DNA of 64,000 nt, from assembly GCF_001507645.1 (NCBI RefSeq), contig NZ_CP013909.1:1922001-1986000 (forward strand), given 5' to 3'. A program made the position numbers and the translations under genes. Below the pieces are notes generated by a model. It was not told the origin of the DNA and did no database searches. It saw nothing but the letters and a program-made list of their open reading frames with translations. Origin of the DNA: Hymenobacter sedentarius. Lineage in GTDB: Bacteria > Bacteroidota > Bacteroidia > Cytophagales > Hymenobacteraceae. Positions 1 through 64,000 of this stretch are shown here, one piece after another; the stretch's first letter is position 1; every line of letters begins with the position of its first letter.

Positions 1-321
1 GAGCAGCGCACCAAGGAGAGCGGCCTCGAAATGTGGCGCAAAGCGTTGAATAACGTGATGCCCACCGTGGAAGTAAAGAGCCGCCGCGTAGGTGGTGCTA
101 CCTTCCAAGTTCCGATTGAAGTGCGTGCTGACCGCCGCATTTCGGTAGGTGCTAAATGGATGATTCAGTATGCTCGTCGTCGTGGTGAGAAGACCATGAA
201 GGACAAGCTGGCCGGCGAAATCATCGCTGCCGCCAAAGGCGAAGGTGCTGCCGTTAAGAAGAAAGACGACACCCACCGCATGGCAGAGGCTAACAAGGCC
301 TTCTCGCACTTCCGTTTCTAA
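1..321 (+). CDS. rpsG: 30S ribosomal protein S7, C-terminal part (5' end outside window)
   Basis: S7 is a primary 16S rRNA-binding protein that nucleates the head of the small subunit. The reading frame is open from base 1 and gives 106 residues of an expected 155 or so. The S7 core block [20 protein letters not shown] and the motif [12 protein letters not shown] are clear, and the C-terminus ends in AFSHFRF. The gene precedes fusA, as in a classical str operon, so rpsL and the start of rpsG should lie just upstream of the window. The truncation is only the window edge. Confidence 0.97.
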
Positions 322-335
322 ACTGGTTAATTGTT

Positions 336-409
336 ATTTGGGGTCTTAGGGACTTGGACTTATTTGACGGATTGTTCTGTTAAACGACCAAGAACCTGAG
401 ACCCCAAAT
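336..409 (+). promoter_or_regulatory. Structured rpsG-fusA intercistronic hairpin
   Basis: The 15-base arms 336-350 (ATTTGGGGTCTTAGG) and 395-409 (CCTGAGACCCCAAAT) pair along their full length with one G-U pair. An inner helix pairs CTTGG (353-357) with CCAAG (388-392). No U tract follows, so a terminator is unlikely. In Escherichia coli, S7 represses its operon by binding an intercistronic site in str mRNA, so a binding site or RNA-processing site is plausible here; that role is inferred. Confidence 0.6.
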
Positions 410-430
410 TTCTAAGCCTTCAACATAATC

Positions 431-2569
<2,139 letters not shown>

Positions 2570-2608
2570 CACCGGTCACTAACTTGGTCAATCGGACCAA
2601 AACCCTCA

Positions 2609-2914
2609 ATGAACCAGAAAATCCGCATTAAGCTGAAGTCCTACGACCACAACCTCGTAGACAAATCGGCCGAGAAAATCGTGAAAGCAGTGAAGGCCAC
2701 CGGTGCCATCGTGAGCGGTCCGATTCCTTTGCCGACCCAAAAAGAGAAGTTCACCGTGCTGCGCTCGCCCCACGTGAACAAGAAGAGCCGGGAGCAGTTC
2801 CAGCTTTGCACCTACAAGCGCCTCGTGGACATCTTCTCGACTTCGTCGAAGACCGTAGATGCCCTGATGAAGCTGGAATTGCCCAGCGGCGTTGACGTAG
2901 AAATCAAAGTCTGA
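2609..2914 (+). CDS. rpsJ: 30S ribosomal protein S10 (NusE)
   Basis: S10 sits in the 30S head and also acts as NusE in transcription antitermination. The 101 residues begin [18 protein letters not shown] and contain the signature [28 protein letters not shown] in outline ([19 protein letters not shown]), which is diagnostic. A small hairpin, TTGGTC (2584-2589) with GACCAA (2595-2600), lies just before the start codon. Normally rplC follows directly; here a strong terminator and a membrane-protein gene intervene, so S10 ends the str transcript instead of leading the S10 operon. Confidence 0.98.
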
Positions 2915-2941
2915 GGATTCGATTTCAGTCTTAATTGAGAT

Positions 2942-2976
2942 AAGCCCCACTGTGATTCGTCGCGGTGGGGCTTTTT
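2942..2976 (+). terminator. Rho-independent terminator after rpsJ
   Basis: AAGCCCCAC (2942-2950) pairs with GTGGGGCTT (2965-2973), followed by a T run. It lies 28 bases after the rpsJ stop codon and separates the str transcript from the downstream ligase-like gene. Confidence 0.9.
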
Positions 2977-3009
2977 CTTTGGAACTTGCGGCAGCACTAC
3001 AATCCCTAC

Positions 3010-4278
3010 ATGCAATCTGTTTTCACTCTTGCTCGCTTGCACCGGGCAGCTATGTTCTTCTGCGTTTGCATTATCGTTGGCATTTTCATTGCCCACTGGT
3101 TTCGTGTCTTGCCCAGTATCGGGATGGCAGGCATTGCCCTTACCGGTTTAATATATGCTGGGGTATACCGCCGAATCGCTAATTGGAACGAATGGCCGGT
3201 ATTCGGAAGCCTGTTCTTAGTGTTCATGTTACACCTAGTTCAGGGATTGAATACTGATGCTGCCAATTACTATGAGTACGGGAAAGACATTGTGCTGCAG
3301 TTGCCTTTCTTGGCTTTGGTGGTAGGGTTTTGGTTGTTGCCGGCACTGCCCGCACGGTACCTGCGGGCGCTTTGGCTTATCCTAATAGCGATAACACTAA
3401 TAGCAGCCCTTGGGGCTACAGTCAATTATCTAATGAATGTTGGCGAAATAAACGAGATGTATCTGCACTCGAAGGTGATGCCAACCGAGCCGGACCATAT
3501 CCGCTTCAGCTTGATTATTACATTGGCAATAGCAGCGGGAGTTCTTCTATTGGTACACAAGGCCATTCATTCCCATTGGCGCCCTTGGCTAATCGGAGGC
3601 CTGATGTTTCTCGCTCTCTTTCTCCATTTGTTGGCAGTACGAAGCGGGGAAATGACATTTTACGTTCTAGGAGCACTAGCTGTGGTGCGTCTTATAAGTC
3701 GGGCCAAGCAGTGGAAACAAGCAGCGACGCTAGCGGCAGTGCTCCTGCTGCTGCCCGCAGTTAGCTTTATCGCTTTACCGACTTTCCGCAATAAGATATT
3801 TAATACACAGGATGATGTAAGCAGTGTTAACCGCAGCTCGGTTGGGAAGACATATTCCATTTCCTCGCGTGTATACTCTTACAAAGTGGCCTTAGCGGTT
3901 TGGAACGAGAATATGTTAATTGGAGTCGGGAAACCAGACCTCAAAACGGAGATGGCAAAGCGCTACGCCATTTTATATCCTGAGCTAACTCCTGAGTATT
4001 ATATACAGCCCCACAACCAATACTTATACAATCTAGCTGCCTACGGTTTACTGGGGCTATTAGTATTCTGTGTGGGCATCTTCTACCCGGCGTGGTGGGC
4101 CCGCCGGAAATATGCTCCTTTGTTGTTGGCGCAATACATTAGCATTGCTCTCTCGTTCTTGGTCGAATACACCTTGGAAACGCAGGTTGGGTTAGCGTAT
4201 GTAGTGTTCTTCTTGTTTCTGGCCTTGCAGGGCTCTCTGCCCGCTACGGAAAATGACACCCAATGGCGACCTGCTTAA
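3010..4278 (+). CDS. O-antigen ligase/polymerase-type multispanning membrane protein
   Basis: The 422-residue product is strongly hydrophobic, with about ten or more membrane segments. Near the C-terminus it carries the pattern PHNQYLYNLAAYGLLGLL, typical of the Wzy_C/WaaL family that transfers or polymerises lipid-linked glycans in the cytoplasmic membrane. An upstream in-frame GTG at 2965 lies inside the terminator stem, so I prefer the ATG at 3010; an ATG at 3052 is also possible. Its position between rpsJ and rplC is very unusual. The gene looks visibly AT-richer than its neighbours, with many TTA and ATA codons, suggesting acquisition by transfer. The substrate is unknown. Confidence 0.8.
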   Translation: MQSVFTLARLHRAAMFFCVCIIVGIFIAHWFRVLPSIGMAGIALTGLIYAGVYRRIANWNEWPVFGSLFLVFMLHLVQGLNTDAANYYEYGKDIVLQLPFLALVVGFWLLPALPARYLRALWLILIAITLIAALGATVNYLMNVGEINEMYLHSKVMPTEPDHIRFSLIITLAIAAGVLLLVHKAIHSHWRPWLIGGLMFLALFLHLLAVRSGEMTFYVLGALAVVRLISRAKQWKQAATLAAVLLLLPAVSFIALPTFRNKIFNTQDDVSSVNRSSVGKTYSISSRVYSYKVALAVWNENMLIGVGKPDLKTEMAKRYAILYPELTPEYYIQPHNQYLYNLAAYGLLGLLVFCVGIFYPAWWARRKYAPLLLAQYISIALSFLVEYTLETQVGLAYVVFFLFLALQGSLPATENDTQWRPA

Positions 4279-4342
4279 ACTGTTGCAGATTGAGCCATAA
4301 AGTCAGCTAACAGCCTCATCTAGAAAATATTTCTACCTGTGG

Positions 4343-4374
4343 TTGTGATTACCGAGGCTTTTTTTCTATCTTTG
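4343..4374 (+). promoter_or_regulatory. Bacteroidota-type promoter for the S10 operon (rplC)
   Basis: TATCTTTG (4367-4374) matches the Bacteroidota -7 box TAnnTTTG exactly. A TTG (4343-4345) lies 21 bases upstream as a -33 element. Transcription would start near 4380 and leave a leader of about 55 bases before rplC. Confidence 0.75.
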
Positions 4375-4386
4375 CACTCCCTTAGC

Positions 4387-4415
4387 GAAAACGGCACTCG
4401 GCCGTTTTCTTTTTG
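4387..4415 (+). promoter_or_regulatory. Attenuator-like hairpin in the rplC leader
   Basis: GAAAACGGC (4387-4395) pairs perfectly with GCCGTTTTC (4401-4409), with a 5-base loop and then TTTTTG. The shape is that of an intrinsic terminator, but it sits between the promoter and the rplC start. An attenuator is possible, by analogy with the L4-controlled S10 leader of Escherichia coli; the similarity is positional only. Confidence 0.5.
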
Positions 4416-4436
4416 TGTCATTTAATCATTAATAGA

Positions 4437-5057
4437 ATGCCTGGCATCATCGGTAAGAAAATCGGTATGACAAGCCTCTTCACTCCGGATGGGAAAAACA
4501 TTCCCTGCACGCTCATCGAAGCGGGTCCGTGCGTAGTGACGCAGGTTAAGACTATCGCGAATGACGGCTACACCGCCATTCAAATTGGGTACGGCGAGAA
4601 AAAAGCCAAGAACACGACCAAAGCATTGGTTGGTCACTTCGCTAAAGCTGGTACTACCCCCAAGAAAAAATTGGTTGAATTCCGCCTCGACGCCGAATCG
4701 ACCTATGCCGCCGGCGCCACCATCGATGCTACTCTTTTCGAAGAGGGCGAGTTTGTGGACGTGGTGGGTACTTCCAAAGGCAAGGGTTTCCAGGGCGTTG
4801 TAAAGCGTTACAACTTCCAGGGTGTTGGTGGCCAGACCCACGGTCAGCACAACCGCCTGCGTCACCCCGGTTCTATCGGTGCTTGCTCCTGGCCTTCGCG
4901 CGTATTCAAAGGAATGCGTATGGGTGGCCGGATGGGCAATGACCGCGTGAAAGTGCAGAACCTAAAGGTGATGCGCGTAGTAGGCGACAAGAACCTGATT
5001 CTGGTGAGCGGCTCGATTCCCGGCGCGAAGAATTCTTACGTGGTAATCGAGAAATAG
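4437..5057 (+). CDS. rplC: 50S ribosomal protein L3
   Basis: L3 binds 23S rRNA near the peptidyl-transferase centre and is an early assembly protein. The 206 residues start [15 protein letters not shown], and the core loop motif [19 protein letters not shown] is present, followed by GMRMGGRMG. An upstream in-frame ATG at 4413 would add eight residues not seen in L3, so 4437 is chosen. It heads the S10 operon here under its own promoter, with rplD starting 9 bases after its stop. Confidence 0.97.
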
Positions 5058-5066
5058 ACTAGTACG

Positions 5067-5705
5067 ATGGAACTCGCAGTATATAACCTCAAAGGCGAAG
5101 ACACCGGCCGCAAAGTGACCCTGTCTGACGCCATCTTCGGTCTCGAAGTAAACGAGCACGTGATGTACCTGGACGTGAAACAGTACTTGGCCAACCAGCG
5201 CCAGGGCACGCACAAGTCCAAGCAGCGCAACGAGGTGCACGGCACCACGAAGAAGCTCAAGAAACAAAAAGGTACGGGCGGTGCCCGCGCCGGCAGCATG
5301 AAGTCGGGTGTGTTCGTAGGTGGTGGCCGGATGTTCGGTCCTCAGCCCCGCGACTACAGCTTCAAGCTGAACAAGAAGACCAAGCGCGTAGCTCGTCTCT
5401 CAGCTCTTTCGAGCCTGGCGAAGGATGGCAAAATCTCCCTCGTGGAGAACATCGCCATGGATGCTCCCCGCACCAAGGACTTCGTCGCCATCTTGGACGG
5501 CCTCAAGCTGAACAATGGCAAAAAGACCATGCTTGTTACCGGTGAGGTAAACAAGAACGTTGTTCTCAGCGCCCGCAACCTGCAGAAAGTGAAAGTGTCG
5601 ACGCCAATCGGCCTCAACACCCACGACCTGCTAAACACGGACACGCTGCTGATTTCGGAAGACGGCATGGCTTCATTGGTTGAACTCTATAGCACCGCCG
5701 AATAA
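5067..5705 (+). CDS. rplD: 50S ribosomal protein L4
   Basis: L4 lines the polypeptide exit tunnel; in some bacteria it also represses its own operon. The 212 residues begin MELAVYNLKGEDTGRKVTL and contain the basic extended loop motif KKQKGTGGARAGSMKSGVF that reaches the tunnel. Its stop codon overlaps the rplW start by one base (TAATG at 5703-5707), indicating translational coupling with L23. Confidence 0.97.
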   Translation: MELAVYNLKGEDTGRKVTLSDAIFGLEVNEHVMYLDVKQYLANQRQGTHKSKQRNEVHGTTKKLKKQKGTGGARAGSMKSGVFVGGGRMFGPQPRDYSFKLNKKTKRVARLSALSSLAKDGKISLVENIAMDAPRTKDFVAILDGLKLNNGKKTMLVTGEVNKNVVLSARNLQKVKVSTPIGLNTHDLLNTDTLLISEDGMASLVELYSTAE

Positions 5706-5992
5706 TGAGCACGCTGAAACGCCCCATCGTGACCGAAAAGGCCACCGGCCTCAACGAAAAAGGTCGCTACACTTTTGAAGTGGAGCGCACGGCCAACAAA
5801 GTGCAAATCAAGAAGGACATCGAAACGCTGTACGGCGTGACTGTGACCGAGATTAACACGATGCGCACCATTGGCAAAATGAAGTCGAAAGGTACCAAAG
5901 GCGGTCAAGTGACCGGCCGTCGGGCCCATGGCAAAAAAGCAATCGTTACCGTGAAAGAAGGCGATGTAATCGACTTCTACGGCAACCTCTAG
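5705..5992 (+). CDS. rplW: 50S ribosomal protein L23
   Basis: L23 sits at the exit of the nascent-chain tunnel and docks trigger factor and SRP. The 95 residues start MSTLKRPIVTEKATGLNEKG, the typical L23 N-terminus (LKRPIVTEK), and end with KEGDVIDFYGNL. The start codon overlaps the rplD stop by one base. The 53-base gap to rplB shows no clear structure. Confidence 0.97.
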   Translation: MSTLKRPIVTEKATGLNEKGRYTFEVERTANKVQIKKDIETLYGVTVTEINTMRTIGKMKSKGTKGGQVTGRRAHGKKAIVTVKEGDVIDFYGNL

Positions 5993-6045
5993 GCCGCCAG
6001 CTTCGCCTCCTAATTTTTCCGCCGCAAAAGCACAACTAGCTAGTA

Positions 6046-6873
6046 ATGGCACTTAAAAAACTCAGACCAACCAGCCCAGGGCAACGTTTCCGCGTTGCGC
6101 CGGCGTTCGACGAGATTACCACGTCGACCCCGGAGAAGTCGCTGATGACTTCCCTCCCCAAATCGGGTGGCCGGAACTCTTCCGGTAAAATGTCCAACCG
6201 CTACATCGGCGGTGGTCATAAAACCCAGTACCGTATCGTGGACTTCAAGCGCGACAAAGCCGGTGTTCCGGCTACCGTGAAGACCATCGAGTACGACCCC
6301 AACCGTACCGCCCGCATCGCTCTGCTCAGCTACGCTGACGGCGAGAAGCGCTACATCATCGCGCCCGCCGGCATGACGGTAGGTACGACGGTCGTATCGG
6401 GCACGGGCGTAGCTCCCGAAGTTGGCAATACCTTGCCGCTCCGTGAGATTCCCCTCGGTACCATCCTCCACAACATTGAGCTGCAGCCCGGCCAGGGTGC
6501 GGCCATGGCCCGTTCGGCCGGCACGTACGCCCAGCTGGTGGCTCGCGAAGAGCGTTACGCAACCTTGAAATTGCCTTCCGGCGAAATGCGCATGGTCCTC
6601 GTGACTTGCATGGCCACGGTTGGTACCGTTTCTAACGGCGACCACATGAACACCCGGATGGGTAAGGCAGGCCGTAACCGGTGGGCTGGTCGTCGTCCCC
6701 GCGTTCGTGGTGTAGCCATGAACCCTGTCGACCACCCCATGGGTGGTGGTGAAGGCAAATCGTCGGGTGGTCACCCACGTAGCCGCAATGGTATTTTGGC
6801 TAAGGGCCAGAAGACCCGCAACAAGAACAAGTATTCGGAGAACCTGATTGTGAGCCGTAAAGGCAAGAAGTAA
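6046..6873 (+). CDS. rplB: 50S ribosomal protein L2
   Basis: L2 is a primary 23S rRNA-binding protein needed for subunit association and peptidyl transfer. The product has 275 residues, the usual length. It begins [17 protein letters not shown] and carries the conserved C-terminal block [19 protein letters not shown], which includes the essential histidine region. rpsS starts three bases after its stop. Confidence 0.98.
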
Positions 6874-6876
6874 TAT

Positions 6877-7155
6877 ATGGCACGTTCACTCAAAAAAGGG
6901 CCGTACATTGACTTCCGGCTGGAAAAGAAAGTCACGGCACTCGAAACGGCTGGTAAAAAGTCGGTGGTGAAGACCTGGTCGCGCCGCTCGATGATTTCCC
7001 CGGATTTCGTTGGCCACACGTTCGCTGTTCACAACGGCAATAAGTTCATCCCGGTGTATGTGACCGAGAACATGGTAGGGCACAAGTTGGGCGAATTTGC
7101 CCCGACGCGCAACTTCCGTGGTCACGTCGCCAAAAAAGATAAAGGCAAGCGCTAA
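6877..7155 (+). CDS. rpsS: 30S ribosomal protein S19
   Basis: S19 binds 16S rRNA in the 30S head beside S13 and contacts the A-site tRNA region. The 92 residues begin [19 protein letters not shown] and include [20 protein letters not shown] and the C-terminal [13 protein letters not shown], all hallmark S19 blocks. rplV follows after one base. Confidence 0.98.
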
Positions 7156-7156
7156 G

Positions 7157-7579
7157 ATGGAAGCAGTAGCAAAACTCCGCAATGTGCCGACCTCGCCTCG
7201 CAAGATGCGTTTGGTGGCCGACCTCGTGCGCGGCAAGAAAGTGACCCAGGCCCTCGGCCTGTTGCGCTTCGAAGCCAACATCGGCGCCGAGAAGATTGAG
7301 AAACTGCTCCTTTCGGCTTTGGCCAACTGGCAGCAGCACAACGAAGAAGAGCGGATTGAGGACGCAAACCTCTACATCAGCGAAATCTTCGTGGACGAAG
7401 GACGCCAGCTGAAGCGCCTGCGCCCCGCCCCCCAGGGCCGTGGCCACCGCATCCGCAAGCGTAGCAACCACGTGACGCTGAAAATCGACACGAAAGTGGA
7501 GAAGCTCGGCAAGAAAACCACCGAGCACGCTAAGCAAGTTGGTACTACCGATAACCCTAAGGCCGACGCCAAATCCTAA
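7157..7579 (+). CDS. rplV: 50S ribosomal protein L22
   Basis: L22 contacts all six domains of 23S rRNA and its loop lines the exit tunnel. The 140-residue form starts [20 protein letters not shown] at 7157. A longer in-frame start at 7097 would overlap rpsS by about 60 bases and lacks family support. The tunnel loop region [20 protein letters not shown] is intact. The C-terminus has a lysine-rich extension of about 20 residues. It lies one base after rpsS and six before rpsC. Confidence 0.96.
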
Positions 7580-7585
7580 TTCAAT

Positions 7586-8473
7586 ATGGGACAGAAAGTA
7601 AATCCGGTTGGCTTCCGCTTGGGAGTAATCAAAGGCTGGGACTCCAACTGGTACGGCGGCAAGGACTTCGCCGAGAAATTGGTGGAGGACGAGAAAATCC
7701 GCAAGTACATCAACGCTCGCATTCAGAAAGGCGGCATCAGCCGCATTGTGATTGAGCGCACCCTGAAGCGCATCACCATCACCATCAACACGGCTCGTCC
7801 GGGTGTGGTAATTGGTAAAGGCGGCCAGGAAGTGGACAAGATTAAGGACGAGCTGAAGCAAATCACCAGCAAAGACGTTCAAATCAACATCTTCGAAATC
7901 AAGCGTCCGGAGTTGGATGCCAAGCTGGTAGGCGAGAGCATCGCCCAGCAGTTGGCTGCTCGTATCTCCTTCCGTCGCGCCATGAAAATGTCTATCCAAG
8001 CCGCCATGCGGGTTGGCGCTGAAGGCATCAAGATTCAGTGCGGTGGCCGTCTCGGCGGTGCTGAAATTGCCCGTTCGGAGCAGTACAAAGAAGGTCGTAC
8101 GCCGCTGCACACGCTGCGCGCTGACATCGACTACGCTTTGTCAGAAGCTCAAACCGTATATGGCAAAATCGGCATCAAGGTGTGGGTAATGCGTGGTGAG
8201 GTGTTCGGCAAGCCCGACCTATCGCCCAACCAGCAGCTCACCAACCCCGGTGGCGACGCCGGTGGACGTCGTGACGATCGTGGCCCTCGTGGCGAGCGTC
8301 GTGACGGTGACCGTGGTCCTCGTCGTGACGGCGACCGTGGTGGCCGTGGTGGTGCAGACCGTGGCGGTAACGCCGGCGGTGGTGCTCCCCGCGGCGACAA
8401 CGCCGGTCCTCGTCGCAATGGTCCCGCCGCTGGTGGTGGAGCCGGTGGTGCTGCTCGCGGCCCGCGTCGCTAG
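7586..8473 (+). CDS. rpsC: 30S ribosomal protein S3 with Arg/Gly-rich C-terminal tail
   Basis: S3 forms part of the mRNA entry channel and helicase site of the 30S subunit. Residues 1-215 are a normal S3: N-terminus [22 protein letters not shown] motif [10 protein letters not shown] near residues 74-83, and the C-terminal domain with [11 protein letters not shown]. Residues 221-295 form a low-complexity tail of repeated RRDGDRG, RGG and GGAGG-like units, about 75 residues beyond the usual end. Such RG-rich tails are typical of RNA-binding disordered regions; its function here is unknown. Confidence 0.96.
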
Positions 8474-8487
8474 AACAAGTCAAAGGA

Positions 8488-8525
8488 ATTTCACTTCGTT
8501 TGCCATAGGGTGAACGAAGTGAAAT
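8488..8525 (+). promoter_or_regulatory. Perfect 13-bp hairpin between rpsC and rplP
   Basis: ATTTCACTTCGTT (8488-8500) pairs perfectly with AACGAAGTGAAAT (8513-8525) around a 12-base loop. It occupies a 103-base gap in an otherwise tightly packed operon and has no U tract. It may be an RNA-processing or protein-binding site, or a weak terminator. Confidence 0.55.
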
Positions 8526-8576
8526 GTTCGACTGTTCGCCCCTTTCTTACAGAACACTCTCTTTTATTAAAATCAA

Positions 8577-9002
8577 ATGTTACAACCGAAAAGGACCAAG
8601 TATCGCAAGATGCAAAAGGGTCGCGTAACAGGCCTCGCCTACCGCGGCAGCTCCATAGACTTCGGTTCGTTCGCCATCAAGTCGCTTGAGGTTTCTTGGA
8701 TTACGGCTCGCCAGATTGAGGCAGCTCGTATCGCCATGACCCGCGCCATGAAACGCGAAGGGCAAGTATGGATTCGCATTTTCCCCGACAAGCCAATTAC
8801 CAAGAAGCCTGCTGAAGTGCGGATGGGTAAGGGCAAAGGCTCTCCCGAGTATTGGGTGGCCTGCGTAAAGCCGGGTCAAATCATGTTCGAGTCGGACGGT
8901 GTTTCGCTGGAAGTAGCCAAGGAGTCGCTGCGTCTGGCGGCTCAGAAGCTGCCCGTACGGACTTCATTCGTGGTTCGCCGCGACTATACCGACGCTGCTT
9001 AA
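8577..9002 (+). CDS. rplP: 50S ribosomal protein L16
   Basis: L16 helps position A-site tRNA in the 50S subunit and is a late assembly protein. The 141 residues begin [16 protein letters not shown] and include the segment [40 protein letters not shown] in outline and the C-terminal [12 protein letters not shown]. The start follows the rpsC-rplP hairpin and AAAATCAA, with no Shine-Dalgarno. rpmC begins three bases after its stop. Confidence 0.97.
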
Positions 9003-9005
9003 GTC

Positions 9006-9221
9006 ATGAAGAACAAGACCGACCTCAAAGGCCTTTCCGCCGAAGCGCTGAAAGAGCAACTCACCGCCGAGAAGGCCCAGGGCCAGCAACTGCGTTTCGC
9101 GCACGCGATTTCGCCCCTGGAGAACCCTGCCCGTCTCAAGGCCAACCGTAAAAACGTCGCCCGCTTGCTCACCGAGCAGACTCGTCGGAATAACGAGCAG
9201 GCCACTAACCCCGCTCAATAA
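9006..9221 (+). CDS. rpmC: 50S ribosomal protein L29
   Basis: L29 is a small two-helix protein beside L23 at the tunnel exit. The 71 residues start MKNKTDLKGLSAEALKEQL and carry the L29 helix pattern with ENPARLKANRKNVARLLTE, which matches the family motif NPARIRxxRRxIARIxT. It lies between rplP and rpsQ with three-base gaps on either side, the standard position. Confidence 0.95.
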   Translation: MKNKTDLKGLSAEALKEQLTAEKAQGQQLRFAHAISPLENPARLKANRKNVARLLTEQTRRNNEQATNPAQ

Positions 9222-9224
9222 CCG

Positions 9225-9521
9225 ATGGCAACCGACGTAACAACCCAAGACCAAGCCGTAGCTGAAGACTCGCGCAACATGCGCAAGGAAATCACCGGCA
9301 CGGTAACGAGCTCGAAGATGGACAAGTCCATCACCGTGGCTGTGGTGCAGAAACAAAAGCACCCCATGTACGGCAAGTTCGTGACCAAAACCACGAAATT
9401 CCACGCCCACGACGAGAACAACGAGTGTGGCGAAGGTGATACGGTGCGCATCATGAGCACCCGTCCCCTGAGCAAAACCAAGCGGTGGCGCCTGGTGGAA
9501 ATTATTGAACGCGCTAAATAA
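9225..9521 (+). CDS. rpsQ: 30S ribosomal protein S17
   Basis: S17 is a primary 16S rRNA-binding OB-fold protein. The 98-residue product has the S17 core ([49 protein letters not shown]). About 14 residues precede the usual N-terminus ([15 protein letters not shown]), giving a modest extension. An internal ATG at the core MRKE is an alternative start, but the tight three-base spacing to rpmC favours 9225. Confidence 0.96.
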
Positions 9522-9530
9522 TCTAATTCG

Positions 9531-9899
9531 ATGATACAGCAAGAATCCCGCCTGACGGTGGCCGATAACAGCGGCGCTAAGGAAGTCCTCTGCATCCGCG
9601 TTTTGGGTGGCACGGGCAAGAAATACGCCAGCGTTGGCGACAAGATTGTGGTAGCTATTAAGTCGGCTATCCCTTCCGGCAACGCCAAGAAAGGCACCGT
9701 GAGCAAAGCCGTAGTAGTTCGTGTGAAGAAAGAAGTACGCCGCAAAGACGGGTCGTACATTCGCTTCGACGACAACGCTGCTGTGTTGCTCAACAACAAC
9801 GACGAGCCCCGCGGCACGCGCATCTTTGGCCCAGTGGCCCGGGAGCTGCGTGAGCGTCAGTTCATGAAAATTGTATCGCTGGCCCCCGAAGTACTGTAA
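9531..9899 (+). CDS. rplN: 50S ribosomal protein L14
   Basis: L14 lies at the subunit interface and contacts 16S rRNA. The 122 residues, exactly the family length, begin [19 protein letters not shown] and include the signature region [16 protein letters not shown] and [15 protein letters not shown]. It sits in the canonical spc order between rpsQ and rplX. Confidence 0.98.
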
Positions 9900-9902
9900 G
9901 CT

Positions 9903-10247
9903 ATGGCTATCAAAAAAGCAGCCCCCGTACAACTGCACGTGAAGTCGGGCGACACCGTAAAGGTGATTGCTGGCGACGAGCGCGGCAAGACCGGCGTTAT
10001 CAAGTCGGTAAACCGGGTGACCCAGCGCGTAACCGTTGAAGGTCTGAACCTGGTGACGAAACACAACAAGCCGAGCGCCAAATCGCCCCAGGGCGGCATC
10101 ACCAAGATGGAGGCGCCCATGCACGTGAGCAATGTGCAGGCTATCAACCCCACCACCGGTGAGCGTGTGCGCAAAGGCGCCGCAGCCGCAGCAGCTTCGG
10201 CTGCTGCTCCTGCAAAAGCCAAGCGTGCCACTGCCAAAACGGCTTAA
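9903..10247 (+). CDS. rplX: 50S ribosomal protein L24
   Basis: L24 starts 50S assembly by binding the 5' end of 23S rRNA. The 114 residues have the KOW motif (VKSGDTVKVIAGDERGKTGV) and the block VEGLNLVTKHNKPS. The last 25 residues are alanine-rich and basic (AAAAAASAAAPAKAKR-like), a common variable tail. The gap from rplN is three bases. Confidence 0.97.
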   Translation: MAIKKAAPVQLHVKSGDTVKVIAGDERGKTGVIKSVNRVTQRVTVEGLNLVTKHNKPSAKSPQGGITKMEAPMHVSNVQAINPTTGERVRKGAAAAAASAAAPAKAKRATAKTA

Positions 10248-10262
10248 TCCGCCCCCTGCATC

Positions 10263-10811
10263 ATGGCCCGTCTCAAAGACATTTATAACAAAGACGTAGT
10301 ACCGGCGCTCCAGGAGAAATTCCAGTTCAAGAGCATCATGCAGGTACCACGCATCACCAAAATCTGCATTAACCGCGGTATTGGTGCTGCTGTCGCCGAT
10401 AAGAAATTGGTCGATAACGGTGTGGAAGAGCTCACGACCATTACCGGTCAGAAAGCCGTTCCAACCATTGCCAAGCGTTCGGTGTCGAACTTTAAGCTCC
10501 GGGAAGGTATGCCCATCGGTGCTAAAGTGACGTTGCGCGGCGAGCGCATGTACGAGTTCATGGACCGTCTTCTGACGGTGGCCCTGCCCCGCGTACGTGA
10601 CTTCAAAGGCATCAACGACAAAGGGTTCGATGGTCGTGGCAACTACACGCTTGGCGTGAAGGAGCAAATCATCTTCCCCGAAATCTCGATTGACAAAATC
10701 AAAGGCATCTCGGGCATGGACATCACGTTCGTGACCACTGCCGAGAACGATGAGCAGAGCTACGAGCTGCTAAAAGCTTTCGGTATGCCTTTCGCAAACG
10801 CTAACAAATAA
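10263..10811 (+). CDS. rplE: 50S ribosomal protein L5
   Basis: L5 binds 5S rRNA and contacts P-site tRNA. The 182 residues begin [20 protein letters not shown] and carry the L5 signature around [33 protein letters not shown] and [15 protein letters not shown]. The usual C-terminal FGMPF is present. It is followed by rpsN after 12 bases. Confidence 0.98.
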
Positions 10812-10823
10812 TCTCCCTGACTC

Positions 10824-11093
10824 ATGGCTAAAGAATCCATCAAAGCACGGGAGCGCAAGCGCATTGCCACCGTGGCCCGCTACGCTGAGAAGCGCAAGGC
10901 TCTGAAAGCTGCCGGCGACTACGAAGGTCTCGACAAGCTGCCCAAAAACGCTTCGCCCGTGCGCTTGCATAACCGCGACATGATTGACGGCCGCCCCCGC
11001 GGCTACATGCGCAAGTTTGGCATCAGCCGCGTGCGTTTCCGCGAAATGGCTCTGGCCGGGAAGATTCCTGGTGTGACCAAGTCGAGCTGGTAG
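10824..11093 (+). CDS. rpsN: 30S ribosomal protein S14 (zinc-free type)
   Basis: S14 is a 30S head protein near S3 and S10. At 89 residues this is the longer zinc-independent form: the two CxxC pairs of the short form are absent and no cysteine is present. Core motifs are [34 protein letters not shown] and the terminal GVTKSSW. Zinc-free S14 is usual in Bacteroidota. A strong terminator follows, so it ends this transcription unit. Confidence 0.97.
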
Positions 11094-11117
11094 TACAGTC
11101 TGGCTTTCGCCGAATTG

Positions 11118-11148
11118 AAAAGCCCCCAAGTTATTGGGGGCTTTTTTT
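11118..11148 (+). terminator. Rho-independent terminator after rpsN
   Basis: AAGCCCCCAA (11120-11129) pairs with TTGGGGGCTT (11134-11143) around GTTA, followed by a T run. It splits the spc cluster between S14 and S8. Confidence 0.92.
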
Positions 11149-11243
11149 ATGAAAGGTGACACAGTGCACCCCACTTAATGCCGTTTATTGCTAGGAGTGA
11201 AGAGCAAAAGACACAAAGATTCAATGACATTTATGCAGTCCAC

Positions 11244-11275
11244 TTGCATAAGTGTCACGTTTTCCGTTACCTTTG
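11244..11275 (+). promoter_or_regulatory. Candidate upstream promoter (P1) of the rpsH unit
   Basis: TACCTTTG (11268-11275) matches TAnnTTTG, with TTG (11244-11246) 21 bases upstream. The downstream bases GCACTCC match those after the rplC promoter. It would give a leader of about 170 bases before rpsH. Confidence 0.55.
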
Positions 11276-11390
11276 CACTCCGAAAACTTGGGGAAGGCCT
11301 CAAACCATTTGGCAGGTTGCCAAAAGAAACCATTGGCTGCACCGTCGCCGGGCAAGCCAAGTAGTCTTAACCGAAATTTCGTTGGTCCCG

Positions 11391-11421
11391 TTGGGCACCC
11401 GGCGAAATTTTCTTATCTTTG
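11391..11421 (+). promoter_or_regulatory. Bacteroidota-type promoter (P2) of the rpsH unit
   Basis: TATCTTTG (11414-11421) is an exact -7 match, with TTG (11391-11393) 20 bases upstream. It is the same octamer as at rplC and leaves a leader of about 28 bases to rpsH. Confidence 0.72.
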
Positions 11422-11454
11422 CGCTCCGAAAAAAGCGGACGCATTTAATACTCA

Positions 11455-11853
11455 ATGAATACTGACCCCATTGCCGACTACCTGACCCGGGTACGCAACG
11501 CCATCAAGGCGAACCACCGGGTGGTAGAAATCCCGGCCAGCAACATCAAAAAGGAAATCACGAAGGTGCTCTACCACAAGGGCTACATTCAGTCGTACCG
11601 TTTTGATGATTCATCGGTTCAGGGCACCATCAAAATTGCCCTGAAGTACAACCCGACCACCAAGGCTCCCGCCATCACCAAGCTGCAGCGCGTTTCGACG
11701 CCCGGCTTGCGTCAGTACGTGGCTGCCGACAACCTGCCCCGCGTCCTCAGCGGCCTAGGTGTCGCCATCATCTCGACCTCGAAAGGCGTGATGACGGAGA
11801 AAGAGTGCAAAACCGAGAACGTGGGCGGCGAGGTGCTGTGCTACGTGTACTAA
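11455..11853 (+). CDS. rpsH: 30S ribosomal protein S8
   Basis: S8 binds the central domain of 16S rRNA; in Escherichia coli it also represses spc translation. The 132 residues begin MNTDPIADYLTRVRNAIKA, the family N-terminus, and the C-terminal signature (GLGVAIISTSKGVMTEKECK) includes the STSKG RNA-binding motif. It starts a new transcription unit after the terminator and paired promoters. Confidence 0.98.
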   Translation: MNTDPIADYLTRVRNAIKANHRVVEIPASNIKKEITKVLYHKGYIQSYRFDDSSVQGTIKIALKYNPTTKAPAITKLQRVSTPGLRQYVAADNLPRVLSGLGVAIISTSKGVMTEKECKTENVGGEVLCYVY

Positions 11854-11880
11854 TCCGGAACCGCTTTAGCTAACTCAATT

Positions 11881-12435
11881 ATGTCACGTATTGGTAAACT
11901 GCCGATTTCCGTCCCCGCCGGGGTCGCTATCTCGGTTGAGAAAGACAACGTGGTAACGGTGAAAGGTCCTAAGGGCACGCTAACCACGCAAGTGGACCGC
12001 GACATCAACGTTGCCATTGAAGACGGTACCCTCACGGTATCCCGTCCCACGGAGCAGAAGCGTCACAAGGCCATGCACGGCCTGTACCGCTCGCTCATCA
12101 ACAACATGGTAGAAGGCGTGAGCAACGGCTTCACCAAGCAGTTGGAGCTGGTAGGCGTAGGCTATAAAGCCTCCTTGGCCGGCACCACGCTGGAATTAGC
12201 TTTGGGTTACTCGCACAACGTGTTCATCGCGTTACCGAAAGAAGTAACTGCAACGGCTGTTACCGAAAAAGGTAAAAACCCGATTGTTACGCTCACCAGC
12301 ATCGACAATCAACTGTTGGGCCAGGTGGCCGCTAAAATTCGTTCATTGCGTAAAGTCGAGCCTTACAAAGGCAAAGGTGTACGCTTCGTGGGCGAAATCA
12401 TCCGTCGCAAAGCTGGTAAAACGGCCTCTAAATAA
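11881..12435 (+). CDS. rplF: 50S ribosomal protein L6
   Basis: L6 lies near the sarcin-ricin loop and the factor-binding site of the 50S subunit. The 184 residues start MSRIGKLPISVPAGVAISVE; the middle has LELVGVGYKASLAGTTLEL and the C-terminus RKVEPYKGKGVRFVGEIIRR, both diagnostic. It is 27 bases after rpsH and 9 before rplR. Confidence 0.98.
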   Translation: MSRIGKLPISVPAGVAISVEKDNVVTVKGPKGTLTTQVDRDINVAIEDGTLTVSRPTEQKRHKAMHGLYRSLINNMVEGVSNGFTKQLELVGVGYKASLAGTTLELALGYSHNVFIALPKEVTATAVTEKGKNPIVTLTSIDNQLLGQVAAKIRSLRKVEPYKGKGVRFVGEIIRRKAGKTASK

Positions 12436-12444
12436 GTTCGCATC

Positions 12445-12795
12445 ATGGCATTTGATAAGGCACAACGCCGCAAGCGGATTCAGCGCATCATCCGTACCAA
12501 GGTGGCTGGCACGTCCGAGCGGCCGCGGCTCTCGGTGTTCCGTAGCAACACGGGCATCTACGCTCAGATTATCGACGACACTACCGGCCGTACGCTGGCA
12601 GCTGCTACGTCGAAAAAAGTAACCGCCGAGGGTGGCAACGGTGTGGCTTTGGCCGCCGCCGTAGGTCGGCAGATTGCCGCCGTCGCCCAGGAGAAAGGCA
12701 TCACGAAAGTGGTGTTTGACCGCTCCGGTTACCTCTACCACGGTCGCGTAAAATCATTGGCTGAAGGAGCCCGCGAAGGCGGCCTCAATTTCTAA
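12445..12795 (+). CDS. rplR: 50S ribosomal protein L18
   Basis: L18 binds 5S rRNA together with L5 and L25. The 116 residues have the pattern [37 protein letters not shown] and the C-terminal [20 protein letters not shown] typical of L18. rpsE starts six bases after its stop. Confidence 0.97.
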
Positions 12796-12801
12796 ACTAT
12801 C

Positions 12802-13377
12802 ATGGCGCAAGAACGCGACAACAATCGTCCTGGCGGAGACCGTCAGCGCAGCAACGACCGCGACCGGAACAAGGACAACTCCCGCATGGGTGCTGACTCC
12901 GACTTCAAAGAAAAAGTAGTAGCCATCAACCGCGTAGCGAAGGTGGTGAAGGGTGGTCGCCGCTTTAGCTTCTCTGCCATCGTGGTAGTAGGCGACGGCA
13001 ATGGCAACGTGGGCTACGGCCTAGGCAAAGCCAACGAAGTAACCGACGCCATTGCTAAAGGCATTGACGACGCTAAGAAGAACGTAGTGAAAGTACCGAT
13101 GTACAAGCACACGGTTCCTCACCTCATGGAAGGCCGCTACGGTGGTGGTTTCGTGCTCATCCAACCGGCAGCGGCTGGTACGGGTGTAATCGCAGGTGGT
13201 GCTATGCGCGCCGTGTTCGAGAGCGCCGGTATCAAGGATGTGTTGGCGAAGTCGAAAGGCTCGTCGAACCCTCACAACGTGGTAAAGGCTACCTTTGCTG
13301 CCTTGGCCAAGATGCGTGACCCTTTGCAAATTGCACAGGCACGTGGTATCTCTCTTGCCCGCGTTTTTAACGGTTAA
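12802..13377 (+). CDS. rpsE: 30S ribosomal protein S5
   Basis: S5 is a 30S body protein that affects decoding accuracy and mRNA unwinding. Of 191 residues, about the first 33 are a polar Asn/Arg/Asp extension ([14 protein letters not shown]). The double-stranded RNA-binding-like domain then starts at [20 protein letters not shown] and continues with [15 protein letters not shown]. The C-terminal domain includes [16 protein letters not shown]. rpmD follows after five bases. Confidence 0.97.
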
Positions 13378-13382
13378 TTGAC

Positions 13383-13562
13383 ATGGCACAAATTAAAGTA
13401 AAGCTCGTGCGCAGCGCAATTGACCGCCCCGAGCGTCAGAAGCGCACCGTTCAGTCCTTGGGGCTGAACAAAATGAACAGCACCGCGCAGCACGAAGTAA
13501 ACCCGTCCATCATGGGCATGGTGAACAGCGTGAAGCACCTGCTAGAAGTAACCGAACTGTAA
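13383..13562 (+). CDS. rpmD: 50S ribosomal protein L30
   Basis: This 59-residue gene encodes L30, a small protein on the back of the 50S subunit. It starts MAQIKVKLVRSAIDRPERQK and continues TVQSLGLNKMNST, the L30 ferredoxin-like pattern (LVRSxIGRxxxxxxTxxxLGLxK). It lies five bases after rpsE and 14 before rplO, its standard place in the spc cluster. Confidence 0.96.
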   Translation: MAQIKVKLVRSAIDRPERQKRTVQSLGLNKMNSTAQHEVNPSIMGMVNSVKHLLEVTEL

Positions 13563-13576
13563 GACCATATATCGTC

Positions 13577-14026
13577 ATGCTTAATCTCAGCAATCTATCG
13601 CCAGCCTACGGCTCGACTAAAAACGAGAAGCGGATTGGCCGGGGCGAAGGCTCCACGCGCGGTGGCACGTCGACCCGTGGTCACAAAGGCGCCAAGTCGC
13701 GTTCGGGCTACAAGCGCAAATCCGGCTTTGAAGGTGGCCAAATGCCACTCCAGCGCCGTGTGCCTAAGTTTGGTTTCACCAACATTAACCGCGTAGAGTA
13801 CAAAGCCATCAACCTTGATGCCCTTGCTACCCTTTTGGAGAAGAACAGCGCTACCACCATGGATGCCGCTTACTTCGTAGCCAACGGTTTGGTGTCGAAA
13901 AACGCCAAAATAAAAATCCTCGGTCGTGGCGAAGTATCCACTGCCTTGGAGGTTCATGCTCACGCATTCTCGAAGTCGGCCGTTGAAGCCATCGAGAAGG
14001 CCGGCGGCAAAGCCGTAACGCTCTAA
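13577..14026 (+). CDS. rplO: 50S ribosomal protein L15
   Basis: L15 is a core 50S assembly protein. The 149 residues begin MLNLSNLSPAYGSTKNEKRI and show the basic glycine-rich N-terminal stretch (RGGTSTRGHKGAKSRSG) and the motif GGQMPLQRRVPKFGF. The C-terminal signature VHAHAFSKSAVEAIEKAGG is present. secY follows after 15 bases. Confidence 0.97.
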   Translation: MLNLSNLSPAYGSTKNEKRIGRGEGSTRGGTSTRGHKGAKSRSGYKRKSGFEGGQMPLQRRVPKFGFTNINRVEYKAINLDALATLLEKNSATTMDAAYFVANGLVSKNAKIKILGRGEVSTALEVHAHAFSKSAVEAIEKAGGKAVTL

Positions 14027-14041
14027 AGCCTACCTTCGGCA

Positions 14042-15361
14042 ATGAATAAGTTTATCACGTCGATAAAGAACATTTTTGCGATTGAGGATCTGCGTACGCG
14101 GATCCTCAATACGCTTTTCTTCATTGCCATCTATCGCCTCGGCGTTTACGTGGTGTTGCCGGGTGTAGACCCGACACGCCTCAAGACCGGTGCTCAAGGC
14201 TTGTTTGGCATCTTGGATACGCTACTTGGTGGTGCATTCAGCCACGCGTCAATTTTCGCGTTGGGCATTATGCCTTACATATCTGCATCAATCGTACTGC
14301 AGTTGCTTACAATAGCTGTTCCTTATTTTCAGAAGCTCCAAAAAGAAGGCGAGTCTGGCCGTAAGAAGATTAACCAATACACTCGGATTCTTACGATTCC
14401 AATTGTACTGGCCCAGTCGGTTGGCTTTATTGCTACGATCAACGCCGAAGCCATAATCAATCCTGGCACATTCTTCACCGTTTCGACCATGATTATCATC
14501 ACGGCTGGAACATTGTTCTGCATGTGGTTGGGTGAGAAGATTACGGACAAAGGCATTGGCAACGGTATCTCCATGATTATTATGATTGGTATCGTTTCGC
14601 GTCTTCCTGGTGCTATCATCGGTGAGGCAGCTGCCAAGGGGGTTAATAAGTCCCTGATTTTCCTGTTGGAAATGGTGGTGCTGTTCCTCGTTGTAATGGC
14701 GGTTATTGTACTTACGCAGGCGGTTCGCCGCATTGCAGTACAGTATGCTAAGCAGGTAGGTGGCACCACGCAGCTCGATGCACAGCGTCAGTTTATTCCC
14801 CTTAAGGTGAATGCTGCTGGTGTAATGCCCATCATCTTTGCGCAATCGCTGATGTTTGTGCCGGCTATTGTGGCTTCGGTATGGCAGAACCAGAGTGATA
14901 CTGCTAGTTACATTGGGGTGAAGTTCTCGGACTACACCTCATGGCAGTACAATTTGACCTTTGGGCTGCTTATCATCATCTTCACTTACTTCTATACTGC
15001 TATCAGCGTCAACCCTAACCAGATTGCGGATGACTTAAAGCGTAGCGGTGGTTTTGTGCCAGGCGTAAAGCCAGGTCGGGATACGTCGGAATTTATCGAT
15101 GAAATCCTAACCCGCGTGACGCTTCCTGGTGCAGTAGCGCTTGCATTGATTGCCATTTTCCCGGCTATCGCCTTGCTACTCGGCGTAACACGTCCGTTCT
15201 CGGCATTCTACGGTGGTACATCACTTATCATCATGGTAGGTGTAGTTCTAGATACCGTGAATCAAGTTCAGAGTTACTTGCTGATGCAGCATTACGATGG
15301 GATGATGAAATCGGGCAAGCTTCGTGGTCGCACAGCCCAGCCCATTTCGATAGCCTCGTAA
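14042..15361 (+). CDS. secY: Protein translocase subunit SecY
   Basis: SecY is the ten-helix channel of the Sec translocon in the cytoplasmic membrane. The 439 residues have the family N-terminus (FITSIKNIFAIEDLRTRILN), the plug region GVDPTRLKTGAQGLFGILDT and the segment GIMPYISASIVLQLL. The cytosolic loop carrying the YxxxxRGGxxPG-like motif appears as RSGGFVPGVKPG. The secY-map-infA order is classical. Confidence 0.98.
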   Translation: MNKFITSIKNIFAIEDLRTRILNTLFFIAIYRLGVYVVLPGVDPTRLKTGAQGLFGILDTLLGGAFSHASIFALGIMPYISASIVLQLLTIAVPYFQKLQKEGESGRKKINQYTRILTIPIVLAQSVGFIATINAEAIINPGTFFTVSTMIIITAGTLFCMWLGEKITDKGIGNGISMIIMIGIVSRLPGAIIGEAAAKGVNKSLIFLLEMVVLFLVVMAVIVLTQAVRRIAVQYAKQVGGTTQLDAQRQFIPLKVNAAGVMPIIFAQSLMFVPAIVASVWQNQSDTASYIGVKFSDYTSWQYNLTFGLLIIIFTYFYTAISVNPNQIADDLKRSGGFVPGVKPGRDTSEFIDEILTRVTLPGAVALALIAIFPAIALLLGVTRPFSAFYGGTSLIIMVGVVLDTVNQVQSYLLMQHYDGMMKSGKLRGRTAQPISIAS

Positions 15362-15367
15362 GCAAAA

Positions 15368-16150
15368 ATGGCCAGCGGTAGCATTCAATATAGAACCGAA
15401 GAAGAAATCGACCTCATCCGTGCCAGTTCGCTAGTGCTGGCGAAGGCCCACGGCGAAGTCGCTGGTATGGTGAAGGAAGGGGTGACAACGCGGCAGCTTG
15501 ATAAGCGCGCGGAGGAATTCATCCGAGACCATGGTGGCGTTCCTTCCTTCAAAGGCTACAATAAGTTTCCCTACAGCTTGTGCCTCTCACCGAACTCGGT
15601 AGTAGTGCACGGGTTTGCTACCGACCAGCCGCTGAAAAGCGGCGATATTTTATCGGTAGACTGTGGGGTTTTCCTGAATGGCTTCCATTCAGACAGTGCT
15701 TACACTTACCCAATAGGGGAGGTGGCACCTGAAGTATTGACGTTGCTGGCTGAAACCAAAGCGTCACTGTACAAAGGCATTGAGCAAGCCGTGAGTGGCA
15801 ACCGCGTGGGCGATATCAGCTACGCTATCCAGAACCATGTAGCCCCGTTGGGCTACGGTGTGGTGAGAGAGCTGGTTGGTCATGGAGTTGGCGCGAAGTT
15901 ACATGAGAAGCCCGAAGTGCCAAATTATGGCAAGCGGGGTTCTGGACCGTTGCTGCAAACGGGTTTGGTATTGGCAATTGAGCCAATGGTAAACTTAGGC
16001 AAAAAGGACGTGGTACAGGAGGCGGATGGCTGGACTATCCGTACCAAAGACCGCAAGCCTTCCGCCCACTTTGAGCATACCATAGTAGTCAGAAAAGATA
16101 AGGCGGAGATTCTTACCACCTTTGAGTACATAGAAAAAGCACTGCAGTAG
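15368..16150 (+). CDS. map: Methionine aminopeptidase, type I
   Basis: This enzyme removes the initiator methionine from nascent proteins and uses two divalent metal ions. The 260-residue product is a short type I form without an N-terminal zinc domain. The substrate-binding and ligand motifs are visible: [13 protein letters not shown] (His), [19 protein letters not shown] (two Asp ligands), [18 protein letters not shown] (His) and AIEPMVNLG (Glu). It lies six bases after secY and five before infA. Confidence 0.97.
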
Positions 16151-16155
16151 CCCTT

Positions 16156-16374
16156 ATGGCCAAACAAGCCTCGATTGAGCAGGACGGAACCATCCTGGAA
16201 GCCCTCTCTAACGCCATGTTTCGCGTGGAGTTGGAGAACGGTCACCAACTGATTGCCCACATTTCAGGCAAGATGCGGATGCACTACATCAAGATTCTGC
16301 CTGGCGACAAGGTAAAGCTGGAAATGTCTCCCTACGACTTGTCGAAGGGCCGGATAAAGTATCGTTATAAATAA
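16156..16374 (+). CDS. infA: Translation initiation factor IF-1
   Basis: IF-1 is an OB-fold protein that occupies the ribosomal A site during initiation. The 72 residues, the standard length, begin [20 protein letters not shown] and contain [32 protein letters not shown] and [15 protein letters not shown], all family hallmarks. Confidence 0.98.
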
Positions 16375-16395
16375 ACCCGTTTCCCTTCACAGGTC

Positions 16396-16512
16396 ATGAA
16401 AGTAAAAACCTCGGTGAAAAAGCGTAGTGTGGACTGCAAATTGGTCCGCCGTAATGGCAAGCTCTACGTCATCAACAAGAAAAACCCCCGCTTCAAGCAG
16501 CGCCAGGGTTAA
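16396..16512 (+). CDS. rpmJ: 50S ribosomal protein L36 (zinc-free type)
   Basis: L36 is the smallest 50S protein. The 38-residue product begins [20 protein letters not shown] and ends NPRFKQRQG. Of the canonical zinc ligands (Cys11, Cys14, Cys27, His32) only Cys14 remains; the other positions are Ser11, Asn27 and Arg32, so zinc should not bind. This zinc-free form is common in Bacteroidota. It lies between infA and rpsM. Confidence 0.96.
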
Positions 16513-16526
16513 TCCTATTTTAGAAT

Positions 16527-16590
16527 CCCGGAACCTTGGGTACTGAGGAGTTGGTTTACCCTACTTCCCGCCTTCCAAGTAGTTGCCGGG
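16527..16590 (+). promoter_or_regulatory. Nested hairpin upstream of rpsM
   Basis: CCCGG (16527-16531), AAC (16532-16534) and CTTGG (16535-16539) pair in order with CCAAG (16575-16579), GTT (16582-16584) and CCGGG (16586-16590), leaving two small bulges. It fills the 108-base rpmJ-rpsM gap. In Escherichia coli, S4 binds the leader directly upstream of rpsM; an equivalent site here is inference. Confidence 0.45.
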
Positions 16591-16620
16591 TTTCTGTCCG
16601 CAAACACATAACCACACAAA

Positions 16621-16998
16621 ATGGCTCGTATCGCAGGGGTTGATATCCCGGACAACAAGCGCGGCGAAATCGCCCTGACTTACATCTTCGGCATTGGCCG
16701 GAGCAATTCTCAGAAGATTCTGGTGAAAGCCGGGGTTGACATCAACAAGAAGGTAAAGGACTGGACCGACGAGGAGTCGGGCGCTATCCGTGCCATCATT
16801 GCAGCTGAGCACAAGACGGAAGGCGTTCTACGCTCGGAAGTAACCACCAACATCAAGCGTTTGATGGATATTGGTTGCTATCGTGGCTTGCGTCACCGCA
16901 AAGGTCTGCCGGTTCGTGGTCAGCGCACCAAGAACAACTCGCGTACCCGCAAGGGCAAGCGGAAGACGGTAGCTGGCAAGAAGAAGGCAACCAAATAA
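16621..16998 (+). CDS. rpsM: 30S ribosomal protein S13
   Basis: S13 sits in the 30S head and forms bridges to the 50S subunit. The 125 residues start [20 protein letters not shown] and carry [14 protein letters not shown] and [20 protein letters not shown], the S13 signature. The lysine-rich C-terminal tail is normal. It leads the alpha segment rpsM-rpsK-rpsD-rpoA-rplQ. Confidence 0.98.
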
Positions 16999-17013
16999 TC
17001 TCATCCGGGAATC

Positions 17014-17055
17014 GGCGCTGGTGGCTGCGAGTAATGTACTTGCGCTGCTAGCGCC
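17014..17055 (+). promoter_or_regulatory. Hairpin in the rpsM-rpsK gap
   Basis: GGCGCT (17014-17019) pairs with AGCGCC (17050-17055), and inside it GCGAGTA pairs with TACTTGC around ATG. No U tract follows. It occupies most of the 87-base spacer and may be a protein-binding or RNA-processing site. Confidence 0.4.
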
Positions 17056-17085
17056 AACACCTCCTGCATTTTTTGCGATAACCAA

Positions 17086-17478
17086 ATGGCACAAAAAAGA
17101 AAAGACAAAGCCAAGAAGCGCGTTGTCGTGGTGGAGCAGGTTGGCCAGGTACATATCCGTGCCTCGTTCAACAACATCATCATCTCCATTACCAATAACA
17201 ACGGTCAAGTTATTTCGTGGGCTTCGGCCGGCAAAATGGGCTTCCGTGGTTCGAAGAAAAACACGCCCTACGCCGCCCAAATGGCGATGAGCGACTGCGG
17301 TAAAGTAGCCCACGACCTGGGCATGCGCAAAGCTGAAGTATTCGTTAAAGGTCCGGGTTCGGGCCGTGAGTCGGCCATCCGCGCCCTCGGCAACGTGGGT
17401 ATTGAGGTGACCACCATCCGCGACGTAACGCCGCTGCCGCACAACGGCTGCCGCCCTCCCAAGCGTCGTCGCGTTTAG
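17086..17478 (+). CDS. rpsK: 30S ribosomal protein S11
   Basis: S11 lies on the 30S platform near the Shine-Dalgarno cleft. The 130 residues show the conserved core [56 protein letters not shown] and the C-terminal [19 protein letters not shown]. rpsD follows after 26 bases. Confidence 0.98.
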
Positions 17479-17504
17479 TTTTTCACTTCTGATATTAGAT
17501 TAAG

Positions 17505-18110
17505 ATGGCACGTTATACCGGCCCTACCTCAAAAATTGCCCGTCGCTTCAACGAGCCGATTTTCGGCCCTGACAAAGCGCTCAACAAGAAAGCCTATCCT
17601 CCGGGCCAGCACGGCCGCGGCCGCCGCAAGAAGCAGTCGGAGTACGCTGTCCAGCTGATGGAGAAGCAGAAGGTGAAGTACATGTACGGCATGTTGGAAA
17701 AGCAATTCGAAAACCTGTTCCACAAAGCAGCGACCATGCCCGGCATCACCGGTGACAACCTGCTCGCTCTGCTGGAAGCCCGTCTGGACAACGCCGTGTA
17801 CCGTTTGGGCATTGCCTCAACGCGTCGCGCTGCCCGCCAGCTGGTGGGCCACAAGCACATCACCGTTAACGGCGAAGTTGTCAACATTCCTTCGTACCAC
17901 CTCCGGGCTGGCGACGTAGTGGGTGTTCGCGAGAAGTCGAAGTCCTTGGAAGCTATCAACACGAGCCTGTCGGTTCGCAACTCGCGCCAGTTCTCCTGGT
18001 TGGAGTGGGACGGCAAGGAGATGGTTGGTAAGTTCATCAACGCCCCGGCTCGCGAGCTGATTCCGGAGAAAATCACGGAGCAGCTCATCGTCGAATTGTA
18101 TTCGAAGTAA
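17505..18110 (+). CDS. rpsD: 30S ribosomal protein S4
   Basis: S4 is a primary 16S rRNA binder and nucleates the 30S body; in many bacteria it represses the alpha operon. The 201 residues start [20 protein letters not shown]. The S4 RNA-binding domain is seen as [40 protein letters not shown]. No cysteine cluster is present at the N-terminus, so it is the zinc-free form. Confidence 0.98.
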
Positions 18111-18125
18111 TTAACGCTACTGGTA

Positions 18126-18150
18126 GCGGCCCGGCAATTTGTCGGGCCGC
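18126..18150 (+). promoter_or_regulatory. GC-rich hairpin between rpsD and rpoA
   Basis: GCGGCCCG (18126-18133) pairs with CGGGCCGC (18143-18150) around a 9-base loop. A T run appears only about 20 bases later, so it is not a standard terminator. It may slow or process the rpsD-rpoA transcript. Confidence 0.4.
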
Positions 18151-18200
18151 ACTTGTGCTTATACTTCACCAACTTTTTTCAAATTTTTTACGCCCCACAT

Positions 18201-19190
18201 ATGTCAATCTTAGCTTTTCAGATGCCGGAGAAAGTGGTGATGGAGAAATCCGACGACTTCACCGGGACGTTTGAATTTAAGCCGCTCGAGAAGGGCTACG
18301 GCGTCACCATCGGTAATGCGCTGCGTCGCATTCTGTTGTCGTCGCTGGAGGGTTTCGCCATCACGTCGGTTCGCACGAACAGCGTGTTGCATGAGTTTTC
18401 GACCATCGAAGGTGTGATTGAGGACATGTCCGAAATCATCCTGAACCTGAAAATGGTCCGCTTCAAGAAGACCAGCGACGCCATTGCTGATAAAATTACG
18501 GTGCGCGTGAAAGGTCAGGAGACCTTCTCGGGCAGCGACATTGGCAAGTTTGCCAGCGGCTTCGAGGTGCTCAACCCCGACCACGTGATTGCGCACATCG
18601 ACCCCAGCAAAGAGTTGGAGTTTGAGTTGACAATTGCCCGTGGCCGTGGCTATGTACCCGCCGACGAGAACAAGCCAGCTGACCAGGTTTTCGGTCAAAT
18701 TGCTATCGATGCTATCTACACGCCTATTAAGAACGTGAAGTACAGCATTGAGAACACCCGTGTGGAGCAAAAGACCGACTATGAGAAGCTCGTTATTGAG
18801 ATTCAGACCGACGGTTCAATTCATCCGGAGGAAGCACTAAAAGGTGCGGCCAACATCCTCATTCAGCACTTTATGCTGTTCTCGGATAACACGATGACCC
18901 TCGAAGGTCCTCGCGTGACCGAAGACGAGCCGATTGATGAGGAAACCATGCAGATGCGCAAGATGCTCAAGACTCCCCTGGAGGACATGGAGCTCAGCGT
19001 ACGCGCCAAGAACTGCCTCAAGGCTGCCGACATCAAAACGATGGGTGAATTGGTACAGCTCGAAATCGCTGACATGATGAAGTTCCGCAACTTCGGTAAG
19101 AAGAGCTTGACCGAGTTGGAGAACCTCGTTGAGGAGCGCGGCCTGGAGTTCGGCATGGACTTGGGCAAGTACCGCCTCGAAGAAGACTAG
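18201..19190 (+). CDS. rpoA: DNA-directed RNA polymerase alpha subunit
   Basis: Alpha dimerises to scaffold RNA polymerase assembly and its C-terminal domain contacts promoters and activators. The 329 residues include the N-terminal block [20 protein letters not shown] and the C-terminal helix-hairpin-helix domain ([40 protein letters not shown]). The ATG at 18201 is chosen; an in-frame start at 18153 would add 16 hydrophobic residues absent from the family. The gene keeps its usual place between rpsD and rplQ, but is separated from rplQ by a terminator-like structure. Confidence 0.97.
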
Positions 19191-19195
19191 ACGTC

Positions 19196-19263
19196 ATGGC
19201 TGAACCGTTGGAAAGTTGACTGTGTTGCAGTCGGCAGCTAACGGTTCAGCCATTCGCTTTTTT
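19196..19263 (+). terminator. Large terminator-like structure between rpoA and rplQ
   Basis: ATGGCTGAACCGTT (19196-19209) pairs perfectly with AACGGTTCAGCCAT (19240-19253), followed by TCGC and six Ts (19258-19263). The 30-base loop contains a second hairpin, GACTG/CAGTC. Partial termination or processing inside the alpha operon is likely. Confidence 0.75.
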
Positions 19264-19371
19264 AATAAACCTTTATTTTTTACCAGTGCGCCCCAGGGGC
19301 AGCGGTTCTAATGAGGCCTTCAAGGCCCGCCGTGGTCGCCGCCCGCAAGCGCACATCTTTTCAAACGTCCA

Positions 19372-19971
19372 ATGAGACACGGAAGAAAAATCAACCACCT
19401 GGGCCGGACTACCGCCCACCGTCACGCGATGCTGTCGAACATGGCTTCGTCGCTCATCCTCCACAAGCGCATCACGACTACGGTTGCTAAAGCCAAAGCC
19501 CTGCGCAAGTATGTGGAGCCTATGCTGACCAAGTCGAAGGAAGACACCACGCACTCGCGTCGGATGGTATTTGCCGCGTTGCAGGACAAAGAATCCATCA
19601 AGGAGTTGTTCGGTAACATTTCGAGCAAGATTGCTACCCGTCCCGGTGGCTACACCCGCATCCTGAAGCTGAGCGATACCCGTCTGGGCGACAACGCCGA
19701 GATGTGCATCATTGAGCTGGTTGACTTCAACGAGACCCTGCTCGAAGCAAAATCGGCTGCTGCTGATAAGACGACCACGACCCGTCGTTCGCGCAGCCGT
19801 GGTGGTAAGAAAGCTGCTGGCGACGCTGCTACTTCGGCTACCGAAGTGAAAAGCGAAGCGGTTGCTCCCGCTGCTGTAGTAGAGACGTCGGCTCCGGCTG
19901 ATACCGCTACTGAAACCGTTAAAGAAGGCGAAAGCCGTGATGAAGCTAAGGCTGACGAGGCGGGTGCTTAA
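19372..19971 (+). CDS. rplQ: 50S ribosomal protein L17 with long C-terminal tail
   Basis: L17 lies near the tunnel exit of the 50S subunit. Residues 1-125 are a typical L17 ([72 protein letters not shown]). The rest of the 199 residues form a low-complexity Ala/Glu/Thr-rich tail with a short basic patch ([12 protein letters not shown]). Long variable tails on L17 occur in Bacteroidota. The gene is preceded by a terminator-like structure, so its expression may be partly uncoupled from rpoA; I see no clear -7 box in the 108-base gap. Confidence 0.95.
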
Positions 19972-19993
19972 TTAGCATTAACTGTTACGATTG

Positions 19994-20026
19994 AAAGGGA
20001 CGTGCCATTAGGTGCGTCCCTTTTTC
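19994..20026 (+). terminator. Rho-independent terminator after rplQ
   Basis: AAAGGGACG (19994-20002) pairs with CGTCCCTTT (20015-20023), with further pairing inside the loop, followed by Ts. It closes the ribosomal region. Confidence 0.9.
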
Positions 20027-20202
20027 GTTTTGGTACTTACCGAAAAACGTGATATGCCCCGAACAAAGAATCAAATGGAGTCCATAGTCCAAGTGTTCAG
20101 CAACGCACGCGAGTTAATTAGCTACGCCAGGTTTAGGTCCGCTTCGTTCGGCGGTAGGACGGTGTTTAATGGTGAGGTTGTGCTTATGCCGGCTGATTCG
20201 CG

Positions 20203-20210
20203 TAGGTTTG
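20203..20210 (+). promoter_or_regulatory. Candidate -7 box for eno
   Basis: TAGGTTTG matches TAnnTTTG and lies 33 bases before the eno start. A TTG at 20178-20180 is 22 bases upstream, slightly far for a -33 element. Confidence 0.45.
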
Positions 20211-20231
20211 TAGCTCATTCAACTGTTTTAA

Positions 20232-21515
<1,284 letters not shown>

Positions 21516-21545
21516 TAAACTCGCAGCAGTGAGTTCTACAGGTGC

Positions 21546-21582
21546 AAAAAGCTCGTTCGGTATTATCGGACGAGCTTTTTTT
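21546..21582 (+). terminator. Rho-independent terminator after eno
   Basis: AAAAAGCTCGT (21546-21556) pairs with ACGAGCTTTTT (21570-21580), followed by more Ts. A clear intrinsic terminator. Confidence 0.92.
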
Positions 21583-21615
21583 ATGACCAAACCCTCGCAC
21601 TAGCATTCAACCCTT

Positions 21616-21623
21616 TAAATTTG
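21616..21623 (+). promoter_or_regulatory. Candidate -7 box for the CARDB protein gene
   Basis: TAAATTTG matches TAnnTTTG, 48 bases before the ATG. No TTG lies at the expected -33 distance, so support is limited. Confidence 0.35.
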
Positions 21624-21670
21624 AATGCGCCGGGAGCTCTTTATAAGACGGGCTGCATCAATTATTCCTT

Positions 21671-22759
21671 ATGAAGAAGATTGGTTTTCGTGTGCTTTTC
21701 CTGCTGCTCTTGTGCTGGCTGCCTGCTTGGGCTAAGGCACAGAATAGGCCTGACTTGGTTATTGTTGCGCCTTTTGTGGTGCCAACTACGGTACTGGGTG
21801 GTGCACCCTATACCATGTCGGCAGTGATTAAAAACCAGGGAAGCAATGGGTCACAGTTCAATTGCATTGGCTATTACCTATCAAATGATAACGTCTGGGA
21901 TGCCACGGATGCTTACCTCGGGTCAAGCTGCCAGAGCCTGATGTATCCGGGACAGTCGGGTACGTGCAGTATTATGGGGACGATATCAATCCTGACGCCC
22001 CCGGGCAGCTACCGTTTGTTGCTAGTAGCCGACCCCTTGAATGCCGAGCAGGAATCGGATGAGACCAATAACGTGGTGAGCTTTGCGTTGACAGTAGCCA
22101 CCGGCGGAGCGGCTTTACCGGATTTAGAATTGTGGCGGCCTTCGCTTTCGTTTGACGCGGTGCCGCCCGGCGGAAGCACGGGAGCGTTTACGTTCATCTT
22201 CAACCGCGGGCCTGGGAGCGCAGGGAGCTACGAAATCGGCTACTATCTATCGGCTGATACTGTTTTTTCGGCCGGTACGGACGTGTTTTTGGGGCTTGTA
22301 ACGGGTGGAGGTTTGTCCACGCCCAGCGGCACTATCCATTCGGCACCGGTGCTAACGGTGCCCGCTACCACGGCGCCGGGCAACTATTTTCTGGTGCTGA
22401 TGGCGGACCCGCGCAACGTCATCGTGGAGTCGAATGAGAATAATAACTCCCGGGCCTTGCCCTTGCGGGTAACGGGGGCGGTAACGGCGGCTACCTCTCC
22501 ATTTGAGAAAGAAGGGGACGTGTACCCCAACCCAATTTCCCGCGGCTCAGTGCTCAGGGTGAAGCTGGCCGGAGCAGGCGGAAACCAGCCGGTACAAATA
22601 CGGGTGTATGATGCATTAGGGCGGCAAGTGGTGCGTGAGGCGGTAGCTCAACCTAATCAGGTCGCGCACCTTGCTACCCAAGAGCTGCCGGTTGGCATAT
22701 ACTTGCTGCACCTGACTAGCGCAACGCTACACACCACGCGCCGTTTGGTGGTCGAGTAA
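21671..22759 (+). CDS. Secreted CARDB-repeat protein with T9SS sorting domain
   Basis: The 362 residues start with a clear signal peptide (VLFLLLLCWLPAWAKAQ). Two CARDB-like beta-sandwich repeats follow, at about residues 27-145 and 155-270. Each opens with PDL and ends with an ESDETNN or ESNENNN motif and then an extended strand. The last 80 residues (VYPNPISRGSVLRVKL to TTRRLVVE) form a type A C-terminal sorting domain, so the protein is probably exported by the type IX system and attached to the cell surface. It lies between eno and the ftsB-like gene. The ligand is unknown; CARDB modules usually serve in adhesion or protein interaction. Confidence 0.85.
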   Translation: MKKIGFRVLFLLLLCWLPAWAKAQNRPDLVIVAPFVVPTTVLGGAPYTMSAVIKNQGSNGSQFNCIGYYLSNDNVWDATDAYLGSSCQSLMYPGQSGTCSIMGTISILTPPGSYRLLLVADPLNAEQESDETNNVVSFALTVATGGAALPDLELWRPSLSFDAVPPGGSTGAFTFIFNRGPGSAGSYEIGYYLSADTVFSAGTDVFLGLVTGGGLSTPSGTIHSAPVLTVPATTAPGNYFLVLMADPRNVIVESNENNNSRALPLRVTGAVTAATSPFEKEGDVYPNPISRGSVLRVKLAGAGGNQPVQIRVYDALGRQVVREAVAQPNQVAHLATQELPVGIYLLHLTSATLHTTRRLVVE

Positions 22760-22793
22760 AGGCATTTTGTGAGCACTAAGCGTGCTAGTCCAG

Positions 22794-22801
22794 TATCTTT
22801 A
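22794..22801 (+). promoter_or_regulatory. Near-consensus -7 box just before ftsB-like gene
   Basis: TATCTTTA differs from TAnnTTTG only in the last base and lies five bases before the ATG, so transcription could begin at or near the start codon (leaderless mRNA). Confidence 0.4.
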
Positions 22802-22806
22802 CCCTA

Positions 22807-23121
22807 ATGCAACTACCTTCTTTTGTTAGTCCGGTTCTGCGCGTTGTCCGCAGCTTTTATTTCCTCACGGGCATGGGCTTTTTGGTCTGGATGTTGGTTT
22901 TCGACGCCAACGATTTGGGCAAGCAGTTTGACATCTACCAGAAGTGGAAGGAGCTGCGCAACGAGAAGCAGTACTACCTCGACAACATTGAAGTAGTGAA
23001 GCGGGAGCGGGCAGAGCTGATGAGCTCGCCGGCTCTGCTTGAAAAATTTGCGCGGGAAAAGTACCTGATGAAGCGCCCCGGAGAGGACGTATTTGTGCTG
23101 GTGCCCGCGACGGCAGAATAA
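22807..23121 (+). CDS. FtsB/DivIC-type septum formation protein
   Basis: The 104-residue product has a short cytoplasmic N-terminus, one membrane helix (about residues 14-31, FYFLTGMGFLVWMLVF) and then a coiled coil rich in Lys, Glu and Arg. It ends with the family-like pattern EKFAREKYLMKRPGEDVFVLV, seen in FtsB/DivIC proteins. These join FtsL and FtsQ in the divisome and help switch on septal wall synthesis. A gene of this family near eno is a common arrangement. Confidence 0.87.
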   Translation: MQLPSFVSPVLRVVRSFYFLTGMGFLVWMLVFDANDLGKQFDIYQKWKELRNEKQYYLDNIEVVKRERAELMSSPALLEKFAREKYLMKRPGEDVFVLVPATAE

Positions 23122-23212
23122 AGCAGCTCGACCTGGCCGCACGCAGCTGCTCAGTGCTTGCCCAATGCAGCGGTGACTGAGCTGCTTGAACTGCTGCCGC
23201 TTAATTTTGGCC

Positions 23213-23770
23213 ATGCAAGAGTTTGTCAGTCGCGGGCCAGAACCAGGATTTCTACGAGCCCAACATCCGCGGCTGAAAGCATTGGGCTTGGCGCTGGCAA
23301 CATGGGTGCTGATTGTTGGGGGGAGCGCTGCCCAACAGCCGGCCCCGGCACCAAAGACCGCGAAGTTGAGCCAAGGGCAGGTAGCGTGGCAGTTTCTGCG
23401 CGCAGTACTGCGGGCTAACTACACGGCCGCTTATGCGCGGCTGGCGCCGGAAGTGCACCAAGCTGTGAGCCTCGAACGCTTCGAAGCAGCGGCGCGGCCC
23501 ATCTGGAAAACCGGGCAGCGGCGCGGGCAGCAAATTGAGCTGTATAAGCTCGGGGTAAGGCTCGGCGCGGGCGGTTCCTCGCGCATGTTTTATGCGTTTA
23601 CGTTCGCGTCGGATTCGGCCGCGAAATCACCCGCCGCCGTGCTGGAGGTCACTTTTCGGGATACCACGGCGCGCGCTGTATTAGGATTTGCCCAGCGCAT
23701 AGCGCCACAGGCCGCCCCCAAACGTCCACGCACGCCATCAGGCCGCCACGGCAGCAGCCGAAGCCGCTGA
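23213..23770 (+). CDS. Exported small protein of unknown function
   Basis: The 185-residue product has a polar N-terminus, a hydrophobic segment ending in ALATWVLIVGGSAAQ that looks like a signal peptide, and a globular part with SQGQVAWQFLRAVLRANYTA and ARLAPEVHQAVSLERFEAAA. That pattern recalls NTF2-like or DUF3887-type periplasmic domains, but the match is weak. It ends with a basic tail. An in-frame start at 23186 is possible; I prefer 23213, which lies three bases after a TAATTTTG octamer. The last 33 bases overlap the convergent ligase-like gene. Confidence 0.6.
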   Translation: MQEFVSRGPEPGFLRAQHPRLKALGLALATWVLIVGGSAAQQPAPAPKTAKLSQGQVAWQFLRAVLRANYTAAYARLAPEVHQAVSLERFEAAARPIWKTGQRRGQQIELYKLGVRLGAGGSSRMFYAFTFASDSAAKSPAAVLEVTFRDTTARAVLGFAQRIAPQAAPKRPRTPSGRHGSSRSR

Positions 23771-25060
23771 CACGCGCGACTTCTCGTAGAAGCGCTGCAG
23801 GCCCACAGCGAGCCAAAATGCCACCATCACGCGAGGTTCCTGCCAGAAATCCTGGGTGAGGGAGTGCAGCAGGAAGAACAAGAAATACACGGTGAAGCCC
23901 ACGCGGCCGGGGGTGCGGCTCCAGCGGAACGCCCACCGCAGCTGCCGCCACACCAGATACCCCAGCAGCATCACGCCCGTGGCAAAGCCCAGCGCGCCGG
24001 CCTCCACGAGCCAGTCCAGGTACAGATTGTGGGCGTTCATGCGCCGCAGGGTGGTGTAATACGTGGGGTGGGATGGCGAATGCCGGACAAAATCGAGGTA
24101 GCGGTCGGGGAAGGTGCCGGGGCCTACGCCCACCACCGGCTCCTGCTGGTAGAGGTCAATGCTGAACAGCCAGCGGCTCTTGCGCTCCGCATTGGATTCG
24201 TTGGCCGGCGAAAAGTCGCTTACGGAGCTCAGCTCGTGCAGCAGCTTGGGGTCGGAGGGCTGGGAGGCGTTGGGGTGCACGCCTTCCACCACCTGCCAGG
24301 CGGCCAGAATAAACAGGCCCGAAACGGCCCAAGGGAGCAGGATTCGGCGCCCTATCGCCCAGCCGGCATTGGCGAGCAAGAGCAGGGCCTGGGCTGAAAG
24401 CGATACATAAGACGCGCGCGAATACGAAAAGGCCACCACCATGAGCACGCCGGTGAGCACGGCCGTGGTCAGCACGCGGACCCGCGTGCGCTGCACGAAC
24501 GGATGGTACAGCAGCGCCAGGTTGAGCAGCAGCACCAGCGGCTCCAGCATCACCGTGAGGTTGGTGTGGGCGTGCTCCAGGAAAGGCTGGGCAATGGTGT
24601 AGGAAAGCTGGTAGGAAATGCCCTGCAACGCCTGCTGGGTGAGCACATACGCTACCAACACCACCGTGCCCGCTGCAATAGCGCCCACCGCCCGCATCCA
24701 TTCGCTGCGCTGCAGGCCCAGCACCCGGGGCACGCCATAGCCAAAGGCCACGTAGAGCACCATGGTGGCCAGGTACTTGGCTGATACAATGGGCGCATCC
24801 GAAAACACTGTGGCCAGCAGCAACGCGCCAAAATGCAGCCCAATGAGCTTGTCGAGTTTCTGGGTTTTCCGGGGCACGGGCAGGCGGCCGCTGAGCAGAC
24901 CTGCCCCGAGCACGCCCACGGTGAGCAGCATCAGGGGTTCGGAAACCATGAGCATCCCAAAATGCCACTGCTCCGAAAGCCAGTTTACGGACAACGGCAC
25001 GCTAAACAGCGCGCCGTAAAACAGCAGCAACAGCCGTGAACGGAAAGGGGAAGGATTCAT
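23738..25060 (-). CDS. O-antigen ligase family membrane protein
   Basis: The 440-residue product has about 11 predicted membrane helices and a large periplasmic loop near residues 255-345. Typical Wzy_C/WaaL features are the SRASYVSLSAQALLLL segment, the loop pattern VVGVGPGTFPDRY and MNAHNLYLDWLVEAGALGF, which matches the family motif HNxYLxxLxxxGxxGL. Such proteins ligate or polymerise undecaprenyl-linked glycans. It starts 48 bases after the hscA-like stop and is probably cotranscribed with it. It is a second, clearly different member of the family found at 3010-4278. Confidence 0.85.
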   Translation of the reverse strand: MNPSPFRSRLLLLFYGALFSVPLSVNWLSEQWHFGMLMVSEPLMLLTVGVLGAGLLSGRLPVPRKTQKLDKLIGLHFGALLLATVFSDAPIVSAKYLATMVLYVAFGYGVPRVLGLQRSEWMRAVGAIAAGTVVLVAYVLTQQALQGISYQLSYTIAQPFLEHAHTNLTVMLEPLVLLLNLALLYHPFVQRTRVRVLTTAVLTGVLMVVAFSYSRASYVSLSAQALLLLANAGWAIGRRILLPWAVSGLFILAAWQVVEGVHPNASQPSDPKLLHELSSVSDFSPANESNAERKSRWLFSIDLYQQEPVVGVGPGTFPDRYLDFVRHSPSHPTYYTTLRRMNAHNLYLDWLVEAGALGFATGVMLLGYLVWRQLRWAFRWSRTPGRVGFTVYFLFFLLHSLTQDFWQEPRVMVAFWLAVGLQRFYEKSRVSAASAAAVAA

Positions 25061-25108
25061 GCAGAAGGGTAGAGGACACGCCTACACAAGGCGTACGCAG
25101 GCAAGCCG

Positions 25109-26983
25109 TTAACCGATTTTTTTGCCGGCCATGGCTTGCTGAATGGAGATGTTCATCACCCGCTCGGCGTAGGGACGGGTGAGTTCGTCGAGCTCGTCCA
25201 TCGCCTTGAGGATGGGGTCGCGCTCGGTCCCGGCCAGGGCGGTGCGCAGGCGCTCGACCTGGGCTTCGGTAGCGGTCAGCTCCTCTTCGGTGAGGTGCTG
25301 GCGGTTCTTCTTGGTGAAATTGCCCACCTGGTACAGCAGCTGCTCGGCAGCGGTGCGGGCCTCGATGAGCAGGCGGGCCGACACGTCTTCCTTGGCATGC
25401 ACCAGCGAGTCCATCAGCATTTGCTCCACCTGCTCGTCGGTCAGGCCGTACTGCGGCTTGATTTCGACCTGCTGGCGCGTGTTGGAACGCAGCTCAATGG
25501 CTTCCACCTGCAGAATGCCGTCGGCGTTGAGCAGGAAGTTGACGTCTACTTTGGGCAGGCCAGCAGGCATGGCTGGAATGCCGCGCAAGGTGAACTCACC
25601 AAGCTTGCGGTTCTGGCTCACCAGGTCGCGCTCTCCCTGGTACACAGCGATTTTAAGGTTGACTTGGCCATCCACGCTGGTGGTGTACTGGCGGCCGGCT
25701 TTGGTGGGGATTTTGGAATTGCGGGGAATGATGGGGTCGAGCAGGCCGCCCAGCGTTTCGATGCCCAAGGTGAGCGGCGTGACGTCGAGCAGGAGCACGT
25801 CGCGCCGGTTGCCGGCCAGGATGTCGGCTTGAATGGCGGCACCCAGTGCTACTACTTCGTCCGGGTTGAGGGAATTGTTGGCCGGCTGGCCAAAGAATTC
25901 CGATACGGCGTCGTACACCAACGGCACGCGCGTGGAGCCGCCCACCAGCAGCACGGCGTCGAGGTCAGAGGCGGCCAGGGTCGAATCTGCAAGCGCCTGG
26001 CGGCAGGCGGCGATGGTGCGGTCTACCAGCGGGCGAATCAGGTCGTTGAACTGCGCGCGGATGAGCGTGACGGGGAATACCTGCCCGGCTTCGTCGGTGA
26101 GCTGGGTCGTGAAATCATCGTGCTGACTGAGGTACTTCTTGGCCATTTCGGCGGCCAGGCGCAGCTGTTGCTGCAGGTGCGGGTTGGTTTGGAAGGTGGC
26201 GGGCAGCTGGAAGGTGGTGGTCCAGTACTCGGCCACTACCCGGTCCAAGTCGTCGCCGCCGAGGTAGGTGTCGCCGTTGGTGCTCAGCACTTCAAAAATG
26301 CCCTGCTGAATGCGCAGAATGCTGATGTCGAAGGTGCCACCGCCCAGGTCGTACACGGCCACCGTTTTCTCGTCGCTGGGGTCGAGGCCGATGCCGTAGG
26401 CTAGGGCGGCCGCGGTCGGCTCGTTCACGATGCGCAGCACCTCCAGCCCGGCCAGGCGGCCGGCGTCGCGGGTGGCCTGGCGCTGCGAATCGTTGAAATA
26501 CGCCGGTACCGTAATCACGGCGCGGTTCACAGGCGTTTTGAGGGCGTGCTCGGCGCGGGCGCGCAGCTCCTTCAGGATATCGGCCGACAGCTCGATGGGG
26601 GAGTAAAACCGGTCGTCGACCCGGATTTTGACTAAGCCTTCGGAGTTGTCGTCGATGACCTTGTAGCCCAATTGCTCGGCGTGGTTGCCGAGGTCGCGGT
26701 AGCTTTTGCCCAGTAGGCGCTTCACCGAGTAAATGGTATGCTGGGGGTCGGTGAGCAGGAATTCGCGAGCCTCGGTGCCCACCACGGGCTCGCCGCCATC
26801 GGCGGGGAAGTGCACCACCGAGGGCACGATGGTGCCGCGCCCTTGGTCGTTGATGGCCACGGGCTGGCGGGTATCGGGGTGCACGTAGGCCACCAGGCTG
26901 TTGGTGGTGCCCAGGTCGATGCCGACGATGATTTCTTCTTGCTGGAACGTGCCGGTGGCAAGGTTGATAGCTACAGTAGCCAT
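25109..26983 (-). CDS. hscA: HscA-like Hsp70 chaperone
   Basis: This 624-residue Hsp70 has an ATPase domain (phosphate-1 motif [17 protein letters not shown], phosphate-2 [14 protein letters not shown], adenosine motif [12 protein letters not shown]), then a substrate-binding domain ([14 protein letters not shown]) and a short helical lid. It lacks the long glycine-rich tail and EEVD-like end of DnaK. The N-terminal ATGTFQQEE extension and the length fit HscA, which assists iron-sulphur cluster transfer from IscU. No iscU, hscB or fdx is nearby. I take the ATG at 26983; an upstream in-frame ATG at 27010 adds nine residues. A generic DnaK paralogue is the alternative. Confidence 0.85.
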
Positions 26984-27356
26984 AGTTGCACGGAGCCAAC
27001 GATTTCGCAAGCCCCCATAAGTAACAGGTAATTGGCAAATGCTTGCCTAAAAAGGATGTACAAAAGTAGTTTATAAACAGCCTTGGGCAGGAGCGAAGGG
27101 TAGCCGGGGCGCTGGTGGATACAACTGCTGAGATTATCGATAAAGGACAAAATTTTATAAATAAAATTTATAAACAAATTCAAATCCGACCTTTTTATAA
27201 ACCCGTAAATTTATGGTAATGAGATACATATATAACCACAGCTGTAACACCGGGTTGGGCGAACGCGCACCTCCTACACGTAGCAGTCTTTGAATATTTC
27301 AGTTTCTGCCCGCTGCTTAACGCGCTATCCCTATTTTCTCACTTAACCATATTTCT
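26984..27356. other. Divergent intergenic region, no gene seen
   Basis: This 373-base AT-rich region separates the - strand hscA-like gene from the + strand DUF4331 gene and should hold both promoters. I see a - strand -7 box at 27061-27068 but no full match for the + strand. Bases 27148-27240 are strongly AT-rich, with repeated TTTATAAA-like words. Confidence 0.6.
27061..27068 (-). promoter_or_regulatory. Candidate -7 box for the hscA-like gene
   Basis: On the - strand the octamer reads TACTTTTG, an exact TAnnTTTG match, giving a leader of about 70 bases. No -33 TTG is evident at the usual spacing. Confidence 0.35.
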
Positions 27357-29546
27357 ATGAAGAACCTGCTTACCAACCCCCTGTTGCAGATTGCGTTTTT
27401 TGCAACCTCGGTAGGGGGAATGCTTGCCTGGAGTGGCCAGCACAACACGCTGGAGGCCTCGAGCCACCGCGAAGCCCCGCGCATTGCCGACGACCCGCTG
27501 GCTGATAATACCGATGTCTACGCCTTCCGCAGCCCTGACGCGCCGGCCAACGACGCCAACGCCACGGTCACCATCATCGCCGATTACATTCCCTTTGAAC
27601 TGCCGCAGGGCGGCCCCACCTATTACACGTTCGGTGAAAATATTCAGTACGATATCCACGTCAAGAACAACCCGACTACTACCGGGGACGACATTATCTA
27701 CCGCTTCACCTTCACCCGCACCAACGAGGACCCTTCCACCTTCTTCCGCGTGCGGTTGGGCAAAGAAAATCTGCGGACCTTCTACTCGTTGGATGAAATT
27801 CGGGGCGGTGCTACCACCCGGCTGCTGAGTTCGGTGCCCGTGCCGGCCCCCAACATCGGGCCCCGCTCCATTGAGTCGCCGGTTGGGCTGAACCAAACCA
27901 ATGGCTACGCAGCTTACCAGCGGCGGCACATTCAGCAGCTTGGCAACGGCATGAAAGTGTTTTGTGGCCAGACCGACGACCCCTTTTTCACCGACATCGG
28001 GGCCATTTTTGACCTGGGCAGCGTGCGGGGCCGCGGCAAAGCCCGCGACGGCCTGGCCCGCTTCAACACCCACGCCATTGCGATGCAAATCCCGGTGCGG
28101 CTGCTGGCCAGAACCGGCGCCAATCTGACGGCGGCCACCAACATTCTGGATTCCAACTACATCATCGGCGTGTGGGCTTCGGCCAATCGGCAGGCGCTGC
28201 GCACCATCGTCAACGGGTCGGATGTGCAGTCGGGCAATTTTGTGCAGGTGTCGCGCCTGGGCATGCCGCTCACCAACGAAGTAATCCAGCCGATTGGGCT
28301 GAAAGACGAATGGAACTCGGCCACGCCCTTTGGCACGCCGCTGCCCGCGGCCGGCTCCCAGCAGTTCCGCTTCGACGAGAACCTGATGAACCCGGAACTG
28401 GGCCTGTACGTGGCTGATAACACGCCCAGAAACGGGGCTGCTCCCAAACCAGCCGGGCAGACCTATTTCGGCGAGGCCGTGCCCGGGCTCAGCCCCCTGC
28501 GCGTGCAAACCCGGTCGCTGGCGGGGCTGCTGCCTTCGGTGCCCAATGGGTTCGACTTCCGCAACGGGGCCAACGGCCTGGCGGGGCTGGCTGGCTCTTC
28601 GGCGGTGGCGGGCACGGCGCTGGCCCCGATTGCGGCCGGCGGGTTTGGCGAGTTTCTGCTGCGCCCGGGCAAGCCGCGCTCGGTGGACTTGCTGCCCCTC
28701 TTCCACACCGGTGTGCCCAACCTGATTCCCTACCAGCTGGCCACCGGCAAAAACGGCAACCCGCTGGCGGCCGGCAAGCCGTTTATCAACAACTTCCTGC
28801 CCACCTTTGGCGACATGCTGCGCCTGAACATGGCCGTGCCCCCCACGCCCCGCAACTCGCCCGACTTCAGCTCGGAAGGTTTGCTGGCCGCGGCGGTGCT
28901 GGGCCTGACCGACCCGCGTTTCAATAGCAGCGCGGCGCTGCAGTTTATTCCGAACATGGACGGCTTCCCCAACGGGCGCCGCCTGGAGGACGACGTGACC
29001 CGCATCGAACTGCAGGCCGTGGGCGGAGTGGTGCTGGCCGCCATTGGCCTGTGGTACGACGACTACGTGGTGGGCCGCAGCCCGAGCCCGCTCACCCCGC
29101 AATTGCTGCGGGTGCTGAATTTTACCACCAATGTGGAGCAGAACGATAAGGCCTTTCGTGGGGCTTTCCCCTACCTGCCCATTCCGTGGAACGGGTTGGA
29201 GGGCGGCGACATCGCCCGGCGAAACCCGGGCTATCTGGGCAACGGCAACGGGGCCGGCGGCTTAAACATGCAGCCCAGCCTGATTGTGGTGAATTGCTAC
29301 CCCAACCCCTTCGCAGACCGCACGACGTTCTTCTTTAACCTGGCGTTTGCTACCAACGTGACCATCGTCGTGACCGACGTGATATCGGGCCACCAAGTAG
29401 CTACCGTGGTTGCGGGCACAAGCTGCGCCGCCGGCACCAACCAGGTAGTATGGCAGCCGGGCAACAACGTTCGCCCCGGCCAATACAATGTGACGCTGTA
29501 CAGCGGCAATACTGCGCTGGCCTCGGTGCGAATTGAGCGGCAATAA
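27357..29546 (+). CDS. DUF4331 family secreted protein with T9SS tail (copy 1)
   Basis: The 729-residue product begins with a membrane-targeting segment (FFATSVGGMLAWSG) and then the DUF4331 hallmark ASSHREAPRIADDPLADNTD, VYAFRSPD. The family (PF14224) has no established function. The remainder is a repeat-poor beta-rich domain, ending after residue 640 with a type A sorting domain (CYPNPFADRTTFFFNL, then VVWQPGNNVRPGQYNVTLYS). Surface display or release by the type IX system is therefore likely. It is the first of a tandem pair and shares a 135-base identical stretch with copy 2. Confidence 0.88.
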   Translation: MKNLLTNPLLQIAFFATSVGGMLAWSGQHNTLEASSHREAPRIADDPLADNTDVYAFRSPDAPANDANATVTIIADYIPFELPQGGPTYYTFGENIQYDIHVKNNPTTTGDDIIYRFTFTRTNEDPSTFFRVRLGKENLRTFYSLDEIRGGATTRLLSSVPVPAPNIGPRSIESPVGLNQTNGYAAYQRRHIQQLGNGMKVFCGQTDDPFFTDIGAIFDLGSVRGRGKARDGLARFNTHAIAMQIPVRLLARTGANLTAATNILDSNYIIGVWASANRQALRTIVNGSDVQSGNFVQVSRLGMPLTNEVIQPIGLKDEWNSATPFGTPLPAAGSQQFRFDENLMNPELGLYVADNTPRNGAAPKPAGQTYFGEAVPGLSPLRVQTRSLAGLLPSVPNGFDFRNGANGLAGLAGSSAVAGTALAPIAAGGFGEFLLRPGKPRSVDLLPLFHTGVPNLIPYQLATGKNGNPLAAGKPFINNFLPTFGDMLRLNMAVPPTPRNSPDFSSEGLLAAAVLGLTDPRFNSSAALQFIPNMDGFPNGRRLEDDVTRIELQAVGGVVLAAIGLWYDDYVVGRSPSPLTPQLLRVLNFTTNVEQNDKAFRGAFPYLPIPWNGLEGGDIARRNPGYLGNGNGAGGLNMQPSLIVVNCYPNPFADRTTFFFNLAFATNVTIVVTDVISGHQVATVVAGTSCAAGTNQVVWQPGNNVRPGQYNVTLYSGNTALASVRIERQ

Positions 29547-29936
29547 GAACAAGCATTGAGTTATCTAAAGAAGCCGTCCGCCGGTCTGGGACTGCACCGG
29601 CGGGCGGCGTCTTTCAGAGGCTGCTGCACCATATACAATGGGGCTGGTTCAATAGGCCCACTGCATAGCTCGCCGCGATGATAATGTTGCAGCAAAAGCT
29701 GAAGTACTTTGGGATAATGGCACTATTGCAGCGTTTTTGATGACTGATTTTCATGAATGCGTTGACATTATTATAAAATTATTGACAAGTTTAAAAACTG
29801 GTCAAAGGGAATATTCGTAGGTAAGTAAAGAGGGCGCTATCTCGTTGCAAGCCAAGAATTCTAGCTGATTTCCGGCGTGCTGCCCGCATCGCTCTGTTTT
29901 GTTCTTCTTTTTTCACCTACAGCCCTTTTCGTATTT
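29547..29936 (+). other. Spacer between the two DUF4331 genes
   Basis: This 390-base spacer contains a terminator-like hairpin at its 5' end and an AT-rich stretch around 29750-29830 that is the likely promoter region for copy 2. No exact TAnnTTTG box was found and no gene is apparent. Confidence 0.55.
29573..29613 (+). terminator. Terminator-like hairpin after DUF4331 copy 1
   Basis: GCCGTCCGCCGGT (29573-29585) pairs with ACCGGCGGGCGGC (29596-29608) with one T-G pair, followed by GTCTTTC. The stem is strong but the U tract is short. Confidence 0.65.
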
Positions 29937-32150
29937 ATGAAAAACCTGTTTACTCGTCCTCTCTTCCACGTTGCGCTGCTCGCAACGTCGATAGGGGGAA
30001 TGCTCGCCTGGAGTGGCCAGCACAACACGCTGGAGGCCTCGAGCCACCGCGAAGCCCCCCTTATCGCCGACGACCCGCTGGCTGATAATACCGACCTCTA
30101 CGCCTTCCGCAGCCCCGACGCGGCGGCCAACGACGCCAACGCCACGGTCACCATTATCGCCAACTACATCCCGTTGGAGCTGCCCCAGGGCGGACCTATT
30201 TACAATACGTTCGGCGAGAATATCCAGTACGATATCCACGTTAAGAACGACGCCACTACCACCGGCGACGACATCATCTACCGCTTTACCTTCACCCGCA
30301 CCAACGAAGACGGCTCCACTTTCTTTCGGGTGCGCTTGGGCAAGGAAAACCAGAAGACGACTTACCGCCTGGATGTAATCCGGGGCGGCAACACCACCAA
30401 CCTGGTGCTGGCGGGCACGGTGCCCGCGCCAAACATTGGCCCCCGCTCTATTGAAGGCGCAGCGGGGCTCAACAAAACAACCGGCTACACGGCCTACATG
30501 GCCAGCGCCGTGCAGACGCTCAGCAACGGCATGAAAGTGTTTTGCGGGCCTACGGACGACCCTTTCTTTACGGACCTGGGCGCCATCTTCGATTTGGGTG
30601 GGGTGCGCGGCCCGCAAACGCCCACCGGTAACAACAACGGCACGGCCCGCGACGGCCTGGCCCGCAAGAACACCCACGCCATTGCCCTGCAAATCCCGGT
30701 GCGCCTGTTGGCCAAAACCGGCGCCGATTTGACGGCCGCTACCAACATTCTGGATTCCAACTACATCATCGGCGTGTGGGCTTCGGCCAGCCGCCAGTCG
30801 CTGCGCACCATCAACGCCGACGGCACCCGGACGCATACGGGCAACTTCGTGCAGGTGTCGCGCCTGGGCATGCCGCTCACCAACGAAGTGGTGCAGCCCA
30901 TTGGGCTGAAAGACGAATGGAACTCGGCCACGCCCTTTGGCACGCCACTGCCCGCGGCCGGCTCCCAGCAGTTCCGCTTCGACGAGAACCTGATGAACCC
31001 CGAGCTGGGCCTGTACCTGGCCGATAACACGCCGGTGAACGGCGCGGCGGCCAAGCCCACCGGCCAGACCTACTACGGCGAGGCCGTGCCCGGCCTGCGC
31101 CCCCTGCGCATCCAGTCCAAGTCGCTGGCCGGTGCCGCTGGCCTGCCGGCTGCCGGCTTTGACTTCCGCAACGGGGCCAATGGCCTGGCGGGCCTGGTCG
31201 GCAACGCGGCCCTCAACGGCACCGCGCTGGCGCCCATCGCCGGCGGTGGCTTTGGCGAGTACTTGCTGCGGCCGCAGTCGGGCCCCGGCATGGGCAAGCC
31301 GCGCTCGGTGGACTTGCTGCCCATTTTCCACACGGGCGTGCCCAACCTGATTCCCTACCAGCTGGCCACCGGCAAAAACGGCAACCCGCTGGCGGCCGGC
31401 AAGCCGTTTATCAACAACTTCCTGCCCACCTTTGGCGACATGCTGCGCCTGAACATGGCCGTGCCCCCCACGGACCGCAATTCGGCGGATTTCAGCTCCG
31501 AAGGCTTGCTGGCCGCGGCCAAGCTGGGCCTGACGGACCCGCGCTACAACGCCAATAACACGCTGCAGCTGATTCCGAACATGGACGGCTTCCCCAACGG
31601 GCGCCGCCTGGAAGACGACGTGACCCGCATCGAGCTGCAGGCCGTGGGCGGCGTGGTGCTGGCCGCCATCGGCCTGTGGTACGACGACTACAACCCCGCC
31701 GCCACGCCGGCCCCGAGCCCCGTCACGGCTCAGCTGGGCAACGTGCTGGGCTTTAGCACCAACGTTGAGAAGAACGATACCACCTTCAAGGCGGCTTTCC
31801 CGTACTCGCAAACGCCCTGGAGCGGCACCACTGCCCAAAAGCAGGTGCTTTCGCAGCGTACCTCGGGCCTGGGCATGCAGCCGCGGCTGGCCAGCATAGA
31901 GGGCTACCCCAATCCCTTCGTGGGCAGCACCACCTTCCATTTTGACCTGGCCATGGCCTCAAACCTGAGCATCGTGGTGAGCGACGTGACGGGCCGCAAG
32001 GTGGCAACCGTGATGACGAACAAGAGCTACGGCGCCGGTGAGCACGAAATCACCTGGAAGCCCGGCAGCGAGGTAACCGCCGGCCAGTACATTGCCACGC
32101 TGTATAGCGGCAAAACCATGATTCAGTCGGTGCGCCTCGAGCGGCACTAA
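29937..32150 (+). CDS. DUF4331 family secreted protein with T9SS tail (copy 2)
   Basis: The 737 residues parallel copy 1 throughout: signal-like segment LLATSIGGMLAWSG, the hallmark EASSHREAPLIADDPLADNT, and a C-terminal sorting domain starting EGYPNPFVGSTTFHFDL. Copy 2 carries small insertions, such as a TPTGNNNGT segment and a GPGM segment, absent from copy 1. I choose the ATG at 29937, which aligns with copy 1; the upstream in-frame GTG at 29877 adds 20 residues. Function is unknown. Context suggests a role with the downstream TPR, HupE-like and TonB-receptor genes. A strong terminator follows. Confidence 0.88.
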   Translation: MKNLFTRPLFHVALLATSIGGMLAWSGQHNTLEASSHREAPLIADDPLADNTDLYAFRSPDAAANDANATVTIIANYIPLELPQGGPIYNTFGENIQYDIHVKNDATTTGDDIIYRFTFTRTNEDGSTFFRVRLGKENQKTTYRLDVIRGGNTTNLVLAGTVPAPNIGPRSIEGAAGLNKTTGYTAYMASAVQTLSNGMKVFCGPTDDPFFTDLGAIFDLGGVRGPQTPTGNNNGTARDGLARKNTHAIALQIPVRLLAKTGADLTAATNILDSNYIIGVWASASRQSLRTINADGTRTHTGNFVQVSRLGMPLTNEVVQPIGLKDEWNSATPFGTPLPAAGSQQFRFDENLMNPELGLYLADNTPVNGAAAKPTGQTYYGEAVPGLRPLRIQSKSLAGAAGLPAAGFDFRNGANGLAGLVGNAALNGTALAPIAGGGFGEYLLRPQSGPGMGKPRSVDLLPIFHTGVPNLIPYQLATGKNGNPLAAGKPFINNFLPTFGDMLRLNMAVPPTDRNSADFSSEGLLAAAKLGLTDPRYNANNTLQLIPNMDGFPNGRRLEDDVTRIELQAVGGVVLAAIGLWYDDYNPAATPAPSPVTAQLGNVLGFSTNVEKNDTTFKAAFPYSQTPWSGTTAQKQVLSQRTSGLGMQPRLASIEGYPNPFVGSTTFHFDLAMASNLSIVVSDVTGRKVATVMTNKSYGAGEHEITWKPGSEVTAGQYIATLYSGKTMIQSVRLERH

Positions 32151-32175
32151 CCCGCTGCGTGAGCCGTTGCTACTG

Positions 32176-32231
32176 AAATAAGAGCCGCCGGTTGGTCCTG
32201 TAGGGGCCGGCGGCGGCTCTTATTTATTTTA
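32176..32231 (+). terminator. Rho-independent terminator after DUF4331 copy 2
   Basis: AAATAAGAGCCGCCG (32176-32190) pairs perfectly with CGGCGGCTCTTATTT (32211-32225), followed by ATTTT. A TAAGTTTA octamer at 32230-32237, one base off the -7 consensus, could start the next unit. Confidence 0.9.
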
Positions 32232-32279
32232 AGTTTACCGTATTCCCCGCGTTGGGCTAACTCTTTTTCCTGCACTGCT

Positions 32280-33608
32280 TTGAGAAAGTACCTATACCCG
32301 TCTTTGCTTCTGGTTTTTGGCGTGCTGGTGCTGGCCATCTTCGTCTTTAAAAAACCCGATGCCCGCATGCCGGCCCTAAAAGAGCGGCACGGCGACCTGG
32401 CCGCCGGCGGCGAATGGCTCAATACCAAAGAGGCCGTGCGCGGCTTATTGGCCAAGCTGCGCCGCAACCCCGACGACTACAAAAGCCGCCTGCTGCTGGC
32501 CCAGGCCTACATGCAGGAAGGCCGCGTAACCGGCGACCATGCCTACTACGACGCCGCGGCCATGAAGCTGCTGGACGCCGTGCTGCGCGCCGAGCCCGAA
32601 AACTTTGAGGCCATGGCCTGCAAGGCCACGCTGTGCCTCACCCAGCACCACTTTTCCCAGGGCCTGGCCCTGGCCCAACAGGCCCAGCAGCTCAATCCCA
32701 ACAGCGGGTTTGTGTACGGGCTGCTGACCGACGCCCACGTGGAGCTGGGCCAGTACGACGAGGCCATCAAAATGGCCGACAAGATGAACCAGGTGCGCCC
32801 CGACCTGTCGGCGTACGCCCGGGTGAGCTACCTGCGCGAGATTTACGGCGACGTGCCCGGAGCCATTGAGGCCATGACCATGGCCGTGAAGGCCGGCCTC
32901 AGCGGCATGGAGCAAACCGAGTGGACGCGCGTGGCCCTGGGCCACCTGTACGAAATCAGCGGCGACCTTGCCCGGGCTGAGGGGTGCTACGAAACGTCGT
33001 TGCTGGTGCGGCCGGGCTATGCCTATGCCTTGGCTGGCCGGGGCCGGGTGGCGGCCGCCCGCCAGAACTACCCCGCCGCCATCAAGGACCTGCAGCAGGC
33101 CCGCGCCATGGTGAAGGATTACGCGTTTTCCGACGAATTGGTGGACCTGTACCGCCAAAGCGGGCAGTCGGGCAAAGCCAATGCTATGGCCAAGGAATCC
33201 ATTGAAATGCTGGCCAATGCCGCCAAACAGGCCGACGAAGACGAGGAGTTGGGCCACTACGCCGACCGCGAGCTGGCCTATGCCTACCTCAAAACCAACG
33301 AGCTGGACAGGGCCTTGGAGCACGCCAAAATTGAGTACGCGCGCCGCCCCGACAACATCGACGTGAACGAAACCCTGGCCTGGGTGTATTTCAAGCGGGG
33401 CCAGTACGCCGAAGCCCAAAAGTACATGCAAGTGGCGCGGCGCACCCATTCGCAAAACCCGGTGCTGCTGGGCCGGGCCGGCCTCATCCTGACCAAGCTG
33501 GGCAAAGTGGCAGAAGGCCAGGCCCTGCTGGAGAAGTCCCTGCGCACGGCGCCTTACCTCAACCCCGAGCTGGCGGCCGAAGGCAAAGCCCTAATAGCGG
33601 CCCGGTAA
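32280..33608 (+). CDS. Membrane-anchored tetratricopeptide-repeat protein
   Basis: The 442-residue product has an N-terminal membrane anchor (KYLYPSLLLVFGVLVLAIFV) and at least eight TPR-like helix pairs, for example LLAQAYMQEG, ALAQQAQQLNPNSG and ALGHLYEISGDLARAEGCYE. It should face the periplasm and act as a protein-interaction scaffold. No upstream ATG gives the anchor, so the start is probably TTG at 32280; the next in-frame ATG would remove the anchor. The HupE-like gene starts one base after its stop, so the two are cotranscribed and may act together. Confidence 0.8.
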   Translation: MRKYLYPSLLLVFGVLVLAIFVFKKPDARMPALKERHGDLAAGGEWLNTKEAVRGLLAKLRRNPDDYKSRLLLAQAYMQEGRVTGDHAYYDAAAMKLLDAVLRAEPENFEAMACKATLCLTQHHFSQGLALAQQAQQLNPNSGFVYGLLTDAHVELGQYDEAIKMADKMNQVRPDLSAYARVSYLREIYGDVPGAIEAMTMAVKAGLSGMEQTEWTRVALGHLYEISGDLARAEGCYETSLLVRPGYAYALAGRGRVAAARQNYPAAIKDLQQARAMVKDYAFSDELVDLYRQSGQSGKANAMAKESIEMLANAAKQADEDEELGHYADRELAYAYLKTNELDRALEHAKIEYARRPDNIDVNETLAWVYFKRGQYAEAQKYMQVARRTHSQNPVLLGRAGLILTKLGKVAEGQALLEKSLRTAPYLNPELAAEGKALIAAR

Positions 33609-33609
33609 G

Positions 33610-34299
33610 ATGCGTGCTGTGCTGCTCAACTCGCCCAAGCGCGCGGTTCCGGCCGGGCTGGTCGTGCTGGCCTTCGCTTTGCTGGCCCACCCCGCGGCGG
33701 CCCACGTGCTCGATGTGGACCTGAGCAAGCTTTCGCGCACCGAGATTTTCTGGACCTACCTGCGGCTGGGCTTCACCCACATCATTCCGCTGGGGTTCGA
33801 CCACATTCTGTTTATCATCAGCCTCTACCTGCTCGAGCCGCGGCTCAAGCCCGTGCTGCTGCAGGCCACGGCGTTCACCGTGGCGCACTCCATCACGCTG
33901 GGGCTGGCCATGTACGGCTTTATCCGGCCGCCCGCCGCGATTATTGAGCCAGTTATTGCGCTGTCCATCCTGTTTGTGGCCATCGAGAACATCATCACCG
34001 ACCGGCTCAATCCGTGGCGGGTGGCCATCGTGTTTGGCTTTGGGCTGGTGCACGGCATGGGCTTCGCCAGCGCGCTAACCGGGCTGGGGCTGCCGGCCAA
34101 GGACTATTTCGGCTCGCTCATTTCCTTCAACGTGGGCGTGGAATTGGGCCAGGTCTCCGTGATTCTGCTGGCCTGGGCCGTGGTGGGGCGCTGGGCGGCC
34201 GATAAAAGCTGGTACAAGCGCCGCGTGGTGGTGCCCGTGTCGGTGGCCATCGGCTTGGTGGCGGCTTACTGGACGGTGGAGCGGGTATTTTTTACCTGA
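33610..34299 (+). CDS. HupE/UreJ family membrane protein
   Basis: The 229-residue product has a signal-like N-terminus ending AHPAAA and then five or six membrane helices. The family hallmarks are HIIPLGFDHILFIISLYLL (His and Asp-His of the HupE/UreJ motif) and GFGLVHGMGFASALTGLGL. HupE and UreJ proteins are implicated in nickel or cobalt movement for hydrogenase and urease, but this variant is found far from such enzymes and its substrate is unknown. It lies one base after the TPR gene and 69 bases before a small Cys/His protein gene. Confidence 0.85.
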   Translation: MRAVLLNSPKRAVPAGLVVLAFALLAHPAAAHVLDVDLSKLSRTEIFWTYLRLGFTHIIPLGFDHILFIISLYLLEPRLKPVLLQATAFTVAHSITLGLAMYGFIRPPAAIIEPVIALSILFVAIENIITDRLNPWRVAIVFGFGLVHGMGFASALTGLGLPAKDYFGSLISFNVGVELGQVSVILLAWAVVGRWAADKSWYKRRVVVPVSVAIGLVAAYWTVERVFFT

Positions 34300-34368
34300 G
34301 AACCTCCCGGCCCAACCATTCGAATACGCCGTTATTTGGTAGTTATTTCTATCGATTTTTTAATTGCT

Positions 34369-34764
34369 ATGCTGCGTACGCTGCTCGCCTTGCTGCTTTT
34401 GGCCAACTACCTGCTGGTGGTGGGGGCGGGGCTGGTGGTGGGCCGGCCGGCGGCGCCGGCTTTTTCGGCGGCGCATCCCTACGTGCACAGCCAGAACTGC
34501 CAGCAGCAGAACTACCTGCGCCTCGACTGCTTTGAGCAGTGCAACGGCCACCAGCAGGCAGTGAAAACGAAAGTGCCTACGGGCACAGGCCTGCACTTTC
34601 TCGCGCAGCTGAAAGGCCTGGACGTGCATTGTGCCCTGGCGCAGGAGGTCCAGCACCCGCAGCGGGTATTTCCACCGGCAGGGGCTGGCCAGCCGGTCGA
34701 AAAAGGGGCCGTCCTGGTTGCTGGGTTCGCGGGCCGCGATTACCCACCGCCCCGCTGGGGATAA
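34369..34764 (+). CDS. Small exported Cys/His-containing protein, possibly metal-related
   Basis: The 131-residue product starts with a membrane-targeting segment (LLALLLLANYLLVVGAGLVV). The following stretch AHPYVHSQNC, RLDCFEQCNGHQQ resembles the short Cys-rich patch (a CNG motif) in small Bacteroidota proteins often found next to TonB receptors. No named family is recognised with certainty. An in-frame start at 34336 adds 11 residues; the ATG at 34369 is preferred. The location between HupE-like and TonB-receptor genes supports a role in the same pathway. Confidence 0.6.
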   Translation: MLRTLLALLLLANYLLVVGAGLVVGRPAAPAFSAAHPYVHSQNCQQQNYLRLDCFEQCNGHQQAVKTKVPTGTGLHFLAQLKGLDVHCALAQEVQHPQRVFPPAGAGQPVEKGAVLVAGFAGRDYPPPRWG

Positions 34765-34914
34765 GTTGATTGCGGCTTCCGTCAGGGGGAATTCCCACCC
34801 GCCGGGGCCACCAGATGTCCTTGCTGCCAAGCCAGGCATCGCCTTCACTTATCCTTAAACGAACACCTTTAAGCCAGGCTGATAGTGCCCGGCCGGTGTC
34901 GCTTTTCCGTCTCT

Positions 34915-37248
34915 ATGATTTCTAATACTTTACTGAAAGCCTGCCGCTTTAGACCGGCAGTGCGTGGCCTGGGCCTATTGGTAATGGCCTTCTTTTTCTC
35001 CCAGGTATCGTTTGCTCAAGGCCCGGCTACGCTGCGCGGTACCGTGGCCGACTCCGCTTCCAGCCAGCCCCTGGAGGGCGTGAGCGTGGGCCTGGACGGC
35101 CGTCCAGGCGGCACCACCAGCGATGCCCGGGGCAACTTCCACCTCGGCGGCATCGCGGCCGGTACCTACACGCTGCGGGTGGGCGCCCTCGGCTACCGGG
35201 CGCAGGCCCTGTCCGTGACCCTGGCCGCGGGCGAAACCAAACGGGTGGCGGTGGCCCTGCCCACGGCCGCGCTCAACCTGAGCGAAGTGACCGTGAACCA
35301 GCCGCGCGACCCCAACCAAAGCCTGGCCGCCATCAGCCATATCGACCAGGTACTGCGGCCCCTGAGTTCGGCCCAGGACCTGCTGCGGCTGGTGCCGGGC
35401 CTGTTTATTGCCCAGCACGCGGGCGGCGGCAAGGCCGAACAGATTTTTTTGCGCGGCTTCGACTGCGACCACGGCACCGACTTCGCCGTGAGCATCGACG
35501 GCCTGCCGGTGAACATGGTGAGCCACGCCCACGGGCAGGGCTACGCCGATTTTCATTTTGTGATACCCGAAACGGTGGAGCAACTGAAAGTATACAAAGG
35601 CCCCTACACCGCCCGCTTCGGCGATTTTGCTACTTCGGGCGCCGGCGACTTTGTGACCAAAACCCGGCTGGAGCACAGCCAGGCCAAGCTCGAAGTGGGG
35701 CAGTTTGACACGCGCCGCGCCCTGGTGATGGTGGACTTGCTCGGGGCCGGCCATCATTTGCTCAGCCGGCAGCCGGAAAGCGCCTACGTGGCCTCGGAGT
35801 ACTACTTCACTAATTCGTATTTCGACGCCAAACAGCACTTCAAGCGCTTCAACGGCCTGCTGAAATACACCGGCCGGCTCTCCGACAATACCTCGCTCAC
35901 AGTGCTGGGCTCACGCTTCAGCTCCACGTGGAACGCCAGCGGCCAGATTCCGGAGCGCGGCGTGCGCGACGGCCTTATCTCGCGCTACGGCAGCATCGAC
36001 CCCAGCGAAGGCGGCCGCACCAGCCGCACCAACGCCTCGGCCGTGCTCACCACTGCCCTGCGCCACGATGCCGTACTGCGCCAGCAGGTATACTATTCCA
36101 AGTACGATTTCAGTTTGTATTCCAACTTCACCTTCTTTCTGCACGACCCGGTGAACGGCGACGAAATCAACCAGGCCGATGACCGCCACCTGTTCGGCTA
36201 CACCGGCACCTACGACCGGGATACGCGGGTGGGCAGACGTACCCTGCACACCACGGCGGGCCTGGGCACCCGCAACGATTTTTCCCGGGTGGACCTGCGC
36301 CACGCCGTGCGCCGGGTGATTACCGATACCACCACCACGGGCCGCCTTTTCGAGCAAAACCTGAACGCCTACCTCGACGAAACTCTGACTCTTACCGACC
36401 GCCTCACCGTGAACGCGGCCGTGCGGGCCGACGTTTTTACGTTTGATTTCCGGGGCTTGCTGGCCAACGACAACAGCCAGGCGCCGGAGCCGCTGCGGGG
36501 CCGGGTTATGCACGCCCGCGTGTCGCCCAAGCTAAACGTGTACTACCAGCTGTCGCCCGCTGTGCAGCTGTTTGCGCGCTCCGGCTTGGGCTTTCATTCC
36601 AACGATGCCCGCGCCGTGATTCGGGATGCTACCGCCAGCGTGCTGCCCCGCGCTACCGGCTACGAGGTGGGCAGCACCTTCAAGCCCGTGCCCAGCCTGG
36701 TGGTGAACGCCGCGCTGTGGGGCCTGCACCTGCAGGACGAGCTGGTGTACGTCGGCGATGAGGGCGTGACGGAGCGCACCGGCCCCACCCAGCGCTACGG
36801 CCTGGACCTGGCCGTGCGCTACCAGCTCAGCCGCCGCCTGTTCCTGGATACCGACCTGAACTACAACCACGGCCGCCAGACGAACGCGCCGCCCGGCGCC
36901 GACTACATCCCGCTGGCGCCCACCTTCACCACCATCGGCGGCCTGACCTACAAGGACGCGCGGGGCCTGAGCGGCAGCCTGCGCTACCGCCATATTGATA
37001 GCCGCCCAGCCAACGACGACGGCAGCATCCGGGCCCGCGGCTATTTCCTGCTCGATGCCGTGGTGGCCTACACCACGCCACGCTTCCAAGTCGGCGCCAC
37101 CGCCGAAAACCTGCTCAACGTAGCGTGGAACCAGGCCCAGTTTGCCACCCTCACCCGCCTGCCCAACGAGCCCAATGCGGTGGATGAGTTGCACTTTACC
37201 CCCGGAACGCCATTCTATGTGAAAGTGAATGCGAGCATGTTTTTCTAA
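34915..37248 (+). CDS. TonB-dependent outer-membrane receptor
   Basis: The 777-residue protein has a signal peptide (LLVMAFFFSQVSFAQ), an N-terminal carboxypeptidase-regulatory-like beta-sandwich at about residues 40-110 (TVADSASSQPLEGVSVGLDG), a plug domain (LRLVPGLFIAQHAGGGKAEQ, IFLRGFDCDHGTDFAVSIDG), and a 22-strand-type barrel ending in VKVNASMFF, with a terminal Phe as in outer-membrane barrels. It imports a substrate using TonB energy; no substrate can be read from the sequence. The ATG at 34915 is chosen over 34885. It ends the HupE-containing gene run and is convergent with the amylase gene. Confidence 0.93.
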   Translation: MISNTLLKACRFRPAVRGLGLLVMAFFFSQVSFAQGPATLRGTVADSASSQPLEGVSVGLDGRPGGTTSDARGNFHLGGIAAGTYTLRVGALGYRAQALSVTLAAGETKRVAVALPTAALNLSEVTVNQPRDPNQSLAAISHIDQVLRPLSSAQDLLRLVPGLFIAQHAGGGKAEQIFLRGFDCDHGTDFAVSIDGLPVNMVSHAHGQGYADFHFVIPETVEQLKVYKGPYTARFGDFATSGAGDFVTKTRLEHSQAKLEVGQFDTRRALVMVDLLGAGHHLLSRQPESAYVASEYYFTNSYFDAKQHFKRFNGLLKYTGRLSDNTSLTVLGSRFSSTWNASGQIPERGVRDGLISRYGSIDPSEGGRTSRTNASAVLTTALRHDAVLRQQVYYSKYDFSLYSNFTFFLHDPVNGDEINQADDRHLFGYTGTYDRDTRVGRRTLHTTAGLGTRNDFSRVDLRHAVRRVITDTTTTGRLFEQNLNAYLDETLTLTDRLTVNAAVRADVFTFDFRGLLANDNSQAPEPLRGRVMHARVSPKLNVYYQLSPAVQLFARSGLGFHSNDARAVIRDATASVLPRATGYEVGSTFKPVPSLVVNAALWGLHLQDELVYVGDEGVTERTGPTQRYGLDLAVRYQLSRRLFLDTDLNYNHGRQTNAPPGADYIPLAPTFTTIGGLTYKDARGLSGSLRYRHIDSRPANDDGSIRARGYFLLDAVVAYTTPRFQVGATAENLLNVAWNQAQFATLTRLPNEPNAVDELHFTPGTPFYVKVNASMFF

Positions 37249-37253
37249 TTGCG

Positions 37254-37324
37254 CCCGACCGGGGCACCCACAAAAAAGCCGCTCCAGTTACCCGGGGCGG
37301 CTTTTTGTGGGTGCCCCGGTCGGG
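37254..37324. terminator. Bidirectional terminator between receptor and amylase genes
   Basis: Near-perfect arms of about 29 bases (37254-37282 and 37296-37324) pair with one A/T bulge. Each arm contains a run of A or T, so it can terminate transcripts from both sides. The outer end lies one base from the amylase stop codon. Confidence 0.9.
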
Positions 37325-37325
37325 G

Positions 37326-39707
37326 TTAGTAAAGCGCGACTTTCTGGCTGATTTTAAACTCGGGTACCGCCAGCTGGTAGATGCCGGAAGGCAGCGGCTT
37401 GCTGATGGACAAGCGCAGCTCGTTCGAGCCGGTGTAGAGGCGGGCGGCTTGCTCGTGCACGAGGCGGCCGGTGAGGTCGAACATGCGGATGGTGACGGTT
37501 TGCTCGCGGTTGGTTTGCAGCACCAGGTCGATGCGGTCGGAAGAAGTGGGGTTGGGGTACACGCTCATCTCGGCGGCAGGCGCATCGGGTGTGGCGGCCA
37601 GTGCGGCTGCGTCGCGGCGACCGGTCATGGCGCCCGTTACCACGGTGGGGGCGGTGTAGGTGGCTTTCACGAAGCAGCGCTGGGCGGGGTTGGCGGTAGA
37701 GGCGTTGCTGGCCTGCAGCGTGTACCAGCCCTCGGCCGGCACGGTGTAGGAGCCGGTGAGGGTGCCCGTGCCCGTGAGGCTGCTCACGATGCTGCCGGCG
37801 CTGTTCACCACGTCTACCTTCAGGCTGCGGGTGGCATCGGTGGGGTAGAGGTTGTAGGTAATCGCCTTGCCAGAAGCCACGTAGATGCGGCCGGCTTTGC
37901 GCGTGGCGGTGGAAGCGGCGGGCAGTTGGCCGCCCTGGCCCAGCGAGCGGGCGTCGCGGTCGCCGAGGTCATCGGCCAACTCCCATTCCTGGCTGGTGGT
38001 GAGCGCGGGCCGGGTGTAGCCGGTGGTGGCATTCACGGGTGCCCATACGGAATAGCCGCGGCGGCCACTGGCGGCCGTGCCGTTGCACGGCGGCGTGTTG
38101 ATGGCTACCGTTTGCGAGCCGCTCACCGTGACGGTGGCGGTGCCATTGGCGCCCGAGTAGTCCTTGAGCACGGTGCCCGCGGGGAAGTCGCAACTCACGG
38201 TGTTGTTCTGCCAAGTGGCGTAGCTGTCGTTGATGCCGATGATGGCCTTGGTGCTGCGCTCAATCACGAGGTGGTCGGCGGCCTGGTAGCGCACTTTGTA
38301 GGCGCCGTCCTTGAAGTGCAGGTTCTGGTGGCACCACACCAAGTTCACCAAATCGTCGCGGGTGGGCAGGTCCACGGTACTTTTGGGGCTGTGGGCGTAG
38401 CGCTTGCTGGTATTGCCCACGTTGAACAGGTCTTCGAAGAAGAGCATGGGCGAGCCGTCCATGGCCAGGGCCGCAGCATAGGCAGCTGACAAGCGCGGGT
38501 CGAACGGGTCGATGTGGGGCGCCAGCTCCGAGCCCGTGTTCCAGCCGATGTAGTTGCCGTTGGCATCGAGCTGGGGCCGCATGGTGTCGTGGTTGTTCAC
38601 GAAGGGCACGGTGCGGTGCACGTAGGTGCCGTTGGTGAGCACCACGCGCGTGCCCTGCTGGTAGCCGGGCAAGGTGCCCAGGTCAAAGCTGCCGCCCTGG
38701 CTCACGATGTTGTAGAGGCCGTTGCGCAGCGAGAAGTCAAACGTGCCCGAGCGGTTGTTCACGTTGGTGCACCACTGGTCCATTTGCGTTGAGGAGCCCA
38801 CCCATTCGCCCACGGCGTACATGGTGGCGCCGCCCGACGCCCAGCCGGCGTTGCTTTGCAGGTTGTAGAGGAAGTCTTCGCTCGCAAAATCCGGGAAGTG
38901 CTTCACCGCGTCGAGGCGCACGCCATCGAAGCCTACTTGCTTTTTGTACCACACCAGCCAGTCACGGTTGCCGGTGCGCATGTAGTCCGAGGCCTGGGCC
39001 GGGTTGTAGGTGGCGTTGGAGCTCAGGCCGTTGGAGCCCGGGTAGTAGCTGATGTCGGGGCCGAAGTAGGGCGCGTTCCAGTCGCCCGAAGTAGTGTTGT
39101 TGCCGGGGTTGGGGTTGAAGTTCTGCCAGTTCTTGGAAAACCGGCCGCTGCGCGAGAGGTAGTCGGCGGCGCTTTCGTCGCCGGCCGGCTTGCCGTAGCT
39201 CACGTAGCGGAAGTTCTTGTAGCGGTTGGTGGTGCCGTCGTCGTAGGCCGCCGGGTCCTGGCCGCCGGCGCCCGACGAAGACCCGGCCCCGTCGTTGTGG
39301 TTGAGCACAATGTCCTGAATCACCTCAATGCCGTTGGCGTGCAGCACGGCCACGGCGCGCAGCAGCTCGTCTTTGGTGCCCATGCGGGTGGCCAAAAAGC
39401 CCTTCTGCCACTTGTCGCCTAGGTCGTAGTTATCGAAAGGCGAGTAGCCGTTGCCCTGGTTGCCGTTTTTGATGGTGGGCGGAATCCAGATGGCGTCCAC
39501 GCCCATGGTTTTCAGGCGGGGGGCCAGGTCGGCCAGGTAGTTGGCCCAGCCATTGGGGTAGTTGCTGTTCCAGTAGTCCCACCAGAAGGCTTGCAGCACC
39601 ACCTTTTGAGCCCGGGCCGCCTGGTTGTCCAGCCCAAGCAGTAGTGCCAGCATCAGCAGGAGCCGAGCCGCGCGGGGAATGAAATTTTGAGGAGTAGATT
39701 TTGGCAT
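37326..39707 (-). CDS. Secreted GH13 alpha-amylase with T9SS sorting domain
   Basis: Alpha-amylase hydrolyses internal alpha-1,4 bonds of starch and glycogen. The 793-residue protein has a signal peptide (LLLMLALLLGLDNQAARAQ). A catalytic barrel follows with conserved regions DIVLNHN, GVRLDAVKHF (nucleophile Asp), AVGEW (acid/base Glu) and FVNNHDT (third Asp). A beta domain C with GRRGYSVWAP is next, and the protein ends with a type A sorting tail (VYPNPTSSDRIDLVL to KISQKVALY). It is therefore probably exposed on the cell surface or released through the type IX system. The ATG at 39707 is chosen over 39767, giving a proper signal peptide. Confidence 0.93.
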   Translation of the reverse strand: MPKSTPQNFIPRAARLLLMLALLLGLDNQAARAQKVVLQAFWWDYWNSNYPNGWANYLADLAPRLKTMGVDAIWIPPTIKNGNQGNGYSPFDNYDLGDKWQKGFLATRMGTKDELLRAVAVLHANGIEVIQDIVLNHNDGAGSSSGAGGQDPAAYDDGTTNRYKNFRYVSYGKPAGDESAADYLSRSGRFSKNWQNFNPNPGNNTTSGDWNAPYFGPDISYYPGSNGLSSNATYNPAQASDYMRTGNRDWLVWYKKQVGFDGVRLDAVKHFPDFASEDFLYNLQSNAGWASGGATMYAVGEWVGSSTQMDQWCTNVNNRSGTFDFSLRNGLYNIVSQGGSFDLGTLPGYQQGTRVVLTNGTYVHRTVPFVNNHDTMRPQLDANGNYIGWNTGSELAPHIDPFDPRLSAAYAAALAMDGSPMLFFEDLFNVGNTSKRYAHSPKSTVDLPTRDDLVNLVWCHQNLHFKDGAYKVRYQAADHLVIERSTKAIIGINDSYATWQNNTVSCDFPAGTVLKDYSGANGTATVTVSGSQTVAINTPPCNGTAASGRRGYSVWAPVNATTGYTRPALTTSQEWELADDLGDRDARSLGQGGQLPAASTATRKAGRIYVASGKAITYNLYPTDATRSLKVDVVNSAGSIVSSLTGTGTLTGSYTVPAEGWYTLQASNASTANPAQRCFVKATYTAPTVVTGAMTGRRDAAALAATPDAPAAEMSVYPNPTSSDRIDLVLQTNREQTVTIRMFDLTGRLVHEQAARLYTGSNELRLSISKPLPSGIYQLAVPEFKISQKVALY

Positions 39708-40037
39708 TGTGTGGGAATTTTGGTTGTGAAAAATGAAGAAAAAACTGTATGGTATTAGGCGAAGCATGGCTTGCCTATCCTTCTGATTTTTAAGATTAAA
39801 AGGTGAATTTCCGCGCAGGAGTTGCCAATAAACGGCATATATTTTTAATCGTTGCCTTAATAAATATTTATTTTATTTATTTATAATTATTAAGGGTTTA
39901 TGTGCCTGCCACGAAGAGCCATTTTTGCGATATAGTGGGCAGGGGCAGTAGCGCGGCGGCCCTGGCAAAAGATTTTAAATGCTCCTTTTTTCAAGGAAAA
40001 TATTGGGCTGTTTCTTTCCCAGCAGTACCTTCAAGTA
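39708..40037. other. AT-rich divergent intergenic region
   Basis: This 330-base region lies between the - strand amylase and the + strand L,D-transpeptidase, so it should hold both promoters. Bases 39838-39900 are almost pure A/T. No exact -7 box was found on either strand and no gene is seen. Confidence 0.55.
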
Positions 40038-40928
40038 ATGGTTGTATCGGTTGAATTGTGTGCTACTCGGGCTGTTTCCAAGTGGTCGGCTTGGGGGCGT
40101 TGCTTTTTGGTTGCAGTAGTGGTTGCGGGGCTAGGCAGTTGCCAGGTGCGCGCCGACGAAGCCCCTGCGCTACCAAGCTCAGTTCAGGCCGCATTGCTGG
40201 CGACCAGGCCAGCCGCAGTTTCAACTCCTGCTGACGAGACCCTGCCTGATTTGCTCGCGCTTACGCCCATCGCCCCGCTGCCCAACGTGCCCGACACCTT
40301 GCGCCAGGCCATCCGGCAGCTTCACGCGGCCCTGGGCCCCGCGGCGGCAGCCTTGCGCCCCGCCGTGCTGGAACAGGCCTGCGTGGGCTACCTCACCCTG
40401 CACCCCACCGGGCGCATCGAGCGCGGCGGCTTGCTGGCCGTGGCCGATATGGACCTGCCCAATACCACGGAGCGCCTCTGGGTGCTCGATTTGCGCCATG
40501 CGAAGGTGCTGCACCGCAGCCTGGTGGCGCACGGCGAAGGGTCGGGAGCTGTGCGGGCTACCCGGTTTTCGAACGAGGAGAAATCGGCCTGTACTTCGCT
40601 GGGCTTCTACCGTACCGCCGATACTTACGACGGCATCCACGGCTATTCGCGCCGCATCGAAGGGCTCGACAAGGGCCAGAACGCCAATGCCTACGACCGG
40701 TACGTGGTGCTGCACGCCGCCGACTATGCCAGCCCCAACTACATCCGGCAGCACGGCCACCTGGGCTACAGCCGCGGCTGCCCGGCCCTGCCGCCCGAGC
40801 AGTTCAAGGCCATTATTGCCTCGGTGCGGGTGGGCAGCCTGCTGCTGATAAGCGGCCCGAGGCTGACCTCGCGCTGGCTAGATGGGCGGGCTGCCGGGCG
40901 GCGCTTTTTGGCGCGGGGCTGGGAATAA
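40038..40928 (+). CDS. YkuD-type L,D-transpeptidase catalytic-domain lipoprotein
   Basis: This 296-residue protein belongs to the murein L,D-transpeptidase catalytic-domain family, which forms 3-3 cross-links or attaches proteins to peptidoglycan. It has a hydrophobic N-terminal segment followed by the possible lipobox VAGLGSC near residue 35. Active-site blocks are VVLHAADYASPNYIRQHG and LGYSRGCPALP, with catalytic Cys at about residue 248 in SRGCP. It is the first of two adjacent paralogues, 165 bases apart. Confidence 0.88.
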   Translation: MVVSVELCATRAVSKWSAWGRCFLVAVVVAGLGSCQVRADEAPALPSSVQAALLATRPAAVSTPADETLPDLLALTPIAPLPNVPDTLRQAIRQLHAALGPAAAALRPAVLEQACVGYLTLHPTGRIERGGLLAVADMDLPNTTERLWVLDLRHAKVLHRSLVAHGEGSGAVRATRFSNEEKSACTSLGFYRTADTYDGIHGYSRRIEGLDKGQNANAYDRYVVLHAADYASPNYIRQHGHLGYSRGCPALPPEQFKAIIASVRVGSLLLISGPRLTSRWLDGRAAGRRFLARGWE

Positions 40929-41093
40929 AGCACCTATCGGCAGGGCCGTTGAGCTGGCGCCCGGGCCCATAAGCGGAATCTTTTGGGCACCTCACAGGTT
41001 GTAAACCAGCCACCGACCTGCGTTCTCACGTAGAAGGTGGTGAGCCAGTAGCTGTTTGTGCGGCTGCGGGTTCTACAAGACACCAGCTAACCC

Positions 41094-41945
41094 ATGAAAA
41101 TTATGCACCAGCCCAGCGTAGTACAGCGTAAACGCAAGTCGCAACGGCGGGCCCGTCTGGCGCGCCGGGTGATGCCTTTTCTGGCTTCGCTGTTTCTGGC
41201 CACGCCCTTAGCCGGCCCGGTATCGAAGTCGATGGCCGGTACGCGCAACGAGCTGCACCTGCCGAGCAAAGCTTTTTCGGCCGCAGCAGTGTACGACCAA
41301 AAACTGCGGGCTACGTACGACGCCCTTGGGGCGGAGCAGCAGGGTCTGCGCTTCGAAACCTTCGAGAAAGCCATGACCGGCTACCTCAACCTGCGCCAGG
41401 CCGGCCGCCTCGCCGACGACAAGCAGCTGCTGACGGTGGTCGACTTCGACTTGCCTTCTACCGAGAAGCGCCTGTGGGTATTCGATTTGGGCAGCAACAA
41501 AACCTTGTTTCATACCCTGGTAGCCCACGGCCATAATTCCGGCGAGAACGAAGCCACCAACTTCTCCAACACCGACCAAAGCAACATGAGCAGCCTCGGT
41601 TTCTACGCTACCAGCAAGGAATACGAAGGCAAGCACGGCCGCAGCCTGCGCCTGGAAGGACTCGACGAAGGCTTCAACACCAACGCGGCCAGCCGTTCAG
41701 TGGTGATGCACGGGGCCGACTACGTGAGCGAAGAGTTTATCAAGCAGAACGGCCGTCTGGGCCGTAGCCTGGGCTGCCCGGCGTTGCCGCTCGACCAGTA
41801 CGCCCAGATTATCGACGCCGTGCATGGTGGCACCTGCCTGTTCATTAACAGGTCGGACGCCAGCTACAACTCTAAATACCTGAACGAGGACGCCGCCATC
41901 ACCGCATTGGTTTCTACCGCGTCGACGGCTGCTAACCATAGCTAG
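41094..41945 (+). CDS. YkuD-type L,D-transpeptidase catalytic-domain protein (paralogue 2)
   Basis: The 283 residues align with the preceding gene: a shared TFEKAMTGYLNLRQAGRL block, DFDLPSTEKRLWVFDLGSNK, SSLGFYATSKEYEGKHGRSL and the active-site SRS-like region GRSLGCPALPLDQ with Cys at about residue 228. The N-terminus is basic followed by a hydrophobic stretch (MPFLASLFLATPLAGPVSKS), so it is probably exported, but no lipobox is seen. The pair probably arose by tandem duplication. A strong terminator follows. Confidence 0.87.
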   Translation: MKIMHQPSVVQRKRKSQRRARLARRVMPFLASLFLATPLAGPVSKSMAGTRNELHLPSKAFSAAAVYDQKLRATYDALGAEQQGLRFETFEKAMTGYLNLRQAGRLADDKQLLTVVDFDLPSTEKRLWVFDLGSNKTLFHTLVAHGHNSGENEATNFSNTDQSNMSSLGFYATSKEYEGKHGRSLRLEGLDEGFNTNAASRSVVMHGADYVSEEFIKQNGRLGRSLGCPALPLDQYAQIIDAVHGGTCLFINRSDASYNSKYLNEDAAITALVSTASTAANHS

Positions 41946-41964
41946 ATTTTAGATTCCAACATAT

Positions 41965-42007
41965 GAAAAGGCCCCGAATGGATTTCCATTCGGGGCCTTT
42001 TCTTTTT
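41965..42007. terminator. Rho-independent terminator after L,D-transpeptidase 2
   Basis: An 18-base arm (41965-41982, beginning GAAAAGGCCCC) pairs perfectly with 41985-42002 and is followed by a T run. The A run on the other side could make it work in both directions. Confidence 0.92.
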
Positions 42008-42073
42008 CAGTTGGTAGTCTTGCCGAATTGAGCTAAATAAGAACTCACGCACAATTAAGCGTTTAGAAAAAGG

Positions 42074-42172
42074 CGGTCATGCTGAGCGGAGCCGAAGCAT
42101 CTCTACCGCAGTAGTAATCAATGCTAGCTCAACGAAGCGGGCGAGATGCTTCGGCTCCGCTCAGCATGACCG
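42074..42172. repeat. Large inverted repeat with perfect 30-base arms
   Basis: The arms 42074-42103 (starting CGGTCATGCTGAGCGGAG) and 42143-42172 are exact reverse complements and enclose a 39-base spacer. Short imperfect direct repeats flank it (around 42046-42064 and 42182-42203). The structure resembles REP-like or MITE-like dispersed palindromes. No transposase is present. Confidence 0.85.
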
Positions 42173-42252
42173 TACTACAGTTACTTATGCACGATTAAAG
42201 GCGGGCGGTTCAAAGTAATTTCTCCGCTGCCGTCGCATTTTAGCCCAACGGC

Positions 42253-43317
42253 TTACTGCAGCTTAACGCCGAACTTCTTGCCGACGCCTTCCAGGTCCTG
42301 CACCACGGCATCGAGGAGGGGAATGCCTTCCAAGATGCGGTGGGCTGCCATTTCGCGCTCCGGGTCGCCCGGAATCAGCACCTTCTTGCCTTCCACGGCG
42401 TGGGCATTGCGGAAGGTTGAAATCCAGTTGTCCATGTGGGCCTTGAACTCGTCGGCGGGCCTAAAAGCATCCACGCGCATGGCCCCAAAGAAATGCCCCA
42501 GCCCTTGACCCACCGGGTCGGTGGGGGGCTGCAGAAAGGCCACGAACGGCGGCACCCACGGCCCGTAGTTCGCACCAGAGAGCACGGCAGAGAAGATATC
42601 CACGATACTGCCCAGGGCATAGCCCTTGTGCGAGCCCGTGGCGCCGCCCAGCGGCAGCAGCGCGCCGCCATTCTTCACCGCGTTGGCGTCGGTCGAGCCG
42701 CTGCCGTCGGCGTTTTGCACCCAGCCTTCGGGCACTGGCAGCTGCTTGCGTTGGGCTATTTCGAGCTTGCCGTTGGCGGCGGTGGTGGTGGCCAGGTCGG
42801 CCACGAAATCCGGTTGCTCGCCGGCGGGCACGGCCACGGCAATGGGGTTGGTGCCCAGGAGGCGGTCGAGGGAGAAAGTGGGCGCGACCAGGGGAGAGGC
42901 GTTGGTCATGGCCACGCCTATCATGTCGTGCGCGAGGGGCAGCATGGCATGGTAGCCGGCAATGCCGAAGTGGTTGGAGTTTTTGACCGAAACCCAGCCG
43001 GTGCCCACCAGTTGGGCTTTTTCGATGGCCACCCGCATGGCCTTGGGGCCCACCACGAGGCCGAGGCCGCCGTCGCCGTCTACTACGGCCGTGCTGGGCG
43101 TTTCGTACGTCACACCCACCCGGGGCGTGGGGTTTATGCGCCCGGCTTCCCAGAGCCGCACGTAGCCCACCAGCCGGGCCACGCCGTGTGAGTCGATGCC
43201 GCGCAGGTCGGCCGAGAGCAGCGTTTCGGTGGCCAGGGTGGCGTCCGCCTCAGGGCAGCCGATGCTGCGGAAAATGGCTTCGGTGAACGCGAAAAGCTGG
43301 TTGTAGGAAAAGGTCAT
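42253..43317 (-). CDS. Ldh-family (malate/L-lactate-type) oxidoreductase
   Basis: This 354-residue protein fits the Ldh_2 family of NAD(P)-dependent 2-hydroxyacid dehydrogenases (malate, L-sulfolactate, ureidoglycolate types). Family blocks are the N-terminal helix FAFTEAIFRSIGCPEADATL, SADLRGIDSHGVARL, VKNSNHFGIAGYH and NPIAVAVPAGEQPDFVADLA. Substrate specificity cannot be read. The ATG at 43317 begins the family-like MTFSYNQLF; longer in-frame starts overlap the upstream gene. It lies 7 bases after the GNAT-Ppx gene and is likely cotranscribed with it. Confidence 0.87.
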   Translation of the reverse strand: MTFSYNQLFAFTEAIFRSIGCPEADATLATETLLSADLRGIDSHGVARLVGYVRLWEAGRINPTPRVGVTYETPSTAVVDGDGGLGLVVGPKAMRVAIEKAQLVGTGWVSVKNSNHFGIAGYHAMLPLAHDMIGVAMTNASPLVAPTFSLDRLLGTNPIAVAVPAGEQPDFVADLATTTAANGKLEIAQRKQLPVPEGWVQNADGSGSTDANAVKNGGALLPLGGATGSHKGYALGSIVDIFSAVLSGANYGPWVPPFVAFLQPPTDPVGQGLGHFFGAMRVDAFRPADEFKAHMDNWISTFRNAHAVEGKKVLIPGDPEREMAAHRILEGIPLLDAVVQDLEGVGKKFGVKLQ

Positions 43318-43324
43318 GAGGAGG

Positions 43325-44833
43325 CTAGGCCGCGAGCATTTCTGCCAACAGGCCTTCTTTGAGGGCATAAGCCGAGGTGCGAATGCGGGTGATTTCCGAG
43401 ATGCCCAGTACAAAGTCGATGAGCACCGACGCCACCACCAGCATGTCGGCCCGCATGGGCAAAATGCCGGGCAGGGCCAGGCGCTGCTCGTGGTTGCCGC
43501 TGAGCAGGTGGCGGTGGCTAGCCTGGAAGCTGCCCACTTCCAGCTCGGTGCAGGGCGGCAGCTCCGATTCCGTGCGCAAGCGCCCAAGCTGCATGTCGGC
43601 CAGGCTGTCGAAGCTGCCGGAGGCGCCCACCAGGCTCACGGGCTTGTAGCGATGCACCGCTTCAACGAGCGGAGTGAGCACGGAGCTCAGATATTCCTGC
43701 TCGGCCTCGACGGCGGCGGCCGGGAAAATGCCGCTGGGGTCTGGGAAAAAGAGGTCGAGCAGGCGCTGCGCCCCAATTTCAAAGCTTTGCTTCCAGAAAA
43801 TGGTGCTGTGGTTGGCCACGATGAATTCCACCGAGCCGCCGCCAATGTCCATGATGAGGCTGGGGTCGGCGCCCAGGTCCACGGCCTGGCGCACGCCGGC
43901 ACAAATCAACTCGGCCTCCCGCTCGCCGGGGATGACATCGACCTGGATGCCGGTTTGCTCGAAAATGTCGCGCACCAGGTCGGGCCCGTTGCGGGTTACG
44001 CGCATGGCGCTGGTGGCCGTGGCGCGAATTTCCTTGACTTCGTGCAGCTCAATTTCCTCCTTGAAGCCGGCCAGCGTGTGCAGGGCGCGGGCATACGCTT
44101 CGGGGGCGATAATGCCCTGGCTGATGCCGCCCTCCCCGAGGCGCACGCCGGCTTTGGTGCGCAGCAGGGTCAGCGGCTTGTCGCCGGCCACGGCGGGCAT
44201 TTCCACAATAAGCAGGTGGAAGGTGTTGGTGCCGAGGTCGATAAGCGCGAGGCGGCGATGGGGGATTTGGGTCATGTAAGAGGAGGTGCGCACGGCCGCG
44301 GTGAGGTCTTTGTGCATTCGGATGAGGGGCAGGCGCTCCCCGTTGGGAAAAGTAAGGGCGAAATGTTCGTCGGCCAGGTAGCCCAGGCCCCGGTACAAGG
44401 GCTCGCCGGGCAACGTGGCCGCCAGCTCCAGTTGCCGAAAACCGGCCTCGTATGCCGCTTTTTCGCAGAAATGAATGATGGCCCGGCCAATGCCGCGCCG
44501 CGCCCACTGCGGCAGCACAAAAAACGCCCGAATTCGCCCGGGGTGCTGCGCCGGGTCCAGCAATGGGTCCTCGGCGGCTTTGGTCTGGTCGCCGCCAAAG
44601 AGCGTGCTGCGTTTGCTCCAGCCCCCGCAGCCCACCAGCTGGCCCTCGGCTTCGGCCACGTAGTACGTGCCGTCGCTAATGAGCTGGGTGTCTACGCCAA
44701 ACACGTACTGCAGGGCACTCTCAATTTGCCGCGGCGTGTAGTAGCCTATGCTGAGCCGACGCACCGAGGCTTCGATGAGGGCCGTGAGCGCCGGTACATC
44801 GCCCAGAGTGGCCATACGAATGGAATAGGGCAT
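43325..44833 (-). CDS. GNAT acetyltransferase fused to Ppx/GppA phosphatase
   Basis: A single 502-residue frame encodes two units. Residues 1-186 are a GNAT acetyltransferase (MPYSIRMATLGDVPAL, then IRAFFVLPQWARRGIGRAII with the acetyl-CoA-binding Q/RxxGxG/A pattern). Residues 187-502, starting MTQIPHRRLALIDLGTNTFH, are a full-length short Ppx/GppA protein that acts on polyphosphate or pppGpp, with the ATPase-fold motifs DLGTNTFHLLI, TSAMR and LIMDIGGGSVEFI. No stop codon separates them. Either this is a true fusion, or the two were neighbours whose stop codon was lost. A sequencing indel is also possible. The ATG at 44833 is preferred over longer starts. Confidence 0.8.
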   Translation of the reverse strand: MPYSIRMATLGDVPALTALIEASVRRLSIGYYTPRQIESALQYVFGVDTQLISDGTYYVAEAEGQLVGCGGWSKRSTLFGGDQTKAAEDPLLDPAQHPGRIRAFFVLPQWARRGIGRAIIHFCEKAAYEAGFRQLELAATLPGEPLYRGLGYLADEHFALTFPNGERLPLIRMHKDLTAAVRTSSYMTQIPHRRLALIDLGTNTFHLLIVEMPAVAGDKPLTLLRTKAGVRLGEGGISQGIIAPEAYARALHTLAGFKEEIELHEVKEIRATATSAMRVTRNGPDLVRDIFEQTGIQVDVIPGEREAELICAGVRQAVDLGADPSLIMDIGGGSVEFIVANHSTIFWKQSFEIGAQRLLDLFFPDPSGIFPAAAVEAEQEYLSSVLTPLVEAVHRYKPVSLVGASGSFDSLADMQLGRLRTESELPPCTELEVGSFQASHRHLLSGNHEQRLALPGILPMRADMLVVASVLIDFVLGISEITRIRTSAYALKEGLLAEMLAA

Positions 44834-44904
44834 GGCTAAAAGACGTAAAGCAGCTGACGGTATAACGAAAAAGCGGGCGTCGGAGCACGCTACAGCTCGC
44901 TTCC

Positions 44905-45789
44905 CTAGTTGGCGAACCGGCAAAACGTGCCCAGCGGGAGCTTGCGCTGGCCGGCGTCGTGCAAGTAAATTTCGCCCAGCTCGCGCACGCTTTTCTCGCC
45001 GGTAAAAATCTCGGTTACCAGGTTGTCGAGAATCAGCGCGGAGAAGCCCAGCGAGTACAGGTTCACTACGAAGAAGTGGTCGGCGGGGTCGAGCAGCTGC
45101 TGGCTGAGTTTGAGCAGCTCGTTGAGCTCGTCTTCGAGCTGCCATTTTTCGCCGTTGGGGCCGCGGCCGTAGGCGGGCGGGTCCAGGATAAGGCCTTGGT
45201 ACTTGCTGCCGCGCTTCACTTCGCGGCGCACGTATTTCATGGCGTCTTCCACCAGCCAGCGCACGCCGTCAAGCTGGCTGGCTTCCATGTTGTCGCGGGC
45301 CCAGAAGTTGACCTGCTTCACCGAGTCGAGGTGCGTGACGTCGGCCCCGGCGGCGCGGGCGGCCAGCGTGGCAGCTCCGGTGTAGGCAAACAGGTTGAGC
45401 ACGCGCGGCTGCGCGGCGCGGCGCCGCTTGGTCTGGTTGTAGATGAACTGCCAGTTGGGGTCCTGCTCCGGAAACAGCCCCACGTGCTTGAACGACGACA
45501 ACCCCAGCCGGAACTTGAGCTTGAGTCCATCGGGCCGCTCGTAGGCAATGAGCCACTGCTCGGGCATGGCGGGCTTGAGGCGCCACTGGCCTTTTTCGGT
45601 GGAGCCGGCGGCGCGGGCAAACGCGGCATCGGCTTTCTCCCATTCTTTCAGGGGCAGGTGCGGGTCCCAAATGGCTTGGGGCTCGGGGCGCGCCAATACG
45701 TACTTGCCGAAGCGTTCCAGCTTTTGGAAGTTGCCGCAGTCGATGAGCTCGTAGTCAGGCCAGGGGCTCGTGGTCAGGAAATCGTACAT
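44905..45789 (-). CDS. Class I SAM-dependent methyltransferase, RlmI/RlmK-like
   Basis: The 294-residue protein belongs to the COG1092 group that includes 23S rRNA methyltransferase RlmI. The SAM-binding motif I is VLNLFAYTGAATLAARAAGA, followed by DSVKQVNFWARDNMEA. The catalytic motif IV is LILDPPAYGRGPNGEKW. An N-terminal PUA domain is not evident. Substrate is probably rRNA, but is not proven. It is the first gene of a - strand unit with the GNAT-Ppx gene (71-base gap) and the Ldh-family gene. Confidence 0.85.
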   Translation of the reverse strand: MYDFLTTSPWPDYELIDCGNFQKLERFGKYVLARPEPQAIWDPHLPLKEWEKADAAFARAAGSTEKGQWRLKPAMPEQWLIAYERPDGLKLKFRLGLSSFKHVGLFPEQDPNWQFIYNQTKRRRAAQPRVLNLFAYTGAATLAARAAGADVTHLDSVKQVNFWARDNMEASQLDGVRWLVEDAMKYVRREVKRGSKYQGLILDPPAYGRGPNGEKWQLEDELNELLKLSQQLLDPADHFFVVNLYSLGFSALILDNLVTEIFTGEKSVRELGEIYLHDAGQRKLPLGTFCRFAN

Positions 45790-45797
45790 AGAAAGGG

Positions 45798-45805
45798 CAA
45801 AGGTA
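45798..45805 (-). promoter_or_regulatory. -7 box for the methyltransferase gene
   Basis: On the - strand the octamer reads TACCTTTG, an exact TAnnTTTG match, eight bases before the ATG at 45789. The transcript would be nearly leaderless. Confidence 0.55.
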
Positions 45806-46194
45806 GGGGAGGGCCGATTTGGCTGGGCTCCGGCCTGTGGTTTTTGGCCTTTGGAGCCTCATGTGCCGGGCTGGCCACCACTGCAATTCCACAGTTTTAG
45901 CCCACCTTCTCATTCAGCTCAACGGCACTTGGGAAGCGCTTTTCGTAGAAAGAAAGATGTTCAAAATTCCCAAAGACCCCGAATTACCGGCGTGGGTATT
46001 TCTGGCGCTGCGCATAGGCTCGCTGTTGGCCGTGGCCGTTGTGGCCGCCATTGTAGTAAGGTGCAGCGATTACTAGAGCAGCTCAAGGCGCAAGTGTCAG
46101 CTCCATTAGTATGAATTCCTGACGATTAAAGGCCTTAAGGCCGCGGTAAAACGCCGTTCATCGAGGAATGCCAGCTAAGCCGATGGCTAACGCC
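45806..46194. other. Divergent intergenic region with a possible small gene
   Basis: Between the methyltransferase promoter and the PBP promoter the only coding candidate is the 39-residue frame at 45957-46076. A 12-base palindrome GGCCTTAAGGCC lies at 46131-46142 next to ACGATTAAAGGC, a word also found beside the 42 kb palindrome. Confidence 0.5.
45957..46076 (+). CDS. Possible 39-residue membrane protein
   Basis: The frame encodes MFKIPKDPELPAWVFLALRI followed by a hydrophobic stretch (GSLLAVAVVAAIVV) and a short polar end, RCSDY. It looks like a single-span small membrane protein. No family is recognised, and the frame is short enough to occur by chance in GC-rich DNA. No ribosome-binding site or -7 box supports it. 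Confidence 0.3.
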   Translation: MFKIPKDPELPAWVFLALRIGSLLAVAVVAAIVVRCSDY

Positions 46195-46202
46195 TAGCTT
46201 TA
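46195..46202 (+). promoter_or_regulatory. Near-consensus -7 box just before the PBP gene
   Basis: TAGCTTTA is one base off TAnnTTTG and ends four bases before the ATG at 46207, so the transcript could be leaderless. Confidence 0.4.
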
Positions 46203-46206
46203 CCGG

Positions 46207-48024
46207 ATGCTTACTGCAAACCGGAAGAAGTGGGTGGGCTTGATGGGAGTGCTCCTAGCCGGGCTGGCCCTCTTTCTCTGGTGGCCCCGCACACCTGCGT
46301 CGCGCCCGGCTCTTCTGCCCGAAACTTACACCCAGCACCGCGAGGTGAGGCGGCCCCACCGCGGGCGGGTGTTTGACCGGAAAGACTCGCTACTGGCTTA
46401 TACTGAAAGGCGATTCCTGCTCAGCTTCTCACCGCGCCATCCTCTCGATTCGGCCCGTTTCAACCGGCTGTTGGGCTGGCCGGACAGCGCGCTGCAGGCC
46501 CGAGTGGTCGATATCCGGCGCCGGGAATTGCCTATGCAAATTGAGCTAACTTCTTCTGAGGCCGACACCGTGCGCCGGCGCCGACACGAGTGGCCCTACC
46601 TCACGGTGCGCGAGTACACGGCCCGCACCTTCACCGTGCCCGTGGCCGCCCCGGTGCTGGGCTATGCCTACGCGGCCGCTCAGCCGTTTCTGTACCAGGC
46701 GCAGCGGCTGGCCCGCGGCCGCTTCTACCGCCTGCACAACGGCGGCGTGGAAAGCTACTACAACGGGCTACTCACGGGCCGCCGCGGGGCATACCACCCG
46801 CTGGTCGACGCGCTGGGCCGCCCCCACGGCTCCTGGGCGCCCGATACCGTGTACCGCCCCGGCCAGGACCTCCACCTCAGCCTCGATACCGAACTGCAAG
46901 CCTATGCCGAGCGCATCCTGGCCGAACGCCGCGGCTACATTGTGGCCCTGGAGCCCGCCACCGGCGAAATCCTGTGCTACGTATCGGCCCCCACCTACGA
47001 CCCTGCCGTAATAATGGCGCCCAGCGGTGGCCGGGCGCGCCGTGCGCTGCTGCTCAGCCCCGACATGCCGTTGCTCAATCGGCCCGCTACCATGGCTAAC
47101 CCACCGGGCTCAGTGTTTAAGCTGGTGAATGCAGCCGTGGCCATGCAGCTGGGCGCCATCACGGCCAACGCCGCGTTTCCCTGCGACCAGTCGCTTATCA
47201 ATTGCGTGCACCACCACCCCAACGCCCGCAACCTGACCCAGGCGCTGAAGTACAGCTGCAACCCCTATTTCTACCGGGTGCTGCAAACCGTGGTGGAGCA
47301 GGTGCCCGACTCCGTAGCCCAACCCGCCGATACCTGCGCCGTGCGCCACCTAAATGTGGTCACCTGGACGCGGTACGTGAAGTCCTTTGGCCTCGACACC
47401 CTGCTCGGTGTGGACGTGGCCCGCGAGAGCCCTGGCTTCATTCCCACGGCCGCTTACTACGACCGCCGCCTCGGGGCCTGCAACTGGACCTACCGCAACA
47501 TCTACTCGCTCAGCGTGGGCCAAGGCGAAATCAACCTCACCGGCCTGCAAACGGCCAATGTGCTGGCCACCATCGCCAACCGGGGCTGGTACATCACGCC
47601 GCACTTTGTGCGGGCCGTGGGGGCGTCGGGCGTGCCGTTGCCGAAGTTTCGGGAAAAGCACCGGACCCTGGTCGACAGCGTCCACTTTGCCGCACTCATT
47701 CCGGGCATGGTGGCCGCGCTCGGCCACGGCGGCACTGCCGACCTGGCCAATCTGGCCGATGTGGGCATCAGCGTGGCCGGCAAAACCGGTACCGTGCAAA
47801 ACGACGAGGGAGACGACCACGCCACCTTCGCCGGCTTTGCCCCGGCCAATAAGCCGAAAATTGTGGTGGCCGTGTACATCGAAAACGCGGGCTACGGCGG
47901 GCTGTCGGCGGCTCCGTGCGCGGCCCTCATCATGGAAAAATACCTGCGCGGCAAAATCGCGCCCAAGCGCAAGCGCTGGGAGGGGTGGCTGCGCTGCGGC
48001 AACCTGGCCGAGCAAGGGCACTGA
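46207..48024 (+). CDS. Class B penicillin-binding protein (transpeptidase)
   Basis: This 605-residue PBP cross-links peptidoglycan in the periplasm. It has one N-terminal membrane anchor (VGLMGVLLAGLALFLWW), then a dimerisation domain with HRGRVFDRKDSLLAYTERRF, the pattern RGxIxDRxGxxLA of PBP2-like proteins. The transpeptidase domain has SxxK as GSVFK (Ser302, Lys305), SxN as SCN (350-352) and KTGT at 526-529. PBP2/MrdA is the closest type, but the usual mreB-mrdA-rodA neighbours are absent. It is followed by dapF. Confidence 0.9.
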   Translation: MLTANRKKWVGLMGVLLAGLALFLWWPRTPASRPALLPETYTQHREVRRPHRGRVFDRKDSLLAYTERRFLLSFSPRHPLDSARFNRLLGWPDSALQARVVDIRRRELPMQIELTSSEADTVRRRRHEWPYLTVREYTARTFTVPVAAPVLGYAYAAAQPFLYQAQRLARGRFYRLHNGGVESYYNGLLTGRRGAYHPLVDALGRPHGSWAPDTVYRPGQDLHLSLDTELQAYAERILAERRGYIVALEPATGEILCYVSAPTYDPAVIMAPSGGRARRALLLSPDMPLLNRPATMANPPGSVFKLVNAAVAMQLGAITANAAFPCDQSLINCVHHHPNARNLTQALKYSCNPYFYRVLQTVVEQVPDSVAQPADTCAVRHLNVVTWTRYVKSFGLDTLLGVDVARESPGFIPTAAYYDRRLGACNWTYRNIYSLSVGQGEINLTGLQTANVLATIANRGWYITPHFVRAVGASGVPLPKFREKHRTLVDSVHFAALIPGMVAALGHGGTADLANLADVGISVAGKTGTVQNDEGDDHATFAGFAPANKPKIVVAVYIENAGYGGLSAAPCAALIMEKYLRGKIAPKRKRWEGWLRCGNLAEQGH

Positions 48025-48098
48025 AGCGAATTGAGCCGGCGGAACGGTTTCTTTGCAAAATAGATTTTGTACCGGGCGCCTGACGCGCCCTCCCGCTT

Positions 48099-48884
48099 AT
48101 GACCTTCCACAAATACCACGGCACCGGCAACGACTTTGTTATCATCGACGACCGGAACCGGCAGTTTGACGAAACCAACCACGCCCGCATTGCCCACCTG
48201 TGCCACCGCCGCTTCGGCATCGGGGCCGATGGGCTGATGCTGCTGCGCAACCTGGCCGGCTACGATTTTGAGATGGTGTACTTCAACGCCGACGGCCGGC
48301 CCAGTTCCATGTGCGGCAACGGCGGCCGCTGCCTCGTGGCCTTTGCCAAATTCCTGGGCGTGATTCAGGACACGGCGCAGTTCCTGGCCGTGGACGGGCC
48401 CCACGAGGCCCGCGTGGAATCCGACGGCACCGTGCGCCTGAAAATGCAGGACGTGGACCCGCCCCAGGCCGCCGGCCCCCACGATACCTTCCTTAACACC
48501 GGCTCGCCGCACCACATCCGCTTTCTGCCCACCGGGCTCGACGAGCTGAACGTCTTCGCCGAAGGCCGGGCCCTGCGCTACGGCGAGCCCTACGGCGCGG
48601 CCGGCGCCAACATCAACTTCGTGGAGCTGCCCGCCGACCCCGCCCATACCTGGCCCGTGCGCACCTACGAGCGCGGCGTGGAAGACGAAACCCTGAGCTG
48701 CGGCACGGGCGTGACGGCCGTGGCCCTGGCCGCCAGCGCCCGCGGGGCTACCTCGCCGGTGCGCCTGCGCACGCCGGGCGGCCAGCTGGAAGTGGCCTTT
48801 GAGCAGCGGCCCGATGGCGGATTCGAGAACGTGTGGCTGAGTGGCCCGGCCGTGCGCGTATTTAGCGGGGAAGTAGAAGAGTAA
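48099..48884 (+). CDS. dapF: Diaminopimelate epimerase
   Basis: DapF converts LL- to meso-diaminopimelate for lysine and peptidoglycan synthesis without a cofactor. The 261 residues contain HKYHGTGNDFVIIDDRN at the start and the two catalytic cysteines in SMCGNGGRCLVAFAK and LSCGTGVTAVALAAS. The product would supply the DAP used by the cell-wall enzymes encoded nearby. It lies 74 bases after the PBP gene and 42 before the GNAT gene. Confidence 0.97.
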   Translation: MTFHKYHGTGNDFVIIDDRNRQFDETNHARIAHLCHRRFGIGADGLMLLRNLAGYDFEMVYFNADGRPSSMCGNGGRCLVAFAKFLGVIQDTAQFLAVDGPHEARVESDGTVRLKMQDVDPPQAAGPHDTFLNTGSPHHIRFLPTGLDELNVFAEGRALRYGEPYGAAGANINFVELPADPAHTWPVRTYERGVEDETLSCGTGVTAVALAASARGATSPVRLRTPGGQLEVAFEQRPDGGFENVWLSGPAVRVFSGEVEE

Positions 48885-48926
48885 GCGGCGCGCGGTAGGT
48901 TTGCCTGGCCAGCCCCACCACACACC

Positions 48927-49472
48927 ATGACACAGCCCGTTCCAGCCCCCAAGGCTTCTGCTGCTCCCGCCGCCGTGCGCCTGCGGGCCCTTGAGCCCGA
49001 AGACCTGGACTTTTTGTTTGCGCTCGAGAATGACCCGGACATCTGGGCCGTATCCGATACGCTGGCGCCGGTGTCGCGGCATGCCCTCCGTGAGTACTTA
49101 ACGCAGGCCACTGCGGATTTCTACGTAGTGCGCCAGCTAAGGCTTGTGGTGACTACTGAAATTAGCAGCGTGCCAGTGGGCGTAGTAGACCTTTTTGACT
49201 ACGACCCCCTGCACCAGCGGGCCGGGGTGGGCATCACGATACTGGCCGCCGAGCGCCGCCACGGCTACGCCCGGCAGGCCCTCGAGCAGCTGAAAAACCA
49301 CGCCCGCCAGGCCCTGCGTTTGCACCAGGTGTATGCCACTGTTGGCGCCGATAACAGCGGCAGTATGAGGTTGTTTCGCGCGGCTGGGTTCCGGCGGGTG
49401 GGCACCCGGCTGAGGTGGCTGCGCACGCCCACCGGCTGGGCCGATGCCGTGGAATGGCAGTGCCTGCTGTAG
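48927..49472 (+). CDS. RimJ/RimL-type GNAT acetyltransferase
   Basis: This 181-residue protein has the GNAT acyl-CoA fold, with VRLRALEPEDLDFLFALEND at the N-terminus and the acetyl-CoA site around RAGVGITILAAERRHGYARQ and ALEQLKNHARQAL. The next segment, VYATVGADNSGSMRLFRAAG, and FRRVGTRLRW are typical of ribosomal-protein or small-molecule acetyltransferases. The substrate is unknown. A TAGGTTTG octamer at 48896-48903 could be a promoter of its own. Confidence 0.85.
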   Translation: MTQPVPAPKASAAPAAVRLRALEPEDLDFLFALENDPDIWAVSDTLAPVSRHALREYLTQATADFYVVRQLRLVVTTEISSVPVGVVDLFDYDPLHQRAGVGITILAAERRHGYARQALEQLKNHARQALRLHQVYATVGADNSGSMRLFRAAGFRRVGTRLRWLRTPTGWADAVEWQCLL

Positions 49473-49664
49473 ATGGCTGCGCCTGCCGCCCCATCAATAC
49501 GCTTCTATATTAATGGTCTGCAATGCGCCTGACGGAAATATTTAGCAAAGCAAGCTGAACCATATCCTTACTGGAGCTGGCACCGTATAGGGTGGCAAGC
49601 GCCCCGGTCGTCTATCGTGTGTTGGTCCGGTGCGGCGCGAAACATTATCTTCTTGCCGTTATAC

Positions 49665-50960
49665 ATGCCACCATCGTCGACGGTGGAAGTACCCCTGCGT
49701 GCCTCCGCCACCGCTGCCCGGCCCAGCGAATCAGCTGCCGAAACCACTTCTGATTATACCCTGCCCGACTTAGTTTGCTTTGCGCATTTGCACTGGGACT
49801 TTGTGTGGCAGCGTCCCCAGCATTTGCTTTCCCGCTTTGCTCAGTACGGGCGGGTTTTTTATGTAGAAGACGCCTTCTACCACGCCGACGATTTGGTTGA
49901 GCCGCACATCGAAATAAAAGAGCGCGACAACGGCGTGAAGGTGGTAGTGGCGCATTTGCCGCAGCGCCTGCGCCTCGACGAAACCGCCAGTGACCAGGCC
50001 CAGTTTGAACTCCTCAGCCAGTTCTTTAGCGAGCAAAGCGTTACAAAATATAGTTTCTGGTACTACACGCCCATGGCCCTGGGCAAGTCGCGCCACTTCC
50101 AGCCCTTGCTCACCGTGTACGATTGCATGGACGAGCTGGCCAACTTCAAGTTTGCCCACCCCGAGCTGAAGAAACGCGAGCAGGAGCTTTTTCAGAAAGC
50201 CGACCTCGTGTTCACGGGCGGCCACACCCTGTACGAAGCCAAGCGGGAGCAGCACCCCGATGCCCATGCCTTCCCGAGCAGCATCGACAAGGCCCACTTT
50301 GGCTTGGCCCGCGGCCCGCTGGCCGAGCCCGCCGACCAGGCGGCCATTCCCCACCCGCGGGTGGGCTTCTTTGGGGTCGTCGACGAGCGGCTGGATATTG
50401 AGCTGCTGCGCGAGCTGGCTCAGAACCACCCGCAGTGGCAGTTCGTCATCATCGGGCCCGTGGTCAAGATTGACCCGGCTGTGCTGCCCCGCACGCCCAA
50501 CGTGCATTACCTGGGCGGCAAGGACTACAAGGAACTCCCAGCTTACCTGAAGGGTTGGGATGTAGCAACGCTGCTATTCGCTGATAACGAAAGCACTAAG
50601 TTTATCTCGCCCACCAAGACGCCGGAGTATCTGGCGGCCGGCAACCCGGTAGTGAGCACCCCGATTCGCGATGTGGTGCGGCCCTACGGCGACCTGAAAC
50701 TGGTACACATCGCCGAAAACGCCCAGGACTTCGGCGCGGCCATTGAGAAGGCCCTGACCCAGCGCACCGACGCCGACTGGCGCCAGCGCACCGACGATTA
50801 CCTGGCCACCATTTCCTGGGACCAAACCTGGCAGGACATGGTGGACCTGATGCAGCAGCGCCTCGCTGCGAAAACCCCTGATGCGGCCACGGCCGCAGGC
50901 ACCCCACTGGCCGTAAAGGTTTCGGAGGTGACGCCTCCGGCAGCGGCTCCGCGCTTTTAG
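49665..50960 (+). CDS. Glycosyltransferase (GT-B, GT1/GT4-like)
   Basis: This 431-residue protein has a two-domain GT-B layout: an N-terminal half with DLVCFAHLHWDFVWQRPQHL and a C-terminal nucleotide-sugar domain with RVGFFGVVDERLDIELLREL, VHYLGGKDYKELPAYLKGWD and the signature SPTKTPEYLAAGNPVVSTPI. About 30 residues at each end are low complexity. The start at 49665 is chosen over 49617. With the next gene, glf, it probably transfers a galactofuranose-type or related sugar to a surface glycan; that is inferred from context. Confidence 0.85.
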   Translation: MPPSSTVEVPLRASATAARPSESAAETTSDYTLPDLVCFAHLHWDFVWQRPQHLLSRFAQYGRVFYVEDAFYHADDLVEPHIEIKERDNGVKVVVAHLPQRLRLDETASDQAQFELLSQFFSEQSVTKYSFWYYTPMALGKSRHFQPLLTVYDCMDELANFKFAHPELKKREQELFQKADLVFTGGHTLYEAKREQHPDAHAFPSSIDKAHFGLARGPLAEPADQAAIPHPRVGFFGVVDERLDIELLRELAQNHPQWQFVIIGPVVKIDPAVLPRTPNVHYLGGKDYKELPAYLKGWDVATLLFADNESTKFISPTKTPEYLAAGNPVVSTPIRDVVRPYGDLKLVHIAENAQDFGAAIEKALTQRTDADWRQRTDDYLATISWDQTWQDMVDLMQQRLAAKTPDAATAAGTPLAVKVSEVTPPAAAPRF

Positions 50961-51006
50961 CCCAATTATTTTCATTAGCCTTTCCACGCCCATACCCCTC
51001 CGCACC

Positions 51007-52185
51007 ATGTTCGATTACCTCATCGTTGGGGCCGGCTTTGCCGGCAGCGTGCTAGCCGAACGGCTGGCCACCCGCAGCAATAAGAAGGTCCTCGTTATCG
51101 ATAAGCGCAACCACATTGCTGGCAACGCCTACGACCATTATAATGAGGACGGCATTCTGGTGCACAAGTATGGCCCGCACATCTTCCATACCAATTCGAA
51201 AGATGTATTCGACTACCTCGGCAACTTCACCGACTGGCGTCCCTACGAGCACCGCGTCCTGGCCTCGGTAGACGGCCAGCACGTGCCCATGCCCATCAAC
51301 CTCGACACTATTAACAAACTCTACGGCCTGAACCTGACCAGCTTTGAGCTGGACCAGTTTTTTGCTTCCGTGGCCGAAGAAGTGCCCGTCATCAAGACGT
51401 CGGAAGACGTGGTGGTGAGCAAAGTGGGCCGCGAGCTCTACGAGAAGTTCTTCAAGAACTACACCCGCAAGCAGTGGGGCCTCGACCCCTCGCAGCTCGA
51501 CAAGTCAGTGACCAGCCGCGTGCCCACCCGCACCAACCGCGACGACCGTTACTTCACCGATACCTACCAGGCCATGCCCCTGCACGGCTACACCCGGATG
51601 TTTGAGAAGATGCTCGACCACCCCAACATCAAGGTGATGCTCAACACCGATTACCACGAAGTCATCGACTTCATTCCCTTCAAGGAAATGATTTTCACCG
51701 GGCCCGTGGATGAGTACTTCGACCACCAATTCGGCAAGCTGCCCTACCGCTCGCTGGAGTTCAAGCACGAAACGCTGAACAAGGAAAAGCACCTGGCCGC
51801 GCCCGTGGTGAACTACCCCAACGAGCACCCCTACACGCGCATCACCGAGTTTAAGGCCCTCACCGGCCAGGACCACCCCAAAACGGCCATCGTGTACGAG
51901 TACCCGCAGGCCGAGGGCGACCCGTACTACCCCATTCCGATGGCCGAGAACGCCGAGCTGTACAACAAGTACAAGAAGTTGGCCGACGAAACGCCCAACG
52001 TGCACTTTGTGGGCCGACTCGCCACCTACAAGTACTACAACATGGACCAGGTAGTGGCCCAGGCCCTGACGCTCTACAAGAAGCTGACGGAAAAGGAAAC
52101 CGCCGCCAAGCCCGCCCGGCCCGCTATTTCGGGCAGCACGGCCCTGGTCGAAAAGCTGGTGAGCCGTTCGCCCAAGCAGGAATAA
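51007..52185 (+). CDS. glf: UDP-galactopyranose mutase
   Basis: This flavoenzyme converts UDP-galactopyranose to UDP-galactofuranose, the donor for galactofuranose in surface glycans. The 392 residues have an N-terminal FAD-binding motif LIVGAGFAGSVLAERLA, then IAGNAYDHYNEDGILVHKYG, PHIFHTN and the substrate-site block NYTRKQWGLDPSQLD. The C-terminal VHFVGRLATYKYYNMDQVVA is the FAD-contacting end. It lies 46 bases after the glycosyltransferase gene. Confidence 0.95.
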   Translation: MFDYLIVGAGFAGSVLAERLATRSNKKVLVIDKRNHIAGNAYDHYNEDGILVHKYGPHIFHTNSKDVFDYLGNFTDWRPYEHRVLASVDGQHVPMPINLDTINKLYGLNLTSFELDQFFASVAEEVPVIKTSEDVVVSKVGRELYEKFFKNYTRKQWGLDPSQLDKSVTSRVPTRTNRDDRYFTDTYQAMPLHGYTRMFEKMLDHPNIKVMLNTDYHEVIDFIPFKEMIFTGPVDEYFDHQFGKLPYRSLEFKHETLNKEKHLAAPVVNYPNEHPYTRITEFKALTGQDHPKTAIVYEYPQAEGDPYYPIPMAENAELYNKYKKLADETPNVHFVGRLATYKYYNMDQVVAQALTLYKKLTEKETAAKPARPAISGSTALVEKLVSRSPKQE

Positions 52186-52212
52186 CGTAGTACTTCACGT
52201 ACCCATATTCAG

Positions 52213-52253
52213 CTGCCACCCCTGCGCGCCTGCGTTGGGGTGGCAGTTTGATT
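52213..52253 (+). terminator. Terminator-like hairpin after glf
   Basis: CTGCCACCCC (52213-52222) pairs perfectly with GGGGTGGCAG (52237-52246), followed by TTTGATTT. It probably attenuates transcription between glf and the GH1-like gene. Confidence 0.7.
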
Positions 52254-52311
52254 TATGTCTGGCCCAAGCTGAACTCTGGGCTGGACCATTGTTCCACCGA
52301 CCACCTTTGCT

Positions 52312-53697
52312 ATGAACCAACTAGATATCTGGGGCGGCATCGAATGCAGCCACTGCCGCGTGGGCGACACCTATTCTGACCAGCTCACCCGCAACGGCCA
52401 CTGGCACCGGCTCGACGACTTGGACGCACTGGCCGACCTCGGCCTCAAAACCCTGCGCTACCCCGTGCTCTGGGAGCATACCAGCCCCGATACCCCCGAT
52501 GCCTGCGACTGGACCTGGCCCGACGAGCGCCTGCCACGCCTGCAGGAGTTGGGCATCAACCCCATCATTGGCCTCGTGCACCACGGCAGCGGCCCGCGCT
52601 ACACCGCCCTGCACGAAGACAGCTTTGCCACCGGCCTGGCCCAGCACGCGGCCAACGTGGCCCAGCGCTACCCCTGGCTCACGCACTTCACGCCCGTAAA
52701 CGAGCCCCTGACCACGGCCCGCTTCAGCACGCTCTACGGCCACTGGTACCCGCACACCAGCTGCAACCGCACCTTCGTGCGCGCCCTGCTCAACCAGCTC
52801 GAAGCGACGCGCCTCTCCATGAAGGCCATTCGGGAAATCATTCCTAAGGCCCAACTGGTGCAAACCGAAGACTTGGCCCAGGTGCACAGCACGCCGGCCA
52901 TGCAGTACCAAGCCGACTTTGAAAACCTGCGCCGCTGGCTCACCTTCGACGTATTGTGCGGCCGCGTCACGCCCGAGCACTTGTTCTGGGGCTACTTAAC
53001 GGAGCACGGCGCCAGCGAAGCCGAGCTGCAAAGCTGGCTCGACGACCCCTGCCCGCCCCAGGTGCTGGGCCTGAACCACTACCTCACCAGCGAGCGGTTT
53101 CTGGACGAAGCGCTGGGCAACTACTGGCCCTGCCACGAGGCCGACAACGGCCGCCAACGCTACGCCGACGTGGAAGCCGTGCGCGTGGCCAACGTGCCGC
53201 TGGCCGGCGTGGCGAGCCTGCTGCTGCAAGCCTGGCAGCGCTACCAGCTGCCGGTGGCCATCACCGAAGTGCACCTCAACTGCACCCGCGAGGAGCAGGT
53301 GCGCTGGCTGCACTACGTGTGGGACGAGGCCCAACGAGCCCGGGCGCAGGGGGCCGACGTGCGCGCCGTCACCGTGTGGTCGCTTTTCGGCACCTTCGAC
53401 TGGGACAGCCTGCTCACCCGCCAAGCCAACAGCTACGAAACCGGCGTGTTTGACGTGCGCAGCGGCCGGCTGCGCCCCACGCTGCTCGCGAAGCTGGTGC
53501 GCCACCTGGCCCAAGGCCAGCCGTTCGAGCACCCGGTGATGCAAAGCCTGGGCTGGTGGCAGCGCCCCGGCCGATTCGACTTCCAGCCCAGCGTGGCGCC
53601 CACTCAACCACCCGTGCTCAAAGCCGTAAAGCAACGCAAGCTGTCGCGCCCTGCCGCGCGCCTCAACGAACGCGAAGACCTAGAATATGCGGCCTGA
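52312..53697 (+). CDS. GH1-like glycoside hydrolase-fold protein
   Basis: The 461-residue protein resembles family 1 glycosyl hydrolases: WGGIECSHCRVGDTYSDQL, LGLKTLRYPVLWEHTSPDT, the acid/base region FTPVNEPLTTARFSTLYG and a nucleophile-like ITEVHLNC. Such GH1-like domains in other bacteria are, as I recall, found fused N-terminally to an RmlD-like reductase; here they are two overlapping genes. The final 11 bases overlap the next gene in another frame. A cytoplasmic role in nucleotide-sugar or lipid-linked glycan processing is inferred. Confidence 0.78.
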   Translation: MNQLDIWGGIECSHCRVGDTYSDQLTRNGHWHRLDDLDALADLGLKTLRYPVLWEHTSPDTPDACDWTWPDERLPRLQELGINPIIGLVHHGSGPRYTALHEDSFATGLAQHAANVAQRYPWLTHFTPVNEPLTTARFSTLYGHWYPHTSCNRTFVRALLNQLEATRLSMKAIREIIPKAQLVQTEDLAQVHSTPAMQYQADFENLRRWLTFDVLCGRVTPEHLFWGYLTEHGASEAELQSWLDDPCPPQVLGLNHYLTSERFLDEALGNYWPCHEADNGRQRYADVEAVRVANVPLAGVASLLLQAWQRYQLPVAITEVHLNCTREEQVRWLHYVWDEAQRARAQGADVRAVTVWSLFGTFDWDSLLTRQANSYETGVFDVRSGRLRPTLLAKLVRHLAQGQPFEHPVMQSLGWWQRPGRFDFQPSVAPTQPPVLKAVKQRKLSRPAARLNEREDLEYAA

Positions 53698-54586
53698 TTT
53701 CGTTGCTGACCACATTGCCGAGCGGGCCATTCGGCCCCTGCTGATTGCTGGCGCCCACGGCACGCTGGGGCGGGCCGTGGAGCGCATCTGCCACACCCGC
53801 GGCTTGGTGGCCGTGGCCCTGGGCCGGGCCGAGCTGGACGTGACCAGCCCCACTTCGGTGGAAAGCGTGCTGAACACCGTTCGGCCCTGGGCGGTGCTCA
53901 ACGCGGCCGGCTACGTGCGGGTGGATGCGGCCGAGGCCGAGGCCGGGAAGTGCTTTAGCGAAAACGCCACCGGCCCGTCGGTGCTGGCCACGGCCTGCGC
54001 CCAGCGCGACTTGCCGTTTCTCACGTTTTCGTCCGATTTGGTGTTTGACGGGGAGCAGGAAGCGGCCTACACCGAATCGTCGGTGGCCAACCCGCTGAAT
54101 GTGTACGGCCGCAGCAAGCTGGCCGCCGAGCAGCGCGTGTTGGCAGTTCACCCCCGGGCCTTGGTGGTGCGCACCAGTGCTTTTTTCAACGCCTGGGACG
54201 AATTCAACTTCGTGCACTTTGCCCTGCAAGCGGCTCGCAGGGGCCAGCGCTTCGAAGCCGCCGACGACGTGCGCATTTCGCCAACCTACGTGCCCGACCT
54301 GGTGAATGCCTCGCTGGATTTGCTGCTGGACGAAGCCGCCGGCATCTGGCACGTCACCAACAACGGGGCCTGCACCTGGGCCGACCTGGCCCGCATGACG
54401 GCGCAGCACGCCGGGTTGTCGCCCGATTATGTGGTGCCGCGTCCCATGGCCGCTTTCGGCTTGGCCGCGGCCCGGCCCCGGCAAACCGTGCTGGTGAGCG
54501 AGCAAGGCATTGTGCTGCCTTCGCTAGAGCACGCCCTAAGCCGCTGCGTGCGGGAGATGGAACACCACCCGCTGGTGGCTGGCTAA
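53687..54586 (+). CDS. RmlD-like sugar-nucleotide reductase (SDR)
   Basis: This 299-residue extended SDR has the NAD(P)-binding motif LLIAGAHGTLGRAVERI, the RmlD-like segments RPWAVLNAAGYVRVDAAEAE, FLTFSSDLVFDGEQEAAYTE and the catalytic YxxxK as VYGRSKLAAEQ. RmlD reduces dTDP-4-keto-L-rhamnose, but the remaining rml genes are absent here, so the substrate is open. Its ATG lies within the end of the GH1-like gene, in a different frame, suggesting translational coupling or a split fusion. Confidence 0.83.
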   Translation: MRPDFVADHIAERAIRPLLIAGAHGTLGRAVERICHTRGLVAVALGRAELDVTSPTSVESVLNTVRPWAVLNAAGYVRVDAAEAEAGKCFSENATGPSVLATACAQRDLPFLTFSSDLVFDGEQEAAYTESSVANPLNVYGRSKLAAEQRVLAVHPRALVVRTSAFFNAWDEFNFVHFALQAARRGQRFEAADDVRISPTYVPDLVNASLDLLLDEAAGIWHVTNNGACTWADLARMTAQHAGLSPDYVVPRPMAAFGLAAARPRQTVLVSEQGIVLPSLEHALSRCVREMEHHPLVAG

Positions 54587-54699
54587 ACGCGACCAACGCC
54601 GCGCTGCGAACTACGCTGTTCGGAGGGCTGTTATACCTCTCACTCTTCTGCCAAGGTGTCGTAATTTTTGTTTTGGGACGGTTTTAGCGGAAGGCTCCG

Positions 54700-54707
54700 T
54701 AAATTTG
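54700..54707 (+). promoter_or_regulatory. Candidate -7 box for secA
   Basis: TAAATTTG matches TAnnTTTG, 37 bases before the secA ATG. A TTG at 54673-54675 lies 24 bases upstream, somewhat far for the -33 element. Confidence 0.45.
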
Positions 54708-54744
54708 GGGTGCGCCCCGGCGCTATTCGCTAAAAAACTACCTG

Positions 54745-57700
54745 ATGTTTGAATTCCTAGGCAAGACCGTCGCCAAAATATTTGGCTCCAAGTCGGAGCG
54801 CGATTTAAAGGAAATCGTGCCCTACGTGGCGCTGATTAATGCCGAATATGCCAAACTGGCCGGCTTGACCGATGACCAGCTGCGCGAGCAGACCCATAGT
54901 GTCCGGGCCCGCATCGACAAGCGCCTCGCCGGCCTCGACGGGCAGATTGCCGGCTTGCACCAGCAAATCGACAGCCAGCCCCAGCTCGATGTGGCGCAGA
55001 AAGAGGTACTGTTCGAGCAAATTGACGTGCTGGAAAAGCAGCGCAACAAGGACCTCGAAGCCGTGCTGCTGGAAGTGTTGCCGCAGGCCTTCGCCATTGT
55101 GAAGGAAACGGCTCGCCGCTACAAGGAAAACGGCCAGCTGGTGGTTACGGCCAACGAACACGACCGCGAATACGCCGCCACTCACCCCAACTGCACCATT
55201 CAGGGCGACCAGGCCATCTGGAGCAATAAGTGGCTGGCCGGCGGTGCCGAAATCACCTGGGACATGGTGCACTACGACGTGCAGCTGATTGGCGGCGTGG
55301 TGTTGCACCAGGGCAAAATTGCCGAAATGGCCACGGGCGAAGGCAAAACGCTGGTTTCGACCTTGCCGTCGTTCCTCAACGCGCTGTCGAAGCGCGGCGT
55401 GCACCTCGTAACCGTCAACGACTACCTGGCCAAGCGCGACTCCGAATGGAACGCGCCGCTGTTCGAGTTCCACGGCATCACCGTGGACTGCATCGACAAG
55501 CACCAGCCCAACACGCCGGAGCGCCGCGCCGCTTACCAGGCCGACATCACCTACGGCACCAACAACGAATTCGGCTTCGACTACCTGCGCGACAACATGG
55601 CGCGCGACCCCGAGGAGCTCGTGCAGCGCAAGCATCACTTCGCCATGGTCGACGAAGTAGACTCCGTGCTGATTGACGATGCGCGGACGCCGCTCATCAT
55701 TTCCGGCCCGGTGCCCCGCGGCGACGTGCACGAGTTCTACCAGCTCAAGCCGCGCATTCAGCGCCTGGTCGACGAGCAGAAGAAAGTGGTGCAAAACTAC
55801 CTCGTGCAGGCCCGCAAGCTCATCGCCGAAGGCAAAACCGGCGCGGAGGAAGGCGACAAAAACGGCGAGGGCGGCCTCATGCTGTTCCGCGCCCACCGCG
55901 GTCTGCCCAAGAGCAAGCCCCTCATCAAGTTTCTCTCGGAAAGCGGCATTCGGGCCGTGCTCCAGGCCACCGAGAACCACTACCTGCAGGACAACTCCCG
56001 GCAGATGCCCAAGGCCGACGAGCCGCTGTACTTCACCATCGACGAGAAGAACAACCAAATTGAGCTGACCGAGAAAGGCATCGACTTGATTACGGCCCAG
56101 GGCGAAGACCCCAAGCTGTTCATCATGCCCGACATCGGTGCCGCCATTGCCGACATCGAGAAAAACGCCACGCTTACGGCCGAAGAGAAGCTGCATCAGA
56201 AAGAAAAGCTGATGAGCGACTACCAGGAAAAAAGCGAGCGGGTGCACACCGTAAACCAACTCCTGAAGGCCTACACGCTGTTTGAGAAGGACGACCAGTA
56301 CATCCTGACCGAAGACGGCAAGGTGAAAATCGTGGACGAGCAAACCGGCCGTGTGATGGAAGGCCGTCGCTACTCCGACGGCCTGCACCAGGCCATCGAG
56401 GCCAAGGAAAACGTGCGCGTGGAAGACGCCACCCAGACCTACGCCACGGTGACGCTGCAGAACTACTTCCGCATGTACCACAAGCTGTGCGGCATGACCG
56501 GCACGGCCGAAACCGAAGCGGGCGAGTTCTGGGAAATCTACAAGCTCGACGTGGTGGTGATTCCTACCAACCGCGCCATCAGCCGCAAAGACTCCGACGA
56601 CCAGGTGTACAAGACGGTGCGTGAGAAATACAACGCCGTGGCCCTGGAAATCCAGAAGCTGGTCGAAGCCGGCCGCCCGGTGCTAGTGGGTACCACCTCG
56701 GTAGAAATTTCTGAGCTGGTATCGCGCATGCTGAAGCTGCGCGGCATCCAGCACCAGGTTTTGAACGCCAAGCAGAACCAGCGCGAGGCCGAAATTGTGG
56801 CCGCTGCTGGTTTCCCCGGCACCGTGACCATTGCCACCAACATGGCCGGCCGTGGTACCGACATCAAGCTGCGCGAGACCTCGCGCGAGTCGGGTGGCCT
56901 GGCCATCATCGGCACGGAGCGCCACGAAAGCCGCCGCGTTGACCGCCAGCTGCGGGGCCGTGCCGGCCGCCAGGGCGACCCGGGCACTTCGCAGTTCTTC
57001 GTGTCTTTGGAAGACAACCTGATGCGCCTGTTCGGCTCCGACCGGATTGCGAAACTGATGGACCGCATGGGCATGGAAGAGGGTGAGGTGATTCAGCACT
57101 CGATGATTACCAACTCCATCGAGCGGGCGCAGAAGAAAGTGGAAGAAAACAACTTTGGCACGCGCAAGCGCCTGCTGGAGTACGACGACGTGATGAACGC
57201 CCAGCGCGAAGTGGTGTACAAGCGCCGCCGCAACGCCCTGCACGGCGACCGCATGGAGGTGGATATCCTCAACATGATTTATGACGTGAGCGAAGACATC
57301 GCCGCCGGTCACAAAATCACGGGAGACTTCGAAGACTTCAAGCTGGCCATCATCCGGGTGTTTGGCTACGATACCTACCTCACCCAGCAGGACCTTACCG
57401 GCCTGCAGCTGCCGCAGCTCACCCAAAAGCTCTACGAAGAAGCCCTGGGCTACTTCCAGAGCAAGAACGAGCACATTGCCTCCAATGCCCTGCCGCTGGT
57501 AAACGACCTGCTGAGCAACGGCGCGCCCTACGAGAACATCGCGGTGCCCTTCACCGACGGCAAGAAGCAGGTACAGGCCATTGCTAACCTGCGCAAAGCC
57601 CAAGCCACCGGCGGCCACGACATTCTGCGCCAGATGGAGAAAGTAGTGGTGCTGTCCGTGATTGACACGGCTTGGACCCAGCACCTGCGCCAGATGGACG

Positions 57701-58146
57701 ACCTGAAGCAAGTGGTGCAAAACGCGGTGTACGAGCAGAAAGACCCGCTGTTGGTGTATAAGTTTGAGTCGTTTGAGCTGTTTAAGCGCATGATTGGCAA
57801 GGTAAACGAGGAGACGACTTCGTTCCTGTTCCACGCCGATGTGCCGGTGCAGCAAGGCATGGTGGGCACCAACGCCGAGCCCGAGTACTACCTCGAAGAC
57901 GAAGAGCCCCAGCCCCAGCTCACCGTGGAGCACGAATCGATGCTCGACACCCTGGGTGCCGGCCCCGAAGACATGGGCCCCAACGACCAGCCCGCCGTGA
58001 AGCAGACGCCCGTGCGCAGCCAGAAAGTGGCCAACCGCAACGACAAAGTGAGCGTGCAGTACATGGACGGCCGCGTGGTGCGCGACGTGAAGTACAAGAC
58101 CGTGGAGCAGGACGTGCTGGAAAACCGCTGCGTGTTGGTCGACTAG
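54745..58146 (+). CDS. secA: Protein translocase ATPase SecA
   Basis: SecA pushes preproteins through SecYEG with ATP. The 1133 residues, in the usual long Bacteroidota range, have Walker A as MATGEGKTLVSTLP, Walker B as MVDEVDSVLIDDARTPLIIS, and the second helicase half (TNMAGRGTDIKL, GTERHESRRVDRQLRGRAGR, QGDPGTSQFFVSLEDNLMRL). About 90 residues inserted in the first half (KTGAEEGDKNGEGGLMLF region) fit the long type. The C-terminus ends ENRCVLVD with no CxCxSGxxxKxCH zinc motif, which many SecA proteins use for SecB and lipid contact. It has its own terminator. Confidence 0.97.
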   Translation: MFEFLGKTVAKIFGSKSERDLKEIVPYVALINAEYAKLAGLTDDQLREQTHSVRARIDKRLAGLDGQIAGLHQQIDSQPQLDVAQKEVLFEQIDVLEKQRNKDLEAVLLEVLPQAFAIVKETARRYKENGQLVVTANEHDREYAATHPNCTIQGDQAIWSNKWLAGGAEITWDMVHYDVQLIGGVVLHQGKIAEMATGEGKTLVSTLPSFLNALSKRGVHLVTVNDYLAKRDSEWNAPLFEFHGITVDCIDKHQPNTPERRAAYQADITYGTNNEFGFDYLRDNMARDPEELVQRKHHFAMVDEVDSVLIDDARTPLIISGPVPRGDVHEFYQLKPRIQRLVDEQKKVVQNYLVQARKLIAEGKTGAEEGDKNGEGGLMLFRAHRGLPKSKPLIKFLSESGIRAVLQATENHYLQDNSRQMPKADEPLYFTIDEKNNQIELTEKGIDLITAQGEDPKLFIMPDIGAAIADIEKNATLTAEEKLHQKEKLMSDYQEKSERVHTVNQLLKAYTLFEKDDQYILTEDGKVKIVDEQTGRVMEGRRYSDGLHQAIEAKENVRVEDATQTYATVTLQNYFRMYHKLCGMTGTAETEAGEFWEIYKLDVVVIPTNRAISRKDSDDQVYKTVREKYNAVALEIQKLVEAGRPVLVGTTSVEISELVSRMLKLRGIQHQVLNAKQNQREAEIVAAAGFPGTVTIATNMAGRGTDIKLRETSRESGGLAIIGTERHESRRVDRQLRGRAGRQGDPGTSQFFVSLEDNLMRLFGSDRIAKLMDRMGMEEGEVIQHSMITNSIERAQKKVEENNFGTRKRLLEYDDVMNAQREVVYKRRRNALHGDRMEVDILNMIYDVSEDIAAGHKITGDFEDFKLAIIRVFGYDTYLTQQDLTGLQLPQLTQKLYEEALGYFQSKNEHIASNALPLVNDLLSNGAPYENIAVPFTDGKKQVQAIANLRKAQATGGHDILRQMEKVVVLSVIDTAWTQHLRQMDDLKQVVQNAVYEQKDPLLVYKFESFELFKRMIGKVNEETTSFLFHADVPVQQGMVGTNAEPEYYLEDEEPQPQLTVEHESMLDTLGAGPEDMGPNDQPAVKQTPVRSQKVANRNDKVSVQYMDGRVVRDVKYKTVEQDVLENRCVLVD

Positions 58147-58164
58147 AGGCCGATTTTTAGCTCA

Positions 58165-58210
58165 ATAAAAAGAAACGCCCCGGCCAGTTGGTCGGGGCGT
58201 TTCTTTTTAT
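58165..58210. terminator. Rho-independent terminator after secA
   Basis: An 18-base arm (58165-58182, ATAAAAAGAAACGCCCCG) pairs perfectly with 58193-58210. Both arms have A/T runs, so it can act for secA and, in reverse, for the convergent - strand gene at 58374-58814. Confidence 0.93.
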
Positions 58211-58373
58211 AGGAATAATTCTTGCCCAACGGAAGGCCTTGGCTGTTTTTGCGCTACCATACCGCCTACTCGGGTCGCTGCTGTTGCTACTTGTACCGTA
58301 CCAGCGACCTACGCGTAGGCCTCAAAATGGCAATCGGGCGTGGCAACTAGGCTTCTGGAGAGTAAGACGGAAG

Positions 58374-58814
58374 TTAGCGCTGGGGCTGGCGGTGGCTATA
58401 CACTTGGCTATCGGCCAGCCACTCGCGGGCCGCGGCTTCGTCGTTGAAGAAGTAGGGGTAGAACTCGTGCTGGGCCTGTTGGCGCAGCAGCGTTTCGGTG
58501 GCGATGCTCCCAATTTCCTCGCGGTGGCTTTCGCTGGCCACGCAGGCCAGAAACACCGGCGAGCCCAGCACCATTACCACCTGTTCGGCCAGCAGTTCTT
58601 TGAGCCAGTCCAGTAGGGCAGGAGAGTACTGGTCCTGGCTGCGCATATCGAGCAGCCAGAAGCGGCAGCGATTGTGTTTAATTGCTGCACTCAGCAGCTC
58701 TTGCTGAGGCGGATGCAGGGTGTGGTCGGGCACGTTGCTCAGCCAGCGGCCCACCAGCAAGTTGGGCTGAGACTCGTAGTTCAGCGCAAAGACATCGGAA
58801 AATGACGTGGGCAT
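58374..58814 (-). CDS. Protein of unknown function, STAS/SpoIIAA-like
   Basis: The 146 residues (MPTSFSDVFALNYESQPNLL) show alternating strands and helices, with CRFWLLDMRSQDQYSPALLD followed by LLAEQVVMVLGSPVFLACVA, which looks like a STAS/SpoIIAA-type fold. No catalytic motif is seen. I assign the start at 58814; a longer frame from 58883 would add 23 residues without support. A TAAATGTA word downstream on the + strand (58835-58842; TACATTTA on the - strand) is one base off a -7 box. It is convergent with secA. Confidence 0.5.
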   Translation of the reverse strand: MPTSFSDVFALNYESQPNLLVGRWLSNVPDHTLHPPQQELLSAAIKHNRCRFWLLDMRSQDQYSPALLDWLKELLAEQVVMVLGSPVFLACVASESHREEIGSIATETLLRQQAQHEFYPYFFNDEAAAREWLADSQVYSHRQPQR

Positions 58815-59023
58815 GGGTTTGATAATAAAGAGAGTAAATGTAGCGCTAGTATGCTGCCTATTCGAAAAGCGGCCTGCCACCATTCAAAAGGAGCAGCGCA
58901 TGCTTAGCTTAACCGTAAGGGCAAGCGCTACTGCGCGTGCCGCGTGCCGTAAGTATCGGTTTCAGCAATAGGAGGCGAGCCGTCCGTACTGTAAACCGCG
59001 CCGTATGCACAGTCCCTTCCCCC

Positions 59024-59031
59024 TACCTTTG
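59024..59031 (+). promoter_or_regulatory. -7 box just before deoC
   Basis: TACCTTTG matches TAnnTTTG exactly and ends four bases before the deoC ATG, so the mRNA would start at or beside the start codon. Confidence 0.55.
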
Positions 59032-59035
59032 CCTC

Positions 59036-59704
59036 ATGACGCTCGCTGCCCGAATTGACCACACCCTGCTACGCCCCGATGCTACCGAGGCGCAGATATT
59101 ACAGCTATGCGAAGAGGCCGTTGCGCATGGCTTCGCCAGTGTGTGCGTGCCGCCGTGCTACGTAGCCCTGGCCACCGAAAAGCTGGCCGGCACGGCAGTG
59201 GCAGTTTGCACGGTGATTGGCTTCCCATTGGGCTATTCCACTTCCAGTGTGAAGTTCAAGGAAGCCGAAGTGGCCCTGTACGACGGGGCCACTGAACTGG
59301 ACATGGTCATTAACATCGGGGCGCTGAAATCGGGCAAAGTGGACATGGTGCAGGCCGAAATCCTGGACCTGGCCGATTTGTGCCACGTGCACCAGGCCTT
59401 GCTCAAGGTCATCATCGAAACCGCTTTGCTTTCGGAAGCCGAAATTGAGCTGGCCTGCCAGCTGTGTGTGGGTGGCGAAGCCGATTTTGTGAAAACCTCC
59501 ACCGGCTTCGCCAGCCGCGGTGCTTCGGTAGAAGACGTGACGCTAATGCGCCGCGTATTGCCCGAAAACGTACGCATAAAAGCCGCTGGAGGCATTCGCA
59601 CCCGTGCCGCGGCACAGGCAATGATTGCGGCTGGCGCCGACCGCATCGGCTCGTCCAATAGTGTGGCCCTGATTGCTGAAAACAATGAAACAACTGCTGC
59701 CTAA
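59036..59704 (+). CDS. deoC: Deoxyribose-phosphate aldolase
   Basis: DeoC cleaves 2-deoxyribose 5-phosphate to glyceraldehyde 3-phosphate and acetaldehyde in nucleoside catabolism. The 222 residues include IDHTLLRPDATEAQILQLCE, the metal-free class I aldolase lysine in FVKTSTGFASRGASVEDV, MVINIGALKSG and GGIRTRAAAQAMIAAGADRI. The ATG at 59036 gives the usual N-terminus; an in-frame frame from 58937 is upstream of the promoter. It overlaps the next gene by 20 bases. Confidence 0.96.
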   Translation: MTLAARIDHTLLRPDATEAQILQLCEEAVAHGFASVCVPPCYVALATEKLAGTAVAVCTVIGFPLGYSTSSVKFKEAEVALYDGATELDMVINIGALKSGKVDMVQAEILDLADLCHVHQALLKVIIETALLSEAEIELACQLCVGGEADFVKTSTGFASRGASVEDVTLMRRVLPENVRIKAAGGIRTRAAAQAMIAAGADRIGSSNSVALIAENNETTAA

Positions 59705-60248
59705 GATGCTATTGGCCTCCCTGCTGCTGACCTTGGCAGCTTGCGGTAGCACCGCCCCGAAATCCCCGCGTGCCAGCTCCCCGGCCGATACCACGCTGAA
59801 GAGGTCGGCCGGCACTACCGCTACCCCGGCTACGATGCCAGCGGAGGACGTGACAAAGTACCGGCCCGTGTTCAGCATGCCCAAAGCCGGACCGGCTACG
59901 GCTCCCGTCAAAACCACAGTAGCGCCCACCAACCACGTGAATGCGCAGATTGAGCAGCGGCTGCGCGACCAGGCCTACACCAACCAGAACGTGAAGTATG
60001 CCCAGGGCTACCGCATTCTGGTGTACCTGGGCCTGGAGCGGGATAAAGTCATGGCCATTCGCCGCAACATCATCGGCCGCTACCCCGATGAAACCGACTA
60101 CATCACGTTCAAGTCGCCGGTTTACCGCCTGTATATCGGTGACTACCTCACCAAACTCGAGGCCGCCCGCGGCCTTGCTAAGCTGCGCGGCCTGGCCCCG
60201 AAGCTGGAGCTGGAATCCACGCAGGTGCTGCTGAATAAGAATCCCTAG
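59685..60248 (+). CDS. SPOR-like domain lipoprotein
   Basis: The 187-residue product starts with a lipoprotein signal (LLASLLLTLAACGS, lipobox Leu-Ala-Ala-Cys). A proline/threonine-rich linker follows, and the C-terminal 75 residues (GYRILVYLGLERDKVMAIRR, DETDYITFKSPVYRLYIGDY) resemble a SPOR peptidoglycan-binding domain with its final EAARGLAKLR and strand. Such proteins bind denuded glycan strands at division sites. It is translationally coupled to deoC, overlapping it by 20 bases. Confidence 0.75.
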   Translation: MKQLLPKMLLASLLLTLAACGSTAPKSPRASSPADTTLKRSAGTTATPATMPAEDVTKYRPVFSMPKAGPATAPVKTTVAPTNHVNAQIEQRLRDQAYTNQNVKYAQGYRILVYLGLERDKVMAIRRNIIGRYPDETDYITFKSPVYRLYIGDYLTKLEAARGLAKLRGLAPKLELESTQVLLNKNP

Positions 60249-60263
60249 CCTTAGCAGAACAAA

Positions 60264-60426
60264 ACTCCCCTCCTTGCCAAGGAGGGGACGCTGGCGCGAC
60301 GCGTCAGCTGGGGTGGTTGAATCGTTGAACGACTCGCGTTAGAATCGTTCGGGTGTCGTGCAACGGCTCAACCACCCCCTTCCGAGCCGTTGGCTCGAAC
60401 ATCCCCTCCTTGCTAAGGAGGGGAGT
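60264..60426. repeat. Composite inverted repeat (163 bases)
   Basis: The outer units ACTCCCCTCCTTGCCAAGG... (60264-60288) and ...AAGGAGGGGAGT (60402-60426) are near reverse complements with two mismatches, and each is itself a hairpin (CCCCTCCTT/AAGGAGGGG). Inner arms GGGGTGGTTGA (60310-60320) and TCAACCACCCC (60368-60378) pair perfectly. It occupies almost the whole gap before the M20 gene. It resembles a dispersed MITE-like or REP-like element; no transposase is present. Confidence 0.82.
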
Positions 60427-60446
60427 AGCCGTTTAATTCCCTAGCC

Positions 60447-61637
60447 ATGACCGAGCTTCTTCCCCGAATCCAGCGCCTCGCCGCTCAGTACGCAGCCGAT
60501 ACCGTAGCCATTCGCCACCACCTGCATGCCCACCCCGAGCTGTCGTTTGAAGAAACCCAAACCGCCGCCTTCGTGACGCGGGAGCTGGAAAAAATGGGCC
60601 TCAGCCCCCGGCCCATTGCCAATACCGGCGTACTGGCTCTGATTGAAGGCCAGCCCGGCGGCCCCACCATTGCCCTGCGGGCCGATATGGATGCCTTGCC
60701 CATCCAGGAAACCAACGACGTGCCGTACAAGTCCACCAACCCCGGCGTGATGCACGCCTGCGGGCACGACGTGCACACGGCCTCGCTGCTGGGTGCGGCT
60801 CGCATTCTCAACGACCTGAAGGGCGAGTTTCGGGGCACCATCAAGCTGATGTTTCAGCCCGGGGAAGAGCGGCTGCCGGGCGGCGCCTCGCTGATGATAA
60901 AGGAGGGCGTGCTGGAAAACCCCAAGGTGACGAGTGTGCTCGGGCAGCACGTGTTTCCGCACCTGCCCGCCGGCAAAGTGGGCATCCGCTCGGGCCGCTA
61001 CATGGCCAGCACCGACGAGCTATATCTGACCGTGCGGGGCAAGGGCGGCCACGGCGCCATGCCCGAAATGAACCTCGACCCCGTGCTGGTAGCAGCCCAC
61101 ATTATTGTGGCCGCGCAGCAGATTGTGAGCCGCCGCGCCAGCCCCAAAATCCCGTCGGTGCTCAGCTTCGGCAAGATCATCGCCAACGGCGCCACCAACG
61201 TTATTCCCAACGAAGTGTACATCGAAGGCACGTTCCGCACCCTCAACGAGGAGTGGCGTGCCGAGGCTCACCAGCACTTGCGCCGCCTCTGTGAAGGCCT
61301 GGCCGAGAGCATGGGTGCCGTATGCGAGCTGGAAATCCGCCACGGCTACCCGTACCTCGAAAACGAGCCGGTGCTCACGGCCCGCGTAAAAGCAGCCGCC
61401 GAAGAATTCCTGGGCCCCGAAAACGTGGTGGAGCTGGACCAATGGATGGCCGCCGAAGACTTCGCCTACTTCTCCCAGGCGGCGCCGGCCTGCTTCTACC
61501 GCCTCGGCACCCGGCACGAAGACGGCCGCTTTGCTTCCTCCGTGCACACCCCTACCTTCGACATCGACGAAAAAGCCCTGGCTACCGGTCCGGGCCTGAT
61601 GGCGTGGCTGGCCATCAAAGAGTTGGCCACGAAATAG
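60447..61637 (+). CDS. M20 family metallo-amidohydrolase
   Basis: This 396-residue protein belongs to the M20 peptidase/N-acyl-amino-acid amidohydrolase group, which uses two zinc or similar ions to cleave acyl-amino acids or small peptides. The ligand motifs are HHLHAHPELSFEE, ADMDALPIQE, HACGHDVHTASLLGAARI and FQPGEE, followed by the lid domain and SVHTPTFDIDE near the C-terminus (catalytic Glu and ligand His region). A cytoplasmic hydrolase is likely, as no signal peptide is seen. The palindrome at 60264-60426 lies 20 bases upstream. Confidence 0.93.
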   Translation: MTELLPRIQRLAAQYAADTVAIRHHLHAHPELSFEETQTAAFVTRELEKMGLSPRPIANTGVLALIEGQPGGPTIALRADMDALPIQETNDVPYKSTNPGVMHACGHDVHTASLLGAARILNDLKGEFRGTIKLMFQPGEERLPGGASLMIKEGVLENPKVTSVLGQHVFPHLPAGKVGIRSGRYMASTDELYLTVRGKGGHGAMPEMNLDPVLVAAHIIVAAQQIVSRRASPKIPSVLSFGKIIANGATNVIPNEVYIEGTFRTLNEEWRAEAHQHLRRLCEGLAESMGAVCELEIRHGYPYLENEPVLTARVKAAAEEFLGPENVVELDQWMAAEDFAYFSQAAPACFYRLGTRHEDGRFASSVHTPTFDIDEKALATGPGLMAWLAIKELATK

Positions 61638-61667
61638 GCCATGCTGGCCGGGCGTTACCTTGCAATT

Positions 61668-62519
61668 ATGAACTACTGGTATTCTTTTGCCCGCTGGGGC
61701 GCGGCCGTGCTGGCCAGTGGCCTGCTCCTGGCCCAACCCGCCGCTGCTCAAACCCGCCGCGCTACCCTGGACCTGCAGCTCTGGCCCGAACTACAGGCCG
61801 AGCTGGCGCTAAAAAACGGCGATTACCTCTTCCTGGGTCTGCGCGGCCAGCGTGACGTGGAGTCGGCCAGCTACAACGGCGACGCCCGGCGGCTGGGCTT
61901 CGACGAGCGGCGCGTCACGCTGGGGTACGAGCATTTCTGGAGCGAGCATTGGAGCGGGGGCGGCACGCTGCGGCTCGAGGCCCTGGGCTACAAGCGGCTG
62001 GTGCTGGTGCCCGAAGCGCTGCTGCGGCACCGCAGCAGCCTGGCGGGCCTCACCTTTGGGCAGCGCCTGAGCCTGGAGCGCACTCTGCCCAACAACGCCG
62101 GCTACGTGGGCGGCCCCGGCCCCGATGGGCAAAACTGGGCCCGCCTGCGCGTCGACCTGGAGAAGCTGGTGCCCGTGGGCAGCGGCGGCTTTGCCCTGCG
62201 CCCCCGCCTGAGCTACGAAGCAGCTACCCGCATCCGCCTGCTCAAGTCCAACACCGATGCCAAGCAGCGGAGCATTGACTTCACCAGCGCCCGCGCCGAA
62301 TTGGGCTGCCGGGTCAGCGACCATTTCGACATTACGCCGTGGGTGGCGTCCCAAACGCGCTACAGCTTCACCCTCGCCCAAACGGATGTCAATGGCAACG
62401 TGACCATTCCCGCCGGCCGGCTCAATTTGGCGACGCCGGTCATTGGGATTGATGCCCGGTTCACGCTGTTCCAGGGCAAGACGGTGTTTGAAAGACAGCA
62501 GCTGCCCACCCAGCACTAG
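61668..62519 (+). CDS. DUF2490 family exported protein
   Basis: The 283 residues start with a signal peptide (WGAAVLASGLLLAQPAAAQ) and continue as alternating hydrophobic strands (LWPELQAELALKNGDYLFLG, YEHFWSEHWSGGGTLRLEAL) like a small outer-membrane beta-barrel. That fits DUF2490, which is of unknown function. The ATG at 61668 is chosen; TACCTTG (61656-61662), one T short of a -7 box, lies five bases upstream. It follows the M20 gene by 30 bases. Confidence 0.78.
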   Translation: MNYWYSFARWGAAVLASGLLLAQPAAAQTRRATLDLQLWPELQAELALKNGDYLFLGLRGQRDVESASYNGDARRLGFDERRVTLGYEHFWSEHWSGGGTLRLEALGYKRLVLVPEALLRHRSSLAGLTFGQRLSLERTLPNNAGYVGGPGPDGQNWARLRVDLEKLVPVGSGGFALRPRLSYEAATRIRLLKSNTDAKQRSIDFTSARAELGCRVSDHFDITPWVASQTRYSFTLAQTDVNGNVTIPAGRLNLATPVIGIDARFTLFQGKTVFERQQLPTQH

Positions 62520-62593
62520 CTTGCTTGTAGTCGAATTATGCCATAATGGCTGTGTAGGCGCTGTGCTTAAAAGCGGGTTGGTATACTTGGAAT

Positions 62594-62658
62594 GACATTT
62601 TTGATTATTGCCTGGTGTGAAATCGTCAGGATGATTTATTGAATAAGGACAAAATGTC
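62594..62658 (+). promoter_or_regulatory. Structured region upstream of the small heat-shock gene
   Basis: GACATTTT (62594-62601) pairs with AAAATGTC (62651-62658), and inside it CCTG (62611-62614) pairs with CAGG (62627-62630). A short GC hairpin GTGCCG/CGGCAC follows at 62709-62725. It could be a thermosensor or operator, but that is speculation. Confidence 0.3.
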
Positions 62659-62762
62659 TTCATTTCGTATGGTGGCTCAATTGGTATAGATTTTAAGGAA
62701 AGAGAGGTGTGCCGATGCACGGCACGTCTTTTCTGCAAACCTTAATTCTTCTTACCATTTAC

Positions 62763-63284
62763 ATGGCCACTTTGCTCTATAACCCCCGCCCTTCGTTGCG
62801 TCCCAGCCGTGCCTTGAGCGTCATGCTCGCCGACATGCTACGCGACCCGCAGACTACCACTGCGCAATCCACGCCCGCTTTTACCCCCGCCGCTGACATT
62901 CTGGAAACGGCCGAAGGCTTTGAGCTACAGTTGGCCCTGCCCGGCGTGAAGAAGGAAGCGGTAACGATTGAATTTCTCGCAGGCGAACTGGTGATATCCG
63001 GCGCCCGGCCTAACCCGGCTGCTGCTGCCAAGGAAGCGGCTGCTACCGCCACCGAAACCACTGCCGCTGACGAAACCAAACCAGCCGTGGTAACTCCGGA
63101 AGTCCCCGCCGCTCCCAAACTCCGCCGCGTGGAAACCCAGTATGGCGCGTTCTCCCGCCGCTTCCGCCTGCCCGAAACGGTAAACGTGAAAGGCATCGGC
63201 GCGGAGCTCACCGATGGCATCCTGCGCCTGACCCTGCCATTCGACACCGAGAAAGCAATAAAGCAGCACATCGAAATCCGCTGA
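62763..63284 (+). CDS. Small heat-shock protein (Hsp20) with inserted linker
   Basis: This 173-residue Hsp20 protein holds unfolded proteins in a refoldable state. The alpha-crystallin domain begins ADILETAEGFELQLALPGVK and ends ELTDGILRLTLPFDTEKAI, with the conserved GILRLTLP and a C-terminal IEI that resembles the IxI oligomerisation motif. Between residues 81 and 118 an Ala/Thr/Pro-rich stretch (AAAAKEAAATATETTAADE) replaces the usual short loop, making the domain unusually long. I use the ATG at 62763 rather than 62709. Confidence 0.87.
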   Translation: MATLLYNPRPSLRPSRALSVMLADMLRDPQTTTAQSTPAFTPAADILETAEGFELQLALPGVKKEAVTIEFLAGELVISGARPNPAAAAKEAAATATETTAADETKPAVVTPEVPAAPKLRRVETQYGAFSRRFRLPETVNVKGIGAELTDGILRLTLPFDTEKAIKQHIEIR

Positions 63285-63302
63285 TGCGACCGGTTTTGCA
63301 AG

Positions 63303-63326
63303 AAAGGCGCTCTGCGGGGTGCCTTT
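63303..63326 (+). terminator. Probable terminator after the small heat-shock gene
   Basis: AAAGGC (63303-63308) pairs with GCCTTT (63321-63326), extended by GC/GT pairing, and is followed by more Ts. Confidence 0.7.
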
Positions 63327-63521
63327 TTTGCTCCTGTCGGTGTTGTGGGCATAGTTGCTCCAATTGGCCCATTTTCTGCTAGAAAGCAACCCTGAGACAC
63401 GAAAGCGAATCCTTGAGACGTTACCGAAAAAGAATGCGTTTTGCTCATTCGGTTTTCATCCGTGGTTCCCTAAATTAGGTTCTTCATTACCCCAAATCAC
63501 CCTTTCATTTTTCCTTACCCA

Positions 63522-64000
63522 TGCAAGCAAAACAAATGATGCTCGGCCTGCTCGGTTCTGCCATTCTTGGCGGAGGCGTGGCCGTGGGGGGATACAAGCT
63601 GTTGGAGCCAGTCCCCGTGGTGCCCCAAGCCGTAGCTGCTGACCCCCAGGTACGTTATACCTCCGAAATGCGGAGCAGCACCTACGCCGTACCCGAAGGA
63701 CTGAACTTCGTAGCGGCCGCGGCCGCCGTGACCCCGGCCGTAGTACACGTGATGACCGAATACGCCGCGCCGGCCGTTGACCAGCGCCAGCAGCAGATGG
63801 ACCCGTTTTTGCGCCAGTTTTTTGGCGACCAGCTTGAGCAGTTTCACGGCCAGCAGCCCCAGGGCGGCGGCCAGGGTTCGGGCTCGGGCGTGATTATCGC
63901 CGCCAACGGCTACATCGTGACCAACAACCACGTCATCGACAAAGCCTCCAAGATTGAGGTGGTGCTCGACGACAAGCGCAAGTTCGAGGCCGAGCTGGTG
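63522..64000 (+). CDS. DegP/HtrA-type trypsin-like protease, N-terminal part (3' end outside window)
   Basis: Periplasmic HtrA proteases degrade misfolded envelope proteins. The open frame continues to the window end, giving about 159 residues. It starts MQAKQMMLGLLGSAILGGGV, a signal anchor. Then come NFVAAAAAVTPAVVHVMTEY, a Gln-rich linker (HGQQPQGGGQGSGSGVIIAA) and YIVTNNHVIDKA, where His of NNHV is the first catalytic residue. The later Asp and Ser of the triad and the PDZ domains lie outside. It follows the small heat-shock gene, so both could be stress-related. Confidence 0.88.

Follow-up and report, generated by a model that had tools for sequence, protein, structure and literature searches.

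The anglerases, named in 2025, are HupE/UreJ-2 proteins with N-terminal-His domains (PMC12537917). These fused domains bind Cu and Ni with nanomolar affinity, and DUF6702 is another metal-binding family of the same study (PMC12537917). Characterised HupE proteins import nickel, and HupE_UreJ_2 (PF13795) and NicO (PF03824), which are separate Pfam families, are both tied to nickel/cobalt transport; few Ni/Co transporters were listed in Bacteroidota in this survey of 2009 (PMC2667541). On the side of the ligand, the ATCUN site is defined by a free H2N-X-X-His terminus (PMC7701195). The word DUF4331 is absent from the text of the anglerase study (PMC12537917), and no paper on DUF4331 or PF14224 was found in a searched literature made up mostly of journals outside subscription, in which the control, DUF6702, was found.

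Here, a row of six genes from Hymenobacter sedentarius, headed by two DUF4331 genes, is compared with these systems. With a probability of roughly 0.6, the six genes constitute a single system for the capture and uptake of a transition metal.

Six genes in one row

The window, i.e., the whole stretch of 64,000 nucleotides that was analysed, corresponds to positions 1922001-1986000 of a single-contig genome of 4.87 Mb. Six genes were confirmed at 27357-37248, all on the + strand, in the order DUF4331 (twice), TPR, HupE_UreJ_2, small Cys/His and TonB-dependent receptor, in agreement with the unidirectional run over 10 kb described in the sequence-only reading. The flanking genes lie on the opposite strand, an Hsp70 gene upstream of the row and a gene for a T9SS-tailed alpha-amylase downstream. 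An Rfam scan of positions 20000-42000 of the window gave no riboswitch and no other family. Two tandem exported YkuD-type L,D-transpeptidase-like genes were seen at 40038-41945; many Hymenobacter relatives likewise have one or two genes of this type close to the locus.

The first two genes are the only DUF4331 genes of the genome. DUF4331 protein 1 (27357..29546, +, 729 aa) and DUF4331 protein 2 (29937..32150, +) are both predicted to be exported and cover the full length of the PF14224 profile with 390 and 389 bits, respectively (cut-off 27), which bears out their earlier identification. A longer GTG open reading frame of protein 2 begins at 29877; the start is most likely the ATG at 29937, judged by the same Met in relatives. 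The predicted mature proteins begin with Ser-Ser-His, encoded from base 27459 in the first gene and from base 30039 in the second. Both proteins had been described as T9SS-tailed. Protein 2 scored 27.5 bits with the tail model TIGR04183 (cut-off 23); the C-terminal tail of protein 1 is T9SS-like and stayed below the cut-off with 18.5 bits. The T9SS sortase PorU is encoded in the genome.

The third gene (32280..33608, +) codes for a TPR protein of 442 aa with strong TPR matches and an N-terminal membrane anchor, as had been claimed. The putative metal permease follows one base downstream, the spacing after the TPR stop being confirmed (33610..34299, +, 229 aa, PF13795 158 bits, cut-off 24.5). 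Its Pfam domain begins at residue 50 and its predicted mature N-terminus is His32 (base 33703), which follows Ala-Ala-Ala. The N-terminal His was found in 39/39 HupE relatives, with Ala before it in 38 of them, and His57, Asp64, His65, His93 and His148 were invariant in the 39; no paper on the His-x5-Asp-His signature was found in the literature searched. A second HupE_UreJ_2 gene, without an evident signal peptide, is located elsewhere in the genome and adjoins a putative M1 peptidase gene.

The fifth gene (34369..34764, +) encodes a small exported or anchored protein of 131 aa. To judge from an alignment of 41 sequences, 40 of which keep Cys44, Cys54, Cys58, His40 and His87, this open reading frame is a real gene, as the earlier description of a small exported Cys/His protein had it, and its start is likely the ATG at 34369 rather than the TTG at 34336. 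The last gene (34885..37248, +) encodes the TonB-dependent receptor, for which Pfam plug, barrel and carboxypeptidase-regulatory domains were found and whose plug is rich in His; its true start may be the Met at 34915.

A hairpin inside the conserved gene order

A terminator-like hairpin followed by a T-rich stretch is located between the second DUF4331 gene and the TPR gene, at about 32177..32224 (+, -35.9 kcal/mol). If it ended transcription completely, two unrelated units could simply abut here, a terminator-ended DUF4331 pair and a TPR-HupE-receptor operon, and the strength of the hairpin and the T-rich tail in the gap speak for such a division. However, the gene order recurs in many families and in three further phyla, and the hairpin itself is kept inside this order. 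Hairpins at or below -15 kcal/mol with a T-rich stretch were present 3' of DUF4331 in 29 of 36 Hymenobacteraceae gaps against 7/36 shuffled ones; they differ in sequence among relatives, occupy the same position, and the gene order across them is kept. The abutting of two unrelated units is thus very improbable. Because it recurs between DUF4331 and TPR, the hairpin looks like an attenuator inside one unit, which is its probable role, and as far as gene order tells the DUF4331 pair is no separate unit. The terminator reported earlier is real as a hairpin, and the separation of the DUF4331 pair that was read from it is not borne out by the gene order.

Linkage of DUF4331 with the permease and the receptor in Bacteroidota

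Among 296 Bacteroidota genomes, DUF4331 was found in 38, HupE_UreJ_2 in 87 and receptor orthologues (E <=1e-60) in 45. The 38 DUF4331 genomes included 25 with HupE and 25 with the receptor, which corresponds to odds ratios of co-presence of 6 and 23, respectively. HupE was located <=10 kb from DUF4331 in 9/25 genomes holding both, where 0.17 were expected, and the receptor in 19/25, where 0.13 were expected. Formal P values are too small owing to the relatedness of the genomes; the observed counts still exceed expectation more than 50-fold. The linked HupE pairs came from 5 families and the linked receptor pairs from 10, so the linkage is not a property of one clade. A chance neighbourhood, considered for both partners, was rejected on the same more than 50-fold excess. 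The sequence-only reading had named co-occurrence in related genomes as the check on its grouping, and DUF4331 goes together with HupE and the receptor in Bacteroidota by a wide margin, in an order that recurs across phyla.

The clustering of 79 named loci (flanks up to 10 kb, mostly Hymenobacter) gave TPR at 56, the receptor at 53 and HupE at 39, and the TPR gene adjoins DUF4331 in most loci. HupE is missing from many DUF4331 loci, including those of Rufibacter and most Flavobacteriaceae, and this counts against a common capture and uptake system. A second type of DUF4331 locus was seen at five Hymenobacter loci: a DUF4331 gene of ~630 aa is followed by one of ~1275 aa and then by a gene for a small exported protein that ends in a VPxDGGxSLLLAxGxxxGLKKLR-like sorting tail.

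DUF4331 was also found in 81/199 sampled Flavobacteriaceae genomes, nearly all of different genera. Where the flanks were read, the flavobacterial form consists of an N-terminal half beginning with Ala-Asp-His and a separate lipoprotein-like C-terminal half, followed by a TPR lipoprotein and often by the receptor. It follows from the split that the two halves can exist as chains of their own, with X-X-His staying on the N-terminal one. Genes for an ECF sigma factor and an RskA-type anti-sigma factor are located near many flavobacterial DUF4331 loci. ECF sigma and anti-sigma genes close to DUF4331 were noted individually at five Bacteroidota loci and at one Pseudoalteromonas locus, where a shared regulator is possible.

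The cassette in other phyla

Phyla beyond Bacteroidota were sampled through plasmid-borne DUF4331 genes, and the DUF4331-TPR-permease order recurred in Actinomycetota, Pseudomonadota and one cyanobacterium. In Streptomyces and in Nostoc the order is DUF4331, TPR, NicO, the NicO proteins having His-rich loops; a second Streptomycetaceae plasmid carries DUF4331, a class F sortase, TPR and an annotated nickel transporter. Marinobacter, Pseudoalteromonas, a comamonad (Comamonadaceae) and Lichenicola have DUF4331, a TPR-like gene and then HupE_UreJ_2, with one small gene after DUF4331 in some of these loci and a weak TPR match in Lichenicola. The permeases of other phyla likewise start with His after the signal peptide. 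In Variovorax, DUF4331 is followed downstream by a putative N-terminal-His HupE-like open reading frame, and in Miltoncostaea only DUF4331 and TPR were found. The receptor was absent from the DUF4331 loci read outside Bacteroidota, and this too counts against a common system.

On three Rhodobacterales plasmids, DUF4331 adjoins genes for an A24 peptidase and Gsp type II secretion, as if the type II secretion cluster were dedicated to DUF4331. Neither TPR nor the permease is present at these Rhodobacterales loci, which also counts against a common uptake function.

The exchange of NicO and HupE_UreJ_2 in the same slot points to a metal as the shared substrate. The NicO family includes exporters such as RcnA. 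The cassette could accordingly serve defence against metals: DUF4331 would soak up toxic copper or nickel at the surface, and the permease would export or redistribute the metal. Besides the NicO proteins with their His-rich loops in Streptomyces and Nostoc, the ECF sigma/anti-sigma genes adjoining many loci, a common stress-response layout, would suit such a role. However, the partner most tightly linked in Bacteroidota is the TonB receptor, which serves import; no gene of the cassette was found to belong to a family of metal efflux pumps, and the characterised HupE proteins work as nickel importers (PMC2667541). A defence function is consequently considered unlikely, and capture followed by uptake is preferred.

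The N-terminus and the fold of DUF4331

At each of the 58 loci that were retrieved with the profile alone (57 by pattern, together with locus L169), the predicted mature DUF4331 protein starts with NH2-X-X-His. The start is always preceded by a hydrophobic stretch and then by Ala, Ser or Gly. One of these three residues stood before X-X-His in 172/172 distinct DUF4331 regions, in a scan in which the His was demanded and the preceding residue left free. The alignment opens with Ser-Ser-His-Arg-Glu-Ala-Pro, and Ser2 to Pro7 are invariant in it. The variants of the motif are SSHREAP, ADHIDAP, GDHIDAP and SDHQDTT: Ala-Asp-His-Ile-Asp-Ala-Pro belongs to the remote, split flavobacterial form, Gly-Asp-His was found in one flavobacterium, Ser-Asp-His in Nostoc and Ala-Ser-His in Paraburkholderia. 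All N-termini have just two features in common, His at position 3 and an acidic residue at position 5.

The cleavage site is a prediction from residue rules, which counts against the preferred reading. In the Ser-Ser-His group, a cut shifted downstream by one residue would in many cases leave Glu or Asp at -3, where signal peptidase I avoids these residues; in the Ala-Asp-His group, cleavage could take place one residue later. The predicted NH2-X-X-His end corresponds to the terminus by which an ATCUN copper/nickel chelate is defined. Cu(II) is generally favoured by ATCUN sites, and this preference, set against the nickel-pointing context of the receptor, counts against the preferred reading.

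AlphaFold2 modelled the mature DUF4331 protein of the window with a mean pLDDT of 76 and a pTM of 0.84, in which strands dominate the N-terminal part and the rest is more helical. The flavobacterial N-terminal half was modelled with a mean pLDDT of 86.5 as strand-rich with a loose N-terminus. From one structure-prediction alignment, rows from plasmid records were left out. Residues 1-15, although partly invariant, had low confidence in the model of the window protein (pLDDT <50). An invariant and poorly ordered N-terminus would be compatible with a chelating tail, short of proof. Foldseek with both models returned no match at E <=0.001, and the search of PDB sequences with the DUF4331 profile gave nothing credible. 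The VIA list for the N-terminal half, headed by 1ug9 (Z 6.9) level with antibody domains, says only that this half is modelled as a beta-sandwich.

The same data bear on another idea, in which DUF4331 would act at the surface as an enzyme or bind an organic ligand, e.g., a metal chelate or cofactor; invariant Arg, Asp and Asn residues and not the N-terminus would do the work, and the receptor would take up the product. Many charged residues are invariant outside the N-terminus (Asp16, Asp19, Asp185, Arg275, Glu283, Lys291, Arg470, Arg522, Arg523 and Asp526), the beta-sandwich of the modelled N-terminal half is common in ligand-binding modules, and the barrel of the receptor is similar to PqqU and CntO, whose ligands are organic or metal-organic. 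Nevertheless, no solved enzyme fold was matched, conservation in the remotest members is reduced to the X-X-His end and some acidic residues, and the permease partner is of the nickel/cobalt type in two different families. This explanation is judged improbable, and metal capture by the X-X-His end is retained as the preferred one.

The receptor and the likely metal

Eight receptors encoded at DUF4331-linked loci all have the plug residues His178, 196, 214, 216 and 224. Profile searches among solved structures gave PqqU, the metal-pseudopaline receptor CntO and BtuB as relatives, each over part of the length only. At an Adhaeribacter swui locus (L123, 5199-7462), the receptor beside DUF4331 is annotated as two overlapping frames on the opposite strand and may be broken.

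Orthologues of the receptor also occur away from DUF4331. At two loci they adjoin a long N-terminal-His HupE_UreJ_2 protein, and others sit in urease operons. The order at locus L154 (3001-8737) is UreG, UreD, a UreH-like membrane protein (assigned by eye), a urea transporter and the receptor; at L147 (4208-9870) the receptor comes after a UreH-like protein (also by eye), a urea transporter and a small protein rich in His. Urease alpha was located 7-8 kb from the receptor in 3/8 genomes holding both, against 0.036 expected. This urease-operon link is the strongest single pointer to nickel, and the orthologues that end urease operons are candidate outer-membrane nickel receptors of urease-bearing Bacteroidota.

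A substrate of the nickel/cobalt type had been proposed from the HupE and receptor genes. A transition metal is indicated by HupE_UreJ_2 and NicO, by a DUF6702 protein encoded between TPR and HupE in two relatives, by the urease-operon receptors and by the X-X-His and His N-termini, and which metal it is we infer. Nickel is most likely, followed by copper and then cobalt: the links of the receptor with urease and of the cassette with NicO speak for nickel, ATCUN and anglerase chemistry for copper. The earlier statement that no hydrogenase or urease is nearby can be extended from the cluster to the whole genome, in which urease (PF00449), NiFe hydrogenase (PF00374) and LarA gave no match. The lack of a match to these nickel enzymes as consumers of the metal counts against the preferred reading, and since B12-binding proteins are present, cobalt stays possible.

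Proposed function of the locus

In the proposed capture and uptake system, DUF4331 would be exported and held at the cell surface by the T9SS tail, where its free NH2-Ser-Ser-His end would act as an ATCUN chelator of a divalent metal. Passage of the metal, or of a complex of it, through the outer membrane would be the task of the TonB-dependent receptor, whose plug is rich in His. In the periplasm, the small Cys/His and TPR proteins may pass the metal on; alternatively, they may keep DUF4331 or the permease in position. The HupE/UreJ-2 permease, beginning with His, would move the ion across the inner membrane. Owing to the hairpin after DUF4331, the surface protein may be produced at a higher level than the membrane parts. 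The sequence-only reading had already suggested capture at the surface, import through the outer membrane and passage across the inner one; the anatomy of the locus fits these steps, and we infer the metal binding, the metal and the inward direction.

A wider reading is held tentatively, at somewhat less than even odds. DUF4331 may represent an unrecognised cross-phylum family of exported metal-capture proteins that work through the mature X-X-His end and hand nickel or copper via TPR to an N-terminal-His permease, the TonB receptor being added in Bacteroidota. As part of this reading, export would follow the route of the lineage, i.e., T9SS in Bacteroidota, apparently type II secretion in Rhodobacterales and perhaps sortase in Streptomycetaceae. 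It would assign a function that can be tested to a DUF family present in Bacteroidota, Actinomycetota, Pseudomonadota and Cyanobacteriota, provide a candidate outer-membrane nickel receptor for Bacteroidota and extend the idea of the N-terminal-His metal 'angler' to a separate surface protein.

Comparison with known systems

Like the anglerases Ang-1 and Ang-2 (PMC12537917), the HupE protein of the window is a HupE/UreJ-2 permease with His predicted as the first residue after the signal peptide, and metal capture with uptake is proposed in both cases. Unlike them, it is devoid of an N-terminal extracytoplasmic beta-sandwich and has ~25 residues before the first helix, a difference that counts against the preferred reading; the separate surface DUF4331, the TPR protein and the TonB receptor are additions absent from the anglerase paper (PMC12537917). 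Some Pseudomonadota DUF4331 cassettes contain a long HupE with an N-terminal-His domain.

With ATCUN proteins such as serum albumin (PMC7701195), DUF4331 would share the free NH2-X-X-His, as predicted, and the chemistry of a copper(II)/nickel(II) chelate. An ATCUN site at the extracellular end of human Ctr1 (PMC8953729) is linked to uptake, as proposed for DUF4331. Unlike albumin and Ctr1, DUF4331 is a bacterial surface protein encoded in an operon with a nickel-type permease, and its metal binding is predicted.

Known TonB-dependent nickel/cobalt receptors occur with HupE, NiCoT or UreH, and the receptor of the window likewise adjoins a nickel/cobalt-type permease, whereas its subfamily is not tied to a characterised member. 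The SusCD-type systems of Bacteroidota combine a surface-exposed binder with a TonB receptor, as is proposed here; at this locus, in contrast, the binder is DUF4331 with a T9SS tail, SusD is missing and the inner-membrane partner is a metal permease. Metal uptake from the outer membrane to the cytoplasm with N-terminal-His chelators is an already known kind of system; the DUF4331 module at the surface, with its X-X-His end and its TPR partner, is new as far as could be checked.
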